DNA of 64,000 nucleotides from an uncultured SAR116 cluster alpha proteobacterium. GTDB taxonomy: Bacteria > Pseudomonadota > Alphaproteobacteria > Puniceispirillales > Puniceispirillaceae. The stretch spans positions 62,001-126,000 of the forward strand of contig CABYIQ010000001.1 in NCBI GenBank assembly GCA_902518965.1, read 5' to 3'. This document shows positions 1 to 64,000 of this stretch, one piece after another. The notes under the pieces are model-generated. The model saw only the letters and a list, made by a program, of their open reading frames with translations, was not told where the DNA came from and did no database searches. How positions within the stretch are numbered: position 1 is the first letter of the stretch; every line of letters starts with the position of its first letter. The position numbers were made by a program, and so were the translations under genes.

Positions 1-1
1 G

Positions 2-1060
2 CCGACATCACAGATAGCGATCGAGGCAGTCCAGAATGCCCTTCAGACAGGGGATCATTTCTATCAGCCAAATAATGGCAAGCCTCGACTCCGGTCTGCG
101 CTGGCGCATTATATGAACGGATTTTACGGCACGAGTAAAACTAAACAGAACATCACTGTAACCGCTTCTGGCATGCAGGGTCTGGCCCTGACCGCCCTTG
201 CTCTCATAGACAGTGGTGACCGTGTTGTGTGTATTGACCCAGTCTGGCCAAATCTGGGCGAAAGTTTCAAAATTGCGGGAGGTCAGATTGACTCAACAAC
301 CTTGATTGCACGTGATGGGCGTTGGCATCTGGACATGGAACAGCTTCTAGCAAAGCTGACTAATAAAACCAAGGTGCTTTTGATTAACTCACCAAACAAT
401 CCTACAGGTTGGGTCTGCTCTGCTGAGGAACAAAAGATCATTTTAGATCATTGCCGCAAACAGGGAATTTGGATTGTGTCTGATGATGTATATGCACGGC
501 TTTATCAACATGGTTCTCTAGCGCCAGGGTTTCAGCATCTGGCCAATGCGGATGATTTGCTCATTTCAATCAACAGTTTTTCAAAAGCTTGGTCAATGAC
601 AGGCTGGCGTCTAGGTTGGATAACCGCGCCAGCTGCCCTTGAAAAGACTTTTGCTCATCTGACTGAATTTAACATTGCCTGTCCGGCCGGTTTTATTCAG
701 GAGGCAGGTCTTGCGATGATCGAACAAGGAGAGGCAGAGGTCAGCCTGCTGCAACACAGGTTAAGTAAAGCACTCACGCTCACCCGTTCCCGCCTGAAAC
801 ACTTAGCGGGTGTTTCATTTATTGAGCCCGACGGTGCGTTTTACTGTTTTTTTTCTGTACGAGGCTTAACAGACAGTCTGGCTTTCGCGCATGCTATCCT
901 AGAACAGACAAAGGTAGGGCTAGCCCCCGGGCTCGCTTTTGGGCCGGCTGGTGAGGGATATCTGCGGCTGTGTTATGCGCAAGATGAACAGATCCTGAAT
1001 GAGGCTTTTGACAGACTGGACAAAGGTTTTAACGCAGTCAGAAACTCGCTACTGGAGTGA
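2..1060 (+). CDS. PLP-dependent class I/II aminotransferase (5' truncated)
   Basis: The reading frame is open from base 2 of the window, so the true start lies upstream and this is a 3' fragment of about 352 codons; the first internal ATG is at 113. The protein is a fold-type I aminotransferase. It shows the NSPNNPTGW motif that contacts PLP, the SDDVYARLY segment with the PLP-pyridine Asp, and the Schiff-base lysine in SFSKAWSMTGWRLGW (Lys codon at 584-586). The amino-group acceptor cannot be read from sequence. The next gene on the same strand, 34 bp downstream, is a malate/sulfolactate-type dehydrogenase that would make a 2-oxo acid. A sulfopyruvate to cysteate (or similar) transamination is therefore possible but is only inferred from position. 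Family call is firm; substrate unknown. Confidence 0.88.
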   Translation, partial: PTSQIAIEAVQNALQTGDHFYQPNNGKPRLRSALAHYMNGFYGTSKTKQNITVTASGMQGLALTALALIDSGDRVVCIDPVWPNLGESFKIAGGQIDSTTLIARDGRWHLDMEQLLAKLTNKTKVLLINSPNNPTGWVCSAEEQKIILDHCRKQGIWIVSDDVYARLYQHGSLAPGFQHLANADDLLISINSFSKAWSMTGWRLGWITAPAALEKTFAHLTEFNIACPAGFIQEAGLAMIEQGEAEVSLLQHRLSKALTLTRSRLKHLAGVSFIEPDGAFYCFFSVRGLTDSLAFAHAILEQTKVGLAPGLAFGPAGEGYLRLCYAQDEQILNEAFDRLDKGFNAVRNSLLE

Positions 1061-1094
1061 TGAATAATATATATTTGGAAAAAATGAGTCACAG

Positions 1095-2183
1095 ATGCTG
1101 ATTAGAGTAAATGAAATAACATCCTGGTTGACAGACATCTTTGCAACAGCTGGCTGTCCTAATGAAGAAGCATGTCTTATTGCTGTCCACCTTGTTGATG
1201 CGGATGCAAGCGGCCATCCCAGCCACGGCATTGTCAGGGTTCCCCGCTATATTGATTATATCCATGCGGGAACAGTCCGCCCTGTTTGTGCATATAAAAC
1301 TTTGGTTGACTCCGAAACGCTATGTCTTATTGATGGTCAGTACAGCTTTGGTCAGGTACTAGGTCATCATGTGGTCAACCGGGCAGAGAATATGTGCCAA
1401 AAAAATGGTCTTGGCATCATTGCGCTGCGTAACGCGGGTCATCTGGGGCGGATAGGCGGCTGGGCAGAACTGCTGGCAGATAAAGGTCTTATCTCTATTC
1501 ATTTTGTCACTGTCGCAGGTTCAAGAATTGTTGCCCCTTTTGGCGGTAAGCAGGCGCGCATTTCAACCGCACCTGTGGCGATTGGTGTGCCGCATCAAGC
1601 AGGGGATAATGAGACACAGCATTTTATTCTTGATTTTGCCACCAGCCGAGTTGCTGAGGGGAAAATATTGGTCAGCCAAAAAACCGGATCAACTTTGCCA
1701 GCAGACGCTATGGTTGATGAAACAGGCGCAGATTCAAAAATTCCAAAAACCATTTATGGCGCAACAGCTACAACAGATGTCCCAGATCCGCGTGCAGGCA
1801 AAGGTGCAATTCAGACATTCGGTCAGCATAAGGGGTCTGGTCTTGGGCTGGCCTGCGAGCTACTAGCAGGTGCTTTAACAGGCGCCGGAACAAACGCCTG
1901 TGACCGGCCATTTTGTAATGGCATGCTGTCCATTATTCTTGACCCAGAAAAGCTTAACACAGATGACCAGATCGCTGCTGAAATATCAGATTTCATTACC
2001 TCAATCCGCGAGACATCTCCGCGCAAACCAGATCAGCCGGTTCTAATCCCAGGCGATCCTGAACGCGCAAAACGGGCTGTAGCCAACCGTCAGGGCATTG
2101 AGCTGAATGCAACAATAGCTGCTCAGCTGAAAGCCATTTCAGATGGTTTGGGCGTGTCTGTTCCAGACATTGTGCCGAGCTAG
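1095..2183 (+). CDS. Malate/L-lactate/sulfolactate dehydrogenase family (ComC-like)
   Basis: A 362-residue NAD(P)-dependent 2-hydroxyacid dehydrogenase of the LDH2/MDHG2 family (YlbC/YiaK/ComC type), not the classical Rossmann malate dehydrogenase. Family hallmarks are the N-terminal helical part with DASGHPSHGIVRVPRY, the central RNAGHLGRIGGWAE segment and the C-terminal GQHKGSGLGLACELLAG glycine-rich stretch. ComC members oxidise (R)-sulfolactate to sulfopyruvate; others act on malate, lactate, ureidoglycolate or 2,3-diketogulonate, so the substrate is inferred from the HpsN-like neighbour. It is tandem with the upstream aminotransferase. Its TAG stop shares a CTAG palindrome (2180-2183) with the stop of the convergent SDR gene, leaving no room for a terminator between them. 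Confidence 0.85.
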   Translation: MLIRVNEITSWLTDIFATAGCPNEEACLIAVHLVDADASGHPSHGIVRVPRYIDYIHAGTVRPVCAYKTLVDSETLCLIDGQYSFGQVLGHHVVNRAENMCQKNGLGIIALRNAGHLGRIGGWAELLADKGLISIHFVTVAGSRIVAPFGGKQARISTAPVAIGVPHQAGDNETQHFILDFATSRVAEGKILVSQKTGSTLPADAMVDETGADSKIPKTIYGATATTDVPDPRAGKGAIQTFGQHKGSGLGLACELLAGALTGAGTNACDRPFCNGMLSIILDPEKLNTDDQIAAEISDFITSIRETSPRKPDQPVLIPGDPERAKRAVANRQGIELNATIAAQLKAISDGLGVSVPDIVPS

Positions 2184-2944
2184 TCAGCTGTCCAGCCGCC
2201 ATCAATCAGCAAGCTAGTGCCTGTGATAAGAGCAGCTGCGTCTGATGCCAGAAACACCACACCGCCCATCATATCTTCAACTTCGCCAACACGACCAAGT
2301 TTGATTTTATCTTCAATCCATGCCCGTCTTTTAGGGTTCTGAAAGGTTGCTTCGGTCAAAGCTGTGCGAACGAAAGTTGGGCAGATTGTGTTGATTCTGA
2401 CCTGATACGGACCCCATTCAATGGCCATCGCCTTAGTAAATCCCTCAACAGCAGATTTTGACGCACAATAAACAGATCGCTCAATCCCCCCCACATGTGC
2501 CATCTGGGAGGAAATATTGATAATGGAGCCACCCATTCCGGCAGAAATCATTTTCCTAGCTACCATCTGTGACAAAAAATAAGCGCCGCGAAGATTCACA
2601 TCCATAACAGCATCAAAATCATCTGGACGTGTTTCTGCCGCAGGGCCATGACGGGCCATGCCAGCCGAATTGACCAAAATGTCAAATGAAGTGCTTTTAT
2701 CAAGCATTTCAGACACAGCGTCCAGATCAGATACATCCAAAGCACAAGCCTGCATCTTCAGCCCCTTTTCCTGGGCAGCCTCAACAAGTGTGTCCAGCTT
2801 ATCTTCAGAACGAGCAGCAGCTGTCACCTCAGCACCTGCTTCCGCCAGCGCGACCGCGCAAGCGAGGCCAATACCAGAAGAGGCCCCCGTGACAAGAGCC
2901 GTTTTACCATCAAGCCGCAGGCTTGGGGTTTTTGGCAGTTCCAT
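2180..2944 (-). CDS. Short-chain dehydrogenase/reductase (HpsO-like candidate)
   Basis: A 254-residue classical SDR. The N-terminal dinucleotide motif TGASSGIG (about residues 19-26), the NSAG motif, the catalytic Ser in NISSQ and the YCASK Tyr/Lys pair are all present, and the C-terminus has the usual LLIDGGW ending. An Arg-rich AARSEDK after the second beta strand does not settle NAD versus NADP. An ideal Shine-Dalgarno (AGGAGG) supports the ATG at 2944. It lies 14 bp behind the HpsN-like gene and is surely cotranscribed with it. In DHPS degraders the SDRs HpsO/HpsP interconvert DHPS stereoisomers, which would suit this gene, but SDR substrate cannot be read from sequence alone. Confidence 0.85.
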   Translation of the reverse strand: MELPKTPSLRLDGKTALVTGASSGIGLACAVALAEAGAEVTAAARSEDKLDTLVEAAQEKGLKMQACALDVSDLDAVSEMLDKSTSFDILVNSAGMARHGPAAETRPDDFDAVMDVNLRGAYFLSQMVARKMISAGMGGSIINISSQMAHVGGIERSVYCASKSAVEGFTKAMAIEWGPYQVRINTICPTFVRTALTEATFQNPKRRAWIEDKIKLGRVGEVEDMMGGVVFLASDAAALITGTSLLIDGGWTAD

Positions 2945-2958
2945 AACTTATCCTCCTA

Positions 2959-4269
2959 TTACTCAGCTGCTGTGCCATAGGCAACATTACGGCCACCATA
3001 GCGGCGCACTCTTACATTAGCCTGTTCAGCATGGCCAACAAATCCTTCCAGCATACATAAACGCGAACAATATGCTCCTATTTCTGTTGCTGCCTCATCT
3101 GTTGTTACTTTTTGATAGGAATGAGTTTTCAGAAACTTGCCAACCCACAGGCCGCCTGTATAACGGCCAGCCTTTTTGGTTGGCAGCGTGTGATTTGTAC
3201 CAATCACCTTATCCCCATTCGCAACATTTGTGCGTGGTCCTAAAAACAATGCCCCGTAACAAGTCATATGCTCTAGGAACCAGTCATCTCTGTCTGTCAT
3301 CACCTGGACATGTTCTGAGGCAATTTCATCTGCCATCTGCAGCATTTCATCATAACTGTCACAAACGATAACCTCACCATATTCATCCCATGACACAGAG
3401 GCGGTTTCAGCTGTTGGCAAAATCTTCAGCAGCCGGTCGATTTCTTCCATAGTCTGACGGGCCAAATCTTCAGAATTAGTCAGCAGAACAGCTGGCGAAT
3501 TATAACCATGTTCAGCCTGCCCCAATAAATCAGTCGCACATAACTCAGCATCAACGGTTTCGTCTGCTATAACCATGGTTTCAGTCGGCCCTGCGAACAG
3601 GTCAATGCCCACCCGGCCAAACAGCTGGCGTTTTGCTTCAGCCACAAACGCATTGCCCGGGCCAACAAGCATATGAACAGGATCTATTGTCTCTGTGCCT
3701 AAGGCCATCGCCCCAATACCCTGCATGCCGCCCAAAACATAAATCTCGTGCGCACCACCCATTTGCATGGCAGCAATAACAGCTGGGTTAGGCTTGCCCT
3801 TAAAAGGAGGTGTGGCAGCAATAATTCTGGGCACGCCGGCAACTGAGGCTGTCAGCACAGACATATGTGCCGAAGCGACCATTGGGAATTTGCCGGCAGG
3901 CACATAACAGCCCACCGATTGAACAGGGATGTTTTTATGGCCAAGGATGACACCTGGCATGGTTTCAACTTCAATGTCTGTCATGGACGCACGCTGCGCT
4001 TCGGCAAACTGCCTGACCTGATCTTGTGCAAAGCGGATATCATCAAGATCACGCGGGCTGACCTCAGCAATCAGTGCCTTTATCTCATCATCAGACAATT
4101 TGAATGAGGCTGGTGAATACTTGTCAAATTTTTCTGAGAGCTCACGAATGGCCGCATCGCCGCGGGCCTCAATATCCCCAAGCGTATCCTCAACAATTGC
4201 CTTTACTTTTGCATCATCTTCCCTGCGCTCAGACTGAGACTTACTTTCCTTCAGATAGCGAATAGCCAT
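2959..4269 (-). CDS. hpsN: HpsN-like sulfopropanediol 3-dehydrogenase (histidinol dehydrogenase fold)
   Basis: A 436-residue zinc alcohol dehydrogenase of the histidinol dehydrogenase superfamily. Conserved fold elements include [50 protein letters not shown] and the zinc-binding QAEH. Several segments resemble sulfopropanediol dehydrogenase HpsN, as I remember it, more than biosynthetic His[16 protein letters not shown], the GTNHTLPT variant of HisD's [18 protein letters not shown] and the C-terminal [17 protein letters not shown]. No his genes are nearby. HpsN oxidises (R)-2,3-dihydroxypropane-1-sulfonate in two NAD-dependent steps to sulfolactate. The SDR follows in the same transcript and a promoter with a flanking inverted repeat lies just upstream. 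The alternative is another HisD-fold polyol dehydrogenase. Confidence 0.82.
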
Positions 4270-4327
4270 AACTTGCCTTTCTTGTCCTGAACTTCATATG
4301 TTGTGTTCTTATACTTAAACTTGAGGC

Positions 4328-4375
4328 TGGACAGGTCTAGTTCAAAAAGTGAAATTATATCAAATTATCTGTCCA
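4328..4375 (-). promoter_or_regulatory. Putative promoter and operator of the hpsN-SDR unit
   Basis: A perfect 7-bp inverted repeat, TGGACAG at 4328-4334 and CTGTCCA at 4369-4375, brackets a consensus minus-strand -10 box TATAAT (ATTATA on plus, 4354-4359). No good -35 hexamer sits 16-18 bp upstream of it, which would fit a regulator-dependent promoter. The arms are 34 bp apart and flank the hexamer, as expected for a dimeric repressor or activator site. The regulator is not in the window. Confidence 0.45.
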
Positions 4376-4379
4376 AATT

Positions 4380-5747
4380 TTATAGGTCATCTGTGAGATG
4401 ATGAGCCAAACTGGCGGCCTGACGTGCTATGGTTGTTGCGCCCACCACATCCCCCTCACTGCCTGCTGTCATCGCCCCAATCCCATAGCCAGAAGGATAG
4501 GGATTGCCATCACCTGAGCAGAGCTGAAGGTTGTCGGCTAGTTGGGGGCCCCGGCCAAATGCATCAGCCTGAATCACATGATCAGCAATCATAGCCGCAA
4601 GCAAAGGATCACGGCCAATACCAGTGCAATTCACAATGATATTTGTGTTAAGCAGCTGTCCTGAACAGAGATAAGCAGAAAAACTTTCACCCCTATTCCC
4701 AACTGAAATCTGATTCACACGTCCAGTATGGAGAATTAGCTGTCCTGAACTGAGCATCCGTGCAGCCATCTGACTAGTTTGCGGCGCTGAACGGTAACGG
4801 GTGAGAGACCATGCTCCCCCCAAATGGGTCATCAGCCGACGTTTTTCAGCAGCAGGCAACCTGCGCCAGACAGGATTAAGATGAACGCGCAGAGCTTCAA
4901 AACGGCTCTGCCACTCTGAATCTGTCCAGAGACACTGGGGCTGCTGTTTCAGATGATCTGCCATAAATCCGATAACAGCTGATGCAGAAGAGATGTCATC
5001 CGGCCATTTGATTGCCTCTGCAGGAACCCAGCCTGTCTGCGCTGGCGGCAGAATGCCTAACGGCGTTACTAGATGGATATTGCCGCGATGCTCCGCCTTA
5101 CCCAACGCATAAACCGTATCCATTGCTGTTAAACCACCCCCGACCAGAAGAACAGTTTTTTCCGGATCACATTCATGCAGCCAACTTCCTGTCCAAGGTG
5201 ATTTAATAAGCAGATTCCCCTCATGCTGAAGACAGACCTGTTCAATTGGACATGGCCAATTCGGTTCAGGATTTCCAGTTGCCAGAATCAACGTCAGGGC
5301 TGTGTATTCATCACCTGTATCAGTGCGCAGATGCCAGCTTGATAAACTGTGTTCATAGCGGACTGATATTACCTGCTGCTTGATAAATTTTACATCTTCA
5401 TTATGCGGCAGCTGACCCAACTCATGGTCGATATAGCGGGCAAAATCAGCCCGCCGATAAAATTGCCCTGCCTCACAATAGGCATCTTCATCCTGCAGAC
5501 AGGCTTCAGACCAGGTTGGGAATAGGTCAGGCTTTGCAGGGCGAAGCTGCATGATCTGAGCCCGCACATTCAGTCTGAAGTCAGGGTGCAGAGTACCGAA
5601 AGCCGCACCATGACCTAAAGACCCCTTGCCAAACACAGCAATTTTTTCTGCAACATCCGGCCTACGTTCAAGCAGATGCGTCAACAAGGCAGCAGATGTA
5701 TATCCCGCACCCACAATGGCAACAGATACCGAAGAAGTGGGTCTCAT
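4380..5747 (-). CDS. FAD-NAD(P)-binding oxidoreductase
   Basis: About 455 residues with two nucleotide-binding motifs: an N-terminal FAD motif VAIVGAGYTSAALLTHLL followed by GHGAAFGT and DFRLNVRA, and a central NAD(P) motif LLVGGGLTAMDTVYAL. This pattern is typical of the 'FAD-NAD(P)-binding' family (YdhS-like), distantly related to flavin monooxygenases. The substrate is unknown. I start it at the ATG at 5747; a GTG five codons upstream (5762) is the alternative and would leave 2 bp to the rhodanese stop. It follows the rhodanese gene in the same operon, so a role with sulfur or cyanide-type chemistry is conceivable but not shown. Confidence 0.8.
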   Translation of the reverse strand: MRPTSSVSVAIVGAGYTSAALLTHLLERRPDVAEKIAVFGKGSLGHGAAFGTLHPDFRLNVRAQIMQLRPAKPDLFPTWSEACLQDEDAYCEAGQFYRRADFARYIDHELGQLPHNEDVKFIKQQVISVRYEHSLSSWHLRTDTGDEYTALTLILATGNPEPNWPCPIEQVCLQHEGNLLIKSPWTGSWLHECDPEKTVLLVGGGLTAMDTVYALGKAEHRGNIHLVTPLGILPPAQTGWVPAEAIKWPDDISSASAVIGFMADHLKQQPQCLWTDSEWQSRFEALRVHLNPVWRRLPAAEKRRLMTHLGGAWSLTRYRSAPQTSQMAARMLSSGQLILHTGRVNQISVGNRGESFSAYLCSGQLLNTNIIVNCTGIGRDPLLAAMIADHVIQADAFGRGPQLADNLQLCSGDGNPYPSGYGIGAMTAGSEGDVVGATTIARQAASLAHHLTDDL

Positions 5748-5764
5748 TTTTTCGAAGGGCACCC

Positions 5765-6139
5765 TCAGACTTCGACAGGTCCGCCTTCATCTTTCCAGGC
5801 CCCAAACCCGCCAACATTGCTGACATGTTTGAAACCCATTTCAACCAGCGTCCGGCCCGCCAAAGCTGCCTGCCCACCTGCACCACAAACCAGAATAATT
5901 TCCGCATCCTTATCCATCTGCGGATTGTGGAACTGTGTGGCCTGGTCAGCGGCAAATTCTATAAAACCACGCGGTATGCGCAGCGCACCGGCAATTGTTC
6001 CGCTTTCTTGTATTGCTGCGCTATCGCGCACATCCACAAACACCACGCCGCTCTTTCCATGTTTTGCAATACCTGCCTGCGTTTCAATTTTCGGGACAAT
6101 CGCGTTTGCCTCTGCAAGATAATCCTGTGCTGATTTCAT
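5765..6139 (-). CDS. Rhodanese-like domain protein
   Basis: A 124-residue single-domain rhodanese. VFVDVRDSAAIQESGTIAGA is the first conserved rhodanese motif, and LVCGAGGQAALAGRTL holds the candidate persulfide cysteine (about Cys 86). The loop CGAGGQAA departs from the CxxGxR form of known sulfurtransferases and lacks the usual Arg, so anion specificity may differ. The C-terminus GGFGAWKDEGGPVE is typical (GG-x-x-x-W). It probably moves sulfane sulfur in the cytoplasm; no signal peptide. It is first gene of a two-gene unit with the FAD oxidoreductase. The ATG at 6139 has an AAGG-type ribosome binding site. Confidence 0.85.
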   Translation of the reverse strand: MKSAQDYLAEANAIVPKIETQAGIAKHGKSGVVFVDVRDSAAIQESGTIAGALRIPRGFIEFAADQATQFHNPQMDKDAEIILVCGAGGQAALAGRTLVEMGFKHVSNVGGFGAWKDEGGPVEV

Positions 6140-6259
6140 TGCCTTACCCTTTTCTGTTTTTAATTCCTATATGGGAACAGGCGATAGCCTGCTCACTTCA
6201 TCCTACCCTGCCACCTCTGACGTGCAACTCTGTTTTTTGCAGATGATCACCGCAGAAAT

Positions 6260-7120
6260 TTATTTTTCAACTTGTAGCCGTGTTGCCACATAAACACCAA
6301 ACGTTGCTATTAGCAAACCAATCACGTCAATAGGGGTCAGATTTTCATTCACAAATAACCAACCCATCACCGCAGATACTGGCGGAACCAGAAAAAACAG
6401 GGTGGCGGTCTTGCTGGCCGAACCGACCTTTATCAGATACATCAGAATAGAGAATGCGCCAAAAGAAATAGCCAAAATCTGCCAGCCCATCGCCAGAATA
6501 AATGACCCTGTAAATTCCAGAAACGGCTGTTCAATTGCCAGCATGACCAAAACATGAAAGGCACAAGCTGCCATGGCCTGATACAAATTCAATACAGATA
6601 AAGGCAGGCGGTCACCTAGGCGCTTTTGCCAAAGTGTTCCTGCAGTTACCGCCAGCAGGGCGATCCCTGTTGCCAAGAGCCCTACAACAGGCAATTCACC
6701 GCCTACATCCAAGCCAAGCACAAGCGCTGCACCGCCAAATCCCAACATAATCCCAGCCCATTGGCGCCAGGTGACCGTTTCTCCTAGAACGGGTCCGGCA
6801 AGCGCACCTGTCAAGACAGGTTGAAGTGAGACAATCAGAGCAGCTATACCAGCTGGCAAGCCCTTGGAAACTGCAAAAAACACCCCACCAAGATAAAGCC
6901 CGTGAAATAAAATGCCTGTACCACAGGCTTCAAAGATATCTCTGCTGCGGGCGGACAGGTTATCTTTCAGGATAAGTGAAAAACAGAAAAATCCAAAAGC
7001 CACAAGGGCAAAGCGTAACCCCAGGGCAGCAAAAGGGGAGGCATCTTCAACGATGATTTTGCCGCTGATGAATGCCGATGACCAGAGAATAACAAACAAA
7101 AACGGAAAAGCACGTATCAT
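6260..7120 (-). CDS. EamA/DMT-family transporter
   Basis: A 286-residue inner-membrane protein with about ten hydrophobic segments arranged as two EamA repeats, the drug/metabolite transporter fold. The start is IRAFPFLFVILWSSAFISGK, with the WSSAF motif typical of the first helix. The second repeat includes GVYVATRL near the C-terminus. The ATG overlaps the stop of the metallo-hydrolase gene (ATGA), so it is the last gene of an FAH-MBL-EamA operon and may import or export the compound those enzymes process. Substrate unknown. Confidence 0.88.
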   Translation of the reverse strand: MIRAFPFLFVILWSSAFISGKIIVEDASPFAALGLRFALVAFGFFCFSLILKDNLSARSRDIFEACGTGILFHGLYLGGVFFAVSKGLPAGIAALIVSLQPVLTGALAGPVLGETVTWRQWAGIMLGFGGAALVLGLDVGGELPVVGLLATGIALLAVTAGTLWQKRLGDRLPLSVLNLYQAMAACAFHVLVMLAIEQPFLEFTGSFILAMGWQILAISFGAFSILMYLIKVGSASKTATLFFLVPPVSAVMGWLFVNENLTPIDVIGLLIATFGVYVATRLQVEK

Positions 7121-8145
7121 GCGGTGACCACATCCTGTGCTGCATAAATATCAATGCCACGGTCATCACATTGCTTATGCAGCCTGCCCACTGCAACCAA
7201 ATGGTTCAGATGAGCCCGTGCCTCGCCAGAGGCAAAATACATCTCATGATCACCAAAATGCCGGCCAAACAGAGTGTCCATAGCTGACCAGACTGTCAAA
7301 GGTGCTATTTTTGCAGCCGCATGAAGCAAATCAAGGCGGTGGTGATGATGGTCAATTAGTTGCTGGGCTCGCACACCACCCTGACGAAACGGCCAGTCAT
7401 GACCTGGAAAAATCTGCATGTCTGCCGGCAACTTTGTCATCTCTTCAAGATAGATGAAATAAGCAGACAAAAGATCAAAGTCAGGGTCACGGATATCAGC
7501 TGATATATTGGGTGATATTCGCGGCAGCAAAAAATCAACACTAAGGAACAATCCCCGTTCCTTGTCCATCAAACTAATCTGTGCATCTGAATGTCCTGTA
7601 TCTGTCCTGATACGCCAAGACCCCGCAGATGTTTTGATCTCATCCCCTTCATGTAGAAGACTAAATTCAGGCAAAGGGGCTGTATTGCGCCGATATCGAC
7701 TGCCTCCAGAGCGGACGGCATTCACCAATTCAGTTGGCAGTCCATAGCGGTGATAAGTTTCTGCTAATAAGTTACCAAAATCTTCATCTGCTAACGCATA
7801 CAACCATTTAGCATGCTCAGTTTCTGCCAAACTTGAAAACGTCTGAGCGCCAGTTAGCGCGGCAAGCGGGCCAGCATAGCCAATATGGTCAACATGATGA
7901 TGTGTTACAATAATCTGGTAGACAGGCTTGCCAGCAAGAGGTCCCTTCAGAAGAGCCTGCCAATGCTGGGCAGTAATCTCGTTATTCAGACCTGTATCTA
8001 TTAACACCCACCCCTCAGCTGTCGCCAGAATATACAGATTGATGTGATTTAGTCGAAAAGGCAGATCAAAGCTTGCCCAGAAAAGATCATCTGCTAGCCG
8101 GCGCAAGCTCCCCTTTTGCGCAGCCTCAATATCTAATGGGATCAT
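7117..8145 (-). CDS. Metallo-beta-lactamase-fold hydrolase
   Basis: A 342-residue MBL-fold protein. The dinuclear metal signature THHHVDHIG (HxHxDH) lies near residue 82, with further ligands in RTDTGHSDAQ and at FPGHDWPF, all in family order. The C-terminal about 90 residues (HHHHRLDLLHAAAK onward) form the helical extension seen in thioesterase/glyoxalase-II-like and LACTB2-like members. The enzyme is cytosolic, and the substrate (thioester, lactone or similar) cannot be told. Overlapping ATGA junctions join it to the upstream FAH gene and the downstream EamA transporter, indicating translational coupling. Confidence 0.87.
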   Translation of the reverse strand: MIPLDIEAAQKGSLRRLADDLFWASFDLPFRLNHINLYILATAEGWVLIDTGLNNEITAQHWQALLKGPLAGKPVYQIIVTHHHVDHIGYAGPLAALTGAQTFSSLAETEHAKWLYALADEDFGNLLAETYHRYGLPTELVNAVRSGGSRYRRNTAPLPEFSLLHEGDEIKTSAGSWRIRTDTGHSDAQISLMDKERGLFLSVDFLLPRISPNISADIRDPDFDLLSAYFIYLEEMTKLPADMQIFPGHDWPFRQGGVRAQQLIDHHHHRLDLLHAAAKIAPLTVWSAMDTLFGRHFGDHEMYFASGEARAHLNHLVAVGRLHKQCDDRGIDIYAAQDVVTA

Positions 8146-8855
8146 ACAGCTTCTCGTTCACCCAGAGTAATCTGAATTTCCCCAATACCGTCTACACCAC
8201 CAGAGAGACTATCACCTGGCCCAACCGCCGACACACCCGCGGGAGTGCCGGTAAAAATCAAATCCCCAGCCTGAAGACGTACCGACTGACTGCAAAACGC
8301 AATAATATCCGTCACTGACCAAATCAGCTCTGATAAATCAGCATCCTGCCGCAATTCCCCATTTACACTAAGCCAGATCCGGCCAGTGTTAAATTCAGCT
8401 TGTGCCTTGGGTATATCTGCCAATGGTATTAGCGGTGATAGCGGGGCTGAATGATCGAAGGCCTTTCCCCAATCCCAAGGGCGGCCTTTTTCACGATGAG
8501 CTATCTGAAGATCACGGCGAGTAAAATCAATTCCTACACCGGCCCCCCAGATATGCATCATTGCATCCTCTGCAGCAATATTTGCCCCTGATTTACCCAC
8601 GGCTAGCACCAGTTCGATTTCATGATGCAAATCTTTTGTCAGCGGCGGATAAGGTATAGTTGCTCCTGTCTCTGCTAGTGCATCTGCTGGCTTGGTGAAG
8701 AAAAAGGGCGGCTCTTTATCACTGAAACCCATTTCTCTGGCATGTGCTCCATAATTCCGCCCAACACAAAAAATACGCCGGACAGGAAATCGCTGTTTAG
8801 AGGACATCACTGCTGCACTGGCACGGGGATAAGGTGAAATAACATAATCAGTCAT
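8142..8855 (-). CDS. Fumarylacetoacetate hydrolase family protein
   Basis: About 237 residues of the FAH superfamily (acylpyruvase / HpcE-like, single domain). IFCVGRNYGAHAREMG is the canonical N-terminal motif, HHEIELVLAVGK carries the metal-binding Glu pair, GVGIDFTRRDLQ follows, and TGTPAGVSAVGPGD is the C-terminal signature. Members cleave C-C bonds of 2,4-diketo acids (acylpyruvates) or decarboxylate oxaloacetate. I use the ATG at 8855 because AAAGAGAG precedes it; an upstream in-frame ATG at 8894 has no ribosome binding site. First gene of the FAH-MBL-EamA operon, with a plausible promoter at 8915-8944. Confidence 0.88.
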   Translation of the reverse strand: MTDYVISPYPRASAAVMSSKQRFPVRRIFCVGRNYGAHAREMGFSDKEPPFFFTKPADALAETGATIPYPPLTKDLHHEIELVLAVGKSGANIAAEDAMMHIWGAGVGIDFTRRDLQIAHREKGRPWDWGKAFDHSAPLSPLIPLADIPKAQAEFNTGRIWLSVNGELRQDADLSELIWSVTDIIAFCSQSVRLQAGDLIFTGTPAGVSAVGPGDSLSGGVDGIGEIQITLGEREAV

Positions 8856-8914
8856 AATAAATGAGCTCTCTTTTGCAGGCTTTATCAAATACATCGAATT
8901 ACAAAACAGGCCTC

Positions 8915-8944
8915 ACTATAGACGTGTTCAGTTTATGTATTCAA
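8915..8944 (-). promoter_or_regulatory. Putative sigma-70 promoter of the FAH-MBL-EamA operon
   Basis: On the minus strand TTGAAT (plus 8939-8944) is followed after 18 bp by TATAGT (plus 8915-8920). The spacing is acceptable and the position, about 60 bp upstream of the FAH start codon, is sensible. Motif reading only. Confidence 0.4.
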
Positions 8945-8976
8945 TCAGGATTTTCTGTGAAGTTAACCCGCCGCGC

Positions 8977-9459
8977 TTAACTTGCCCCACCCACACGCGG
9001 TGCAGATACTGCTGTTGTCATCCAGACAGTCTCATGCTGACCAGATGCGGTCTTGTTTCCGCTCAAACTTGCCTGCCGCAAAACCCATAAATATCCATAA
9101 CTTTTACCATTACGGGCAAGCACCGTGAGCACGAATCGAGCCACACCCCCTTCAAACCGTTTGTCATTGATCACATAGTTCAGGTGGCCTAGCAAGGGTG
9201 CATAGGCTGGCGCATCGAACAATGTTGCAAATTTTTGCAATGGTCCCGTTACGCGCTTGTTATCCGGATGAGCGAAGATCCACACCTGTTCGATGCCAGC
9301 TGACTTGTCTGTTTTACCTGATTGAAGACCAAGAAGCTGGATTTCTACAACCTCTTGGGCAGACAAATCTGATGACGGCAGGATAAACTCTGCTGCACGT
9401 GCATTCCCCTCGGCAAACAGGACAAAAACAGAAAAAAGAAAAAACCACTTCACCGTCAT
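8977..9459 (-). CDS. DUF4864 domain exported protein
   Basis: A 160-residue protein with a cleavable-looking signal peptide (KWFFLFSVFVLFAEGNARAA, cleavage near residue 23), so probably periplasmic. The body resembles DUF4864 proteins of alphaproteobacteria: LSAQEVVEIQLLGLQ, AGIEQVWIFAHPDNKRVTGPL, PAYAPLLGH and a C-terminal YLWVLRQ strand. The fold is related to small SnoaL/DUF4440-type domains by impression only. Function unknown. It lies 56 bp downstream of the haloacid dehalogenase on the same strand and may be the distal gene of the metZ unit. Confidence 0.8.
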   Translation of the reverse strand: MTVKWFFLFSVFVLFAEGNARAAEFILPSSDLSAQEVVEIQLLGLQSGKTDKSAGIEQVWIFAHPDNKRVTGPLQKFATLFDAPAYAPLLGHLNYVINDKRFEGGVARFVLTVLARNGKSYGYLWVLRQASLSGNKTASGQHETVWMTTAVSAPRVGGAS

Positions 9460-9515
9460 ATTCCGTTTACGAGGAAATGCTGCAGCCAGATTGTTCCGCT
9501 TCGCCTTCTAACTTC

Positions 9516-10196
9516 TCAAGACGACAAATGCTCAGCAACAAAATCTAGGCTAGGGGCAATGAAATCCGGATATTCTGGTAGCCTTTCTACAGGCATTCCA
9601 GCTCGGTTTGCCCATATGGTTTTAAATCCGAACAAGCCTGCTGCCGCTGCATCCCAGCCATTTGATGAAACAAATAATATTTCTTCTGCTCTTACCTGAT
9701 ATCGATCACATCCCAGCTGGTAGACACGAGGATCTGGCTTAAATACGCCAACATCTTCCACTGACAAAAGGCTGTCCAGCCTGTCTGTAAGACCGGCTGC
9801 AGCGAAGGCATGATTGAGCATCTGCTGATTGCCATTTGAAAGCACTGCCGCCGGAAGACCTGCTTCGTAAACAGCATCCAAAGCGGGCCGAGCATCTTGA
9901 TAGGCATCGAGTTCTCTGTATAAATCCAGAAGAGCTGTGCGCATATCTTGATCCTCGAGGTCAAATGCTTCCATAGCGTAATCAAGCGCGTCGCAGGTTA
10001 ACTGCCAAAAAGGCGCATATCTATGTGAAAGAGACCGCAACCACGTATAGTTCAGTTGACGGGATCGCCACAGTGCAGCCAGCTCCGGCCACAATTTTGC
10101 TAATTCTGGAAACCGGTTTGTAGCGGCAAGATTAGCTGCAGCAGCATCCACGTCGAGCAGAGTACCATAGGCATCAAAAAGAACAACTTTATACAT
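9516..10196 (-). CDS. HAD-superfamily (S)-2-haloacid dehalogenase type II
   Basis: A 226-residue HAD hydrolase. It has the nucleophile motif LFDAYGTLLDV (Asp 8), motif II VLSNGNQQML, the Lys in FKPDPRVYQLG and the subfamily-typical FVSSNGWDAAAAGLFGFKT, in which the S-S-N-x-W-D run marks L-2-haloacid dehalogenases. Such enzymes hydrolyse 2-haloalkanoic acids to 2-hydroxy acids, though many genomic members have untested substrates. It starts 1 bp after the stop of the EamA gene, hence part of a metZ-EamA-HAD operon. Confidence 0.88.
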   Translation of the reverse strand: MYKVVLFDAYGTLLDVDAAAANLAATNRFPELAKLWPELAALWRSRQLNYTWLRSLSHRYAPFWQLTCDALDYAMEAFDLEDQDMRTALLDLYRELDAYQDARPALDAVYEAGLPAAVLSNGNQQMLNHAFAAAGLTDRLDSLLSVEDVGVFKPDPRVYQLGCDRYQVRAEEILFVSSNGWDAAAAGLFGFKTIWANRAGMPVERLPEYPDFIAPSLDFVAEHLSS

Positions 10197-10197
10197 A

Positions 10198-11109
10198 TCA
10201 GTCCCTCAATTTCACACCCGTACGACGAGTGATGTAAAGGCTGGCTAAAATCACAAGCAAAGCCACTAATTTTGGCAGGGTTACAGCTTCACCCAAAAGC
10301 ACAACACCAATGACAACTGCAACCATCGGGATGGTATAGCCCACATTGGACAAAAATCCTGCCCCAGCCCTGTTAATTAAAACATAGCGTAAAGTGAAGG
10401 CGAAGGCTGTCGAGATGAGGCCCAGCCACAACAAGGATGCCCAAATTTCTGCGGTCCAACTCATCGGTTCTGGCTGCTCAAGAAAGAAAGCCAACGGCAA
10501 AGCCAAAAAACTGGACAGAATTAGAGAAAAGCCAGTTAATTGCACAGGTGTAATCCCATTTACACCCCTGACCATTAAATTGCCGCCTGCGTAGCATGAA
10601 AAAGCCAATATCAAAGCTAACTGAGCAATTAGGGATGCCCCACCCAACTGAAACAATCCGTCATACATAAGAACAGCCACCCCACTCATGCCGATTAGAA
10701 CTCCGGCCATACGACCCTTTGTCAGCAGCTCATCACGAGTAATAAAATGCGCGCCTAATACGGTGACAAGGGGGCCAGTCCCATTCAGGAGGCCAGCCAC
10801 AGAACTATCCACATATTGCTCAGCCCAAGTAATCAGGAAGAAAGGCAGCAAGGTGCCTAAAAGGGCAATTGAACATAATCTGCCCCATGGCAGGCCCTGC
10901 CAATTCAAACGCCAGCTACCAGTAATCATAAGCCAGACGCAAACCCCTATCCCACCAATGATTGTGCGCGCCGCAACAACTGTAAACGGGGCCGTCCCAT
11001 CGACAGCAATTTTTATCGCGCCAAAAGCAGACCCCCAGATAACAGACAGGACCAGCAGGATAAAAAAATCCATTAGCTGTGGTTTTCTGAGCTGATGAGA
11101 CAGATCCAT
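10198..11109 (-). CDS. EamA/DMT-family transporter
   Basis: A 303-residue, roughly ten-helix DMT permease with two EamA repeats. The first helix has SVIWGSAFGAIKIAV, and LITWAEQYVDSSVAGLLNGTGPLV is the amphipathic conserved region around helix 4. It is not a close copy of the other EamA protein in this window. It sits 8 bp after metZ and 1 bp before the HAD gene. An amino-acid (for instance homoserine or methionine-related) export role is possible from context but unproven. Confidence 0.87.
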   Translation of the reverse strand: MDLSHQLRKPQLMDFFILLVLSVIWGSAFGAIKIAVDGTAPFTVVAARTIIGGIGVCVWLMITGSWRLNWQGLPWGRLCSIALLGTLLPFFLITWAEQYVDSSVAGLLNGTGPLVTVLGAHFITRDELLTKGRMAGVLIGMSGVAVLMYDGLFQLGGASLIAQLALILAFSCYAGGNLMVRGVNGITPVQLTGFSLILSSFLALPLAFFLEQPEPMSWTAEIWASLLWLGLISTAFAFTLRYVLINRAGAGFLSNVGYTIPMVAVVIGVVLLGEAVTLPKLVALLVILASLYITRRTGVKLRD

Positions 11110-11117
11110 GCGCCTGT

Positions 11118-12311
11118 TTAAAAACCCCGGCAGACATCAAGGGCCTGTTGTATATCTGCTGTGAGATCATCAGCGTGCTCCAACCCAACTGACAATCTTA
11201 TATGGCCTTCATTTATCTCCAGCGCTTGCCGTTCATCTTCAGAAAGATTCATATGTGTTGTGCTAGACGGATGACAGGCAAGAGTTTTTGAATCTCCAAG
11301 ATTATTAGAAATATCTATCAACCTAAGCGCATTTAAAAACTGGAATGCACCAGTTTTGCCACCCATTACTTCAAAGGCAATCAGAGTACTAGACCCTGAC
11401 ATCTGGCGTGATGCCAGCTCATGTTGAGGGTGCGAGCGATCGCCCGGATATGATAAAGATAACACAGCAGGATGGTGTTTTATGTTTTCAGTCAGTTGTT
11501 TTGCTGTTTTCGTCTGCATCTCAACACGAAGAGCTAAAGTTTCAAGTGATTTCAGCATAACCCACGCATTAAAGGCGCTCATAGCAGCACCTGTTTGCCG
11601 ATAAAAAGGCAAGAACACCTCTTCGATAAAAGTTGTCTTGCCTAAGACGGCCCCGCCAAGTAAACGGCCGTGACCGTCGATGTGTTTTGTCGTGGAATAA
11701 GTTACAATATCGGCCCCTAAAGCTAGTGGAGATTGATACAATGGCGTGGCAAACACATTATCTACAATAACCTTTGCGCCTACTGCATGAGCCAATGCGC
11801 TTACAGCTTCAATATCAACCAAATGCAATACGGGATTAGACGGAGTTTCGAAAAACACCAGCTTAGCAGGCTGTGCAAGTGCTTCTTTCCAGGCATTCAG
11901 GTCACGCCCATCCAGAAGCTCAACTTCTACTCCCCACCGCGGCAAAATTTTTGTTAATATCGCATGGCAGGCTCCAAATAAAGCCCGGCTTGCTACCACA
12001 CGATCACCAGCAGATAACTGGCAAGCCATAGACGCAAAAATAGCTGCCATGCCGGTGCTGCAAACACGACAGGCTTCCGAACCTTCCAGCTTTGCCAACC
12101 GCTGCTCTAAAGCAAGCAGTGTAGGGTTTCCATAACGCGAATAAACAAAATTACCTGTCTCACCTCTAAAGGCAGCTGCAGCTTGCTCAGCTGTCTCATA
12201 GACATAACCAGAGGTCATGAACAGAGCTTCAGATGTTTCCTGATAACCGGTGCGATTGATGCCAGAACGGATTAGAGCTGTGTCTCTGTGCCAATCTTTA
12301 GATTTGCCCAT
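11118..12311 (-). CDS. metZ: O-succinylhomoserine sulfhydrylase
   Basis: About 397 residues of the Cys/Met metabolism PLP enzyme family. YSRYGNPTLLALEQRLAKLE, the PLP-stacking CSTGMAA segment, and the Schiff-base lysine in TYSTTKHIDGHGRLLGG identify the family; SSTTHMNLSEDERQA is the C-terminal motif. The RSGINRTGYQETSEALFMTS start and single-step layout fit MetZ, which makes homocysteine from O-succinylhomoserine and sulfide. MetB (cystathionine gamma-synthase) is the near alternative. I choose the ATG at 12311, preceded by AAAGGATG; a TTG at 12353 would add 14 residues. First gene of a metZ-EamA-HAD unit; the leader has two hairpins but no recognised SAM riboswitch. Confidence 0.88.
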   Translation of the reverse strand: MGKSKDWHRDTALIRSGINRTGYQETSEALFMTSGYVYETAEQAAAAFRGETGNFVYSRYGNPTLLALEQRLAKLEGSEACRVCSTGMAAIFASMACQLSAGDRVVASRALFGACHAILTKILPRWGVEVELLDGRDLNAWKEALAQPAKLVFFETPSNPVLHLVDIEAVSALAHAVGAKVIVDNVFATPLYQSPLALGADIVTYSTTKHIDGHGRLLGGAVLGKTTFIEEVFLPFYRQTGAAMSAFNAWVMLKSLETLALRVEMQTKTAKQLTENIKHHPAVLSLSYPGDRSHPQHELASRQMSGSSTLIAFEVMGGKTGAFQFLNALRLIDISNNLGDSKTLACHPSSTTHMNLSEDERQALEINEGHIRLSVGLEHADDLTADIQQALDVCRGF

Positions 12312-12373
12312 CTCACATCCTTTACGCACATCCCCTTCCTTCAAAAGGGACAATAAAATTTAGTTTGGCGCGT

Positions 12374-12404
12374 GAGCTAAAGCTCAAATTTTTGGAACCC
12401 AAAA
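12374..12404 (-). other. Tandem hairpins between regA and metZ
   Basis: Two perfect inverted repeats stand side by side: TTTTGG-3nt-CCAAAA at 12390-12404 and GAGCT-AA-AGCTC at 12374-12385. On the minus strand they follow regA by about 95 bp and precede metZ by about 60 bp. The first is followed only by ATTT, so it is a poor intrinsic terminator. They could be a regA terminator, a metZ operator or a leader structure. Confidence 0.4.
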
Positions 12405-12498
12405 CCCGTTAATAAATTTGTCCAGAACTTTATCCTTGGCAGCACCTCAGTGCCTTCTGCTCTGACTTACAACTACATAGAATCTAGTTTTCAATCTT

Positions 12499-13026
12499 TT
12501 ACCTACGTGGTGCATGTTTGGCAAGAATACGTTGAAGGGTTCGGCGATGCATCTTCAGCCGGCGTGCTGTTTCAGAGACATTGCGGTCACATTGTTCGAA
12601 CACCCGCTGAATATGTTCCCAGCGCACCCTGTCTGCGCTCATTGGATCTTCGGGTGGGGCAGGCAGTCCTCCTTCAGTCTGCAGTAGCGCACTGACAATC
12701 TCATCAGGATTTGCTGGTTTTGGTATATAGTCCAGCGCGCCCGCTTTAACGGCAGCCACTGCAGTCGCAATGTTTCCAAAGCCTGTAAGAATAATTACCC
12801 TACAAGCTGGGTTTAATGACTGTAAGCTACGAACGACCTCAAGCCCGTTTCCATCCTCCAGCTTTAAATCCAGGATAGCATAATCAGGCACTTGGTGTTG
12901 AATATGGCTTAAAGCCTCTTGTACACCAGCTGCTGCCATGACAGTGAATCCTCGTTGTTCCATTGCCCGCGTCAACATTCGGCGCAATGCATTATCGTCG
13001 TCTAGAATCAACAGCCTTCTGTTCAT
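12499..13026 (-). CDS. regA: RegA/ActR-type redox response regulator
   Basis: A 175-residue two-domain response regulator. The receiver (residues 1-120) has the acidic pair LLILDDD, the phospho-acceptor Asp in YAILDLKLEDG, the Thr in IILTGFG and Lys in YIPKPAN. The C-terminal 40 residues form a Fis-type HTH (WEHIQRVFEQCDRNVSETARRLKMHRRTLQRILAKHAPRR region). This strongly conserved HTH and length are those of RegA/PrrA/ActR, which control respiration, carbon and energy metabolism under changing redox. It follows regB by 63 bp in the same direction. Confidence 0.93.
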   Translation of the reverse strand: MNRRLLILDDDNALRRMLTRAMEQRGFTVMAAAGVQEALSHIQHQVPDYAILDLKLEDGNGLEVVRSLQSLNPACRVIILTGFGNIATAVAAVKAGALDYIPKPANPDEIVSALLQTEGGLPAPPEDPMSADRVRWEHIQRVFEQCDRNVSETARRLKMHRRTLQRILAKHAPRR

Positions 13027-13089
13027 TTCTTAGCTCTTTCAACCTAACTCAAAATAACCTGCAAAAGAAAACCGTTCTAATTGGGACAG

Positions 13090-14406
13090 TTAGTAAGTCA
13101 GTCTTTCACGAGGAAGCGTTATATGTACTGCTGCCCCGCCCACTTCTTCATTATAAATTTCAATCTGCCCTCCCAAACTGTTCACAAGCGTTACTGCCAG
13201 AAACAGCCCTAGCCCACGATGACCGTCACGCCCGTCACGTGAGCTGTTCCAGGGCTGACCTACACGAGCTAAAATATTCGGGCCAAATCCTGGGCCATCA
13301 TCACTGAGGCTTATATCAATATCGGTTGAAGTCCAGCCAATATCAAGCGTGATCGTGGAAACTGCATAGTCGTGGGCATTATCAAGTAGAGTTTCAAGCG
13401 TATATTTCAGGTCAGGCAAAGGCTTTGATAACGGCTCAGAACTGTCATCTAACGCACCTGTTTTCAACTCAAGCAAACCAGATAATTCTTTAAATTTCGC
13501 ATCAAGCATAGTTTGCAGAACCTGACTAACAGGCATAGTCACATCATCGGTAAATTTATCTGTGTTCACATCACGGTCAAGTTCAGAGAGAATGACGCGG
13601 CATCTTTTAGCTTCTTCAATCAATAGACTGACATCTTCGTTGAGTCCCTGCAAATCGGGCTGCCTTTTAAGTCTATCTTGCAAATCATGGCTAATGATTG
13701 TGATGGTATTTAAAGGCGATCCAAGCTTATGCGCCGCAGCAGCGGCTAGCGCCCCAAGATTTTCAATTCGCTGTTCACGTTCCAAAACGAGCTGTGTAGC
13801 TGCAAGGCTGGCCGATGTCCGTCTTGATTTATCAGCAAGCCACCAAACATAAAAACTGATGAATAAAGCAGAGACCATCAACGCAGTCAGCAAGCCTGTC
13901 AAATAAAGAGGAGGCAGACTAAAATTGTCCGAAAATAATGGCAATGGCAAATGAAACCGCGACAGCAAACTAGCACTTACACCTACAACAATCACTAAAA
14001 CAGCAGTAGATATGAAACCCAGCAATGCAGCAGATACTACAATTGGCGCCAGAAGCAATATTGAGAACGGATTCGTCAGTCCACCCGTTAGATACAACAG
14101 ACCAGCCAGTTGGATAACATCAAACGATAGCGCCAACAGGAGCTCTGCTGCTGAGGTTTGCGTCACATGTCTTGTTCGCCAGGTCTGCCAGATATTTAAT
14201 GCTACACCAACCAGAATGATACCAAACGCGCTAATGAACGGCGGCACAAAATCAAGAAAGAAAAATACTGAAAAAAGTGCAGCAGTCTGTCCGAAAAGTG
14301 CAATCCACCTGATCAGAACTACAGCCTGAGGGTCGATAAGAGCTTCACCATTTTCGCGCGCTGCTGCCTGAAGGTCAGGTCGAGATGTGTTAAAAGGCGT
14401 CAACAT
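13090..14406 (-). CDS. regB: RegB/PrrB-type redox sensor histidine kinase
   Basis: A 438-residue membrane histidine kinase. About six hydrophobic segments fill residues 30-190, and the RegB-specific GGLTNPFS loop, implicated in quinone sensing, lies between them. The H-box AAAAHKLGSPLNTI contains the phospho-His; it reads HKLGSP instead of the more common HELGTP. The redox-active cysteine region is present as EEAKRCRVIL, and the ATPase domain has the DNAHDYA N-box, DDGPGFG and GLGLFLA glycine boxes. It phosphorylates RegA. Its start is 7 bp after the gyrB stop, suggesting cotranscription with the replication genes, which is unusual. Confidence 0.93.
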   Translation of the reverse strand: MLTPFNTSRPDLQAAARENGEALIDPQAVVLIRWIALFGQTAALFSVFFFLDFVPPFISAFGIILVGVALNIWQTWRTRHVTQTSAAELLLALSFDVIQLAGLLYLTGGLTNPFSILLLAPIVVSAALLGFISTAVLVIVVGVSASLLSRFHLPLPLFSDNFSLPPLYLTGLLTALMVSALFISFYVWWLADKSRRTSASLAATQLVLEREQRIENLGALAAAAAHKLGSPLNTITIISHDLQDRLKRQPDLQGLNEDVSLLIEEAKRCRVILSELDRDVNTDKFTDDVTMPVSQVLQTMLDAKFKELSGLLELKTGALDDSSEPLSKPLPDLKYTLETLLDNAHDYAVSTITLDIGWTSTDIDISLSDDGPGFGPNILARVGQPWNSSRDGRDGHRGLGLFLAVTLVNSLGGQIEIYNEEVGGAAVHITLPRERLTY

Positions 14407-14413
14407 TATCTGG

Positions 14414-16876
<2,463 letters not shown>

Positions 16877-16882
16877 TCATTT

Positions 16883-18109
16883 TTATTGAAACAGCTGGCC
16901 ATGTGAAACATTGATAAATTGCGCCGTCTGAAAAAGCGTTGAGAAGGCATTTGTGTCAACGCCACTATACCATATTTGGCCTGATAAATCAGAACATAGT
17001 GAAAACAATTCTGCGCGGCGTGCCGGGTCAAGATGCGCAGCAACATCATCAAGAAGAAGGATTGGTGGACGGCCAAGCCGCTTATCCTGAAGAATAGCAT
17101 GTGTTAAGACCATGGCAATCATCAGTGCTTTCTGCTCGCCTGTAGACGCCAGATGAGCGCTCTGGCCTTTATATGTCATAACAAGGTCAGTTTCATGTGG
17201 CCCTGGCATATGGCTGGCCTTTGCCAGGCGGTTCTGACGTGCCACATACAGAATGCGATCCTCTATTTCTATCGCTGGATGACCCTCAGCCAACCAATAA
17301 GCCGCTTGACCTATTAAACTAGCTTTGACCTGGGGGAAGCTGGATATAAGGTGCTTAGATTCACGGTTAATATCTTCGATAAGTACAGACCGTGTGGCTG
17401 AAATCGCGATGCCTGTTTCAGCCAAAGTTTTTTCAAGAGAAATGTACCATTTATCATCTGCATCACCGTCCGCCAGCAAGCGGGCACGTTCACGCCAGAC
17501 CTTCTCGTAACGAGTTAGACGGCCACTATGTGCCGGATCAAACGCAATGGCGAGCCGGTCAATGAAACGTCTGCGTGCTGATGGTGACCCAATGAAAAGA
17601 CCATCCATTTGTGGGGTCAGCCAGGACAACGTAACTACCTGCGCCAAATCAGCTTGTGACGCATTTACACCATTAATTTTTACAGCCCGCCGAGACCTTT
17701 CTGGTTGGCCAGCATGACAGCCCGTGCCAACAGATGCGACCCCTTGTGGCCCATTTAAGTCAGAAAAAACTGACCAGGCAGGTATCTTACAATCAGTCTG
17801 TGTCTGCTGCTGGTCACCTAGATGGCCTAGTTCCTCACGACGGGCACGCCGCAGTCCTCTTCCTGGAGCCAGCATAGAAACAGCTTCCAGCAAATTTGTC
17901 TTCCCTGCCCCATTGGGGCCTGTCAGAACCACCGCATTGCTTTCAAGATCAAGTTCAGCTATCTCATAGTTGCGGAATGTCTGCAGATGAAGCTTATTAA
18001 GCTTCGCATAAATATCTTTTGATGATTTGTTTTTGCCATTAGATGAAGCGGGCAAACTAATATCCTGCTGAGTTTTACAATTTGATGCAACCTGTGGGCG
18101 GATCATCAT
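16883..18109 (-). CDS. recF: DNA replication and repair protein RecF
   Basis: An SMC-like ABC ATPase for gap repair at stalled forks. The Walker A GPNGAGKTNLLEA sits just after LNKLHLQTFRNYEIAELDL, and the C-terminal signature STGEQKALMIAMVL and Walker B ILLLDDVAAHLD are intact. The start is uncertain: the frame is open to a TTG at 18139, with ATGs at 18121, 18109 and 18106. I place it at the ATG-ATG pair preceded by GGA. Even so the protein has about 35 residues before the conserved LNKLHL start, longer than usual RecF. It stands between dnaN and gyrB in the ancestral order. Confidence 0.93.
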   Translation of the reverse strand: MMIRPQVASNCKTQQDISLPASSNGKNKSSKDIYAKLNKLHLQTFRNYEIAELDLESNAVVLTGPNGAGKTNLLEAVSMLAPGRGLRRARREELGHLGDQQQTQTDCKIPAWSVFSDLNGPQGVASVGTGCHAGQPERSRRAVKINGVNASQADLAQVVTLSWLTPQMDGLFIGSPSARRRFIDRLAIAFDPAHSGRLTRYEKVWRERARLLADGDADDKWYISLEKTLAETGIAISATRSVLIEDINRESKHLISSFPQVKASLIGQAAYWLAEGHPAIEIEDRILYVARQNRLAKASHMPGPHETDLVMTYKGQSAHLASTGEQKALMIAMVLTHAILQDKRLGRPPILLLDDVAAHLDPARRAELFSLCSDLSGQIWYSGVDTNAFSTLFQTAQFINVSHGQLFQ

Positions 18110-18179
18110 CGCCCATTCCATTTGCGGCGCACAATACAACCGCGTTTTTTGCTCGTTTTTTCAGATACATCCAATGTAC

Positions 18180-19283
18180 CTAGACCCGCATTGGCATCAG
18201 CACGAATAAATTATTATCATCCCCTGGCGTTGAAATAAGGCTTGGCGAGCCGGGATCAGACAAAGCCATCTGTATAACATCGCCTTCAATCTGCTGGGCA
18301 ATTTCCAGCAGATAGCGTGCATTAAAACCAATATCAAGATCGTCACCTGAATAACTCACTTCCAGCTCCTCAACTGCGCTTGAGGCTTCTGGTGTGCTAG
18401 CTGATAGAGTTAGCAGGTTTTCGGATAGACTGAGTTTCACAGATCTTGATTTTTCAGATGAGATTGTTGAAACTCTGTCAACAGCAGCTGAAAATAAGCC
18501 ACGGTCAACACTCAGAACCTTGTCATTACCTTGCGGGATCACCCGTGTATAATCTGGGAACGAACCATCAATCAACTTTGAGGTCAGCCGGACTTGACCA
18601 AAGGAAAATTCAGCTCGTGTCTCAGAAAGCTTTATATTAACTTCACCGTCCTCATTATCAAGAAGCTTACGCAATTCTCCTACAGCCTTGCGCGGCAATA
18701 TAATGTTGGGCAAATCATCTGCGCCCTGCGGCATGCTCATTTGGGCCAAGGCCAACCTGTGCCCATCTGTTGCTACAGCAGCTAATTCTCCTGAATCACT
18801 TTTGTGAAAATAAATGCCATTCAGATAATAACGTGTCTCTTCGGTTGATATAGCAAAACGGGTTGTATCGACCTGATGCCTCATATCTGCTGCGGTCAAC
18901 GCAAATTGAACTGGAAGCTCACTGTTATTAAAGGCTGGAAAATCTTCAATCGGCAGGGTGGGCAGCGTAAAATTTGAACGACCCGCATGAACGGAGGCTG
19001 TTCCGTCTGTAACCATAATGGTCACCTCTGCTCCATCAGGCAGTTTTTTCACAATATCATTCAGCAGATGAGCTGGTACGGTACAAGCCCCATCTTGAAC
19101 TACAGAACAGCTGACCTGTTCAGCGATATCCATTTCCATGTCTGTTGCCGTCAAGGTTAATTGACCTGCTTCAGCTCGAATTACAACATTAGCTAGAATG
19201 GGAATGGTGTTGCGCCGCTCAACAACAGAACTTACATGCCCGAGGGGGCGAAGCAAACTCAGCCTATCAATTGCGAATTTCAT
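18180..19283 (-). CDS. dnaN: DNA polymerase III sliding clamp (beta subunit)
   Basis: A 367-residue beta clamp. The start MKFAIDRLSLLRPLGHVSSV and the end LFVLMPMRV are canonical, and three similar clamp folds cover the length (VVERRNTIPIL in domain I; ALTAADMRHQVDTTRFAIS in II). The ATG at 19283 fits the family; an upstream GTG at 19337 would add 18 non-conserved residues. It is followed 71 bp later by recF and preceded by a 157-bp gap after dnaA, so it may have its own promoter. Confidence 0.96.
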   Translation of the reverse strand: MKFAIDRLSLLRPLGHVSSVVERRNTIPILANVVIRAEAGQLTLTATDMEMDIAEQVSCSVVQDGACTVPAHLLNDIVKKLPDGAEVTIMVTDGTASVHAGRSNFTLPTLPIEDFPAFNNSELPVQFALTAADMRHQVDTTRFAISTEETRYYLNGIYFHKSDSGELAAVATDGHRLALAQMSMPQGADDLPNIILPRKAVGELRKLLDNEDGEVNIKLSETRAEFSFGQVRLTSKLIDGSFPDYTRVIPQGNDKVLSVDRGLFSAAVDRVSTISSEKSRSVKLSLSENLLTLSASTPEASSAVEELEVSYSGDDLDIGFNARYLLEIAQQIEGDVIQMALSDPGSPSLISTPGDDNNLFVLMPMRV

Positions 19284-19440
19284 CGTGTATTCTCTGATTT
19301 TCTGATAGTAAAATTTAAGTACCCTATTTTGACACACAAAATATAGCAGTACAAATGAAAACGAACATACAAGATATGCCCGAAAGCATAGACGAGGCGT
19401 TAGGCCCGTTTAACTAATTAGCAACGCAAAAAGTGCAGTT

Positions 19441-20955
19441 TCAATGGTCTGCAAGAACTGATTTCAGTAGACTTACATCATCTGACAACTCCGTATCAGA
19501 GACCATCAATTCTTCCACCTTCCTTACTGCATGCATAATAGTTGTATGGTCACGATTACCAAAGCGTCTACCAATTTCCGGATAGGACAAAGAGGTAAGG
19601 TTTTTAGCCAGATACATGGCAATCTGACGCGGTCGGGCAATCTGGCGCGAACGCCGCGCTGAAAACATATCAGCAGCTCGAATGTGAAAGTGGTTGGCAA
19701 CCTGTTTCTGAATCTCGTCAACTGTGATGCGTCTGCTGCTGGCTCGCAGCAAATCTGCCAGCAACTCACGAGATGTTTCAACCGTTATCTGGCGCCCCAC
19801 AAGAGTTGCATGCGCTACAATACGGTTAAATGCTCCCTCTATTTCGCGAATATTGGACGTAATTTTACGGGCAAGAAAATCAAGTACCTTATCTGAAACA
19901 TCAACACCTGACTTATCACGGCGCGCCTGAAGAATACCAAGGCGCAATTCATAGTCAGAGGGATGAATATCAGCCACCATTCCCCAGCCCAAACGTGACC
20001 GCAGCCTTTCTTCCATACCTGATAAATCCGTCGGTGATTTATCTGCGGAAAGCACAACTTGACGGCCATCTTCAACAAGCGCATTAAAGGTATGAAAAAA
20101 TTCTTCCTGTGTCGAATCCTTGCCAGAAATAAACTGAACATCATCAATCATCAAAACATCAACTGACCGGAACTGTTCTTTAAATGACATCATGTCCCGA
20201 TAACGCAGCGCCCGGATAAAGCGATACATGAATTTTTCAGCAGACAAATACATCACTTTGCGATGCGGCTGCCTAAAACTGATTTCCCAAGCAATCGCAT
20301 GCATAAGGTGGGTCTTTCCCAACCCCACACCACCGTAAAGAAATAGCGGATTATAGGTTGCCTCGGCGCTCTCTGCAACCCGCTTGGCAATCGCAAAGGC
20401 AAGTTGGTTCGGAGAACCAACAACAAAATTCTCAAAGGTCAGCCGAGTGTCCAGCCCCTCAACGTGACCTGATGATGCAGAAGTCTTCACTGCATCTGAG
20501 TTGATAGATAGACGCGGCGGATAGGACGAGGCAGACGTTAGGGTATCTGGTGTTGACTGCAATGTTGGCGATACTCGTTCTTCATCTTTCAACACAACAT
20601 CAATAGCCTGAACTTGACCGAACTCGATTTTGGCCAACAACCTAAGTTTCTCAGAGTAATTTGCTAAAACACGGTTACGTAAAAAAGCTGATTCAGCCCT
20701 TAAGGTTAAGACGCCGTCATCAATAGATTGTATCACAAGGGGCTTGATCCAGGCTTTCCACTTCGCTTCACCTAGATCTGCTTTTAGTTTGTGCGACAAA
20801 CGCTGCCAGGACAAATGCATGTCTGCAATTGATTCTTTGGCATTTTGTCCAGGATAAATAGCAACAGGAGGCCTATTGTTTTCAGATTGCTTTAACCCGT
20901 AACGTGCCTGTTTGTGTGCGGTAGTGTCTTCATGTTTTTTTGTGTAGTCAGACAT
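19441..20955 (-). CDS. dnaA: Chromosomal replication initiator DnaA
   Basis: A 504-residue initiator. The N-terminal domain I (LSHKLKADLGEAKWKAWIKPL, about residues 50-75) is followed by a variable linker. The AAA+ domain has Walker A GGVGLGKTHLMHA and Walker B VLMIDDVQF. The C-terminal DNA-binding domain IV ends with the signature GNRDHTTIMHAVRKVEEL. An extra 45 or so residues precede domain I. The upstream leader is long and structured (see 20956-21386). Gene order rpsT-dnaA-dnaN-recF-gyrB is the ancestral bacterial arrangement, broken in many alphaproteobacteria. Confidence 0.97.
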   Translation of the reverse strand: MSDYTKKHEDTTAHKQARYGLKQSENNRPPVAIYPGQNAKESIADMHLSWQRLSHKLKADLGEAKWKAWIKPLVIQSIDDGVLTLRAESAFLRNRVLANYSEKLRLLAKIEFGQVQAIDVVLKDEERVSPTLQSTPDTLTSASSYPPRLSINSDAVKTSASSGHVEGLDTRLTFENFVVGSPNQLAFAIAKRVAESAEATYNPLFLYGGVGLGKTHLMHAIAWEISFRQPHRKVMYLSAEKFMYRFIRALRYRDMMSFKEQFRSVDVLMIDDVQFISGKDSTQEEFFHTFNALVEDGRQVVLSADKSPTDLSGMEERLRSRLGWGMVADIHPSDYELRLGILQARRDKSGVDVSDKVLDFLARKITSNIREIEGAFNRIVAHATLVGRQITVETSRELLADLLRASSRRITVDEIQKQVANHFHIRAADMFSARRSRQIARPRQIAMYLAKNLTSLSYPEIGRRFGNRDHTTIMHAVRKVEELMVSDTELSDDVSLLKSVLADH

Positions 20956-21386
20956 TAGTTTAGTGGTCCCGGATCACTGCGGCAGGCAAGTTGTTCTCTA
21001 TTTTTTTCGGAAAAAGACTTTGCTGGGCATTTAATCCATCAGCCCACCGAAAAATCAGTCTAAAATCCATAACGTTGATCGTACCCTTATTTGGGTTGAT
21101 GAGGCAAGCCGTACGCAGTCGGATTCACACAAATATATTTTCAGAATCAGCAGTTTTTTAACTTGACAAAAACAGGCCTAAAAACCGGAAGCTAGCCAAA
21201 AAAATCAAATTTTTTTATTAAATAAAATAGCTTAGCTTGTGCGAATCAAAGTTAACCCTAAAGAAAAGTCGCTAACTGATGATTAAATGGTGAGGTGCGA
21301 GTTGGGAGACAGGAAATTATCTGAAAAGGATGCACAATTGCGCACTTTTACGACGACTAATATGACTTGCTGTTCGCAGCCTGTCT
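20956..21386 (-). other. dnaA upstream region: AT-rich tract, three GANTC sites, no clear DnaA boxes
   Basis: A 431-bp gap between rpsT and dnaA. It holds an AT-rich stretch around 21205-21232, three GANTC motifs (21122-21126, 21144-21148, 21243-21247), which are CcrM methylation sites in many alphaproteobacteria, and a large inverted repeat at 21003-21054. I found no convincing TTATCCACA-type DnaA boxes, so an origin call is not supported. I see no coding sequence. Confidence 0.5.
21003..21054 (-). repeat. Nested inverted repeat in the dnaA leader
   Basis: Outer arms TTTTTCGG (21003-21010) and CCGAAAAA (21047-21054) are perfectly complementary. Inside them TGGGC (21024-21028) pairs with GCCCA (21042-21046). 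The inner and outer stems are contiguous on the 21042-21054 side and separated by 13 nt on the other. The structure lies 48-99 bp upstream of the dnaA start codon and would fold in the 5' leader if transcription starts upstream. Confidence 0.6.
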
Positions 21387-21653
21387 TTAAGCTCCGACGG
21401 CTTTTACCTTGGCAGACAAACGCGACATTTTACGTGAAGCTGTATTTTTGTGAAACACGCCTTTTGAAACGCCGCGCATCAGCTCCGGCTGCGCCGCCTT
21501 CAATGCTGTCTGTGCGGCTCCCTTATCGCCCGAAGCAATGGCCGCTTCTACACGCTTCAAAAAAGTGCGGATACGACTGAGCCGACTTTTGTTGATTTCA
21601 GCGCGATTCGCATTGCGGCGGATCCGTTTTTTTGCGGATTTATGGTTTGCCAT
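21387..21653 (-). CDS. rpsT: 30S ribosomal protein S20
   Basis: An 88-residue basic protein that binds 16S rRNA early in 30S assembly. The start [21 protein letters not shown] is the S20 signature, and the rest forms the long helical hairpin ([39 protein letters not shown]). rpsT next to dnaA is a common alphaproteobacterial arrangement. A well-spaced promoter with a palindrome in its spacer lies just upstream. Confidence 0.97.
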
Positions 21654-21691
21654 AAGATAAATGTTCCCAAGTTGGCCTGTCTTAAAACGGG

Positions 21692-21721
21692 CTTATACGC
21701 TGAATTCAGCAATCACGTCAA
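21692..21721 (-). promoter_or_regulatory. Putative rpsT promoter with a palindromic spacer
   Basis: On the minus strand TTGACG (plus 21716-21721) and TATAAG (plus 21692-21697) are separated by 18 bp. The spacer contains a perfect 12-bp palindrome GCTGAATTCAGC at 21699-21710, a plausible operator. The predicted start of transcription is about 30 nt upstream of the rpsT ATG. Confidence 0.5.
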
Positions 21722-21737
21722 GTATTTTTGGTTGTTT

Positions 21738-22163
21738 TCAGCGAATTTCAAGCTGATTCGCAGACTTTGGAATAATTGTCAGCCGCCACAAGAGCTTGCC
21801 CCCAACATTTATCTTTTCCAGTCTCAGCAATTCATCACCTTTGACAAACTGATCGTCCCGTTTTGTCCATCCTATGGCAGTAAGCGTATTGCGGTAAGAA
21901 ACCTGAATATCTTCATCTGCGGCTTGTGTTTGTAAATGCAGAACCAGGATGCGCCCAGAGGGCGAATCAAACGCAAAGCTCAACTGTGTATCAACGGTTA
22001 CACTATTAATCAAAGGCACATCACTGAACCAGGCGGTTCGCTCGGAGGCATACAGAATTGAGAGGGGCGCGAGACAGCCCGCCAGAACCGTGCCCAGAAC
22101 AGCTATTCTGACGAGCTGCCGGGCAGAAGGAAAGATCGACAATACAAAACAGATGAAAGACAT
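21738..22163 (-). CDS. Small exported or lipoprotein-like protein of unknown function
   Basis: A 141-residue protein I do not recognise. Residues about 15-40 are a hydrophobic signal (VRIAVLGTVLAGCLAPLSIL). LAGC fits a lipobox with Cys 30, but the hydrophobic stretch continues past it to a possible signal peptidase I site at YASE, so lipoprotein status is unsure. The remaining about 100 residues look like a small beta-rich periplasmic domain. It starts 15 bp after the mutM stop and ends 84 bp before rpsT, so it is probably cotranscribed with mutM. In many relatives an enoyl-CoA hydratase gene sits here instead. Confidence 0.65.
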   Translation of the reverse strand: MSFICFVLSIFPSARQLVRIAVLGTVLAGCLAPLSILYASERTAWFSDVPLINSVTVDTQLSFAFDSPSGRILVLHLQTQAADEDIQVSYRNTLTAIGWTKRDDQFVKGDELLRLEKINVGGKLLWRLTIIPKSANQLEIR

Positions 22164-22178
22164 AGGACAAGAGTATGC

Positions 22179-23000
22179 TTAACGCTGGCAAGAAGAGCAA
22201 TAAAAACTGGATCGTCCAGATTGAATGATTTGTTTTATCCCCTGCCCGCAATCCACACAAGGCTGACCAGCCTGACCATAGACACGCAAATCCTGCACAA
22301 AATATCCAATTTCGCCGCCGGGTTGTATGTGATTACGCAGGCTTGTGCCACCAGCGTTGATCGCCTCACGAAGCACAACCTTGATTGCCTCTGTAAGCCT
22401 GTGCGCTCGCTGCCCTGCAATTGTTCCGGCTGTCCGGCGCGGGGATATTCCTGCTCTGAATAATGCCTCACTGACATAAATATTCCCAAGCCCGGCAATC
22501 AACCGCTGATCAAGAAGGGCAGATTTGATTGGTGTTTTCCGACCTTTCATTAACGATGCCAGCACTGAGGCTGTAAATGCATCTGACAGAGGTTCGACCC
22601 CGAGACCAGATAAGAGCGGATGTGTTGATGTGGCAGTAGAAGCGAACAAGTCAAGATGTCCGAATCGCCGCGGATCAGAAAACACAACCCATTGGCCGGA
22701 TGTAAATTCAACAGAAAAATGATCATGTTTTGCAAAATTGGGCTTTTGATCATAAAGCCGTATCGCACCTGACATGCCTAAATGAATCAGCAAGGTTTCC
22801 TCATTGCTTAAATCGATCAGGATGTATTTACTGCGGCGGTTTGGCACTGAACAACACTGACCAAGCAAGCGTTTGTCCAAATGTTCAGGCAAAGGCCAGC
22901 GCAAATTATCTCTGGTCAGGCGCACAGATTCGATGGTCTGCCCTGAGATCACCTGTTCAAGGGCCACACGTACTGTTTCAACTTCAGGTAATTCAGGCAA
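22179..23000 (-). CDS. mutM: Formamidopyrimidine-DNA glycosylase (Fpg)
   Basis: A 273-residue base-excision repair glycosylase/AP lyase that removes 8-oxoguanine and formamidopyrimidines. The N-terminal catalytic PELPEVETV begins right after the initiator, which is a TTG codon; processing would expose the nucleophilic Pro. The Lys loop is GMSGAIRL-like, and the H2TH region AGLGNIYVSEALFRAGISP and C-terminal zinc finger CVDCG...FYCSSCQR are complete. TTG is the only start that leaves Pro at position 2. It is divergent from ubiE. Confidence 0.96.
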   Translation of the reverse strand: MPELPEVETVRVALEQVISGQTIESVRLTRDNLRWPLPEHLDKRLLGQCCSVPNRRSKYILIDLSNEETLLIHLGMSGAIRLYDQKPNFAKHDHFSVEFTSGQWVVFSDPRRFGHLDLFASTATSTHPLLSGLGVEPLSDAFTASVLASLMKGRKTPIKSALLDQRLIAGLGNIYVSEALFRAGISPRRTAGTIAGQRAHRLTEAIKVVLREAINAGGTSLRNHIQPGGEIGYFVQDLRVYGQAGQPCVDCGQGIKQIIQSGRSSFYCSSCQR

Positions 23001-23016
23001 GCTACTGATTTCCCTT

Positions 23017-23045
23017 TTGACAAAGCTATATTATATTGGATGTAA
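23017..23045. promoter_or_regulatory. Divergent promoter region for ubiE and mutM
   Basis: On the plus strand a consensus TTGACA (23017-23022) is followed after 17 bp by ATGTAA (23040-23045), a candidate ubiE promoter. On the minus strand a consensus -10 TATAAT (plus 23030-23035) lies in the same interval, facing mutM, without a good -35. The two elements overlap, so divergent transcription may compete. Confidence 0.4.
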
Positions 23046-23138
23046 GATTGGCAGCGGCAGTTTAAAAATCAAGATGCCCGCTGCTAGCGTGAACATATCT
23101 AAGCTATGGCAAACATTTCTAGAGCACAGAGACTTTTC

Positions 23139-23894
23139 ATGACAAAACAGACAAAAACTAAATGGATAGATTTTGGTTTTGAAACCGTTCCTGTTAACGA
23201 GAAGCAGTCTCGTGTTGCCGAGGTATTTTCATCTGTCGCTTCGTCTTATGATATTATGAATGATCTGATGAGCGGCGGCGTCCACCGGCTTTGGAAAGAT
23301 GCCTTAATGGACTGGCTAGCCCCTTGTAAGGGACAGGTTCTAATTGACCTAGCAGGCGGCACAGGTGACATTGCGCTCAGATTTCTGAAACGCGGCGGCA
23401 GTCATGTGCATATCGTTGATATCAATCCAGATATGATCAGCGCAGGCAAAAAGCGGCGCGATATAAAGGCTTATTCAAACCAGCTTGACTGGACTGTTGC
23501 CAGTGCAGAAGATATTCCATTGCAGACGGGGACAGCTGAACGGGTAACCATTTCCTTTGGCCTGCGCAATGTGACCAACCGTGATATGGCCTTGCGTGAA
23601 GCATTTCGTGTCTTGAAACCGGGTGGCCGTTTCTGCTGCCTTGAATTTTCAACTGTTCAGAATGCCACATTTTCTAAATTATATGACCTCTGGTCATTCA
23701 ACGCCCTGCCACAGCTGGGCCGGATGGTTGCGGATGACGAAGCCGCCTACCGTTATCTTGCCGAATCAATCCGGACATTCCCTGCACAGCATGACCTTGC
23801 CAGAATGATGTCGGAGGCCGGTTTTGCCCAAGTTCGCTTTCGGAATTTGTCAAATGGCATCGCGGCCATTCACTCTGGTTGGAAACTTGACTGA
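23139..23894 (+). CDS. ubiE: Demethylmenaquinol/2-methoxy-6-polyprenylbenzoquinol methyltransferase
   Basis: About 251 residues, a SAM-dependent C-methyltransferase of ubiquinone synthesis. The UbiE family signature begins at FGFETVPVNEKQSRVAEVFSSVASSYDIMNDLMS. The SAM motif is DLAGGTGDIALRFL, and RNVTNRDMALREAFRVLKPGGR is the second UbiE signature. I start at the ATG at 23139 (GAGA upstream); an ATG at 23106 would add 11 residues. Its TGA overlaps the ubiB ATG. Confidence 0.95.
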   Translation: MTKQTKTKWIDFGFETVPVNEKQSRVAEVFSSVASSYDIMNDLMSGGVHRLWKDALMDWLAPCKGQVLIDLAGGTGDIALRFLKRGGSHVHIVDINPDMISAGKKRRDIKAYSNQLDWTVASAEDIPLQTGTAERVTISFGLRNVTNRDMALREAFRVLKPGGRFCCLEFSTVQNATFSKLYDLWSFNALPQLGRMVADDEAAYRYLAESIRTFPAQHDLARMMSEAGFAQVRFRNLSNGIAAIHSGWKLD

Positions 23895-25390
23895 TGGCCA
23901 TAATTTTAGTCATTTGGCGGCTTCCGCGGATGAGCTTCATTCTGGGTAGAGCCGGTGTGCTAGGCCATTTATCCAAACTTGATTTGTGGCCTGCATGGCT
24001 GGCCAATCTGTTTAAATTGATCAATTTTTTGATTGTCTCACGCAGTGCCCGCAAAGATGCAGGTCAGGCGCTTTGTGAGGCGCTGCAGGCTCTTGGGCCA
24101 GGTTTCATTAAATTTGGCCAGGCCCTCGCCACAAGAGCTGACCTGATTGGCCCTGAACTGGCCGGCGGGTTAGTACAGCTTCAAGATAAGCTGCCTGCTT
24201 TCAGCGGTAGATTAGCTCGCCAGCTCATACAGGACAGTGCTGGTGAATCAGTTGAGAAGCTTTTCAGCAGCTTTGATGACGTTCCTGTCGCAGCTGCCTC
24301 CATCGCTCAGGTTCATAAGGCACAGCTTCCTGATGGCCGTCTGGTTGCTGTAAAGATTTTGCGGCCTGATATCCACAAACGGATGCGCAGGGATATCCGT
24401 TTTTTTAAGACTATGGCACGGCTAGTTGAAACCCTTGCCCCTGCCTTGCGGCGACTTCGTCTTGTCACCGCTGTTGACCAATTTGAATCAATTTCAGAAA
24501 TTGAACTCGATTTACGGATGGAAGCAGCCGCCGGCGGTAAATTATCAGAGAATCTGGAGGCAGACAGCGGGATTAGGATCCCATTCATTGATCTGGAGCG
24601 CACCAGCAGTTCTGTTCTAGTAACAGAATGGATTGATGGGGTGCGCATTGATGATGCTGATGCGCTGCAAGCAGCTGGACATGATATTGAAGAGATTACA
24701 AAAATTGCCGCAACTAGCTTTTTTAATCAGGTCTTCAGAGATGGTTATTTTCATGCTGATATGCATCCGGGGAATATATTTATAACTGCTGACGGTACGC
24801 TTGTGCCTATTGATTTTGGCATTATGGGTCAACTTGACTTTTCTGACAGGCTGTTTCTAGCTCGATTATTGATGGCTATATTGGAACGCGACTATGACTA
24901 TGTTGCTCGTCTTCATTATGATGCCGGCATGCTTTCTGAAAATGTACCTCTACCTCTATTCGCACAGAGCCTGCGTAGTGTTGTTGAACCTGTGCTTGGC
25001 AAAGCACTTGGAGATATTTCACTGGGCATTGTTTTAGGTCAGATTTTGAAAATATCTTCACATTTTGATATATCTGTTCAGCCACAATTCAACCTTCTGC
25101 AAAAAACAATGATGATGGCAGAAGGGGTGGCCCGCACACTTAACCCAAAGGCAAATATGTGGGGTTTAGCTCGCCCACTGGCGGAAAACTGGATGTCATC
25201 TGAAGTGACCTTTAGAGCGCAAGCCAGACAGGTTGGCCAGAACCTTTTACGTCTGTATCAAGCATTGCCAAAACTGCTCGACAGGCTGGATCAGGCTGAT
25301 CCTGCCCCGCCGCCTCCATCAAAATTGCCATGGCTCATAATTACTGGCCTGCTAGCCCTTGTATTATTTGGTCATTCTGGTCTATTGTAG
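23894..25390 (+). CDS. ubiB: UbiB/ABC1-family atypical kinase for ubiquinone synthesis
   Basis: A 498-residue member of the UbiB/COQ8 family. It has the KxGQ motif GFIKFGQALATRADL, the A-rich loop AAASIAQVHKAQL replacing the P-loop, the catalytic FHADMHPGN and PIDFG metal-binding motif, and a hydrophobic C-terminal segment (LIITGLLALVLFG) as membrane anchor. It supports coenzyme Q synthesis, probably as an ATPase that extracts lipid precursors. Overlap with ubiE (TGATG) indicates translational coupling. Confidence 0.95.
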   Translation: MAIILVIWRLPRMSFILGRAGVLGHLSKLDLWPAWLANLFKLINFLIVSRSARKDAGQALCEALQALGPGFIKFGQALATRADLIGPELAGGLVQLQDKLPAFSGRLARQLIQDSAGESVEKLFSSFDDVPVAAASIAQVHKAQLPDGRLVAVKILRPDIHKRMRRDIRFFKTMARLVETLAPALRRLRLVTAVDQFESISEIELDLRMEAAAGGKLSENLEADSGIRIPFIDLERTSSSVLVTEWIDGVRIDDADALQAAGHDIEEITKIAATSFFNQVFRDGYFHADMHPGNIFITADGTLVPIDFGIMGQLDFSDRLFLARLLMAILERDYDYVARLHYDAGMLSENVPLPLFAQSLRSVVEPVLGKALGDISLGIVLGQILKISSHFDISVQPQFNLLQKTMMMAEGVARTLNPKANMWGLARPLAENWMSSEVTFRAQARQVGQNLLRLYQALPKLLDRLDQADPAPPPPSKLPWLIITGLLALVLFGHSGLL

Positions 25391-25393
25391 AAA

Positions 25394-25424
25394 AATATTG
25401 TGAATTGTTCACAATATTGTGAAT
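25394..25424. promoter_or_regulatory. Palindromic operator upstream of coaBC
   Basis: A 12-bp direct repeat AATATTGTGAAT occurs at 25394-25405 and 25413-25424. Between them lies an inverted TTCACAAT (25408-25415), giving a perfect 16-bp palindrome at 25408-25423 and a second 8-bp inverted pair with a 3-bp spacer (25397-25415). It fills the 48-bp gap between the ubiB stop and the coaBC ATG, 14 bp before the start codon. The coaBC product itself carries an HTH, so it is the first suspect for binding here. Confidence 0.65.
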
Positions 25425-25438
25425 CTTTAGAGTTCGCC

Positions 25439-26881
25439 ATGTCTGATTTTCCAGATATATTCGCACAGATTATCCAAAAACTTGGCGGCCGTGATGCTGT
25501 ACAATCCTTGTTGGGTGTTGGGCCAAGCGCCTTATCCAATTATCTGCGGCGTGCCGAATTGCCGCGCGATAAGATTGCCATCATCAGCAGAGCACTGCAT
25601 GCAAAGGGCTGGTCATTTGAACCCGAAAAATTACAGCTTCACCCCGTCTCCACCCAAACAAAGAGACGGGTGTTGTTGATCATCACCGGAGGTATTGCCG
25701 CTTATAAAGGGCTTGACCTAGCCCGCCGCCTAATGGACAGGGGATTTTCTGTGCGTGGTGTCATGACTGAATCAGCTCAGAATTTTATCACACCACTCAG
25801 CCTCTCAGCATTAACTGGAGATAAAGTCTACACAGACCTGTTTTCACTAACAGATGAAGCCGAAATGGGCCATATCCGCTTAGCCCGCGATACAGATTTG
25901 GTGCTGGTCGCGCCAGCGACAGCTAATTTCATTGCCAAGCTCAGCCATGGTCTAGCAGACTGCCTTGCCTCAACATTGTATCTGGCAACAGATGCGCCTG
26001 TCATGGTGGCCCCAGCTATGAACCCAAATATGTGGCAACATCCTGCAACACAGGATAATCTGACCTGCCTAGAACAGCGCGGTGTGCAGATTATTGCGCC
26101 CGTCAGCGGCGATACGGCCTGCGGCGAGATAGGGATTGGTCGTCTGGCTGAACCAGTTGATATTGCTGACGCAGCAGCTCAGTTTCTGCATAGCAAAAGA
26201 AACTGTCTTGCCGGGCGGCATGTGCTGATCACATCTGGCCCAACACATGAGCCAATTGACCCAGTACGCTATATCTCCAACAGATCTTCCGGAAAGCAGG
26301 GCCATGCACTTGCGGCTGCCTGTGCAGCGCATGGCGCGCGCGTCACATTGGTCAGCGGTCCCGTCAGCTTGCCCTGTCCTGCCAATGTGAATCTGGTCAA
26401 GGTGAATACAGCCAGGGAGATGCATCAGGCTTGCATGAATTCCCTGCCTGCCGATATCGCCATCTGTGCCGCGGCTGTGGCAGACTGGTTTGTTGTAAAC
26501 GCTGCGACACAAAAACGAAAAAGACAGAGCCATGTTCAGCCACAGATTGAGCTTGCCGAAAATCCTGATATTCTGGCCAGCCTGAGCCAAGCTGCCAACA
26601 GGCCTCCACTTGTTATTGGTTTTGCTGCAGAAACAGAACATCTGATTAGCCATGCTAAAAACAAGCTGGCAAAAAAGAACTGTGACTGGATCATTGCCAA
26701 TCATGTTTCTGATGACCCATCATCATCAGTCTTTGGTTCTGACCAGAACAAGGCAAGCCTGCTCAAAGGGTTGGATATTATTGACTGGCCATACCAGTCA
26801 AAACAGGCACTTGCAGAACGGCTGATTGCAGAAATTGACCAGTGGATAAAGGCGCATGATCATTCAACTGAAACAAAGTGA
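25439..26881 (+). CDS. coaBC: CoaBC with an N-terminal HTH domain (PPC decarboxylase / phosphopantothenate-cysteine ligase)
   Basis: A 480-residue bifunctional coenzyme A synthesis enzyme with an unusual front. Residues about 5-60 look like a Cro/YdaS-type helix-turn-helix ([12 protein letters not shown] then [16 protein letters not shown]). CoaBC begins near residue 78 with [19 protein letters not shown]. The CoaC half has [20 protein letters not shown] and the clamp [13 protein letters not shown]; the CoaB half has [18 protein letters not shown] and [10 protein letters not shown]. The FMN-dependent decarboxylase and CTP-dependent ligase functions are well supported, the DNA-binding role is inferred. 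An in-frame GTG at 25670 could start a form without the HTH. It overlaps dut by 26 bp. Confidence 0.93.
25643..25670 (+). repeat. 8-bp inverted repeat in the HTH-CoaBC linker
   Basis: CCCGTCTC (25643-25650) and GAGACGGG (25663-25670) are perfectly complementary across a 12-nt loop. The second arm ends on the G of an in-frame GTG (25670-25672), and it contains the purine-rich AAGAGA that could serve that start as a ribosome binding site. It lies in the linker coding region. Confidence 0.6.
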
Positions 26882-27338
26882 AGCGGCAGCTGATCTGCCT
26901 CTGCCTGCTTATCAGACAGAACTATCTGCAGGCGTGGACCTGCAGGCTGCTTTAACTGAGGGGTCCATAGAACTGCTCCCAAAACAGCGGGCAGCGGTGC
27001 CAACAGGCCTGTTTATCGCCATGCCAGAAGGGGTGGAGGCTCAGATAAGGCCCCGTTCCGGCCTAGCTCTGAAAACCGGACTGACTGTTGCCAATGCGCC
27101 TGGCACAATTGATTCTGATTATCGCGGTGAAATAAAAGTACTTCTAATAAATTTAGGGGCAGAGCCGGTTACAATTGACCACGGGATGCGGATTGCCCAG
27201 ATGATTTTCAGCCCCGTTCTGAAAGCAACTTTCCAGCTGACAAACAGACTGGATGACACATCGCGTGGTGATGGAGGATTTGGGTCAACCGGCCTCTATG
27301 ACCGTGCCGAACAACAAGATTCCAGGGAGCCATCATGA
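26856..27338 (+). CDS. dut: dUTP pyrophosphatase
   Basis: A 160-residue trimeric dUTPase that keeps uracil out of DNA and makes dUMP. Motif 1 is AGVDLQAAL, motif 2 [10 protein letters not shown], motif 3 [13 protein letters not shown], motif 4 RIAQMIF and the P-loop-like motif 5 [10 protein letters not shown]. All five motifs are intact. The start overlaps the coaBC 3' end by 26 bp and has AAAGG in front of it. Its stop overlaps the moeB start. Confidence 0.96.
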
Positions 27339-28096
27339 TACTGACCGATCAAGAAGTAGAACGCTACGCCCGGCAGGTTGTAATGCCAGAAATTGGTGAG
27401 GTTGGACAAAAGAAACTGTTAGACGCCAAAGTCCTTATACTAGGCGCAGGCGGTCTTGGCGCACCTGTGATTGCCGGACTGGCAGGGGCAGGGGTTGGGC
27501 ATCTGACAGTAATTGACGATGATGAAGTTGAGCTAACCAACTTGAACCGGCAAATCATCCATTCCATGGATCGGCTGGCAATGAATAAAGCTGAGAGCGC
27601 AGCCCTATTTTCAAGATCGTTGAACCCTGACATTCAGGTTGACATAAAGACAGGCAGGTTCAGTGAAAAAAATGCTGATACACTGGTTGGCTCCCATGAT
27701 CTAGTCGTTGACTGCACAGATAATGCTGAAACACGCTATCTGGTAAATAGAAAGTGTCATCAACATAAGGCACCGCTGATTTTTGCCGGCGCAGTGAGAA
27801 CTGATGGTCAGATCACCTGCTTTGTGCCAGATGTAGAAGAAAGCCCATGTTTACGCTGCATCTTCCCGCAAACAGAACTTGATTATGATCAGGCGCCGTC
27901 TTGTTCTGTTGCTGGTGTGCTTGGATCAACAACATTGATTATGGGAGCACTGCAGACAGCAGAAGCAATTAAATTACTTACCCAAACAGGTACCGCCTTG
28001 ATAGGCAGATTACTGTTATATGATGGTCTGGCTGCCCGCTTCACAGAAATCAGTGTATCAGCTGATCCGGCATGCCCTGTGTGCAGCAGAGGCTGA
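27335..28096 (+). CDS. moeB: MoeB/ThiF-family adenylyltransferase
   Basis: A 253-residue E1-like enzyme that adenylates the C-terminus of a sulfur carrier (MoaD or ThiS). [19 protein letters not shown] is the N-terminal signature. [21 protein letters not shown] is the ATP-binding loop, [13 protein letters not shown] the conserved Asp/Arg segment, and CTDN the nucleotide contact. The structural zinc cysteines CLRC and CPVC are present. MoeB and ThiF cannot be separated by sequence alone; no moaD or thiS is next to it. It overlaps dut by 4 bp (ATGA). Confidence 0.88.
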
Positions 28097-28122
28097 AATA
28101 GAATCACGTTATTAAGAGCATG

Positions 28123-29103
28123 TCAGGATAACATTGCCGCAACAACCCTGTCAGGGGGGGTGTGTCCATCTAGGAAGGCCTGTATGTTGATAATAACCTT
28201 GTCACCCATAGCATGACGGCCTTCAATGGTTGCTGAACCAATATGCGGCAGTAGAACAACATTCTTCAGGTCTTTCAGCGTATCCGGTATATCCGGTTCG
28301 TTCTGATAAACATCTAAACCAGCCCCTGCGATACCGCCAGTTTTCAGAATTTCAGCTAAGGCCGCCTCATCTACGATCTCACCTCTGGCTGTATTGACCA
28401 GATAGGCATGATTTGGCATCAGTGCTAGACGTTCGGCGGATAACAGCCCTTCTGTTGCTCCTGTTGATGGGCAATTCACAGATACAATATCCATCCGCCG
28501 CAACATTTCGTCCAAATCTTCCCAAAATGTCGCTTCTAGCTCTGCTTCTATTGATGGATGGACGGCTTTGCGGTTGTGGTAGTGAATTGACATTCCAAAG
28601 CCACGTGCTCGGCGGGCAATTGCCTGACCAATCTGGCCCATGCCGATGATCCCTAGACGTTTACCGTTTATGCGGTGGCCCAGCATGCCGGTTGGCGACC
28701 AGCCTGTCCATTCACCAGAGCGGGCACGAACATCCCCTTCCATTATCCTGCGGGGCACAGACAGAATCAACGCCATTGCCACATCAGCTGTATCTTCGGT
28801 AAGAACTCCCGGCGTGTTTGTTACCGTTACCCCTTTTGCCTTTGCTGCATGCAAATCAATATGATCAACACCTGTCCCAAAAGAGGCAATCAATTTCAGG
28901 TTCGCACCTGCCTGTTCCAACATCCCAGCGTCTATTTTATCCGTAACTGTCGGCACCAGAACATCAGCACGTTGCATCACCTCGACCAGCTGTTCAGCAG
29001 ACAACGGCTGATCATTAGAACTCAATTCAGCATCGAATAATTCACGCATCCGCGTTTCAACACTGTCAGAAAGTTTTCGAGTTAAAATGACCTTTGGTTT
29101 CAT
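28123..29103 (-). CDS. D-isomer-specific 2-hydroxyacid dehydrogenase (glyoxylate/hydroxypyruvate reductase-like)
   Basis: About 326 residues with the two-domain D-2-hydroxyacid dehydrogenase fold. The NAD(P) motif is GIIGMGQIGQAIARRARGFGM, followed by HYHNRKAV at the cofactor-specificity loop; the Arg there may allow NADPH. The catalytic Arg is in NTARGEIVDE and the His in LLPHIGSAT. The overall sequence resembles GyaR/GhrB glyoxylate reductases. The ATG at 29103 has AGGAGAG upstream and is preferred to the ATG at 29130. It is convergent with moeB, 26 bp apart, with no visible terminator. Confidence 0.88.
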   Translation of the reverse strand: MKPKVILTRKLSDSVETRMRELFDAELSSNDQPLSAEQLVEVMQRADVLVPTVTDKIDAGMLEQAGANLKLIASFGTGVDHIDLHAAKAKGVTVTNTPGVLTEDTADVAMALILSVPRRIMEGDVRARSGEWTGWSPTGMLGHRINGKRLGIIGMGQIGQAIARRARGFGMSIHYHNRKAVHPSIEAELEATFWEDLDEMLRRMDIVSVNCPSTGATEGLLSAERLALMPNHAYLVNTARGEIVDEAALAEILKTGGIAGAGLDVYQNEPDIPDTLKDLKNVVLLPHIGSATIEGRHAMGDKVIINIQAFLDGHTPPDRVVAAMLS

Positions 29104-29277
29104 TTTTGCCAACTCTCCTAAAGATGACATACCTGATGTGTGAATTTACGGTATTCTTTTGACCACAAAAAAGGTAAGCTGTCGATGACATTCATCGCCT
29201 GTCTAAATCTTAACAGAAATATAGTTTGTCTCAAAATTTGGCATCTGACTTATCCCTGAAAATTGTACTTTTATCCT

Positions 29278-29883
29278 ATGTGCCTGCCTTTATCATTTAC
29301 TGTTTCTGTTCTGTTGAGATCGCTCCCATGCCATATTAGCTATCTGCCAGCATTAATGAGTTTGGTTATTGGGATGACTGCGCAGTTCACAGTCTTACCT
29401 GTAAAACAAGCCGCGGCTCTGGACAAAATTCATGGAGGCGAACCAGAAGCCAAAACCGTTATTCGAGGATCGGGATTGCCTGTTCCTCGTTTTGTATCCT
29501 TGAAATCAGATGTTGTAAATATGCGTGTTGGCCCGGGCCACGAATACCCTCTGCAATGGGTGTATCTGCGGAAAAACCTGCCTTTGAAGGTTATTTCAGA
29601 ATTTGATGTCTGGCGTAAAGTTGTTGATCATGAGGGCGAAACCGGCTGGGTGCATGGCCAGCTCGTCTCTCTTAAACGATATAGCGTTATTACCAGCTCT
29701 AATGCCAAATTAAGAGCTGATCCCAGTCAGCAAGCCAGCGTGACTGCAGTCGCAGAAGCAGGAGTGCTAATGGAAATCCAGTATTGTGAAGGGCAATGGT
29801 GCCGACTGGGAACAGAAAATGCCAAGGGGTGGCTAGAACGTCACCAGTTTTGGGGCGTCTTGCCCAATGAAGAGCTTAACTGA
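29278..29883 (+). CDS. Exported protein with two bacterial SH3 domains
   Basis: About 201 residues: an N-terminal hydrophobic export region, then two SH3-like modules. The first (SLKSDVVNMRVGPGHEYP to GWVHGQLVSL) has the NMRVGPG signature; the second begins SSNAKLRADPS and ends GWLERHQFWGVL. Such proteins are periplasmic and often bind cell wall; function not assigned. The start is uncertain: TTG at 29263, ATG at 29278 and ATG at 29356 are all in frame and none has a strong ribosome binding site. It stands where fabA's upstream neighbour irr is often found in relatives. Confidence 0.8.
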   Translation: MCLPLSFTVSVLLRSLPCHISYLPALMSLVIGMTAQFTVLPVKQAAALDKIHGGEPEAKTVIRGSGLPVPRFVSLKSDVVNMRVGPGHEYPLQWVYLRKNLPLKVISEFDVWRKVVDHEGETGWVHGQLVSLKRYSVITSSNAKLRADPSQQASVTAVAEAGVLMEIQYCEGQWCRLGTENAKGWLERHQFWGVLPNEELN

Positions 29884-29964
29884 TTAGAGTATGACCACCA
29901 GGCATGGTTTTTTCTCCTGATATGGTCTAAAAGTTAAAGTATTAAATTATTGATAGGTTTCCAT

Positions 29965-30489
29965 ATGTCTCTGATTCATAAAAAAGCATTTACCTATGAT
30001 GAGCTAATTTCCTGTGCAAAAGGAGAACTTTTCGGCCCGGGAAACCCACAATTACCTTTGCCACCAATGCTAATGACAGACCGCATTACATCCATATCAG
30101 AAACTGGTGGACAGTTTCATAAAGGCTATATTGAAGCTGAATTGGATATCTATCCTGATTTATGGTTTTTCCCCTGCCATTTTGAAGGTGATCCAGTTAT
30201 GCCAGGCTGTCTCGGCATGGATGGCCTGTGGCAGCTAGTTGGCTTTCACCTTGGCTGGCTTGGCGGTCTAGGTAGAGGTCGTGCCCTATCTGTGGGTGAT
30301 GTGAAGTTTACAGGGCAAATTTTGCCTACTTCTAAACTTGTAACCTTCCAGCTTGATATCAAGCGCGTGTTGATGCGACGACTGGTAATGGGCATTGCAG
30401 ATGGTCGGGTCCTTTGTGACGGCAAGACTGTATTTGAAGCAAAAGATATCCGTGTAGGCCTGTTTGGGGCAGAAGGAACAGAAATATGA
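29965..30489 (+). CDS. fabA: 3-hydroxydecanoyl-ACP dehydratase/isomerase
   Basis: A 174-residue hot-dog-fold enzyme that both dehydrates 3-hydroxydecanoyl-ACP and isomerises trans-2- to cis-3-decenoyl-ACP, the entry to unsaturated fatty acids. The catalytic His lies in [18 protein letters not shown] and the acidic residue in LGMDGLWQL, both FabA-type. [12 protein letters not shown] is the N-terminal signature. I use the ATG at 29965; a TTG at 29950 is less likely. Its stop overlaps the fabB ATG (ATGA), so fabA, fabB and then fabI form one operon. Confidence 0.95.
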
Positions 30490-31724
30490 GACGTGTAGTC
30501 ATTACGGGCATTGGAATTGTCTCCTCTATTGGCACAGACGCTGTTTCAGTCACTCAGTCACTTCGAGAAGCCAAATCTGGCATTGTTGCTGCCCCTGACT
30601 ATAAAGAACTGGGATTCCGCTCGCAGGTAAAGGGGGCTGTCGATATTGATCTGACCGCTCATATTGATCGAAAGCAAATGCGCTTCATGGGTGAAGGAGC
30701 GGCTTATGCAGTTGTTGCCATGCAGCAAGCAGTTATTGATTCTGGCCTAACTGCAGCTGAGATATCCAACCCACGAACCGGTCTGATTGCTGGCTCAGGC
30801 GGACCGTCAACAGCCAATATGCTGACCGCTTTTGATACAACCCGCGATAAAGGACCAAAACGGGTTGGGCCCTATATGGTGCCTCGCTGCATGTCCTCTA
30901 CAGTATCCGCCTGTATCGCCACATTCTTCGAAATTAAAGGAGTAAATTATTCCATTTCATCTGCCTGTTCAACCTCAGCACATTGTATTACAGCTGGTAC
31001 AGATGCGATTCGGTACGGGATGCAGGATATCGTGTTTGCCGGAGGGGGTGAGGAGCTGCACTGGACATTATCTGTACTTTTTGACGCTATGGGCGCAATG
31101 TCATCTAAATATAATGAAACGCCAAAGCTAGCGTCACGGGCTTACGATACAGACAGAGACGGGTTTGTCATCGCAGGCGGCGGCGGCATGGTGGTATTGG
31201 AGGATTATGAACATGCCAAGGCACGTGGCGCAAAAATCTATGCTGAGGTTGTCGGCTATGGCGCGAATTCAGATGGTCATGACATGGTGGCCCCGTCAGG
31301 CGAAGGTGCTCAGCGCTGCATGAAACTGGCCCTGGACGGGTTTAACGGTGCCGGATTAGAACTGCCCGTGGATTATATCAATGCACATGGCACATCGACC
31401 CCGGTTGGTGATGTAAAGGAACTGGAAGCTGTTCAGGCTGTATTTGGCCCACGTGACTATCTGCCTGTTGTTACCTCGACGAAATCTCTTACAGGTCATT
31501 CACTTGGCGCAACAGGCGTTCAGGAAGCCATCTATACACTTCTGATGATGCAAAATAACTTTATTGGAGCTTCTGCGAATATCATTACACCTGATTCAGC
31601 GATTGGGGATATTCCTGTGCCGCAAACTAGAATGGATAACAAAACCATTAATCTCGCTCTTTCAAACAGCTTTGGTTTTGGTGGCACCAACGCTACCCTA
31701 GCCTTGGCCAGAATGGCAGATTAG
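30486..31724 (+). CDS. fabB: 3-oxoacyl-ACP synthase I
   Basis: A 412-residue KAS I condensing enzyme. The active-site Cys is in [11 protein letters not shown], the two His residues in [11 protein letters not shown] and [12 protein letters not shown], and the Lys in the same motif. [21 protein letters not shown] is typical of FabB rather than FabF. Translational coupling with fabA supports the unsaturated-fatty-acid role of elongating cis-3-decenoyl-ACP. Confidence 0.95.
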
Positions 31725-31761
31725 ACAGGTTGTCTGCGGATAACTTGAAAAAGGAAAGCTG

Positions 31762-32544
31762 ATGGGAATTCTGCACGGCAAGCGCGGACTTATCATGGGC
31801 GTTGCAAATGAAAAATCTGCAGCGTGGGGCATTGCTGAGATGGCTGCAAAACAGGGGGCTGATCTGGCCTTCACCTATCAGATTGAAGGGTTCAGAAAGC
31901 GGCTGGTTCCTCTGGCGTCTTCTGTTGGATCAGACTTCCTCATTCCCTGTGATGTTGCTGAAGAAACAGCCGCGCAGAAGACTTTTGCAGCTATCCGGAC
32001 AAGATGGGATGCTCTGGACTTTGTAGTGCACGCCATTGGGTTTTCAGATAAGAGCGAGCTGAAGGGCCCTTATTATAACACAACACGCGAGAATTTTGAG
32101 CAGACCATGCTGATATCTACCTTCTCTTTTACCGAAATTGCAGCTGAAGCGCGCAAGATGATGCCAAAGGGTGGGTCATTATTGACCCTGTCCTATCTGG
32201 GCGGAGTGCGGACCACCCCTAATTATAATGTGATGGGAGTAGCAAAGGCCGCCCTGGAAGCATCAACCCGTTATCTGGCTGTGGATTTGGGCGGTGAGAA
32301 TATCCGGGTGAATACCCTTTCAGCCGGACCGATGCGCACACTTGCCGGCGCAGCAATTAGTGGTGCGCGCCATATTTTCAGACATGCGGAACAACAGGCT
32401 CCACTTGGCCGCAACCCCGATATCAATGAAGTTGGGCGGGCTGCTGTTTATCTGTTATCTGATCTGGCATCCGGGGTGACTGGTGAAACACATTATGTCG
32501 ATGGTGGTTATCACCATGTCGGTGTGCCTCGTGAAACTGAATAA
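31762..32544 (+). CDS. fabI: Enoyl-ACP reductase (NADH)
   Basis: A 260-residue SDR-fold enoyl-ACP reductase, the last step of each elongation cycle. IMGVANEKSAAWGIA is the FabI cofactor motif, HAIGFSDK the conserved loop, and the catalytic Tyr-x6-Lys lies in NYNVMGVAKAALEAS. The C-terminal GETHYVDGGYH fits FabI. It begins 37 bp after fabB with AAGGAAAG before the ATG. The operon ends in a bidirectional terminator at 32563-32597. Confidence 0.95.
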   Translation: MGILHGKRGLIMGVANEKSAAWGIAEMAAKQGADLAFTYQIEGFRKRLVPLASSVGSDFLIPCDVAEETAAQKTFAAIRTRWDALDFVVHAIGFSDKSELKGPYYNTTRENFEQTMLISTFSFTEIAAEARKMMPKGGSLLTLSYLGGVRTTPNYNVMGVAKAALEASTRYLAVDLGGENIRVNTLSAGPMRTLAGAAISGARHIFRHAEQQAPLGRNPDINEVGRAAVYLLSDLASGVTGETHYVDGGYHHVGVPRETE

Positions 32545-32562
32545 ACACAACCACTAACACCA

Positions 32563-32597
32563 TTAAAAAAGACATCTGCGAATACAGATGCCTTTTC
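32563..32597. terminator. Bidirectional intrinsic terminator between fabI and pnp
   Basis: CATCTG (32573-32578) and CAGATG (32585-32590) form a perfect 6-bp stem with a 6-nt loop. On the minus strand it is followed by TC then six T, facing out of pnp. On the plus strand CCTTTTC follows, facing out of fabI. It lies between two convergent stop codons. Confidence 0.75.
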
Positions 32598-32625
32598 TGA
32601 TATCTTTCGTTTAAAGCAGGACTGA

Positions 32626-34743
32626 TTAATCAGCAGCCTTTTCTCCAATTTCAAGATCAGCACCTGTTTCCTGGTCAACCCGTTTCATGGACAACTTAAC
32701 CTTGCCACGGTCATCAAAGCCAATAACTTTGACTTTGACCATATCGCCTTCCTTGCAGACATCTGTTGTCTGAGCGACACGCTCATTTTTCATCTCAGAG
32801 ATATGAACAAGACCGTCACGTGCTCCAAGGAAATTGACGAAAGCACCGAAATCAACTGTCTTCACAACTTTACCTGTGTAAATCTCACCCAGCTCAGGCT
32901 CAGCTACAATGTCCCGGATTCGTGCGAGGGCAGCATCGCTCGATGTCTGGCTGACAGCTGCAACAGATACGCTGCCATCATCCTCAATATCAATTTTTGC
33001 GCCTGTTTCCTCAACAATCTCACGAATCATCTTGCCGCCTGGGCCAATCACCTCACGGATTTTATCAACTGGAATTTTCAGTGTTGTAATCTTTGGCGCA
33101 GATTCAGCCAGCCCGTCACGCGCAGCTGTTAGGGCTTTTGCCATTTCACCTAGAATATGAATTCGCCCGTCACGGGCCTGGTCCAGCGCAATCTGCATAA
33201 TTTCAGGTGTGATTGATGTAATCTTGATATCCATCTGCAAAGCTGTAATCCCAGCATCTGTTCCGGCAACCTTGAAATCCATGTCGCCCAAGTGATCCTC
33301 ATCACCCAGAATATCGGACAGCACTGCATATTCATCACCCTCTTTAATCAGGCCCATCGCGATACCGGCAACAGGTTTGGCCAATGGCACACCTGCATCC
33401 ATCAGAGCAAGCGAGGTTCCGCACACCGTCGCCATTGAAGATGAACCATTTGATTCGGTGATTTCTGAGACGACCCGAATGGTATAGGGAAACTCATCCT
33501 TTGATGGCAGCAGAGGATTAATCGACCTCCATGCCAGTTTTCCGTGACCAACCTCACGCCGACCAGGTGATCCCACACGACCAGCTTCACCAACAGAATA
33601 AGGCGGGAAGTTATAATGCAGCATAAAGCGCGCTCGGCTTTCCCCTGTCAGCGCATCGATTATCTGCTCATCCTGCCCTGTTCCCAATGTGGACACGACC
33701 AGCGCCTGTGTCTCGCCACGTGTGAACAGCGATGACCCATGTGTGCGCGGCAAGAGCCCAACCTCAGCAACAATCGGACGAACTGTCTTTGTGTCCCGGC
33801 CATCAATACGTATGCCTGTTTTCAGAATAGAAGAGCGGACAACATCTGCTTCCATGTCTTTCATAAGGCCGCCAACCAGAACCTGATCAGCCTCTTCGCC
33901 GGCAACTTCCAGTGCTTCGGCTTTCACCTCAGCAACAGCGGCCTGACGTTCTGCTTTATCAGCATGCGCATAAGCAGCTTCAATCTTATCTTTAAGACTG
34001 ACGAGGCGACCACGTAGATCAGCAGCCTCTGGGGCTTCCTCAGGCAGTTCACGTGGTTCCTTTGCAGCAACCTCAGCCAAATCGATGATGGCGTCGATAA
34101 CATCTTGCATCTTCTGATGGCCGAATGTCACAGCCCCCAACATAACCTTTTCAGACAGCTCTGATGCTTCTGATTCAACCATTAGAACGCCTTCTCTGGT
34201 ACCGGCAACAACTAGATCGAGCGCCGTGCCTTCCATCTCTGAGAGCGTTGGATTCAGGATATATTCTCCATCTATATAGCCAACACGCGCCGCCGCAATC
34301 GGGCCAAAAAATGGGACACCAGACAAGGTCAGGGCAGCAGAAGCCCCCACAAGGGCAACGATATCCGGATTATTTTCCATATCATGTGACAGCACAGTGC
34401 AGATCACCTGCGTCTCACATTTGAATTCCTTTGGAAACAGCGGCCGTATCGGTCTGTCAATTAATCGGCTGACAAGTGTTTCATTTTCTGAAGGACGACC
34501 TTCACGCTTGAAAAACCCGCCAGGGATTTTGCCTGCCGCAAAAGCTTTTTCCTGATAATTTACAGTAAGTGGAAAAAAATCTTGTCCTGGACGTGCCTTT
34601 TTTGCCCCAACAGCTGTGCATAAGACAGTTGTTTCACCCATGGTCGCAAGCACACATCCATCAGCCTGACGCGCGATCTTACCTGTTTCAAGCGAAATGA
34701 TTTTTCCACCCCAGTCGATATCTTTTCGAAAAATATTGAACAT
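32626..34743 (-). CDS. pnp: Polyribonucleotide nucleotidyltransferase (PNPase)
   Basis: A 705-residue phosphorolytic 3'-5' exoribonuclease of the degradosome. Two RNase PH domains are visible ([39 protein letters not shown]), then the KH domain with [15 protein letters not shown] and the S1 domain with [23 protein letters not shown]. The ATG at 34743 with AGGAA upstream gives the canonical [13 protein letters not shown] start; the open frame runs 35 codons further but is not conserved. It is the last gene of the rimP-to-pnp cluster, 474 bp after rpsO. Confidence 0.97.
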
Positions 34744-35217
34744 AAATTTTTTCCTATTCTCAGTACAAACAGTGAATTGAAAGTTCAGAAGAAGAGTTGG
34801 TTTGAGCGAAAGAGCAGCTGATCCAATAGGCGTTTGCCAAATAGACATTTAGCTGCATGAACGGCGTCTCTACCTTGCTGCCTGCCAGCCGCTGTAAAGC
34901 CTGTCAGGTTTTGCCAAAACGTGGCACCAGTTCAAAATATCGGGACTTTAGGGACGATAGATGCAAGTGACACTCTGTCTGGTCATCTGCCTGCCATTCC
35001 GGCGCCCGCAACACTTTTTCTTGCGGTTCTGTTCTCTTCTCTTTTGGTTCAATTCGCGCTACCTATGACATGCCTGCTGCAGAATTGCAACAAACAATGT
35101 AGTTGCGGGCTGTAAAAAGGTAAATTTAAAAAGTCGCCAGCTCTTTTTGCGAGAACCAGCGCGATTTTACCGGGTTTTTTGGATACTGGCATCGGCCAGC
35201 CCCCAGCGTAGACTGGA
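34744..35217 (-). other. Long rpsO-pnp intergenic/leader region
   Basis: A 474-bp stretch without a convincing gene. It contains a 6-bp hairpin CCGCAA/TTGCGG at 35006-35026 (9-nt loop), a GACA-3nt-TGTC hairpin near 34970, two copies of CTGCCTGCC about 110 bp apart, and a weak U-tailed stem at 35128-35160. pnp leaders in other bacteria are RNase III/PNPase autoregulatory sites, so a structured leader would make sense here. A 64-codon frame starting with GTG on plus at 34921 is not supported. Confidence 0.5.
35128..35160 (-). terminator. Weak intrinsic terminator candidate after rpsO
   Basis: On the minus strand an interrupted stem (GCTGG...CTC with GAG...CTGGC, including wobble pairs and a small bulge) is followed by GAC and five T. 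Its stability would be low. It could partly separate rpsO from pnp. Confidence 0.25.
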
Positions 35218-35487
35218 TCAGCGGCGCAGACCCAGCTTTGAAATTAAATCTTTGTAAGCCTGCTCATCACCTTTGCGGATGTAATCCAAAAGGTGGCGTC
35301 TTTGGCCAACCATTTTCAACAGCCCGCGGCGCGAAGCGAAATCTTTTTTGTGTGTCTTCATGTGCTCTGTTAGGTAAAGAATCCGATCTGTCAAAATAGC
35401 AACCTGTACAGCTGCGCTGCCTGAATCACCTGATGACTTGCCAAATTCTGAAACTAATTCAGCTTTACGCTCTTTCGAAATCGACAT
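35218..35487 (-). CDS. rpsO: 30S ribosomal protein S15
   Basis: An 89-residue primary 16S rRNA-binding protein. [25 protein letters not shown] and [22 protein letters not shown] are the S15 signature regions. Two tandem ATGs exist; the second, at 35487, has better spacing to the AGGAG ribosome binding site and gives the usual length. rpsO between truB and pnp is the conserved proteobacterial order. Confidence 0.97.
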
Positions 35488-35536
35488 CATCTTCTCCTCT
35501 CTATCGTACCTGTTTTCAGAAACAGGTGCGGTTGGT

Positions 35537-36490
35537 TCATAGATTTAAGACCCGCACAGGCGACACGATCTGTTTCTCTAAGCGAACAAGAGCTATGGGT
35601 TGCTTGCCAAACGCTGCCAACACTATGACGTGGGCAGTTTGGTCGCTATCCGCAGCTACAGCCAGAGACGTTTGGCTGCGATCATCGTCCAGATTGAATG
35701 TCTGACCAAACCGCAGTTTTTGTGCTTCCTGTTCCGTTATGGCCAGAGCCGGGATGTCGTCCAGCACGGTCATAACAGGAATGACGTAGTCACACGCGCG
35801 CGCATCATACACCGCCTTCTCAAAGAAATCCAGATCTATTGCATTTTCTATTTTGAATCTGCCAACAGCACGGCGCTCCAGAAACACGACATGTGCAGCA
35901 GACCCTAGCGCCCGGCCAATATCACGCGCGAGTGCGCGGATATATGTGCCTTTGCCGCACTGCACAGTAAATGTTGTTTGTTGGCCAGCGTGCTCTGTGA
36001 TTTCAAACTTGTTTATCATGACCTCGCGCGGGGTTAACACAATATCAGTTAACTTATCTGACGGGTTTGTCCTGGCCCGGGCAAGTGCATAGGCCCTCCT
36101 GCCCTTGACCTTAACGGCTGAAAATACTGGCGGAATTTGCTCAATCAAACCCTCAAACTGAGGCAGTATAGCCTTGATTTCATCAACAGACGGGCAATAA
36201 TCAGACGTTCTGGTAATTTCACCTTCACTATCATCAGTTTGGGTTTCAGCGCCCCAACTTAAGGTAAACTGATAAGATTTTTCAGCTGTTACCACATAAG
36301 AAATTGTCTTTGTTGCTTCGCCTATGGCAATTGGCAAAACTCCGCAAGCCAGAGGATCAAGTGTTCCGGCATGACCTGTTTTTGCTCCCCCAAAAAAACG
36401 TCTAATAATGCCAACTACCTTCGCCGAAGACAGCCCGACTGGCTTGTTCAAAACAATCCAGCCATGCGGGGTAGCCTGCTGCTGCGCCAT
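35537..36490 (-). CDS. truB: tRNA pseudouridine(55) synthase
   Basis: A 317-residue pseudouridine synthase acting on U55 of the T-loop. The catalytic Asp lies in [40 protein letters not shown] is the N-terminal motif and [18 protein letters not shown] the RNA-binding core. It follows rbfA by 17 bp and precedes rpsO by 49 bp in the same operon. Confidence 0.96.
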
Positions 36491-36507
36491 AATACAACAC
36501 GGCTCTC

Positions 36508-36891
36508 TTATCTGTCTGTCTTAATGGAGGAAAACAGACGGGTGATGCGTTCAGCTGTGTCATAGCTTTCATCTGCAACAAATTTCAAAAGAGGTAGACG
36601 ACGCAGATGCACCTTACTGGCCAAATGATGACGCAAAAAGGGGGCAACCTGATTCAGGACAGGCAGGACTTTATCAATATCAGTCCCACCCAATGTCATA
36701 ACATATATGCGAGCATTGGCCAGATCAGGGCTGACAGAAACTTCTGATATGGTGATCGACACTTGGTCAAGTTCGGGAATATGTGTTTCCTGCCGGGCCA
36801 AAATTAATGATAAATGGTGACGTAAATTCTCGCCCACTCTTAACTGGCGCTGGCTTGGCCCAGCTGATGCTGATTTTGTTCTACGAGGCAT
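36508..36891 (-). CDS. rbfA: Ribosome-binding factor A
   Basis: About 127 residues, a KH-like small-subunit maturation and cold-adaptation factor. SQRQLRVGENLRHHLSLILAR at the N-terminus, VSVSPDLANARIYVMTLGG in the middle and LRRLPLLKFVADESYD near the end are RbfA landmarks. I take the ATG at 36891 (PRRTKS), with GGTGGGAAA upstream; the ATG at 36933 adds 14 unlikely residues. Flanked by infB and truB. Confidence 0.94.
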   Translation of the reverse strand: MPRRTKSASAGPSQRQLRVGENLRHHLSLILARQETHIPELDQVSITISEVSVSPDLANARIYVMTLGGTDIDKVLPVLNQVAPFLRHHLASKVHLRRLPLLKFVADESYDTAERITRLFSSIKTDR

Positions 36892-36942
36892 AACTGTTTC
36901 CCACCCGTAAGAAGGACTTATCTCTTTGCCCATTATATGTGG

Positions 36943-39480
36943 TTAATCCAGTGTCCGGGCAACTTCTGTGATCTCAAAACATTCGATCATATCGCCTTCT
37001 TGAATATCGGAATAATTTTCAAAGGCCATACCACATTCCATGGATTCCCGGACCTCTTTTACCTCATCTTTAAAGCGACGCAGAGTCTTTAGTGACCCTT
37101 CATGGATTACCACATTATCCCGCAACAACCTGACTTTACAACCCCGTTTGATAATTCCTTCGGTTACCATACAACCAGCAACTTTGCCTGATTTTGATAC
37201 GGAGAACACTTGCCGAATTTCGGCATAGCCAATGAAATCTTCCTGGCTATCCGGACTAAGCAGGCCGCCCATAGCTGCCTTTACTTCATCGATCAGTTCA
37301 TAAATTATAGAATGATACCGTATTTCAACATTATCACGTTTTGCCAAATCACGAGCCTGCGGAATCGCACGCACATTAAAGCCAATCACCATCGCCTGTG
37401 ATGCTGCAGCAAGAGATATATCTGATTCAGACAATGCTCCTACGCCACCGATTAGAATGCGGGCTTTCACCTGTTCTGTGCCAAGCTTATCCAACGCAGT
37501 GCGAATAGCTTCTAGAGACCCATGCACATCTGTCTTGATGACAATCGGCAGTTCTTCTGCTTCGCCAGCTGCAATTGCAGTCAACATCTGTTCGACTGAT
37601 CCACGGGCGGACACAGCAGCCTGTGTGTCTCTTATCCGACGCGAACGGTATTCAGCAATTTCTCGCGCGCGGGATTCTGTTTCAACAACAGAAAATTGAT
37701 CACCAGCCATTGGCGTTCCATTGAGGCCAAGAACCTCAACAGGCTGGCCTGGCAGAGCTGATTTGAGCTGCTTGCCCTTGTCATTCAGCAAGGCACGAAC
37801 CCGACCTGATTCAGCTCCAGTTACGAAAACATCTCCAACACGCAATGTGCCGCGCTGGACAAGAACCGTGGCTACCGACCCGCGTCCACGTTCAACTTTT
37901 GCCTCAACAACTGTCCCTTCAGCGTCACGCTCAGGATTTGCTTTCAATTCAAGCAATTCAGCCTGAAGTAATATTGCTTCTTCGAGCTTATCTAGGCCTG
38001 AGCCAGTATGGGCCGATACATCTACACACAATATATCGCCACCAAAATCTTCGGTGACAATCTCATGTTGAAGAAGATCATTGCGAACCCGGCGAGGGTC
38101 TGCTTCAGTTTTATCGCATTTATTGACAGCAACAATAATTGGACAGCCTGCAGCTTTAGCATGATTTATAGCTTCAATAGTCTGTGCTTTAACTGAATCA
38201 TCAGCTGCTACAACCAGAACAACAATATCTGTTGTTACTGCCCCACGGGAGCGCATTTCAGTAAAAGCTTCATGACCAGGGGTATCAATAAACGTGAACA
38301 CATTACCAGAGCCCGTTTTGATCTGATAAGCACCAATATGCTGAGTAATCCCACCTGTTTCACCTGCTGCCACATCGGTTGCTCTAATCGCATCGAGTAG
38401 GCTGGTTTTGCCATGGTCAACATGACCCATAACAGTAACTACAGGTGGACGTGGCTTTAAATCAGCCTCATTATCTGGCGCGCCTGTTAGCCCGTCTTCG
38501 ATATCTGATTCAGACACGCGCTGCACTCTATGCCCAAATTCCATTGTCACAAGTTCAGCAGTTTCAGCATCAATTGTCTGGGTCACAGTGGCCATAATGC
38601 CCTGTTTCATTAATTCCTTGACAATGTCAGCAGCCCGTTCAGCCATTCTGTTTGCAAGCTCTTGGACTGTAATAGTGTCTGGGATTACAACATCACGAAC
38701 CTGTTTAACCTGTGGCTGGTCTTCACGCATTCGTGCTTTTTCTCGCTGCCGCCGAACAGAAGCTAACGAGCGCTGTCGTGAATCACCCTCTGATAAAGCC
38801 TGCGATATTGTAATTTTACCTGTACGGCGACGATCTATATTGCCACGTTTTTGATTTGCTGGCCGGCGCGGCGCCTCTGCTTCCTCTGACCGGCGCCGCC
38901 CACGTATTGGCGCGCCTTCACGCACCGGAAGAGGCGCTATTGAGTTGACGTCCCGTTCTGTCGAGCGGCTCCGCGCCTGACGTTGCGCATTTTCAGTTGC
39001 AAGCCGTTCCATTTCTGTTTGACGAATAGCCGCTGACTTTTTTTCAATTTCTGCAAGCTCAGCCATCTCAGCGCGGCGGCGGGATTCACGCGGATCAGTC
39101 GCTTTTTTCCCGGCTTCTTTTTCTTCATCATCATTTTCAGATTGGCTGCTTTCGGCTAGTGCTGTTTGTGTCTTTGACAGCCCCTCTTGAAGCACTTTAA
39201 TTCTATTGGCGCGTTCTGCTGCTGTTAGGCGGTCATCCATTTGCGCCGACGTTTCAACCGTCCCTTCTTTAGGTACAAGTGTCTCTGGCTGCGTAGGGGG
39301 AGAAGTCCGCAAAGCTGGGTTCAGAACACGTTTGCGTCTGACTTCAACCTGCACGTTTTTGCCGCGACTTGCAGACACGCCGCTCCTCAGCGTCGTCTGA
39401 TCAAGCCCACTACCACCAAGTGTGAGTTTGCCACTTCCTGACAAGCTCAATTTTTTCGGCTTACTATTTTTTTCGCTCAT
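36943..39480 (-). CDS. infB: Translation initiation factor IF-2
   Basis: An 845-residue initiation GTPase. The N-terminal about 270 residues are charged and low in complexity (Arg/Glu-rich runs), usual for the IF-2 N-domain. The G domain follows with [26 protein letters not shown] and NKCD. Domain II and the C-terminal fMet-tRNA-binding domain ([20 protein letters not shown] region) complete it. It sits between ylxR and rbfA; a possible internal promoter lies upstream. Confidence 0.97.
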
Positions 39481-39510
39481 AAACGACCTTTCCGAATCAA
39501 TCCTGCTAGC

Positions 39511-39530
39511 ATTATAAGTCCCCGGGGCTT
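39511..39530 (-). promoter_or_regulatory. Possible internal infB promoter element with a palindrome
   Basis: A perfect minus-strand -10 TATAAT (plus 39511-39516) abuts a near-perfect 15-bp palindrome AAGTCCCCGGGGCTT (39516-39530) in the 126-bp gap between ylxR and infB. No good -35 sits at the normal spacing, so promoter status is tentative. Confidence 0.3.
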
Positions 39531-39606
39531 TGCAAACGCAGCATTAATAAGCTGTGTGCTTGGTAATACACCTGCTTGCCACCAAAAGACAAGCATTGCG
39601 CGCCAA

Positions 39607-40242
39607 CTATCTTTTGTCATTAGCTTTTGCTACTCCTCGCCAACGCCGTAATTCTGTTCTCAACAGCGTCTCTAGCTGCCGCTCCGCTGATGAAGCTGAT
39701 CGGAACACCCCGGCATAAGCAACAGATGTGCTTCCTGAAACCTGGCCAAGCCAAACAGAGGGAACACCCTTTTCTATCCACTCTGGCTGACAGCCACTGA
39801 TCAGCTTCTGTGTCTCGCGTGGACTGGCATCATCACCAACCAACAAGCCGGACAAAAGAGCTTGGCTGCGCAGCTTTCCACCGCCGGCAACCAACACCCC
39901 AACTTTCCGCATCATAGACAAACGCGCAATCAACTGGTCGGCTAAACGGCGGTCCAAATTATCAAGAAAATTATCACTAATTCGGACAGTCCGCTTAAGA
40001 TGTCTGCTGAAATGGTTCCCTGATATGGCCTGGTCTATGGTTTCGCGCACTGCACTGACCCAGACTCCGCGGCCACCAAGCTTATTGCCTGTATCAGCGA
40101 CTAGCTCGCCGTCCGGCGAGGCAACAAAACGAATCAAAACAGCCTTGTCAGCGATCTCACCTGTAATGATGCATTTGCGCTGCGGCCTGGAAAGCTTGAT
40201 GTTAGCCTGTTCCAATTCTGGAGATGTATATGGAGATGACAT
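39607..40242 (-). CDS. YlxR (DUF448) RNA-binding protein with an L7Ae-like C-terminal domain
   Basis: A 211-residue protein of the nusA-infB operon. The N-terminal YlxR domain has RKCIITGEIADKAVLIRFV, LGGRGVWV and conserved basic positions. The C-terminal half (RKVGVLVAGGGKLRSQALLSGLLVGDDAS) looks like the L7Ae/L30e-like domain fused to YlxR in alphaproteobacteria. The exact role is poorly known; YlxR proteins have been linked to rRNA or RNase P function and to transcription. It starts 29 bp after nusA. Confidence 0.88.
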   Translation of the reverse strand: MSSPYTSPELEQANIKLSRPQRKCIITGEIADKAVLIRFVASPDGELVADTGNKLGGRGVWVSAVRETIDQAISGNHFSRHLKRTVRISDNFLDNLDRRLADQLIARLSMMRKVGVLVAGGGKLRSQALLSGLLVGDDASPRETQKLISGCQPEWIEKGVPSVWLGQVSGSTSVAYAGVFRSASSAERQLETLLRTELRRWRGVAKANDKR

Positions 40243-40271
40243 ATGTCCGTCCTCCCTGAACCTCTCATCTC

Positions 40272-41837
40272 TCAGCTATCCGCAGTTTCAGCAGCTTCAG
40301 CTGCTGCTGTTTCAACGACCGAATTATCTTCAGTCTGCTCATCTGCAAACCAATGTGCCCGGGCAGCCATGATAATATCACCAGCGACTGTTTCATCATC
40401 AATGCCATGCTCACTGAGAAGTCCAACCAGCTCCTCACTGTCTAGTTCAGCCAAATCATCAAGGCATAAGATTTTATTTTCAGCTAAGGTCAGAATCATG
40501 CTACGGGACAAATAATCAACTTCTTTCAGATCATCCTTAACCTTTAGCTCAACCAAAGCAGACGTTATTCGGCTAGTTTCCGCCTCAACAAACTCTGTTG
40601 CGCGGCTTTGAAGTTCAGTAGCGATATCCTCATCAAAGCCTTGTATGAGCGCAAGATCACTTACAGGTGTCAATGCAATATCGTCGACAGACACAAATCC
40701 TTCCGCTACTAGTAGATGGGCTATCACATCATCAATGTTCAACGCTTCAATAAAGCGCGTGGAGCGTGTCTTAAATTCTTCCTGCCTACGTTCTGATTCT
40801 TCGGCTTCAGACAAGATATCGATATACCAACCGGTAAGCTGGGAGGCCAGGCGCACGTTCTGTCCACGCCGTCCAATAGCAAGGCTGAGCTGGTCATCAG
40901 GCACAACCACCTCAACACGCCCAGCAACCTCATCAACCACGACCTTCGCTACCTCAGCTGGAGCTAGCGCGTTTACAATAAAGGTCACCGGGTCTTCCGA
41001 GAATGGAATAATTTCAATTTTTTCACCCTGCAACTCACTGACCACAGCTTGGACACGGCTACCTCTTAAGCCAACACAAGCGCCAACTGGATCAATTGAT
41101 GTGTCACGTGATAAAACAGAAATTTTTGCGCGGCTTCCAGGCTCTCTAGCAACAGCCTTAATCTCTATTATGCCATCATAGATTTCCGGCACTTCCTGCG
41201 TGAACAGCTTAGCCATAAATTCATTGGCACCGCGGGACAAGAAAATCTGGGGACCACGCACCTCCTCGCGTACATCAACGATATAAGCTCGAACGCGATC
41301 ACCTTGATTGAGATTTTCGCGTGGAATCATCTCTTCACGCCGGATTACGCCTTCAGCACGGCCAAGATCGACGGTAATTGAATAACTTTCAGCGCGTTTG
41401 ACGGTGCCCAAAACCACCTCACCAACACGGTCCTTATATTCCTGATATTGGCGCGCACGCTCAGCTTCGCGAACTTTTTGAGAAATAACCTGCTTTGCTG
41501 TCTGCGCGGCAATCCGGCCAAATTCAATAGGAGGCAGTGGCTGGCGGAGAAAATCGCCAATGGTAAGACCGTGCTTTTCGCCTTCAGCCCCACTCATTTG
41601 GGTGGAATCATCTTCCACCTCATCAACAACTTCCGTCCACCGTTCGAGCTGTATTGACCCTGTTTTACGGTCAATCATTGCGCGGATATCTCGATCGTTA
41701 CCATATTTGGACCTTCCTGCCTTCTGAATAGCCTCTTCCATCGCCATGATGACCTCTTCACGCTCAATTGATTTTTCACGCGCAACGACATCCGCAATCT
41801 GCATCAATTCAAGTCCGGGAATTGAAGATGTGTCCAT
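40272..41837 (-). CDS. nusA: Transcription termination/antitermination factor NusA
   Basis: A 521-residue RNA polymerase-binding factor. The N-terminal domain is followed by S1 (GEVVLGTVKRAESYSITVDLG), KH1 (GSRAKISVLSRDTSIDPVGACVG) and KH2 (LAIGRRGQNVRLASQLTGW), then acidic C-terminal repeats rich in Asp and Glu. NusA modulates pausing and intrinsic termination, which is relevant because a promoter-terminator leader lies upstream of this operon. It is 37 bp downstream of rimP. Confidence 0.97.
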   Translation of the reverse strand: MDTSSIPGLELMQIADVVAREKSIEREEVIMAMEEAIQKAGRSKYGNDRDIRAMIDRKTGSIQLERWTEVVDEVEDDSTQMSGAEGEKHGLTIGDFLRQPLPPIEFGRIAAQTAKQVISQKVREAERARQYQEYKDRVGEVVLGTVKRAESYSITVDLGRAEGVIRREEMIPRENLNQGDRVRAYIVDVREEVRGPQIFLSRGANEFMAKLFTQEVPEIYDGIIEIKAVAREPGSRAKISVLSRDTSIDPVGACVGLRGSRVQAVVSELQGEKIEIIPFSEDPVTFIVNALAPAEVAKVVVDEVAGRVEVVVPDDQLSLAIGRRGQNVRLASQLTGWYIDILSEAEESERRQEEFKTRSTRFIEALNIDDVIAHLLVAEGFVSVDDIALTPVSDLALIQGFDEDIATELQSRATEFVEAETSRITSALVELKVKDDLKEVDYLSRSMILTLAENKILCLDDLAELDSEELVGLLSEHGIDDETVAGDIIMAARAHWFADEQTEDNSVVETAAAEAAETADS

Positions 41838-41874
41838 AAGTTCCTGCCTCTTCTTTTAGCTTAAGATCAATATA

Positions 41875-42414
41875 CTAGTCAGTTTGTCTGAGTGAATTTT
41901 GTTTGCCTGGCTTGATGCGCCGGGCTTGTTGTTTTAACTTCGAATAATATTCCGTCGGGTCCAACTTTGCGGAATCAATATCCGAAAATGCGAAACTTAT
42001 CCGGCCTGTTCGTGTTTCAATTGTGATGTTGCCTTTCCGATCAATGCCAGTAAGGCGCCCCTTAAACCGCTTCTGCCCAGCCTGCATTTGTAGCAATGTA
42101 ACCTTCACCTGTTCGCCTGCGAAACGCGTGAAGTCAGTTTCACGTGTAAGGGGTCGGTCAATCCCTGGTGAGCTAATTTCCAGCATATAAGCCTGGTCAA
42201 TAGGGTCTTCCACATCCAGAACAGCAGCTAAATGACGACTGATTGTTTCACAATCCTCAACAGTCATATCTCTGTCTTCACAAGGCTCTGCCATAATCTG
42301 CAACGCAGCCCGGCCGGCCTGTGAACCACCACCAGAAAATTGAATACGCACGCAATCGAAGCCCAGACTAGACAGAGCAGGCGTGATCATTTTTTCAAAT
42401 TTCTGTACACTCAT
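41875..42414 (-). CDS. rimP: Ribosome maturation factor RimP
   Basis: A 179-residue 30S maturation factor. SLGFDCVRIQFSGGGSQAGRAALQIM and YMLEISSPGIDRPLTRETDFTRFAG are the RimP signatures, and the C-terminal SH3-like domain ends in the basic YYSKLKQQARRIKPGKQ. First gene of the rimP-nusA-ylxR-infB-rbfA-truB-rpsO-pnp cluster. Its 139-bp leader holds a strong promoter and a terminator hairpin. Confidence 0.95.
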   Translation of the reverse strand: MSVQKFEKMITPALSSLGFDCVRIQFSGGGSQAGRAALQIMAEPCEDRDMTVEDCETISRHLAAVLDVEDPIDQAYMLEISSPGIDRPLTRETDFTRFAGEQVKVTLLQMQAGQKRFKGRLTGIDRKGNITIETRTGRISFAFSDIDSAKLDPTEYYSKLKQQARRIKPGKQNSLRQTD

Positions 42415-42455
42415 TCTCAGACTATATGTTGTTCATGTTCATACTAAAAAATTGC

Positions 42456-42483
42456 AATAAAAAAGGCGGGCTTTTAGCCCACC
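42456..42483 (-). terminator. Intrinsic terminator/attenuator in the trmB-rimP gap
   Basis: On the minus strand GGTGGGC-5nt-GCCCGCC (plus 42465-42483, one G-U pair) is followed by six T (plus 42459-42464), a textbook rho-independent terminator; a second six-T run follows about seven bases on. It lies 70 bp after the trmB stop but also about 20 nt downstream of the predicted start of the rimP promoter, so it may act on both transcripts. Confidence 0.85.
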
Positions 42484-42510
42484 GGATTTTCACGTCTGGT
42501 TTTCTTAACA

Positions 42511-42539
42511 ATTATAGACATAACATAGGAAAAATGCAA
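42511..42539 (-). promoter_or_regulatory. Strong sigma-70-like promoter for the rimP-nusA-infB operon
   Basis: On the minus strand TTGCAT (plus 42534-42539) is followed after exactly 17 bp by a perfect TATAAT (plus 42511-42516), predicting a transcription start near 42504. It is the best promoter match I saw in the window and it lies upstream of the terminator at 42456-42483. Confidence 0.7.
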
Positions 42540-42553
42540 GCGAGAGTTGCCAG

Positions 42554-43246
42554 CTAGTTGCGTTTGAAGTCAAACCAGCTGGATGCACGTCCTTCATGTT
42601 CACCCTTCACCATGTATCGTGACTGTGGCCAGTTAGAAGGACGTAAACGCCAATCCTTAGCTGATTGAGCCGTCCATCTGAATGCGGAATTACGTAACAC
42701 CTCAGCCAGCAACCAAGATTTTGCAACAGGGTGATCGCTGGCAAAACGCAAACTGCCCCCCGGTTTAAGACAGAATGCCAGCTTGTCCAGCATGGAGGGG
42801 CTGAAAATCCGCCTTTTAGCATGTCGGGTCTTTGGCCAAGGATCAGGAAACATCACATATACAGATGTAAATGATGATTCTGGCAAGTTATCCAGCATCA
42901 GACGAACATCATCAGGCCAAATTCTAATATTCTTAAGATTTTGTTCGTCAATATGGCGCAGCAGACTGACAATGCCATTAATGAAAGGTTCTGCGCCAAT
43001 AAAGGCTGTATCTGGTCTAGCTTTGGCAAGAGCCGCCAGATGCTCGCCACCCCCAAATCCAATTTCAAGCGATAAGGAGGCACTTGGATCCACAGGGAAA
43101 CATGCTAATAAACTATCCGTTGTGTGCGGACCGGCAGGCAGAACAAATTCTGGTAACAATTTATCTAACCTTTTTTGCATGGCTGCGCTGAGTGGCCGGC
43201 CTTTACGCCGGCCGAAAAAACGGGGGGGCTGTTTTATGTCCTTCAC
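42554..43246 (-). CDS. trmB: tRNA (guanine-N7-)-methyltransferase
   Basis: A 230-residue SAM enzyme for m7G46 of tRNA. FFGRRKGRPLSAAMQKRLDKL is the N-terminal motif, LEIGFGGGEHLAALAKARP the SAM-binding loop, and VMFPDPWPKTRHAKRRI the TrmB catalytic signature. The start codon is GTG at 43246, with AGAGAT upstream. Last gene of the miaB-to-trmB run, closed by the terminator 70 bp downstream. Confidence 0.96.
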   Translation of the reverse strand: MKDIKQPPRFFGRRKGRPLSAAMQKRLDKLLPEFVLPAGPHTTDSLLACFPVDPSASLSLEIGFGGGEHLAALAKARPDTAFIGAEPFINGIVSLLRHIDEQNLKNIRIWPDDVRLMLDNLPESSFTSVYVMFPDPWPKTRHAKRRIFSPSMLDKLAFCLKPGGSLRFASDHPVAKSWLLAEVLRNSAFRWTAQSAKDWRLRPSNWPQSRYMVKGEHEGRASSWFDFKRN

Positions 43247-43288
43247 AGCATATCTCTCATGTTGAAGACTTTGATATTTTTGTTCGAA

Positions 43289-44473
43289 TCACCCAATTGC
43301 CGCCAGCAGATTGTCAATTAGATCTCGAGCCTCCCAGCTGAATGACCCTGGACCAGCTTCACCTGCGATGCGGCCAAAATGGCCATAAGCGGAACTTGGC
43401 ACATAGATTGGCTTGTTTAGACCGAGATGTTCGCGGATGCTGCGCGGGGTCAAGCCCATAACCTCACCTTTTGTAAGGATATTTGCCAGTATAGAGTCAT
43501 CCATCCGGCCTGTACCATATGTGTTTACATAAACTGAAACAGGGGTCGCGACACCGATCGCATAGGCAATCTGTATCGTACATTTTTCAGCCAATTCGGC
43601 TGCAACTATATTTTTTGCAAGATACCGGGCAGCATAAGCAGCTGACCTATCAACCTTTGTTGGGTCTTTACCTGAAAAGGCACCACCACCATGCGGGGCT
43701 GCACCGCCATAGGTGTCGACAATAATCTTTCGGCCAGTCAATCCAGCGTCACCATCTGGCCCACCAATTTCAAATCGGCCTGTTGGGTTAATCAGAAAAT
43801 CATCTTCACCAACCATCCATCCCTCTGGCAGAATGTCCGCTACCACCGGGGTGATCAGCTTTCGTATGTCGTTAACAGATGCCCCAGATGCATGCTGGGT
43901 AGAAATAACCAATTTATCAACGCCTAGGACCGCACCACTATCATCATAGCGCAAAGTCACCTGTGACTTGGAATCAGGGCCCAAAATACTATCTTTGTTT
44001 GCCTTGCGAACTGAAGCCAGCTTTTTTAAGATCTGATGGGAATAATGGATCGGTGCAGGCATCAGTTCATCTGTTTCGCGGCACGCATAGCCAAACATCA
44101 GGCCCTGATCACCAGCTCCTTCATCCTTGCCTGAGTTGGCATCAACACCCTGTGCAATATGCGCAGACTGTTCATGTAAATAATTCTGAAATTCAAAATC
44201 AGCGTGATGGAATTTTTCCTGCTCGTACCCAATATCTTTAATAGCCGCTCGCACGCAACTTTCAATCTCTGCCATGATCCTATCAAGATTATCTGCAGAC
44301 GCTCTAACCTCACCCGCAAGAATTATCCGGTTAGTTGTAGCCATGGTCTCACATGCAACTCGAGCTTCAGGCTCATACGATAGGAACAAATCCAAAACCG
44401 TATCAGAAACCCTATCACAAACCTTGTCCGGGTGGCCTTCTGAAACTGATTCCGAAGTGAATAAATATGACAT
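43289..44473 (-). CDS. metK: S-adenosylmethionine synthetase
   Basis: A 394-residue enzyme making SAM from methionine and [21 protein letters not shown], the [12 protein letters not shown] hexapeptide-like motif, and the P-loop-like [19 protein letters not shown] are all intact. The lnt-metK gap is only 35 bp and shows no SAM-responsive riboswitch. It is usual in this position next to trmB. Confidence 0.97.
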
Positions 44474-44508
44474 TACTCTTCCTTACATCATGCACATGTA
44501 TTGTTAGT

Positions 44509-46002
44509 TTATCCGTTCTTATTGCGTCTTTGGTGAGAAAATTCAAGCCACAATGACATAAGCAAATAAACAAGCAGAAGCAATAGAGGGGCAACCATGC
44601 GCAGTTGCGTATAAACTGTTCCCTCTAGAGCTGGAGGCACGGGCACATCAATCACAGCAGCAGCGCCCAATTCAGAGCGCGCAAGCACACGCCCGTAAGC
44701 ATCAATGGCCCCTGAAATCCCGGTATTGGCAACCCTGAAAACAGGCAATCCTTCTTCAATAGCCCGCATGCGTGCTTGTGCAAAATGCTGATGTGGCCCT
44801 GCAGTTTGGCCAAACCAGGCATCATTACTCAAGGTCAACAACACGTCGGGCCGAAAGTTATCTGCTGCAATGAAGTCAGGAAATATTATCTCATAGCAGA
44901 TCAGAACCCTAAAACTGCCAATATCAGACACAATTACCGGTTGTGCAGCCTGTCCCTGTTTAATATCAACTGACCCGGCTATGACATCGACAAAAGGTAT
45001 ACCACGGAAAGGCACATATTCACCAAACGGAACCAGATGCTGTTTATCATAAATTTGCTGCAGTTGACCACTACGGTCAAAAAACAAGACAGAATTAAAT
45101 AGATTTCCTGCCTCATCACGGCGCAAGATTCCAGTTGCCATCATACCAGACGGACCACTGATAAGTTTTGCCATATTTTTAACCAGCTCTGGCTCATGTG
45201 GCCAAACACTCGCCAGAGCTGCTTCTGGCAACACCGTCAGATTTGAAGAATTTGGTTCTTGCCGCGCCAATGCAATCATCTTATCAAGGTGGGCTCCACG
45301 TTGGTCAAAGTCCCATTTATCTTGCTGGGAAATGTTCGGCTGGATCAGCCTAACAATTGGAGCCACCTCATCCATGTCTAGCGCTGGTGGAAATGTGCGC
45401 ACGCGATCTGCTGACAGTATAAGACAGAAAAAAAATGGCGTTAAGGAAGAACAAAACAGACTAAATCGGCGCTGCATTATAAGCGAGGGAGCCACAATCA
45501 TTGACAACACCAGAAAATTCAGACCATTCTGGCCGACAAAAGATGCCCCCTGCGCCAATATCGGCGAGCCCAAAAATGCATGTGCTGTGACATTCCAAGG
45601 AAAACCTGTCAGCATAACCGAACGCAAATAATCAGCACATCCAAGACAGATGATGAACCCAATTAACCGTGCAGATGGGCTTGAAAAAACCCTAAAGGCC
45701 AAAGCTGCTCCTGCTGCCCAGAATAAAGCCAGAAACAATGGAAACAGCAAACACACAAAAGGCAGCAGAAGCAGTTGCAGCCCCCCATCAACAAATAATG
45801 ATGAACCAATCCAATATAAAGACGCCATAAACCAACCCAAGGAGGACAGTCCAACATATAATGCGGCCTGCCGAGCGGTAAGAGCATTTACAGCAAAATA
45901 AAAAACAGGCGAGAAGAAAAATATAGCTGGCACAATTTCCACGGGGGGCAGAGCCAGACTTGCAACCATACCAGCACATAGGAAAAATATGTATTTAGGC
46001 AT
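44509..46002 (-). CDS. lnt: Apolipoprotein N-acyltransferase
   Basis: About 497 residues. Several hydrophobic segments in the first about 200 residues are followed by a periplasmic nitrilase-like domain. The catalytic triad is present: Glu in VLPEAALAS, Lys in YDKQHLVPFGEYVPF and Cys in VLICYEIIFPD. A C-terminal membrane helix closes it. It N-acylates outer-membrane lipoproteins. The ATG at 46002 overlaps the corC stop by 8 bp; an ATG at 46038 would lengthen the overlap. Confidence 0.95.
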   Translation of the reverse strand: MPKYIFFLCAGMVASLALPPVEIVPAIFFFSPVFYFAVNALTARQAALYVGLSSLGWFMASLYWIGSSLFVDGGLQLLLLPFVCLLFPLFLALFWAAGAALAFRVFSSPSARLIGFIICLGCADYLRSVMLTGFPWNVTAHAFLGSPILAQGASFVGQNGLNFLVLSMIVAPSLIMQRRFSLFCSSLTPFFFCLILSADRVRTFPPALDMDEVAPIVRLIQPNISQQDKWDFDQRGAHLDKMIALARQEPNSSNLTVLPEAALASVWPHEPELVKNMAKLISGPSGMMATGILRRDEAGNLFNSVLFFDRSGQLQQIYDKQHLVPFGEYVPFRGIPFVDVIAGSVDIKQGQAAQPVIVSDIGSFRVLICYEIIFPDFIAADNFRPDVLLTLSNDAWFGQTAGPHQHFAQARMRAIEEGLPVFRVANTGISGAIDAYGRVLARSELGAAAVIDVPVPPALEGTVYTQLRMVAPLLLLLVYLLMSLWLEFSHQRRNKNG

Positions 46003-46858
46003 CCGCAAACAAAGGCTTGTCACCTTCATTCTTTGCATTCAAGCCAGAAATTCGAACAATATTCACTCGCCGTGGGTCTGAATCAAGCACCTCAAATTCA
46101 AGACCGCTTTCATGAATAATTACCTCACCACGCACAGGCACATAGCCTGCTGTCGTGATCACAAGTCCACCAACTGTGTCCAGTTCTTCACGTTCATCAC
46201 CATCAAGACTAATATTATAAAGCAGCTCCAGAGAGCTCAACTCAAGCCGTGCATCTGCGACAACACTACCATCAGGTTCAACATCAACATGCGGGGCATC
46301 AGACTGGTCATGCTCATCTTCAATCTCACCAACAATTTCTTCAACCAAATCTTCGATTGTAATCAGCCCATCAATACCACCAAACTCATCTACAACAAGA
46401 GCAAGATGTAGACGCTTAAGTCGCATTTCCTGCAGCAAATCAAGGAGACGTATGGAAGGAGAGACAAATAATACGGGCCTGAGGAGATCTGAAAGTGACG
46501 CCGGCTCACGGTCAAGCGCATGTGCGATCAGATCCTTGATGTGCAACATCCCCAACAACTCATCCATGTTGCCTTTATGGGCAGGCACTCGGCTATGAGC
46601 TGCTTCACTAATTTGGCGGATAACAGATTCAAACCCCTCTGTAATATCCACCGAAACAATATCTGCGCGAGGGATCATTACATCTTCAGCCGAGATATCC
46701 CGCAGACCCAGCATATTCCGAAGTAGCAGACCTTCTTGACCGTCAAAGCCAGTGCCTTCTTTATCAATAAAAGTCTCGATCAGGCCCGTGACTTCATCAC
46801 GAACTGTTATTTGTTTTTTAAAAAAAGGCCACTTTGGTGTAAAATCAAACATGTTCAT
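45995..46858 (-). CDS. corC: CorC/HlyC-family CBS-domain protein
   Basis: A 287-residue cytoplasmic protein with two CBS motifs (DVMIPRADIVSVDITEG; HIKDLIAHAL and DEFGGIDGLITIEDLVEEIVGEIEDEHD) and a C-terminal transporter-associated CorC_HlyC domain (ADARLELSSLEL to VRISGL). Usually implicated in magnesium and cobalt efflux, with adenosine nucleotide binding. It overlaps ybeY by 4 bp and lnt by 8 bp, the conserved phoH-ybeY-corC-lnt order. Confidence 0.93.
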   Translation of the reverse strand: MNMFDFTPKWPFFKKQITVRDEVTGLIETFIDKEGTGFDGQEGLLLRNMLGLRDISAEDVMIPRADIVSVDITEGFESVIRQISEAAHSRVPAHKGNMDELLGMLHIKDLIAHALDREPASLSDLLRPVLFVSPSIRLLDLLQEMRLKRLHLALVVDEFGGIDGLITIEDLVEEIVGEIEDEHDQSDAPHVDVEPDGSVVADARLELSSLELLYNISLDGDEREELDTVGGLVITTAGYVPVRGEVIIHESGLEFEVLDSDPRRVNIVRISGLNAKNEGDKPLFADA

Positions 46859-47496
46859 GAATTAGTGTCTCTGGCTTTGACAGGCGTGTATATAGCATCT
46901 TGGTAGGGATCTGCTATTCCTATCTCCGTTAAGAGATACGACTCAAGTTTTTCCATTTCAGCCGCCTCATCATCAAGAATATGATCAAAGCCTGCAAGAT
47001 GAAGCAAGCCATGCAGTATCAGGTGGGCAGTATGATCCTGTTCGGCAATCCCAGCTACTTTTGCTTCAGACATGACTGTGTCAAAGCCAAGAACCAGATC
47101 GCCCATAAATAGCCTACCTTCATTTAAAGCAGACCGATCGCCAGATGGGAAAGATAGAATGTTTGTTGCGCCAGATTTGCTGCGAAACTGCTGGTTCAGT
47201 TCGGCTATTGTAAGATCATCTGTCCAAAGCACAGAAACCTCAATCGGCCTAGAAAACCTTGTGGGCAAAAATCTAGCCGCAAGGTCTATCAGCGCGATAC
47301 ATTTCGTTTCACTGCTGAAAAGACAGTCCGCCCATCGGGAATCCGAAAGATTATGGTCAAAATGATGGTGATCAACTGTATCCCAGCTGTGATATGTAAG
47401 ATCATCTGCGGCCGGACTGTCCGGGTCAGGTTCTTGTTCTGCTGACGTCATCTCATCGGGATGGAGGGGCATAATTAGGAAATCTGTCTTTATCAT
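46855..47496 (-). CDS. ybeY: Endoribonuclease YbeY
   Basis: A 213-residue metal-dependent endoribonuclease for 16S rRNA maturation and 70S quality control. The zinc motif HGLLHLAGFDH (HGxLHLxGxDH) is exact, and NQQFRSKSGATNILSFP precedes it. About 55 residues in front of the usual start are acidic and His-rich (SWDTVDHHHFDHNLSD), longer than typical. Starts at 47472 or 47451 would shorten but not remove the tail. It overlaps corC. Confidence 0.93.
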   Translation of the reverse strand: MIKTDFLIMPLHPDEMTSAEQEPDPDSPAADDLTYHSWDTVDHHHFDHNLSDSRWADCLFSSETKCIALIDLAARFLPTRFSRPIEVSVLWTDDLTIAELNQQFRSKSGATNILSFPSGDRSALNEGRLFMGDLVLGFDTVMSEAKVAGIAEQDHTAHLILHGLLHLAGFDHILDDEAAEMEKLESYLLTEIGIADPYQDAIYTPVKARDTNS

Positions 47497-47558
47497 TCAA
47501 AATAAAATGGATTGCTCTTATTATGTATATTTCTGACGACCAAGTGTGGCGAGAAGTT

Positions 47559-48533
47559 TCAATTTTGTCTAGTCTCATATGCTTTCAAGATCCGGGCAAC
47601 AACCGAATGCCTAACTATATCTTCACCAGAGAGGCGTATTATGCCTATACCTTTAACCATTTCCAACCTGTTGACTGCATCAGATAAACCAGATAACTGA
47701 CCGCTAGGCAGGTCAATCTGAGACAGATCGCCTGTGATAATCATTCGAGAATCTTCTCCCAGACGAGTCAATACCATTTTCATCTGAACCGGTGTTGTGT
47801 TCTGTGCTTCATCAATGATAACAAAGGCATTGGTCAGTGTCCGTCCCCGCATGAAAGCAAGCGGGGCAATTTCAATCTCACCGCTAGAAAGCATCCGGTC
47901 GAATTTTTGGGAAGGCATCATATCGTAGAGTGCATCATAAAGTGGTCGCAGATATGGATCCACCTTCTCCTTCATATCGCCAGGCAAAAATCCCAAACGC
48001 TCTCCCGCTTCGACAGCGGGGCGCGAAAGAATGATTCGGTCAACTAGTCGACGCTTCAGACAATCAACAGCCCAAGCAACCGCCATATATGTTTTGCCAG
48101 TTCCCGCTGGCCCAAGACCAAACACCACCTCATTTTCTTTAAGCAGCTTGAAATAAGCAGACTGACCCGCAGTACGGGGATAGATATTCTTTTTCCAGGT
48201 GGTAGCAAACACCGACTTGTCGATTGGTGATTTGTCTGGGTCCACACCATTTTCAGTTTGACGTAGCAAATCATCGACTAAAGTGGCACTCAAATCTGTA
48301 CCGGTATCGTGGCTTGAAAGTTGGTGATAAAGACTCGTAAAAGCTTGCCTGGCTTTATCTACATTTTTTTGTTCACCTGCAATGGTGATCTGATTGCCAA
48401 AGCTGCTTAACCCAACATGCAAAGCTTGTTCGATGCGGGCTAGGTGACGGTTATGCTGACCGCAGATCAGGCTGAGCCGTTCATTATCATCGAATTCAAG
48501 GCAAACTTGCTTATTCCCGGCAGTTTCGCTCAC
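47559..48533 (-). CDS. PhoH-family ATPase
   Basis: A 324-residue PhoH-like (YbeZ) protein. An N-terminal KH-like part is followed by the ATPase core with Walker [17 protein letters not shown] and Walker [19 protein letters not shown]. It usually partners with YbeY in RNA metabolism, matching the neighbouring gene. The start is a GTG whose last two bases form part of the miaB TGA (GTGA overlap). Confidence 0.93.
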
Positions 48534-49903
48534 GCTACATTCTCTTCTGATTTCATCTGTTGTGGACGCTTACCTGTTTGAACCAGAAGTGAATTTTGTC
48601 TAGCCTCTTTGACAGTGACCGTAACCATCTTCCCAAGATGGGTATGATCTCCTTTCAAATAGACAGACTGCATAAATGGACTGCGGCCTGTTACCTGACC
48701 ATCACGACTGCCCATTTTGTGAATCAGCACAGCCATCTGCTGACCTTCACAGGTTTTATTAAATGCCATTTGCTGAGCGTCCAAAAGTTGCTGTAAGGCT
48801 GCCAACCTGTCAGCCTTAACCTGTGCGTCAACCTGCTGTTCATCTCCTGCAGCTGGCGTGCCCGGGCGCGGGCTGTATTTGAATGAATAAGCAGACGCAT
48901 AACCTATATCAGCAACCAGCTTGATTGTATCAGCAAAATCACGGTCTGTCTCACCAGGGAACCCAACAATAAAATCACCTGACAGGGCAAGGCCAGGTTT
49001 GAATGTACGCAACCTATCAATAATTCGCCGATAATCATCCGCTGTATGGCGTCGATTCATCGCTTTGAGGATTCTATCTGAACCTGCCTGAACCGGCAGA
49101 TGAAGATAGGGCATCAATTGTGGCACATCACGATGTGCGCTCATTAAATCATCATCCATATCCAGCGGATGTGAGGTCGTGTAACGCAACCTTGGCAGGC
49201 CGTCGATTTCTGCTAATTCACGGATCAGGCGACCCAGTCCCCAACTAGTGCCATCAGGTGCAGCCCCATGCCACGCGTTCACATTCTGGCCAAGCAATGT
49301 GATCTCCCTTGTCCCAGCCGCAACAAGCCGTTTTGCTTCATTGATGATTTGTCCAGCTTGGCGAGAAAATTCAGAGCCACGAGTGTAAGGTACAACACAG
49401 AAGCTGCAGAATTTATCACAACCTTCCTGTACAGATAAAAATGCCGAAGGGCCCCTGGGTGCAGCTTCCTCAGGCAGAAAATCAAACTTCACCTCAGTTG
49501 GAAACTCAGTATCGACAACACTTAGGCGTGAGATTGGATCAGCCTTGGCAACCAGTTCAGGCAAGCGATGATAGGTTTGCGGTCCAACGACCATATCAAC
49601 CCACGGAGCCCGCCTTGTAATTTCCTCGCCCTCTGCCTGTGCCACACAACCAGCAACGGCAATTAGAATCTGTCTATTTTGCTGCTCAGCTGCCCGGTCT
49701 TTGAGCTTGCGCAAACGGCCCAGATCAGAAAACACCTTTTCAGAAGCTTTTTCGCGAATATGGCAGGTGTTCAGAATCACCATATCTGCATCTTCAAGCG
49801 AGTCTGTTGGCATGTAACCGGTAGGCGCAAGTACATCCTTCATCCGCTCTGAATCATACACATTCATCTGGCAACCAAAAGTCTTAACAAAAAGTTTTTT
49901 CAT
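48530..49903 (-). CDS. miaB: tRNA-2-methylthio-N6-dimethylallyladenosine synthase
   Basis: About 457 residues, a radical-SAM methylthiotransferase acting on A37 of tRNA. The auxiliary cluster cysteines are in [19 protein letters not shown] and [10 protein letters not shown]; the radical-SAM triplet is [20 protein letters not shown] domain forms the C-terminus ([19 protein letters not shown]). The ATG at 49903 gives the canonical [13 protein letters not shown] start; a GTG at 49954 is disfavoured. Its upstream gap lacks the fur gene often found here in relatives. Confidence 0.96.
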
Positions 49904-50031
49904 AAACGCGTTGCGTATCCTCTTAATCTGATTTGAAGCCAAGACTTTTTTCACTTGGCCTATTATGAAGTTATTTGCCTAGCATTATCCCCATCGTCAA
50001 GCCCTTCAGCGCGGCTGAATAGTCACATGTT

Positions 50032-50496
50032 TCAGCTCAGATGGCACTTGAGAACAAGCGCATCTGAAATCTTTGCTCGCTGCCGGTAATAATTGGGGCG
50101 TTTTCCTACCAATTCAAATCCGCTAGTCCTGTACAGCTTATACGCGCTCTTGTTGGTCGCCTCAACCTCAAGCAGAACACGGCTTACCCCATGCTTGCTG
50201 GCAAGATGAAGACCCTGTTCCAGCAAATGGCGACCTATACCTTGTCTGCGCACAGATTCTCGCACACATAATTCTATCACATCAGCTGTATTAGCGGCCT
50301 GTTGTAACAAGATAAAACCAACCGGATAATCTGCATCGAAAGACACTACACCAAAACAGGTTGAATGGCAGCAGAGTTTCATTATCACAGTTGATTCCTG
50401 CTGCCGATCAGCCCCGTAAACATCACAAAAAATCAATGTGATTGCTTCAGCATGACCGCGCGTGGCGGGCGTATAGTGTATGTTATGAACTGTCAT
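50032..50496 (-). CDS. rimI: Ribosomal S18-alanine N-acetyltransferase-like GNAT protein
   Basis: About 154 residues of the GNAT fold. The acetyl-CoA loop is ESVRRQGIGRHLLEQGL, followed by VLLEVEATNKSAYKLYRTSGFELVGKRPNYY, which is the RimI pattern with the conserved N and Y residues. The tsaB-rimI neighbourhood is the usual one and supports the assignment. The ATG at 50496 begins 1 bp after the tsaB stop. Confidence 0.88.
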   Translation of the reverse strand: MTVHNIHYTPATRGHAEAITLIFCDVYGADRQQESTVIMKLCCHSTCFGVVSFDADYPVGFILLQQAANTADVIELCVRESVRRQGIGRHLLEQGLHLASKHGVSRVLLEVEATNKSAYKLYRTSGFELVGKRPNYYRQRAKISDALVLKCHLS

Positions 50497-50497
50497 A

Positions 50498-51232
50498 TCA
50501 GACCTTACGCTTTGGCAGACCAAGTTTTGGGTCAATTACATACAACGGCTCAAAGCCAGAACAGGGATAGAGATGTGGTGAAGATAATGATTGAAGCGCG
50601 TAACAACCAATCATCTGTGCATCTAAGGACCTCGGCTGACAGAAAATCCGTTTTTCTGTCGAAACCAGATCAGCAAGGTCAGTGACATGACCTGTTAACG
50701 TCAGGAACAGTCCATCAAAACGCAGAAAGGCCTCTTCAATATAGGATGTTATCCGTTCTAATGGCACATCCCTGACAGGAGACAACATGTTCGCCTCCGG
50801 ACCAAATTCCTGCACAAAAAGGGAATTTCTGCGTGTATCAGCAAAACAAAGGTGCGGTCCTGACTGCCTTTGCTCTGTTTGGCCTTTTGTAACGGCGTCA
50901 ACGGCTAGCGCGGCCAGACCATTGACCCCAAGCGCAGTTGCTGTAGTGGCAAGCAAAAACCCTTTGGCAGCAGACAAACAAACACGAAGCCCCGTAAATG
51001 ATCCCGGTCCGCATCCGGCCGCAATATGGGTTAAGTCTGAAAAAGATGCTTTTGCCTCTTCCATTAAACCTTGAACCATATCCACGAGATATTCGGCATG
51101 TCCAAAACGAGCATTATGCTTTTTGAATGCAACACAGCCTTCATAATTTACAAGGGCAACGGACACGGCATCACCGCTGGCCTCCAAAGCCAGAAGAAGG
51201 CGATGTTCAAAGTGATCTCTTTCAACAAACAA
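50498..51232 (-). CDS. tsaB: tRNA threonylcarbamoyladenosine synthesis protein TsaB
   Basis: An ASKHA-fold partner of TsaD in t6A37 synthesis. LLLALEASGDAVSVALV is the N-terminal strand-loop, and GCGPGSFTGLRVCLSAAKGF the signature (GPGSFTGLR). The start is unclear: no ATG precedes the conserved core, and candidates are TTG at 51232 (used here) and TTG at 51310, neither with a strong ribosome binding site. C-terminal EPLYVIDPKLGLPKRK resembles the usual YLR region. It is followed immediately by rimI. Confidence 0.9.
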   Translation of the reverse strand: MFVERDHFEHRLLLALEASGDAVSVALVNYEGCVAFKKHNARFGHAEYLVDMVQGLMEEAKASFSDLTHIAAGCGPGSFTGLRVCLSAAKGFLLATTATALGVNGLAALAVDAVTKGQTEQRQSGPHLCFADTRRNSLFVQEFGPEANMLSPVRDVPLERITSYIEEAFLRFDGLFLTLTGHVTDLADLVSTEKRIFCQPRSLDAQMIGCYALQSLSSPHLYPCSGFEPLYVIDPKLGLPKRKV

Positions 51233-51363
51233 CTTCTCGACTGCACCTTCCGCTTTGTTTCCAATCAGCTTAGGATATTTAGATTTATCCGGTGTTGCAG
51301 TCGAGGTCAAAAAAAATTATTGTAGGGCAATTTTAAGGGCAGTATGTTTGGTGAGGCAAAATC

Positions 51364-52437
51364 ATGGGAAAAAACAGCAAGAATTGGCTAACTCGGCTAA
51401 GTCTCCCCATTCAGATGAGTGCCTTTATGGGCAGCCTTTTTTTCGGTCTAAGCCTCAACAGCTTCACACCTGCAACGGCGCAGACCGCAAAACCAATGCG
51501 CGACAGCGCTACAGTCATTATGTATCACCGGTTTGGCGAGGGACGCTATCCATCAACAAATATCAGTATGGAGATGTTTGAGGAACACCTGGCCCTGCTT
51601 ACAAATGGCGACTACACCATTCTACCGCTACCAAAGATTGTTGAAACATTAAAATCAGGCCAACTCCTGCCTGATCGCACAGTGGGCATAAGCATTGATG
51701 ATGCCTATCTGTCTGTGTATGAGAATGCCTGGCCTTTGCTGAAAGCGGCTGGTTTGCCCTTTACAATCTTTGTGGCAACCAGCCCTGTTGACCGCAACCT
51801 GTCCGGCTATATGAGCTGGGATCAATTACGGGAATTAAAAGCTGCTGGCGTGACGGTTGGCTCACAAACACACACCCATCCGCATATGCACACTCTGAGC
51901 GTTGAACGCGTTCGAGAAGAAATTGACACCTCTAATCAGATTTTTTTAAACGAGCTGGGTGAGCGCCCTGAGCTGTTTGCCTATCCATATGGCGAATATA
52001 GCCGCTTTGTAATTGATGCTATTAAAGACGCTGGCTTCACTGCCGCTTTTGGCCAGAATTCAGGAATTATGCATACAGATGAGGATTTTTTTGAGCTGCC
52101 CCGATTTGCCTTCAACGAAAATTATGGAGCGTTAAGCAGGTTGAAATTAGCCATTAACGGACTCCCTCTTAAAATCAAAGACCTGACCCCAGACGATATG
52201 GTCCTGAACGATAACCCGCCTATTTATGGGTTTACCTTAGATGAAGAAATGAGCCCTATCAGTCAGTTGCGTTGTTTTGCCAGCAATCACGGGAAATTAG
52301 AAGTTTCTTTGCTAGGCTTGCGAGCAGAAATCCGGCTCCCAGGCCCACTACCCTCGCCACGCGGGCGGATTAACTGCACCATGCCCGCAGGCAAAGAACG
52401 GTGGCGGTGGTATGGCCGTCAATTTTTAACCCCCTAA
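51364..52437 (+). CDS. Exported polysaccharide deacetylase (NodB-like)
   Basis: A 357-residue protein with an N-terminal signal peptide ending near ATAQTA (residue about 41). The NodB homology domain starts with VIMYHRFGEG; the metal/catalytic motif reads GISIDDAYLS instead of TFDDG, and THTHPHMHT and FAYPYGEYSRF are motifs 2 and 3. It probably deacetylates a cell-wall or exopolysaccharide in the periplasm. A C-terminal part of about 120 residues lies outside the domain and is not recognised. It is opposite in strand to its neighbours and its TAA stop overlaps the convergent gene's stop. TGAGG precedes the ATG. Confidence 0.88.
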   Translation: MGKNSKNWLTRLSLPIQMSAFMGSLFFGLSLNSFTPATAQTAKPMRDSATVIMYHRFGEGRYPSTNISMEMFEEHLALLTNGDYTILPLPKIVETLKSGQLLPDRTVGISIDDAYLSVYENAWPLLKAAGLPFTIFVATSPVDRNLSGYMSWDQLRELKAAGVTVGSQTHTHPHMHTLSVERVREEIDTSNQIFLNELGERPELFAYPYGEYSRFVIDAIKDAGFTAAFGQNSGIMHTDEDFFELPRFAFNENYGALSRLKLAINGLPLKIKDLTPDDMVLNDNPPIYGFTLDEEMSPISQLRCFASNHGKLEVSLLGLRAEIRLPGPLPSPRGRINCTMPAGKERWRWYGRQFLTP

Positions 52438-53501
52438 AAAAAGCGCGGCACTAGCTGAGCCGCTTCAAACCGCTGCATATCATTTTGAGATATGATACGC
52501 CGGATTTTGGAAACATAGGCATCGCCAATTTGGGCATAATTTGATAGTCCTTCTATTACTTCATTAACAGAAACCTGATCCGGCGCGGCCATATAGCGGG
52601 ATCTAATCTCTCTGAAGGCTCCATAAGCCCGGTGCGAATTCAGGTTAAACATGTAGGCCCGCACGGATGACAATAAATCCGGGAACCGTCTGACAGATGC
52701 TCGTGGGTCGCTCTGATTGGCAGCCTTTATGCCCAATTTGTCATTCCAGACCCACTGACCGAAAAGGGCGTTTCCTTCCAAGGCAAACCTAGATTGGCCC
52801 CATCCTGATTCAATTGCAGCTTGCGCAAGCGCAATCGATACTGGGATAGGAGCGACCCGGCGAAGTAGTTCATCTGTCCAGCCTCGTTTATCAATTTGAC
52901 CGGCTGGCATTCGGTAACGTTGAGCAAAAGACCGCAGCAAAACATTATCTTTTGCTTCAATGCCCTGAATGACAACTTTACGCTGGCGCGCGATATCTTC
53001 ATTTGCCCGCAGAATGAGAGGCAGAATTGTCTGTTTAAAACGCTCTTTTCGCAGTTGAGTATCAAGAGGCCTGAGATCAGACATGCGCACAACAAAAAGG
53101 CGGGGCACTTCTGTCAGGCCGGAGGATGACAAGCTGTAATCTATGCTTTTTGGAAGGGGGGGCGGAGGAAGTTTTGGCGGTGCACCTCTTCTTTCAGGGG
53201 CTTTGTTGGGCGGCAGTATAGCCGCAGCCAGTCGGGCATTTGCCTGTTCAATCTTCTGTTCAAGCTCAGCCAGTTTTTCAAGCGTCAGGCCGACCTGTTG
53301 TTTTTGCGATATTAGCTCATCCAGTTCCCTGTCCAGCTGACTAACAACCTCGAACTGAGGTGTTTGGTGCTTGAGAAACAAAGGCATTGGCGGGAGAACA
53401 CCTGTTAACGGCAAGGCAACCCCGGTGAACAGCGCTCCCAATAAAAAAAGGAGAATTGTTCTATTGCCAATATGGATTGTAACTTGCTTATGAAGCGACA
53501 A
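52434..53501 (-). CDS. Bax-like glucosaminidase-domain protein
   Basis: A 355-residue protein with an N-terminal transmembrane anchor (ILLFLLGALFTGVALPL), a predicted coiled coil (VVSQLDRELDELISQKQQ through KIEQANARLAAA), a proline-rich linker and a C-terminal mannosyl-glycoprotein endo-beta-N-acetylglucosaminidase-like domain. IALAQAAIESGWGQSRFALEGNALFGQW contains the catalytic Glu (AIESGWG), and SVRAYMFNLNSHRAYGAFR is typical of E. coli Bax. It is a candidate peptidoglycan hydrolase facing the periplasm. TTG at 53501 appears to be the start; no ATG precedes the anchor. Confidence 0.87.
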   Translation of the reverse strand: MSLHKQVTIHIGNRTILLFLLGALFTGVALPLTGVLPPMPLFLKHQTPQFEVVSQLDRELDELISQKQQVGLTLEKLAELEQKIEQANARLAAAILPPNKAPERRGAPPKLPPPPLPKSIDYSLSSSGLTEVPRLFVVRMSDLRPLDTQLRKERFKQTILPLILRANEDIARQRKVVIQGIEAKDNVLLRSFAQRYRMPAGQIDKRGWTDELLRRVAPIPVSIALAQAAIESGWGQSRFALEGNALFGQWVWNDKLGIKAANQSDPRASVRRFPDLLSSVRAYMFNLNSHRAYGAFREIRSRYMAAPDQVSVNEVIEGLSNYAQIGDAYVSKIRRIISQNDMQRFEAAQLVPRFF

Positions 53502-53533
53502 AATAGACCCCGCTGGCCAGTTGCCGTGATGTT

Positions 53534-54088
53534 CTAGCTGTCTGTCGGACGAACCTCACGCACTTCAGGAATATAATGGCGCAACATATTTTCAATACCC
53601 ATTTTCAGTGTTGCTGTAGAACTTGGACAGCCCTGACAGGCCCCGCGCATCTGCAATGTCACCACACCATCTTCGAAGGAATGGAAGGTGATATCACCAC
53701 CATCCATAGCAACAGCTGGCCGGACACGGGTATCGAGAAGATGCTTAATCTGTTGGACTGTTTCATCATCATCATCTTCTTTTGATGTGCTAGCTTCATT
53801 CTTGGTCTCAATAATCGGAAGACCAGACGCAAAATGCTCCATGATTCCAGCAAGTATAGAAGGTTTCAGCACAAACCAGTCAAGCCGCTCTGCTTTTGTA
53901 ACAGACAGAAAGTCGCCGCTGAAGAAGACTGATTCAACGCCATCAATAGCAAACAGCCGGGCGGCCAGAGGAGAGGATTTTACCTCCTCTAATGAGGTGA
54001 ATTCGGCTGTGTCACCTGGCAGTACGGCCACACCAGGGATAAACTTTAACGTTGATGGATTAGGTGTGTCTTCGGTTTGAATGAACAT
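53534..54088 (-). CDS. NifU-domain Fe-S carrier protein (Nfu type)
   Basis: A 184-residue protein. The N-terminal Nfu_N domain (FIQTEDTPNPSTLKFIPGV) and C-terminal NifU domain (RGACQGCPSSTATLKMGIENML) with the CxxC cluster ligands are both clear, joined by an acidic linker. It delivers [4Fe-4S] clusters to targets. The ATG at 54088 with AAGGA upstream is preferred to a TTG two codons before. Next to trpS, as in other alphaproteobacteria. Confidence 0.92.
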   Translation of the reverse strand: MFIQTEDTPNPSTLKFIPGVAVLPGDTAEFTSLEEVKSSPLAARLFAIDGVESVFFSGDFLSVTKAERLDWFVLKPSILAGIMEHFASGLPIIETKNEASTSKEDDDDETVQQIKHLLDTRVRPAVAMDGGDITFHSFEDGVVTLQMRGACQGCPSSTATLKMGIENMLRHYIPEVREVRPTDS

Positions 54089-54140
54089 GGTCAAACATCC
54101 TTCACGAAAATTTACTTGTAATCAGTGTCTGGTTGATAGT

Positions 54141-54163
54141 GTCAGAAAATCCTATTTCCTGAC
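54141..54163. repeat. 10-bp inverted repeat upstream of nfu
   Basis: GTCAGAAAAT (54141-54150) and ATTTCCTGAC (54154-54163) form an almost perfect inverted repeat around a 3-nt loop; on the minus strand the single mismatch becomes a G-U pair. It lies 53-75 bp upstream of the nfu start and has no T-run behind it, so it is more like an operator or leader stem than a terminator. Confidence 0.55.
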
Positions 54164-54208
54164 CTAATTGTTATCTGCGTATTTGCGTGGCAAAATACAA
54201 GCAGCAGT

Positions 54209-54241
54209 GTATTCATAGTCATTCTAATGACGACAGAATAC
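54209..54241. repeat. Two-tier inverted repeat downstream of trpS
   Basis: Outer arms GTATTC (54209-54214) and GAATAC (54236-54241), inner arms GTCATT (54218-54223) and AATGAC (54226-54231), loop CT. It starts 55 bp after the trpS stop on the minus strand. No good T-run follows in either direction, so intrinsic terminator status is doubtful. Confidence 0.55.
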
Positions 54242-54295
54242 AATAATTAAGCCTTTTTGCATAGGCGCAACACGAAAAATCAGCACACATGCCTG

Positions 54296-55303
54296 TTAAG
54301 GCGGGGTCAGCCCGATGATCTTTTTCACATCCTCCAAAACAGGGCCGGTTATAGCGTAGGCCTGTTCTGCGCCAGAGGCCAACAGCTTATCTATCTCATC
54401 CGGCTCAGCCAGAAGTTGATTCATTTTCTGGCTGATAGGTGAGATAACATCGACCACCAGTTCAGCGAGGGCCGGCTTGAAGACGCCGAATCCCTGGCCG
54501 CCAAATTCAGCTAGAATATGTGATTCAGTCCGCCCTGAAAGACCGGAGAATATTCGAACCAGATTGCGCGCTTCTGGCCGATCAGCCAGCCCTTCAGCCT
54601 CAGAAGGGAGGGCTTCAGGATCTGTCTTCGCCCGCTTAATTTTCTGTGCAATATCATCAACAGAGTCAGTCAGGTTTATGCGTGTGGCATCTGATGTATC
54701 TGATTTACTCATCTTCGATGTTCCGTCACGCAAGGACATCACTCGAGAAGCTGTCTTCTGTATCTGTGGTTCAGGCTGTGGAAAAAAATCAACATCAAAC
54801 ATTGAATTGAAGGCCAAGGCGATATCACGTGTAAGTTCAAGATGCTGTTTTTGGTCTTCGCCTACCGGAACGTGTGTTGCTTTATAACACAGAATGTCAG
54901 CTGCCATCAGCGTTGGATAAGCATACAGGCCAACAGTCGCATTTTCCTTATTCATACCTGCCTTTTCCTTAAATTGTGTCATCCTGTTCAACCAGCCTAG
55001 ACGTGCCACACAGTTAAATACCCAGGCTAGCTCTGCATGCTGCGGCACACGAGACTGATTGAAAAGAACAGAACGTGATGGGTCTATACCTGAAGCAATC
55101 AGGCAAGCTGTAACTTCGCGGATTGACCGGCGCAAATTGACCGGTTCCTGTGGCACCGTAATCGCATGCAGATCAACAACACAGTAGATACAGTCAAAAT
55201 CGGTTTGTAGTTCAACCCAGTTTTTGATTGCGCCCAGATAATTCCCCAGATGAAGGTTTCCTGTTGGCTGAACACCAGAAAAAATGCGGCCAGCGCTTGT
55301 CAT
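54296..55303 (-). CDS. trpS: Tryptophanyl-tRNA synthetase
   Basis: A 335-residue class I aminoacyl-tRNA synthetase. The HIGH-like motif is [27 protein letters not shown] binds tryptophanyl adenylate, and [13 protein letters not shown] is the KMSKS loop. The ATG at 55303 has a strong AAGGAGA site; the open frame extends 33 codons further into non-conserved sequence. It follows murJ by 70 bp on the same strand, typical for alphaproteobacteria. Confidence 0.97.
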
Positions 55304-55373
55304 ATATCTGTCTCCTTCATTGACAGTCTTTACGGTAGAACGGGTCCTGTTATGACCTGCATTGCCTGTTTTC

Positions 55374-56948
55374 TCAAGCTCTTTGTTCTTTTGCGCTGAC
55401 AAGAAAGGCCTTTGTCAGCCCTAATAGGTGACCAACAATCAGATATAAGGTGATTCCCATAACAACACTGAGTATCATAATCACCGACTCAGAAATAAAA
55501 GCCACATACAGCCAGGGAAGACATAGATACAGGCCAACGGCCATCACAGCAGCAGCCAGGCCAGCTTTTAGAATGACCTTTGTGGCTTTGCCATTCAACC
55601 GACCTGCCCTGACTAGCCAGCCCGCCTGCCAAATCAGGGCCAGCCAGGAAACCAGTGATGTAGCGAGAGCTAGACCCACATGCTGGTAAATCTGCATCAA
55701 AGCTAGACTAAGCACAATATTCAAGGCCACTGACGCACAGGATGTTACCAGGACGAACCGGCCACGATCCAAAGCATACAGAGCTGCTTGTGTCAGTTTC
55801 AACCCAACGAAGGCTGGCAAGCCAAGCGCATAAGCCATTAAAGCCCAAGCCGCTGCAGTCGCGTCAGAATCCGAAAATGCGCCGGAGCGAAATAAGCCTG
55901 TAATCAGCACATCAGACAAAACCACAAATGCAGCCACCGCTGGGATTGTCAGAATTGACACCGGTATGATGGCATTTGACAATTCTCTACAGAATACCTG
56001 TTTTTTCGCCTGTTTTGTTGAATGATGCTCAGCTTCAATCCGCGAAAGCCTGGGCAGGAGCGCTGTGCCCATAGCTATGCCCACCAGCCCCAAGGGCAGC
56101 TGCGCCAATCTGTCTGCGTAATATAACCAGGAAATCGATCCTGTGGCTAAAAGTGACGCTAGGACAAGATCCACAAGTAGGTTAATCTGCATAGCTCCAG
56201 CACCTAAGGCGGCAGGGATAAAACTGAACCACATTTTACGAGCTTGACCTGACAAACTGAAACGGAAAAGAGGTAAACGAATACGCTGACGCCTCAATTG
56301 CTGTTGCAGCAATATCATCTGACCCGCGCCCGCCAGCAGAACGCCAAGGGCAATCGGCAGGCCAAGATAGGCAGCAGACAGGTGCAGCTGTTGTTGAAAG
56401 AAAGGCACGCACAATGCTCCGCCAATCAGACAGGCATTCAAAATAACTGGCGCAAATGCGCCACCAAAATAAGAATCCTGGCTGTTCAAAACTGCTGCCC
56501 ATAGCGCAACAAGCGAAATCATTGGCAAATAGGGCATGGTCAGGCGAGCCATATCCACAGCTGCATCCAGGCGATCAGGTGTCGCTTCAAAACCAGGGGC
56601 AAGACCAGCCACAATCAAAGGCATAAACAATTCCATAACCAGAACAATTAGACATAAGCCCATAAATAAAGCTGTTTGAACCTCTGCTGCCAGAATGATT
56701 GCGGTATGTTCTGATTTCTGCTGTCTAGCAAGACTGTAACTTGGCAAAAAAGCATTGGTCAACGCTCCTTCAGCTGTCAGCCGCCGAAACAAGTTTGGCA
56801 GCTTAAATGCAACCAGAAACGCATCTGTTGCGGCACCAGCACCCAGATAGTGCGCAAAAACCACATCACGAATAAACCCAAGCACACGAGAGACAGCTGT
56901 GAGCCCACTAATCTGGCGAAAAGCTGAAAACATGGTCTTGTTGGCCAT
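55374..56948 (-). CDS. murJ: Lipid II flippase MurJ
   Basis: A 524-residue MOP-superfamily membrane protein with about 14 hydrophobic segments. [21 protein letters not shown] and [28 protein letters not shown] are the MurJ/MviN signature segments, and [27 protein letters not shown] the second conserved region. It flips lipid II to the periplasm for peptidoglycan synthesis. The ATG directly abuts the glnD stop; the ribosome binding site lies in glnD. Confidence 0.96.
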
Positions 56949-59795
56949 CTACACCCTTTCCCTATCGTGACCTATATCTGGCACCCGCGGATTAAATACG
57001 CCCATCAGGGTGCGTTTTATTCGATCCTGGGTCTTTTCACGTTCAATTTTCAGGCCATAAACATCTTTGACATAAAATACATCAACAACCTTCTCGCCAT
57101 AAGTGGAAACAGTTGCGGAATTAATTTGCAAGCCAAGCTGAACAAGATGATAGGTGATTTGATATAACAGGCCCGGCCTGTCCGCCCCATTTACCTCAAC
57201 AACAGTATGCGTGTTGCTGCGGTTGTTACTGACAATGACTCGTGGCGGAACTGTCATTGCCTTTTGGCGCTTGGTCCTCTGCGCTGATCGCTCCTGAAGT
57301 TGTTCAAACAACGAAATGTCTCCAGCAAGAGACTGTTCTATGGTTTTTGAAATGCGTTTCTGGGTTTGTGGGTCCGTCACTGCCTGCCTGTCTTGATTCT
57401 GAATTCTGAACTGATCAAGGATTGTCCCATCATGCCGGGTATTGATACGGGCATTCATGATGGAACAGCCAGCAATGGCAACAGCACCTACGATGCGGCT
57501 GAAAAGACCGGGGTGATCTGCTGCCATCACAACCAGAATCGTAGAGGTATTATCATCATCAATTTCAAAATCGATGAGCAGTTTCCGCGCACCAGCATTA
57601 AAGGACTCTGCCAGCCGGGCATGACGCACATGCGAGTCTGTCGAAAAATTTGTCCAATAGCTGGGGTAAAACAACTGCGCATGAGCACTGAATCTGTCAT
57701 TATCCCAGTCAGTCAAAGCATGACGTGCCGTTTGCATTGCATCAGCCGCCGCCAAAGACGAGACCTCTGAAGGGGCTGCGCCACCCAAAACCGCTTCAGC
57801 CCGACTATAAAGATTTCGCATCAGGCTGGCTTTCCAACCATTCCAGATTTCCGGCCCTACTGCCAAAATATCTGCAACTGTCAGAACTAGAAGCAATTTC
57901 AGCCGCTCAGGCGATTGCACCACTGCTGCAAAATCTGAAATGGTCTGTGGGTCATTCAAATCATACCTGAACGCTGTTTTGCTCATCAACAAATGATGAC
58001 GAATCAACCAGACCACTGTTTCTGTAGTTTCCTCATTCAAACCTAATAGCGGGCAGAGTTGCTCTGCAATCTCTGCGCCCAGTTCTGAATGATTCCCCCC
58101 ACGTCCTTTAGCCACATCATGAAACAGAACAGCCACCAGCAGAGCTTGCCGGGAATTCAATTCATGGACTAGACGAGTGGCAACAGGGGCCGTGTCTCTC
58201 AAAACGCCTTGTTCAATATCATTGATATTTCCAACTGCCTTTATTGTGTGTTCATCAACGGTATAGCTGTGATACATGTCGAACTGCATCATGCCGACAA
58301 TACGGCCAAAATCTGGCAGATACTTGCCTAGCCATCCTGCTTCATTCATGAGCCGGAGAACCCGCTCAGGATTGCGTTTATCTGCGAGCACAGATAAAAA
58401 AAACTCATGTGTTTTAACAGATTGAAGCTCTACTGTTGACGATGAACGTACAGCACGGGTTAATCGGCGTAGACTGTCAGGATGGATATCAAGTTCATGG
58501 ATTTGCGCCAAATAGAACAACTCACAAATCAAATCCCTATTGTCACGAAAACGCATATTTTCAGGTAGGTGAAGTCGTTCGCCTTCCAGTATGAATGGCT
58601 TGATATTCAGGCGCTGCGTAACACCTGCTACCCATAATTTGCGTAAGCTGAGACGTGGACGCTGGTCAAAATCGGTCGCCAGGGCTGCACAGAAAATCCG
58701 GGTCAGATTACCGACCTGACGGGCAGCCAGATAATAGCGTTTCATAAACCGTTCAACACCTCGCAAACCTGACCGGTCAGCAAATCCCATCAGCGGCGCG
58801 AGCTGGATTTGCGCATCAAAGGTAAGCCTGTCATCCTCACGGCCATGATGTTGATGCAGAAAACACCGCACAGTCCATAAAAATCTTTGCGAAGAGGCAA
58901 ATGCCCGCGCTTCAGATGTCCGCAGAATACCCGCACCCAGAACATCGCGAACATGATCCAGCCGATAAACATATTTTGAGATCCAGAATAAGGTGTGCAA
59001 GTCACGTAATCCGCCCTTACCATCTTTCACATTTGGTTCAACGGCGTAACGCGTCCCACCAAACCGAGCATGGCGCTGATCACGTTCGGCTAATTTAGCT
59101 TCTACAAAATAGCCGGCTGGCTGGTTAGAAACCCAATGTTTAAAAGTGCTTAGCATATGCTTAGAAACTGGGGTGGCACCGGCAATGCTGCGCATTTCCA
59201 AAAGCGATGTACGGATGGTTATATCCTCACCGGCTGCTGCAATATTCTGGTGAACTGTGCGGCTTGCATGCCCGACCACCAGACCCAGATCCCAGAGCAT
59301 ATATAAGATAAATTCAACAAACTCTGCATCAGATTTCTTATGCCTTTGCGGCATCACAAACAGAAGGTCAATATCACTGAGCGGGGCCAGCTCACCACGG
59401 CCATATCCGCCAACTGCCATAAGCGCAAACCGAGCTTTAGTTGCAAATACATAATTTTCGGCAGCAGCAACGAGCCCGCCAATTAAACGGTCAATCAAAA
59501 TGGCATGAGCGCCAACATAAACCGCACCATCCCGGTCGCGCATAAGACCTGCTTCAAGGGCCTCTCGTCCTTCTGACAATTTCAGCTTACTTAAACTGAG
59601 AAGCGCGGCTCTCTGTTCCGATTTCGTCTGTTTTCCTGAATAGATTGTAAAGATTTCTTCTGCAAAAAGCTGTGTATCCAAAATTTGGATTTTGCCTGCA
59701 ATCTCCTTTTCTCTGACCAGCTCGTGCGGGGAAAGCCATCTCTGCCACAAAGGAACGGCAGAAACTTTTTCCATCTGTATGGGGGATAAGGACAA
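56949..59795 (-). CDS. glnD: Bifunctional uridylyltransferase/uridylyl-removing enzyme
   Basis: A 948-residue nitrogen-status sensor acting on PII. The nucleotidyltransferase motif is AVGGYGRGELAPLSDIDLLF, the HD hydrolase domain is VAVLFHDVAKGRGGNHSELG, and two ACT domains (VVMAADHPGLFSRIVGAVA; VEVNGADRPGLLYQITYHL) sense glutamine at the C-terminus. The start is a TTG at 59795 with an excellent GAGGAG 6 nt upstream, better than the ATG at 59774. It follows mutS and abuts murJ. Confidence 0.96.
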   Translation of the reverse strand: MSLSPIQMEKVSAVPLWQRWLSPHELVREKEIAGKIQILDTQLFAEEIFTIYSGKQTKSEQRAALLSLSKLKLSEGREALEAGLMRDRDGAVYVGAHAILIDRLIGGLVAAAENYVFATKARFALMAVGGYGRGELAPLSDIDLLFVMPQRHKKSDAEFVEFILYMLWDLGLVVGHASRTVHQNIAAAGEDITIRTSLLEMRSIAGATPVSKHMLSTFKHWVSNQPAGYFVEAKLAERDQRHARFGGTRYAVEPNVKDGKGGLRDLHTLFWISKYVYRLDHVRDVLGAGILRTSEARAFASSQRFLWTVRCFLHQHHGREDDRLTFDAQIQLAPLMGFADRSGLRGVERFMKRYYLAARQVGNLTRIFCAALATDFDQRPRLSLRKLWVAGVTQRLNIKPFILEGERLHLPENMRFRDNRDLICELFYLAQIHELDIHPDSLRRLTRAVRSSSTVELQSVKTHEFFLSVLADKRNPERVLRLMNEAGWLGKYLPDFGRIVGMMQFDMYHSYTVDEHTIKAVGNINDIEQGVLRDTAPVATRLVHELNSRQALLVAVLFHDVAKGRGGNHSELGAEIAEQLCPLLGLNEETTETVVWLIRHHLLMSKTAFRYDLNDPQTISDFAAVVQSPERLKLLLVLTVADILAVGPEIWNGWKASLMRNLYSRAEAVLGGAAPSEVSSLAAADAMQTARHALTDWDNDRFSAHAQLFYPSYWTNFSTDSHVRHARLAESFNAGARKLLIDFEIDDDNTSTILVVMAADHPGLFSRIVGAVAIAGCSIMNARINTRHDGTILDQFRIQNQDRQAVTDPQTQKRISKTIEQSLAGDISLFEQLQERSAQRTKRQKAMTVPPRVIVSNNRSNTHTVVEVNGADRPGLLYQITYHLVQLGLQINSATVSTYGEKVVDVFYVKDVYGLKIEREKTQDRIKRTLMGVFNPRVPDIGHDRERV

Positions 59796-59815
59796 ACTGT
59801 TCTCCTCAAAAGGCC

Positions 59816-62488
59816 TTACCTGCCTGATTTATCATATTCAGCCTTGAGCTCATACAACAGGCTCAAAGCCTTACGGGGCGAGAATGCATCTGGCTCCAGT
59901 TCATCCAGCATTTCACCCAAGCGTTTTGATACAGTTACCTGACCAGTTAGCAGACAGGTCGTGCTTTCAGATTGCAGCATATCAAATAAAGGCAGCATGT
60001 CTGCTGTATTGTTGTCCTGCGACAAGGTTTCCAGCTGCTGGACAAGGGCAGCAGCACGGCGAATGACAGCAGGCGGAAGACCAGCTAATTTTGCGACATG
60101 TACTCCATATGATTTATCAGCTGCCCCGGCAGAAACCTGATGCAAGAACACAATATCACCCTTCCATTCTTTGACCTGCATTGCATAAATCTGTAGCTTG
60201 TTCAATTGGCTTTGCAGACTGGTCAGCTCATGATAATGCGTGGCAAAGAGTGTCCGACAACAGTTTTGATTGTGCAGATGTTCAAGACAAGCCCAGGCAA
60301 TAGCCAACCCATCCCAAGTGGCTGTACCTCTGCCAATCTCATCAAGAATGACAAGGGATTTCTCTGTAGACTGGTTAAGAATTGCCGCAGTTTCAACCAT
60401 TTCTACCATGAAAGTTGACTGCCCACGAGCCAGATCATCAGATGCACCCACCCGGCTGAACAGCTTGTCAATAATGCCAATCTCAGCCTTGGTAGCAGGC
60501 ACAAATAATCCAGCCTGAGCCAGAATAGCAATGTGCGCATTCTGGCGTAAATAAGTGGATTTACCTGCCATATTTGGGCCTGTCAGAAGCCAGAGATTTG
60601 CCTGTGGCGAGAGCTGGCAGTCATTTGCAATAAAAGGCGAAGAGGCTGGCAGTGCCTGTTCGACGACCGGATGCCGGCCAGCTTCAATTGTAAAGGCCAC
60701 ATCGTCAGTCAGCAAAGGGCGTGTAAAGTTATGCCGTTCCGCCAGGCGCGCTGTCGCCTGCGCAATATCGAGACAGGCCAGCGCATAGGCAGCCTCAGAG
60801 ATTTGCCCAGATGCCTGGCAGATTTTATCTGCAAGCTCTGCAAACAGCTGAATTTCAAGCGCAATTGCGTGGTCAGCCGCTGTGCTGAGCTGCTTTTCAA
60901 GGTCAGATAAAACTGTTGTTGTGAATCTGACAGATTGGGCTGTGGTCTGACGGTGAATAAAGTTTTCATTGCCAAGCAGTTTTTCGCCATGCATGGCACG
61001 GACGTCAATATGATAGCCCAGCACATTATTATGCTTGATCTTCAAAGACGAAATGCCTGTTTGTTCTGCATAGTCAGTCTGCAACCCTGCAATCAGGCGG
61101 CGGCTCTCATCACGCATCTGATGCAGGTGATCCAGTTGGCTATTATATCCTTTTAGGATAAAGCCACCATCCCTTACCAAAAGTGGCAGTTCGTCTGCCA
61201 GTGCAGGCAAAATCTGATCACCCAGCTGGGCGGGTTCCTGCGCAACTGCACATAATCTCGCAATTTCATCATTCATATCAATGTGGTCTGAAGACAGGCA
61301 GCTTGTAGCAATCTGTCTGGCCCCACGCAGACCCTCAGCCAGACTGGCGAGATCGCGTGGCCCACCTCTGCCTGAGGCGATGCGTGATAAAGACCTATCC
61401 AAATCAGGAATCAATTTCATATAGTCTGAAATCTGCTGACGCAGAACCGGCTGATCACAAAACCAACTGGCAAGACCTAGGCGAAGCTCAATCAGAGACC
61501 GGTCAGTCAAAGGCGCAGAAATGCGGCTGTGCAGCAACCGTGCACCAGCGGCCGTGTGGGTGAAATCAATCGCGTGAAGCAAGCTGCCAGCCCGCTCACC
61601 AGACAATGTATGTGTCAGCTCTAGTGACTTCCGTGTTGCTGCATCAATATCCATAAAGGCCTGTTTTAACAGGATGGTTGGAGGGGACAAGCGTGGCATC
61701 TGTTGCAGCTGCGTACGCTGCAAATAGGCCAACAACCCCCCTGCAGCTGACAACATTGGTGGGGTGAACTGGCCAAACCCCTGCAACGTGGAAACTCCAT
61801 AAAAGTCAGCCAGCCTGGTTGTTGCTTTTTTGTGATCAAACAAAGCTGAAGCTTCTGCGGATAAATGGTAATGCACCGACAAATCTGATTGGACAAAACC
61901 CAGCCGTTCAGTCAAGTCATCAGCATAAATCAGCTCTGCAGCTTGAAGCCTTGCAAGAACAGTTTCGATATCAGTTTCAGTGCAAGGCTGAACAAAAAAG
62001 TCGCCAGTGGACATATCTGCCCAGGCAATTGCTAGTTCAGCTGACACCCGGCCAATCGCAGCCAGAAAATTATGCTGCTGTGCCCGCAGCAACTCATCTT
62101 CCTGCAGCGTGCCCGGTGTGACCACCCGGACAACATCACGCGGCAAAGGCCCTTTTCCGCCTCTCTTCTTGAAAGTTTCAGGGGTTTCAGATTGCTCACA
62201 AATGGCTACCTTGTGACCCTTTTGAATTAATCTGGCCAGATACCCGTCCAGTGCATGAACCGGCACACCACACATAGCAATATCACGACCCTCTATTTTC
62301 CCTCTGTGGGTCAGCGCAATTCCAAGGGCTTCAGCAGCTATTTCCGCATCATGAAAAAACATTTCATAAAAATCGCCCATTCTGTAAAACAACAGCACCT
62401 CCTGATACTGTTCTTTCACAGAGATGTACTGAGCCATCATTGGGGTAAGTCTGGCCTGTTTTGCAGTTGTTATATCAAGCGCGGTCAT
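59816..62488 (-). CDS. mutS: DNA mismatch repair protein MutS
   Basis: An 890-residue MutS1. The mismatch-reading Phe-x-Glu lies in YRMGDFYEMFF near residue 41. The ATPase has Walker A LLTGPNMAGKSTYLRQ, Walker B LVILDEIGRGTATWDG and the FATHYHEL histidine. The connector, lever and clamp regions fill the rest, with the expected C-terminal helix. It is divergent from the malic enzyme gene across 92 bp. Confidence 0.97.
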   Translation of the reverse strand: MTALDITTAKQARLTPMMAQYISVKEQYQEVLLFYRMGDFYEMFFHDAEIAAEALGIALTHRGKIEGRDIAMCGVPVHALDGYLARLIQKGHKVAICEQSETPETFKKRGGKGPLPRDVVRVVTPGTLQEDELLRAQQHNFLAAIGRVSAELAIAWADMSTGDFFVQPCTETDIETVLARLQAAELIYADDLTERLGFVQSDLSVHYHLSAEASALFDHKKATTRLADFYGVSTLQGFGQFTPPMLSAAGGLLAYLQRTQLQQMPRLSPPTILLKQAFMDIDAATRKSLELTHTLSGERAGSLLHAIDFTHTAAGARLLHSRISAPLTDRSLIELRLGLASWFCDQPVLRQQISDYMKLIPDLDRSLSRIASGRGGPRDLASLAEGLRGARQIATSCLSSDHIDMNDEIARLCAVAQEPAQLGDQILPALADELPLLVRDGGFILKGYNSQLDHLHQMRDESRRLIAGLQTDYAEQTGISSLKIKHNNVLGYHIDVRAMHGEKLLGNENFIHRQTTAQSVRFTTTVLSDLEKQLSTAADHAIALEIQLFAELADKICQASGQISEAAYALACLDIAQATARLAERHNFTRPLLTDDVAFTIEAGRHPVVEQALPASSPFIANDCQLSPQANLWLLTGPNMAGKSTYLRQNAHIAILAQAGLFVPATKAEIGIIDKLFSRVGASDDLARGQSTFMVEMVETAAILNQSTEKSLVILDEIGRGTATWDGLAIAWACLEHLHNQNCCRTLFATHYHELTSLQSQLNKLQIYAMQVKEWKGDIVFLHQVSAGAADKSYGVHVAKLAGLPPAVIRRAAALVQQLETLSQDNNTADMLPLFDMLQSESTTCLLTGQVTVSKRLGEMLDELEPDAFSPRKALSLLYELKAEYDKSGR

Positions 62489-62580
62489 CGTGATTCATCT
62501 AGACTTGAATATCTCCGTCAAAGCATTACGCTGTATCTTATCATTTTACCCGTCTCTTTTAACTTCTGTAGCGGATTCCC
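62489..62580. other. Divergent mutS/malic enzyme intergenic region
   Basis: 92 bp between the two start codons. I see AT-rich candidate elements (for example TTGAAT on plus near 62507) but no promoter with both boxes well spaced, and no inverted repeat long enough to call an operator. Confidence 0.4.
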
Positions 62581-64000
62581 ATGAAAAAGTCACTCAAACA
62601 GGACGCCTTAAATTTTCACGCAACAGGCCGTCCAGGCAAGCTTGAAATTACACCCACAAAGCCGCTGACAACTCAGCGGGACTTATCACTTGCCTACTCA
62701 CCTGGCGTTGCTGAGCCCTGCCTTGCAATTAAGACGTCACCGGATAAAGCTTATGACTATACTGCTAAAGGCAACCTAGTTGCTGTAATTTCCAATGGCA
62801 CAGCTGTTCTGGGTTTAGGCAATATCGGTGCGGGTGCCTCAAAGCCTGTGATGGAAGGCAAGGCTGTCCTGTTTAAGAAATTTGCTGACATTGATGGCGT
62901 TGATCTTGAACTGGATACTGAAGACGTTGACCGGTTTGTTGATGCGGTGAGCCTGCTTGGGCCATCATTTGGCGGTATAAATCTGGAGGATATAAAGTCA
63001 CCTCAATGCTTCATTATTGAGCAGCGCTTACGTGAGGTGATGGACATTCCAGTGTTTCATGATGACCAGCACGGCACAGCAATTATTGCGGCTGCAGGGC
63101 TGATCAATGCGCTCCATCTGACCGGGCGTGATATCCGCGATATCAAAGTTGTTTCAAACGGAGCAGGAGCGGCGTCTATCGCCTGCGTTGAGCTAATAAA
63201 AGCAATGGGGGTGAAACATGAGAATGTGCTAATGTGTGACCGGTCAGGCGTGGTTTATCAAGGCCGCGAAGTTGGTATGAACCAATGGAAGTCCGCGCAT
63301 GCAGTGAAAACAGATGCACGCACTCTAGCTGATGCTTTGGAAGGTGCAGATGTATTCTTAGGCCTATCAGCTGCGAAAATAATGAGCACAGATATGCTAA
63401 AATCCATGGCAGATAGGCCAATTGTGTTCGCTATGGCAAATCCTGAACCTGAGATCATGCCAAATACAGCCAAAAAAGCCCGTCCAGATGCCATTATAGC
63501 TACAGGTAGGTCTGATTATCCTAATCAGGTCAATAATGTGCTTGGCTTCCCTTATATCTTTAGAGGCGCCCTTGATGTCCGAGCAACAGCCATTAATGAA
63601 GAAATGAAGATCGCCGCAGCACACGCCATCGCAATGCTGGCCAGAGAAGATGTTCCAGATGAAGTCACAGACGCATATGCGGGAGAAAGCATGCGCTATG
63701 GTGAAGATTATATTATCCCTGCCCCTTTCGATCCGCGCCTCATTTCAGCTGTGTCATCAGCAGTTGCTCAAGCTGCAATGACATCTGGTGTTGCCAAGAA
63801 GCCCATTGATGACCTCGAATCATACCGAAGGGACCTGTCAGCCCGTCTTGACCCTACCGCTTCATTTTTGCAAGAAGTCTTTGAACGCATCGCGCCTGAA
63901 AATAAGCGTGTTGTATTCACGGAAGGCGAAGAGGAAGTATCTATCAGGGCAGCACTTGCCTTCAGTAATTCAGGTTATGGTCACCCAGTTCTACTGGGCC
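62581..64000 (+). CDS. maeB: NADP-type malic enzyme, MaeB-like (3' truncated)
   Basis: The first 473 codons of a malic enzyme that runs off the window. The N-terminal domain has [15 protein letters not shown] and the metal/malate site [11 protein letters not shown]; the NAD(P) domain has [15 protein letters not shown] and [11 protein letters not shown]. From about residue 425 it continues into the phosphotransacetylase-like C-terminal domain ([21 protein letters not shown]), which marks the long MaeB class of about 755 residues. It decarboxylates malate to pyruvate. NAD versus NADP use is not decided by sequence here. Confidence 0.93.

Follow-up and report, generated by a model that had tools for sequence, protein, structure and literature searches.

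The 64,000-nt stretch of DNA analyzed here (the window), whose nearest records were SAR116 cluster alphaproteobacteria, carries an intrinsic terminator between a promoter and the start of rimP, which raises the question of whether this hairpin ends the transcripts of the upstream gene trmB or attenuates the operon that follows. The gene order on the minus strand was metK-trmB-rimP-nusA-ylxR-infB. The rimP gene (41875..42414) matched the NCBIfam RimP models under the curated cut-offs (best E 3e-46) as well as both RimP Pfam domain models, nusA (40272..41837) matched TIGR01953 (E 4e-122), the ylxR/rnpM-like gene for an RNA-binding protein (39607..40242) matched NF006622 and NF047356 under the cut-off, and infB, encoding IF-2 (36943..39480), matched TIGR00487 (E 4e-238). 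The upstream neighbor trmB (42554..43246, with its stop at 42554) matched TIGR00091 over the cut-off, and protein family models showed that MetK is encoded upstream of TrmB. All of these genes lie on the minus strand, as do the leader features below.

A promoter comprising a -35 element TTGCAT (42534..42539, within CTTGCA) and a -10 element TATAAT (42511..42516), separated by a 17-nt spacer, predicts a transcription start near 42504. The first-pass annotation had described this promoter as near-consensus. The promoter is present and its pattern, CTTG(C/A)..TAT at the same spacing, is conserved among relatives; however, only 3 of the 6 bases of the -35 element agree with the E. coli hexamer, and for that reason a promoter scan missed the promoter. 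The stem of an intrinsic terminator, written GGTGGGC..GCCCGCC, starts 20 nt after the predicted start. The hairpin (GGTGGGCTAAAAGCCCGCC, 42465..42483), identified by sequence, terminator scan, folding, and the covariance model R1, has arms GGTGGGCT-AAA-AGCCCGCC (42483-42465) that form 8 pairs around the loop AAA (-13.4 kcal/mol), and it is followed by a U6 tract (42459..42464), the T tract being near-invariant in the alignment. It ranked first of 9 in a terminator scan of 40000-46000, and a search of the whole genome with R1 gave one good match, which was the window hairpin (E 1e-8; next 7.4). Sequence, fold, and scan rank thus bore out the proposal of a strong GC hairpin with U6 about 20 nt past the predicted start. 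The hairpin precedes the rimP ATG (42414) as had been claimed, at a distance of 44 nt from the U6 tract rather than 42 nt. The promoter and terminator positions together predict an attenuated leader RNA of about 46 nt (42459..42504), and the distance from the -10 element to the stem is 27 nt in the window and 23-33 nt in relatives. No tRNA gene was found in the leader. A known small RNA family in the leader was ruled out by an Rfam search, in which nothing in the window reached the gathering score and the matches at 42300-42700 were only sub-threshold and at chance level.

The trmB-rimP gaps of 110 SAR116 loci were reduced to 78 distinct gaps. A hairpin with a U tract was found in 78/78 of them compared with 49/390 dinucleotide shuffles, and a promoter (CTTG-18 to 22 nt-TAT) lay 5' of the hairpin in 43/59 window-type loci compared with 61/1180 shuffles. 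The shuffle controls used here preserve dinucleotides, not phylogeny, and clustering or mostly one locus per family was used where possible. The promoter-then-hairpin order, whose conservation had been suggested as a check, is therefore kept in relatives. Locus L017, whose leader had been shortened by a misassigned rimP start, was omitted from later tests. A seeming insert within rimP in L010 and L032 proved to be a run of N.

A diverged SAR116 family (the L072-L102 gaps) showed another form of the same order. A promoter was detected 5' of the hairpin in 22/23 loci using a looser pattern (63/460 shuffles), and the -10 box was 1-10 nt from the stem, so that transcription would start right at the base of the hairpin. 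In this family the terminator core GAGTC..GACTC replaces GGGC..GCCC, which argues that a sequence-specific GGGC contact is not obligatory. These loci also bear on the idea that what is transcribed from promoter to terminator is an independent small RNA, about 46 nt long and acting in trans. A short RNA is indeed enclosed by the two elements, and 5'UTR-derived small RNAs exist; however, the stretch from start to stem was poorly conserved in the alignment even within SAR116, and in the family that starts at the stem base there would be almost no RNA besides the terminator, which makes a trans-acting product extremely unlikely.

In the class-wide search, RimP was found in 259/289 genomes, and 88 rimP loci, mostly from different families, were taken as the class set. 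A GGG/CCC terminator preceded rimP in 61/88 loci compared with 12/440 shuffles, and any terminator in 74/88 compared with 115/440, the 74/88 rising to 75/88 when a slightly longer stretch was used; no terminator was present in 14/88. Among the 71 class loci with a usable terminator core, 54 had a promoter 5' of it, at 23-81 nt upstream, compared with 49/1420 shuffles. These counts indicate that the element is widespread in the class rather than a peculiarity of the window genome. As a separate observation made by eye, CCCATA or CCATA recurs near the predicted start in the leaders of L118, L133, L135, L140, L179, L189, and L195; this motif, which SAR116 lacks, could form pairs with UGGG in the terminator stem.

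The first-pass annotation had offered two options, a displaced trmB terminator or an attenuator. If the hairpin were the 3' terminator of metK-trmB, placed past the rimP promoter, rimP would be driven by a promoter lying 3' of the hairpin. Such an arrangement would agree with trmB being the upstream neighbor in 78/78 SAR116 gaps, with an intergenic terminator being ordinary, with the hairpin also stopping trmB readthrough, and with a TATAGT at about 42425-42420, just 5' of the rimP ATG, which the two closest relatives share with the window. However, among 29 class loci in which no upstream trmB was detected, 19 kept the hairpin (the 29 are a maximum, because trmB may be diverged, and so missed, or the contig truncated in some of these loci), and hence it is very probably not trmB's own terminator; trmB is not required for the element. 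The stretch from the stem end to the rimP start was 18-140 nt in SAR116 relatives and less than about 48 nt in half of the loci, so a full promoter past the hairpin does not fit there, and the gap between hairpin and gene was often under 30 nt. Since there is little or no room for a downstream promoter in that half of the loci, their operon transcripts must cross the terminator, whether they come from the leader promoter or from trmB. The upstream promoter at fixed spacing is, moreover, conserved. Conserved order, retention without trmB, and short gaps strongly favor the attenuator, and a displaced trmB terminator is very unlikely. The arrangement of the locus and its relatives indicates that the element is very probably a promoter-proximal transcription attenuator of the rimP-nusA-ylxR-infB operon.

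Which gene the attenuator serves, rimP or nusA, had been left open when elements of this type were named the rimP-leader. Genomes without rimP are natural deletions that separate the two genes. In five SAR116 loci trmB was directly followed by nusA, and no RimP_N domain was found in those genomes. Promoter and hairpin were kept before nusA in the rimP-less SAR116 loci L099 and L089, and both rimP and hairpin were gone in L107, L109, and L110; nusA of L107 is probably no longer attenuated. A wider set of 18 nusA loci was drawn from genomes without a RimP_N match, several of them complete or near complete, and RimP_C was also without a match in the 11 rimP-less genomes checked. Absence of rimP was judged by domain models with working positive controls, which a very diverged RimP could escape. 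No gene lay between hairpin and nusA in the rimP-less loci. A strict GGG/CCC terminator was present within 200 nt before nusA in 6/18 of these loci (3/180 shuffles) and any terminator in 10/18 (24/180 shuffles), about half of the 18 having no convincing hairpin. In the control loci with rimP present, a strict GGG/CCC terminator stood directly before nusA in 0/58.

On the NusA tree the rimP-less rows require 12 changes, at least 6 of them forced by well supported branches. Losses that kept the hairpin fell into at least 2 separate lineages, namely SAR116 and f87/f124/f29 (the latter grouped at 85% only), and probably also into f61, f116, and f126. Since the hairpin often stays before nusA after the loss of rimP, the terminator, as judged from genome comparison, is one that tracks nusA rather than rimP; this is evidence on evolution, not a measure of regulation, and it points to nusA as the gene served. 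Several side observations concern these loci. In L201-L219, L099, and L107, trmB or metK adjoins nusA, and rimP has seemingly been lost several times in Alphaproteobacteria. The SAR116 subclade L107, L109, L110, L205, and L207 has lost both rimP and the promoter-proximal hairpin before nusA, and ylxR between nusA and infB is also missing in L107. The rimP-less genomes include the complete genomes G183, G274, and G125.

How the attenuator would work can be proposed from its anatomy. RNA polymerase would start near 42504 and meet the GGTGGGC..GCCCGCC-U6 terminator about 45 nt on, where a large fraction of polymerases should terminate, while the remainder would continue into rimP, nusA, and infB. 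NusA would be the likeliest controller: at a high level it would strengthen termination and reduce its own synthesis, and at a low level more polymerase would pass. This feedback is plausible, and the retention of the hairpin at nusA after rimP loss supports it. Given an attenuator, the genomic evidence suggests NusA as its probable main effector, and the two parts taken together, attenuation with NusA as the most likely effector, form a reading that we consider likely.

A different account keeps the attenuator in the same position and assigns its output to constant partial readthrough or to control by something other than NusA, such as RimP, IF-2, NusG, Rho, or growth-rate effects. Neither an antiterminator nor a sensor domain was seen in the leader, apart from a weak helix P1 that touches the terminator base (supported at the clade level and missed by RNAalifold). 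With no antiterminator visible, regulation is left to a protein or to partial readthrough at a constant level. This account is also helped by the change of the core to GAGTC and by the contribution of NusG and Rho to intrinsic termination in B. subtilis (PMC9931155). Against it, NusA is reported to repress its own operon in E. coli (PMC6511841, and references in PMC2965389) and, in B. subtilis, to stimulate termination in the leader (Mondal et al. 2016, as cited in PMC12288461). RimP feedback in particular is disfavored because the hairpin survives rimP loss. Constant readthrough or another factor is rather unlikely on balance.

The candidate P1 helix (ACCAGA/UCCGGU with one A.C mismatch, 42481..42500, minus strand) came from a clade-level helix scan. 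In the window the terminator stem begins with GGU, three bases that also belong to the 3' arm of P1. RNAalifold on 39 leaders gave the terminator stem only and did not find P1; P1 was therefore assessed in a helix scan of its own, controlled by shuffles and by a shifted anchor. The enrichment in SAR116 was z 6.9 for 52 distinct leaders, 5.1 at 75% clustering, and 3.6 at 60% identity, compared with z -1.1 for an identical scan placed 9 nt upstream. The pairs covary (CUGUC/GACGG, CUAUC/GAUGG, UUAUC/GAUGA, and CGUUU/GAGCG). P1 is weak in the window (-1.5 kcal/mol), its region had a weak folding z-score in SAR116 (-0.38) and a modest one across the class (-0.66 compared with -0.04 for the control), and the diverged SAR116 family has no room for it. 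P1 may be regarded as a lead at the level of the clade only. A more speculative proposal is that the SAR116 leader is a minimal two-state switch, in which P1 would capture the bases that open the terminator stem, and the choice between P1 and the full terminator would fall to NusA or some other factor within the first 50 nt, a nusA-specific feedback device persisting after rimP loss; this is unlikely. On the plus strand, 42481-42500 can form a 7-pair hairpin followed by TTTC, a terminator-like structure that faces the opposite direction and overlaps P1.

Among known systems, the closest is the rimP-leader, which was named by Naville and Gautheret (2010, PMC2965389) and presented there as the most widespread of the predicted attenuators. 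It was described as a GGGc..gCCC stem with a U tract, 4-130 nt before rimP and with no visible antiterminator, and NusA was proposed in 2010 as its favored effector (PMC2965389). The window element lies 5' of the rimP-nusA-infB operon, its stem GGTGGGC..GCCCGCC (42483-42465) contains the GGGc(...)gCCC core, U6 (42464-42459) comes right after the stem, and the terminator is 44 nt from the gene. With each sequence feature of the description present, the element, as classified by sequence, is the alphaproteobacterial form of the rimP-leader. Both are predicted premature terminators before the same operon for which NusA has been proposed, so the NusA feedback suggested by the first-pass annotation is sound but had already been published for this type of element. 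The published figure names Firmicutes and Gammaproteobacteria (PMC2965389), whereas the present survey covers the class Alphaproteobacteria, where one SAR116 family has GAGTC..GACTC in place of the GGGC core.

The B. subtilis nusA leader is similar in that an intrinsic terminator in the 5' leader of a NusA operon controls entry into the gene; nusA is reportedly controlled there through termination that NusA stimulates (Mondal et al. 2016, as cited in PMC12288461). According to that citation, NusA dependence was measured for the B. subtilis leader, whereas the SAR116 leader is described here from sequence. The B. subtilis leader is about 180 nt long (PMC2965389), compared with about 90 nt in the window including the gap to rimP. 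NusA stimulates most B. subtilis terminators (PMC12288461), and sensitivity to NusA alone would therefore not be specific. In E. coli, the terminators t1 and t2 of metY-rimP-nusA-infB likewise lie between the operon promoters and rimP (PMC6511841); however, that leader contains a tRNA gene, several promoters, and RNase III sites, whereas the window leader lacks a tRNA and has a single recognizable promoter and a single terminator. NusA acts as a general transcription factor, and distant bacteria appear to set its supply by means of a terminator in the leader that precedes its own gene. Beyond the rimP-leader description, the alphaproteobacterial element shows a narrow promoter spacing, a terminator that nusA retains once rimP is lost, and a weak P1, and the near-constant distance between promoter and terminator offers a very short system for in vitro tests. 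To the known systems the present analysis adds a survey of the class Alphaproteobacteria that includes promoter spacing, a test based on the loss of rimP, and P1 as a lead.
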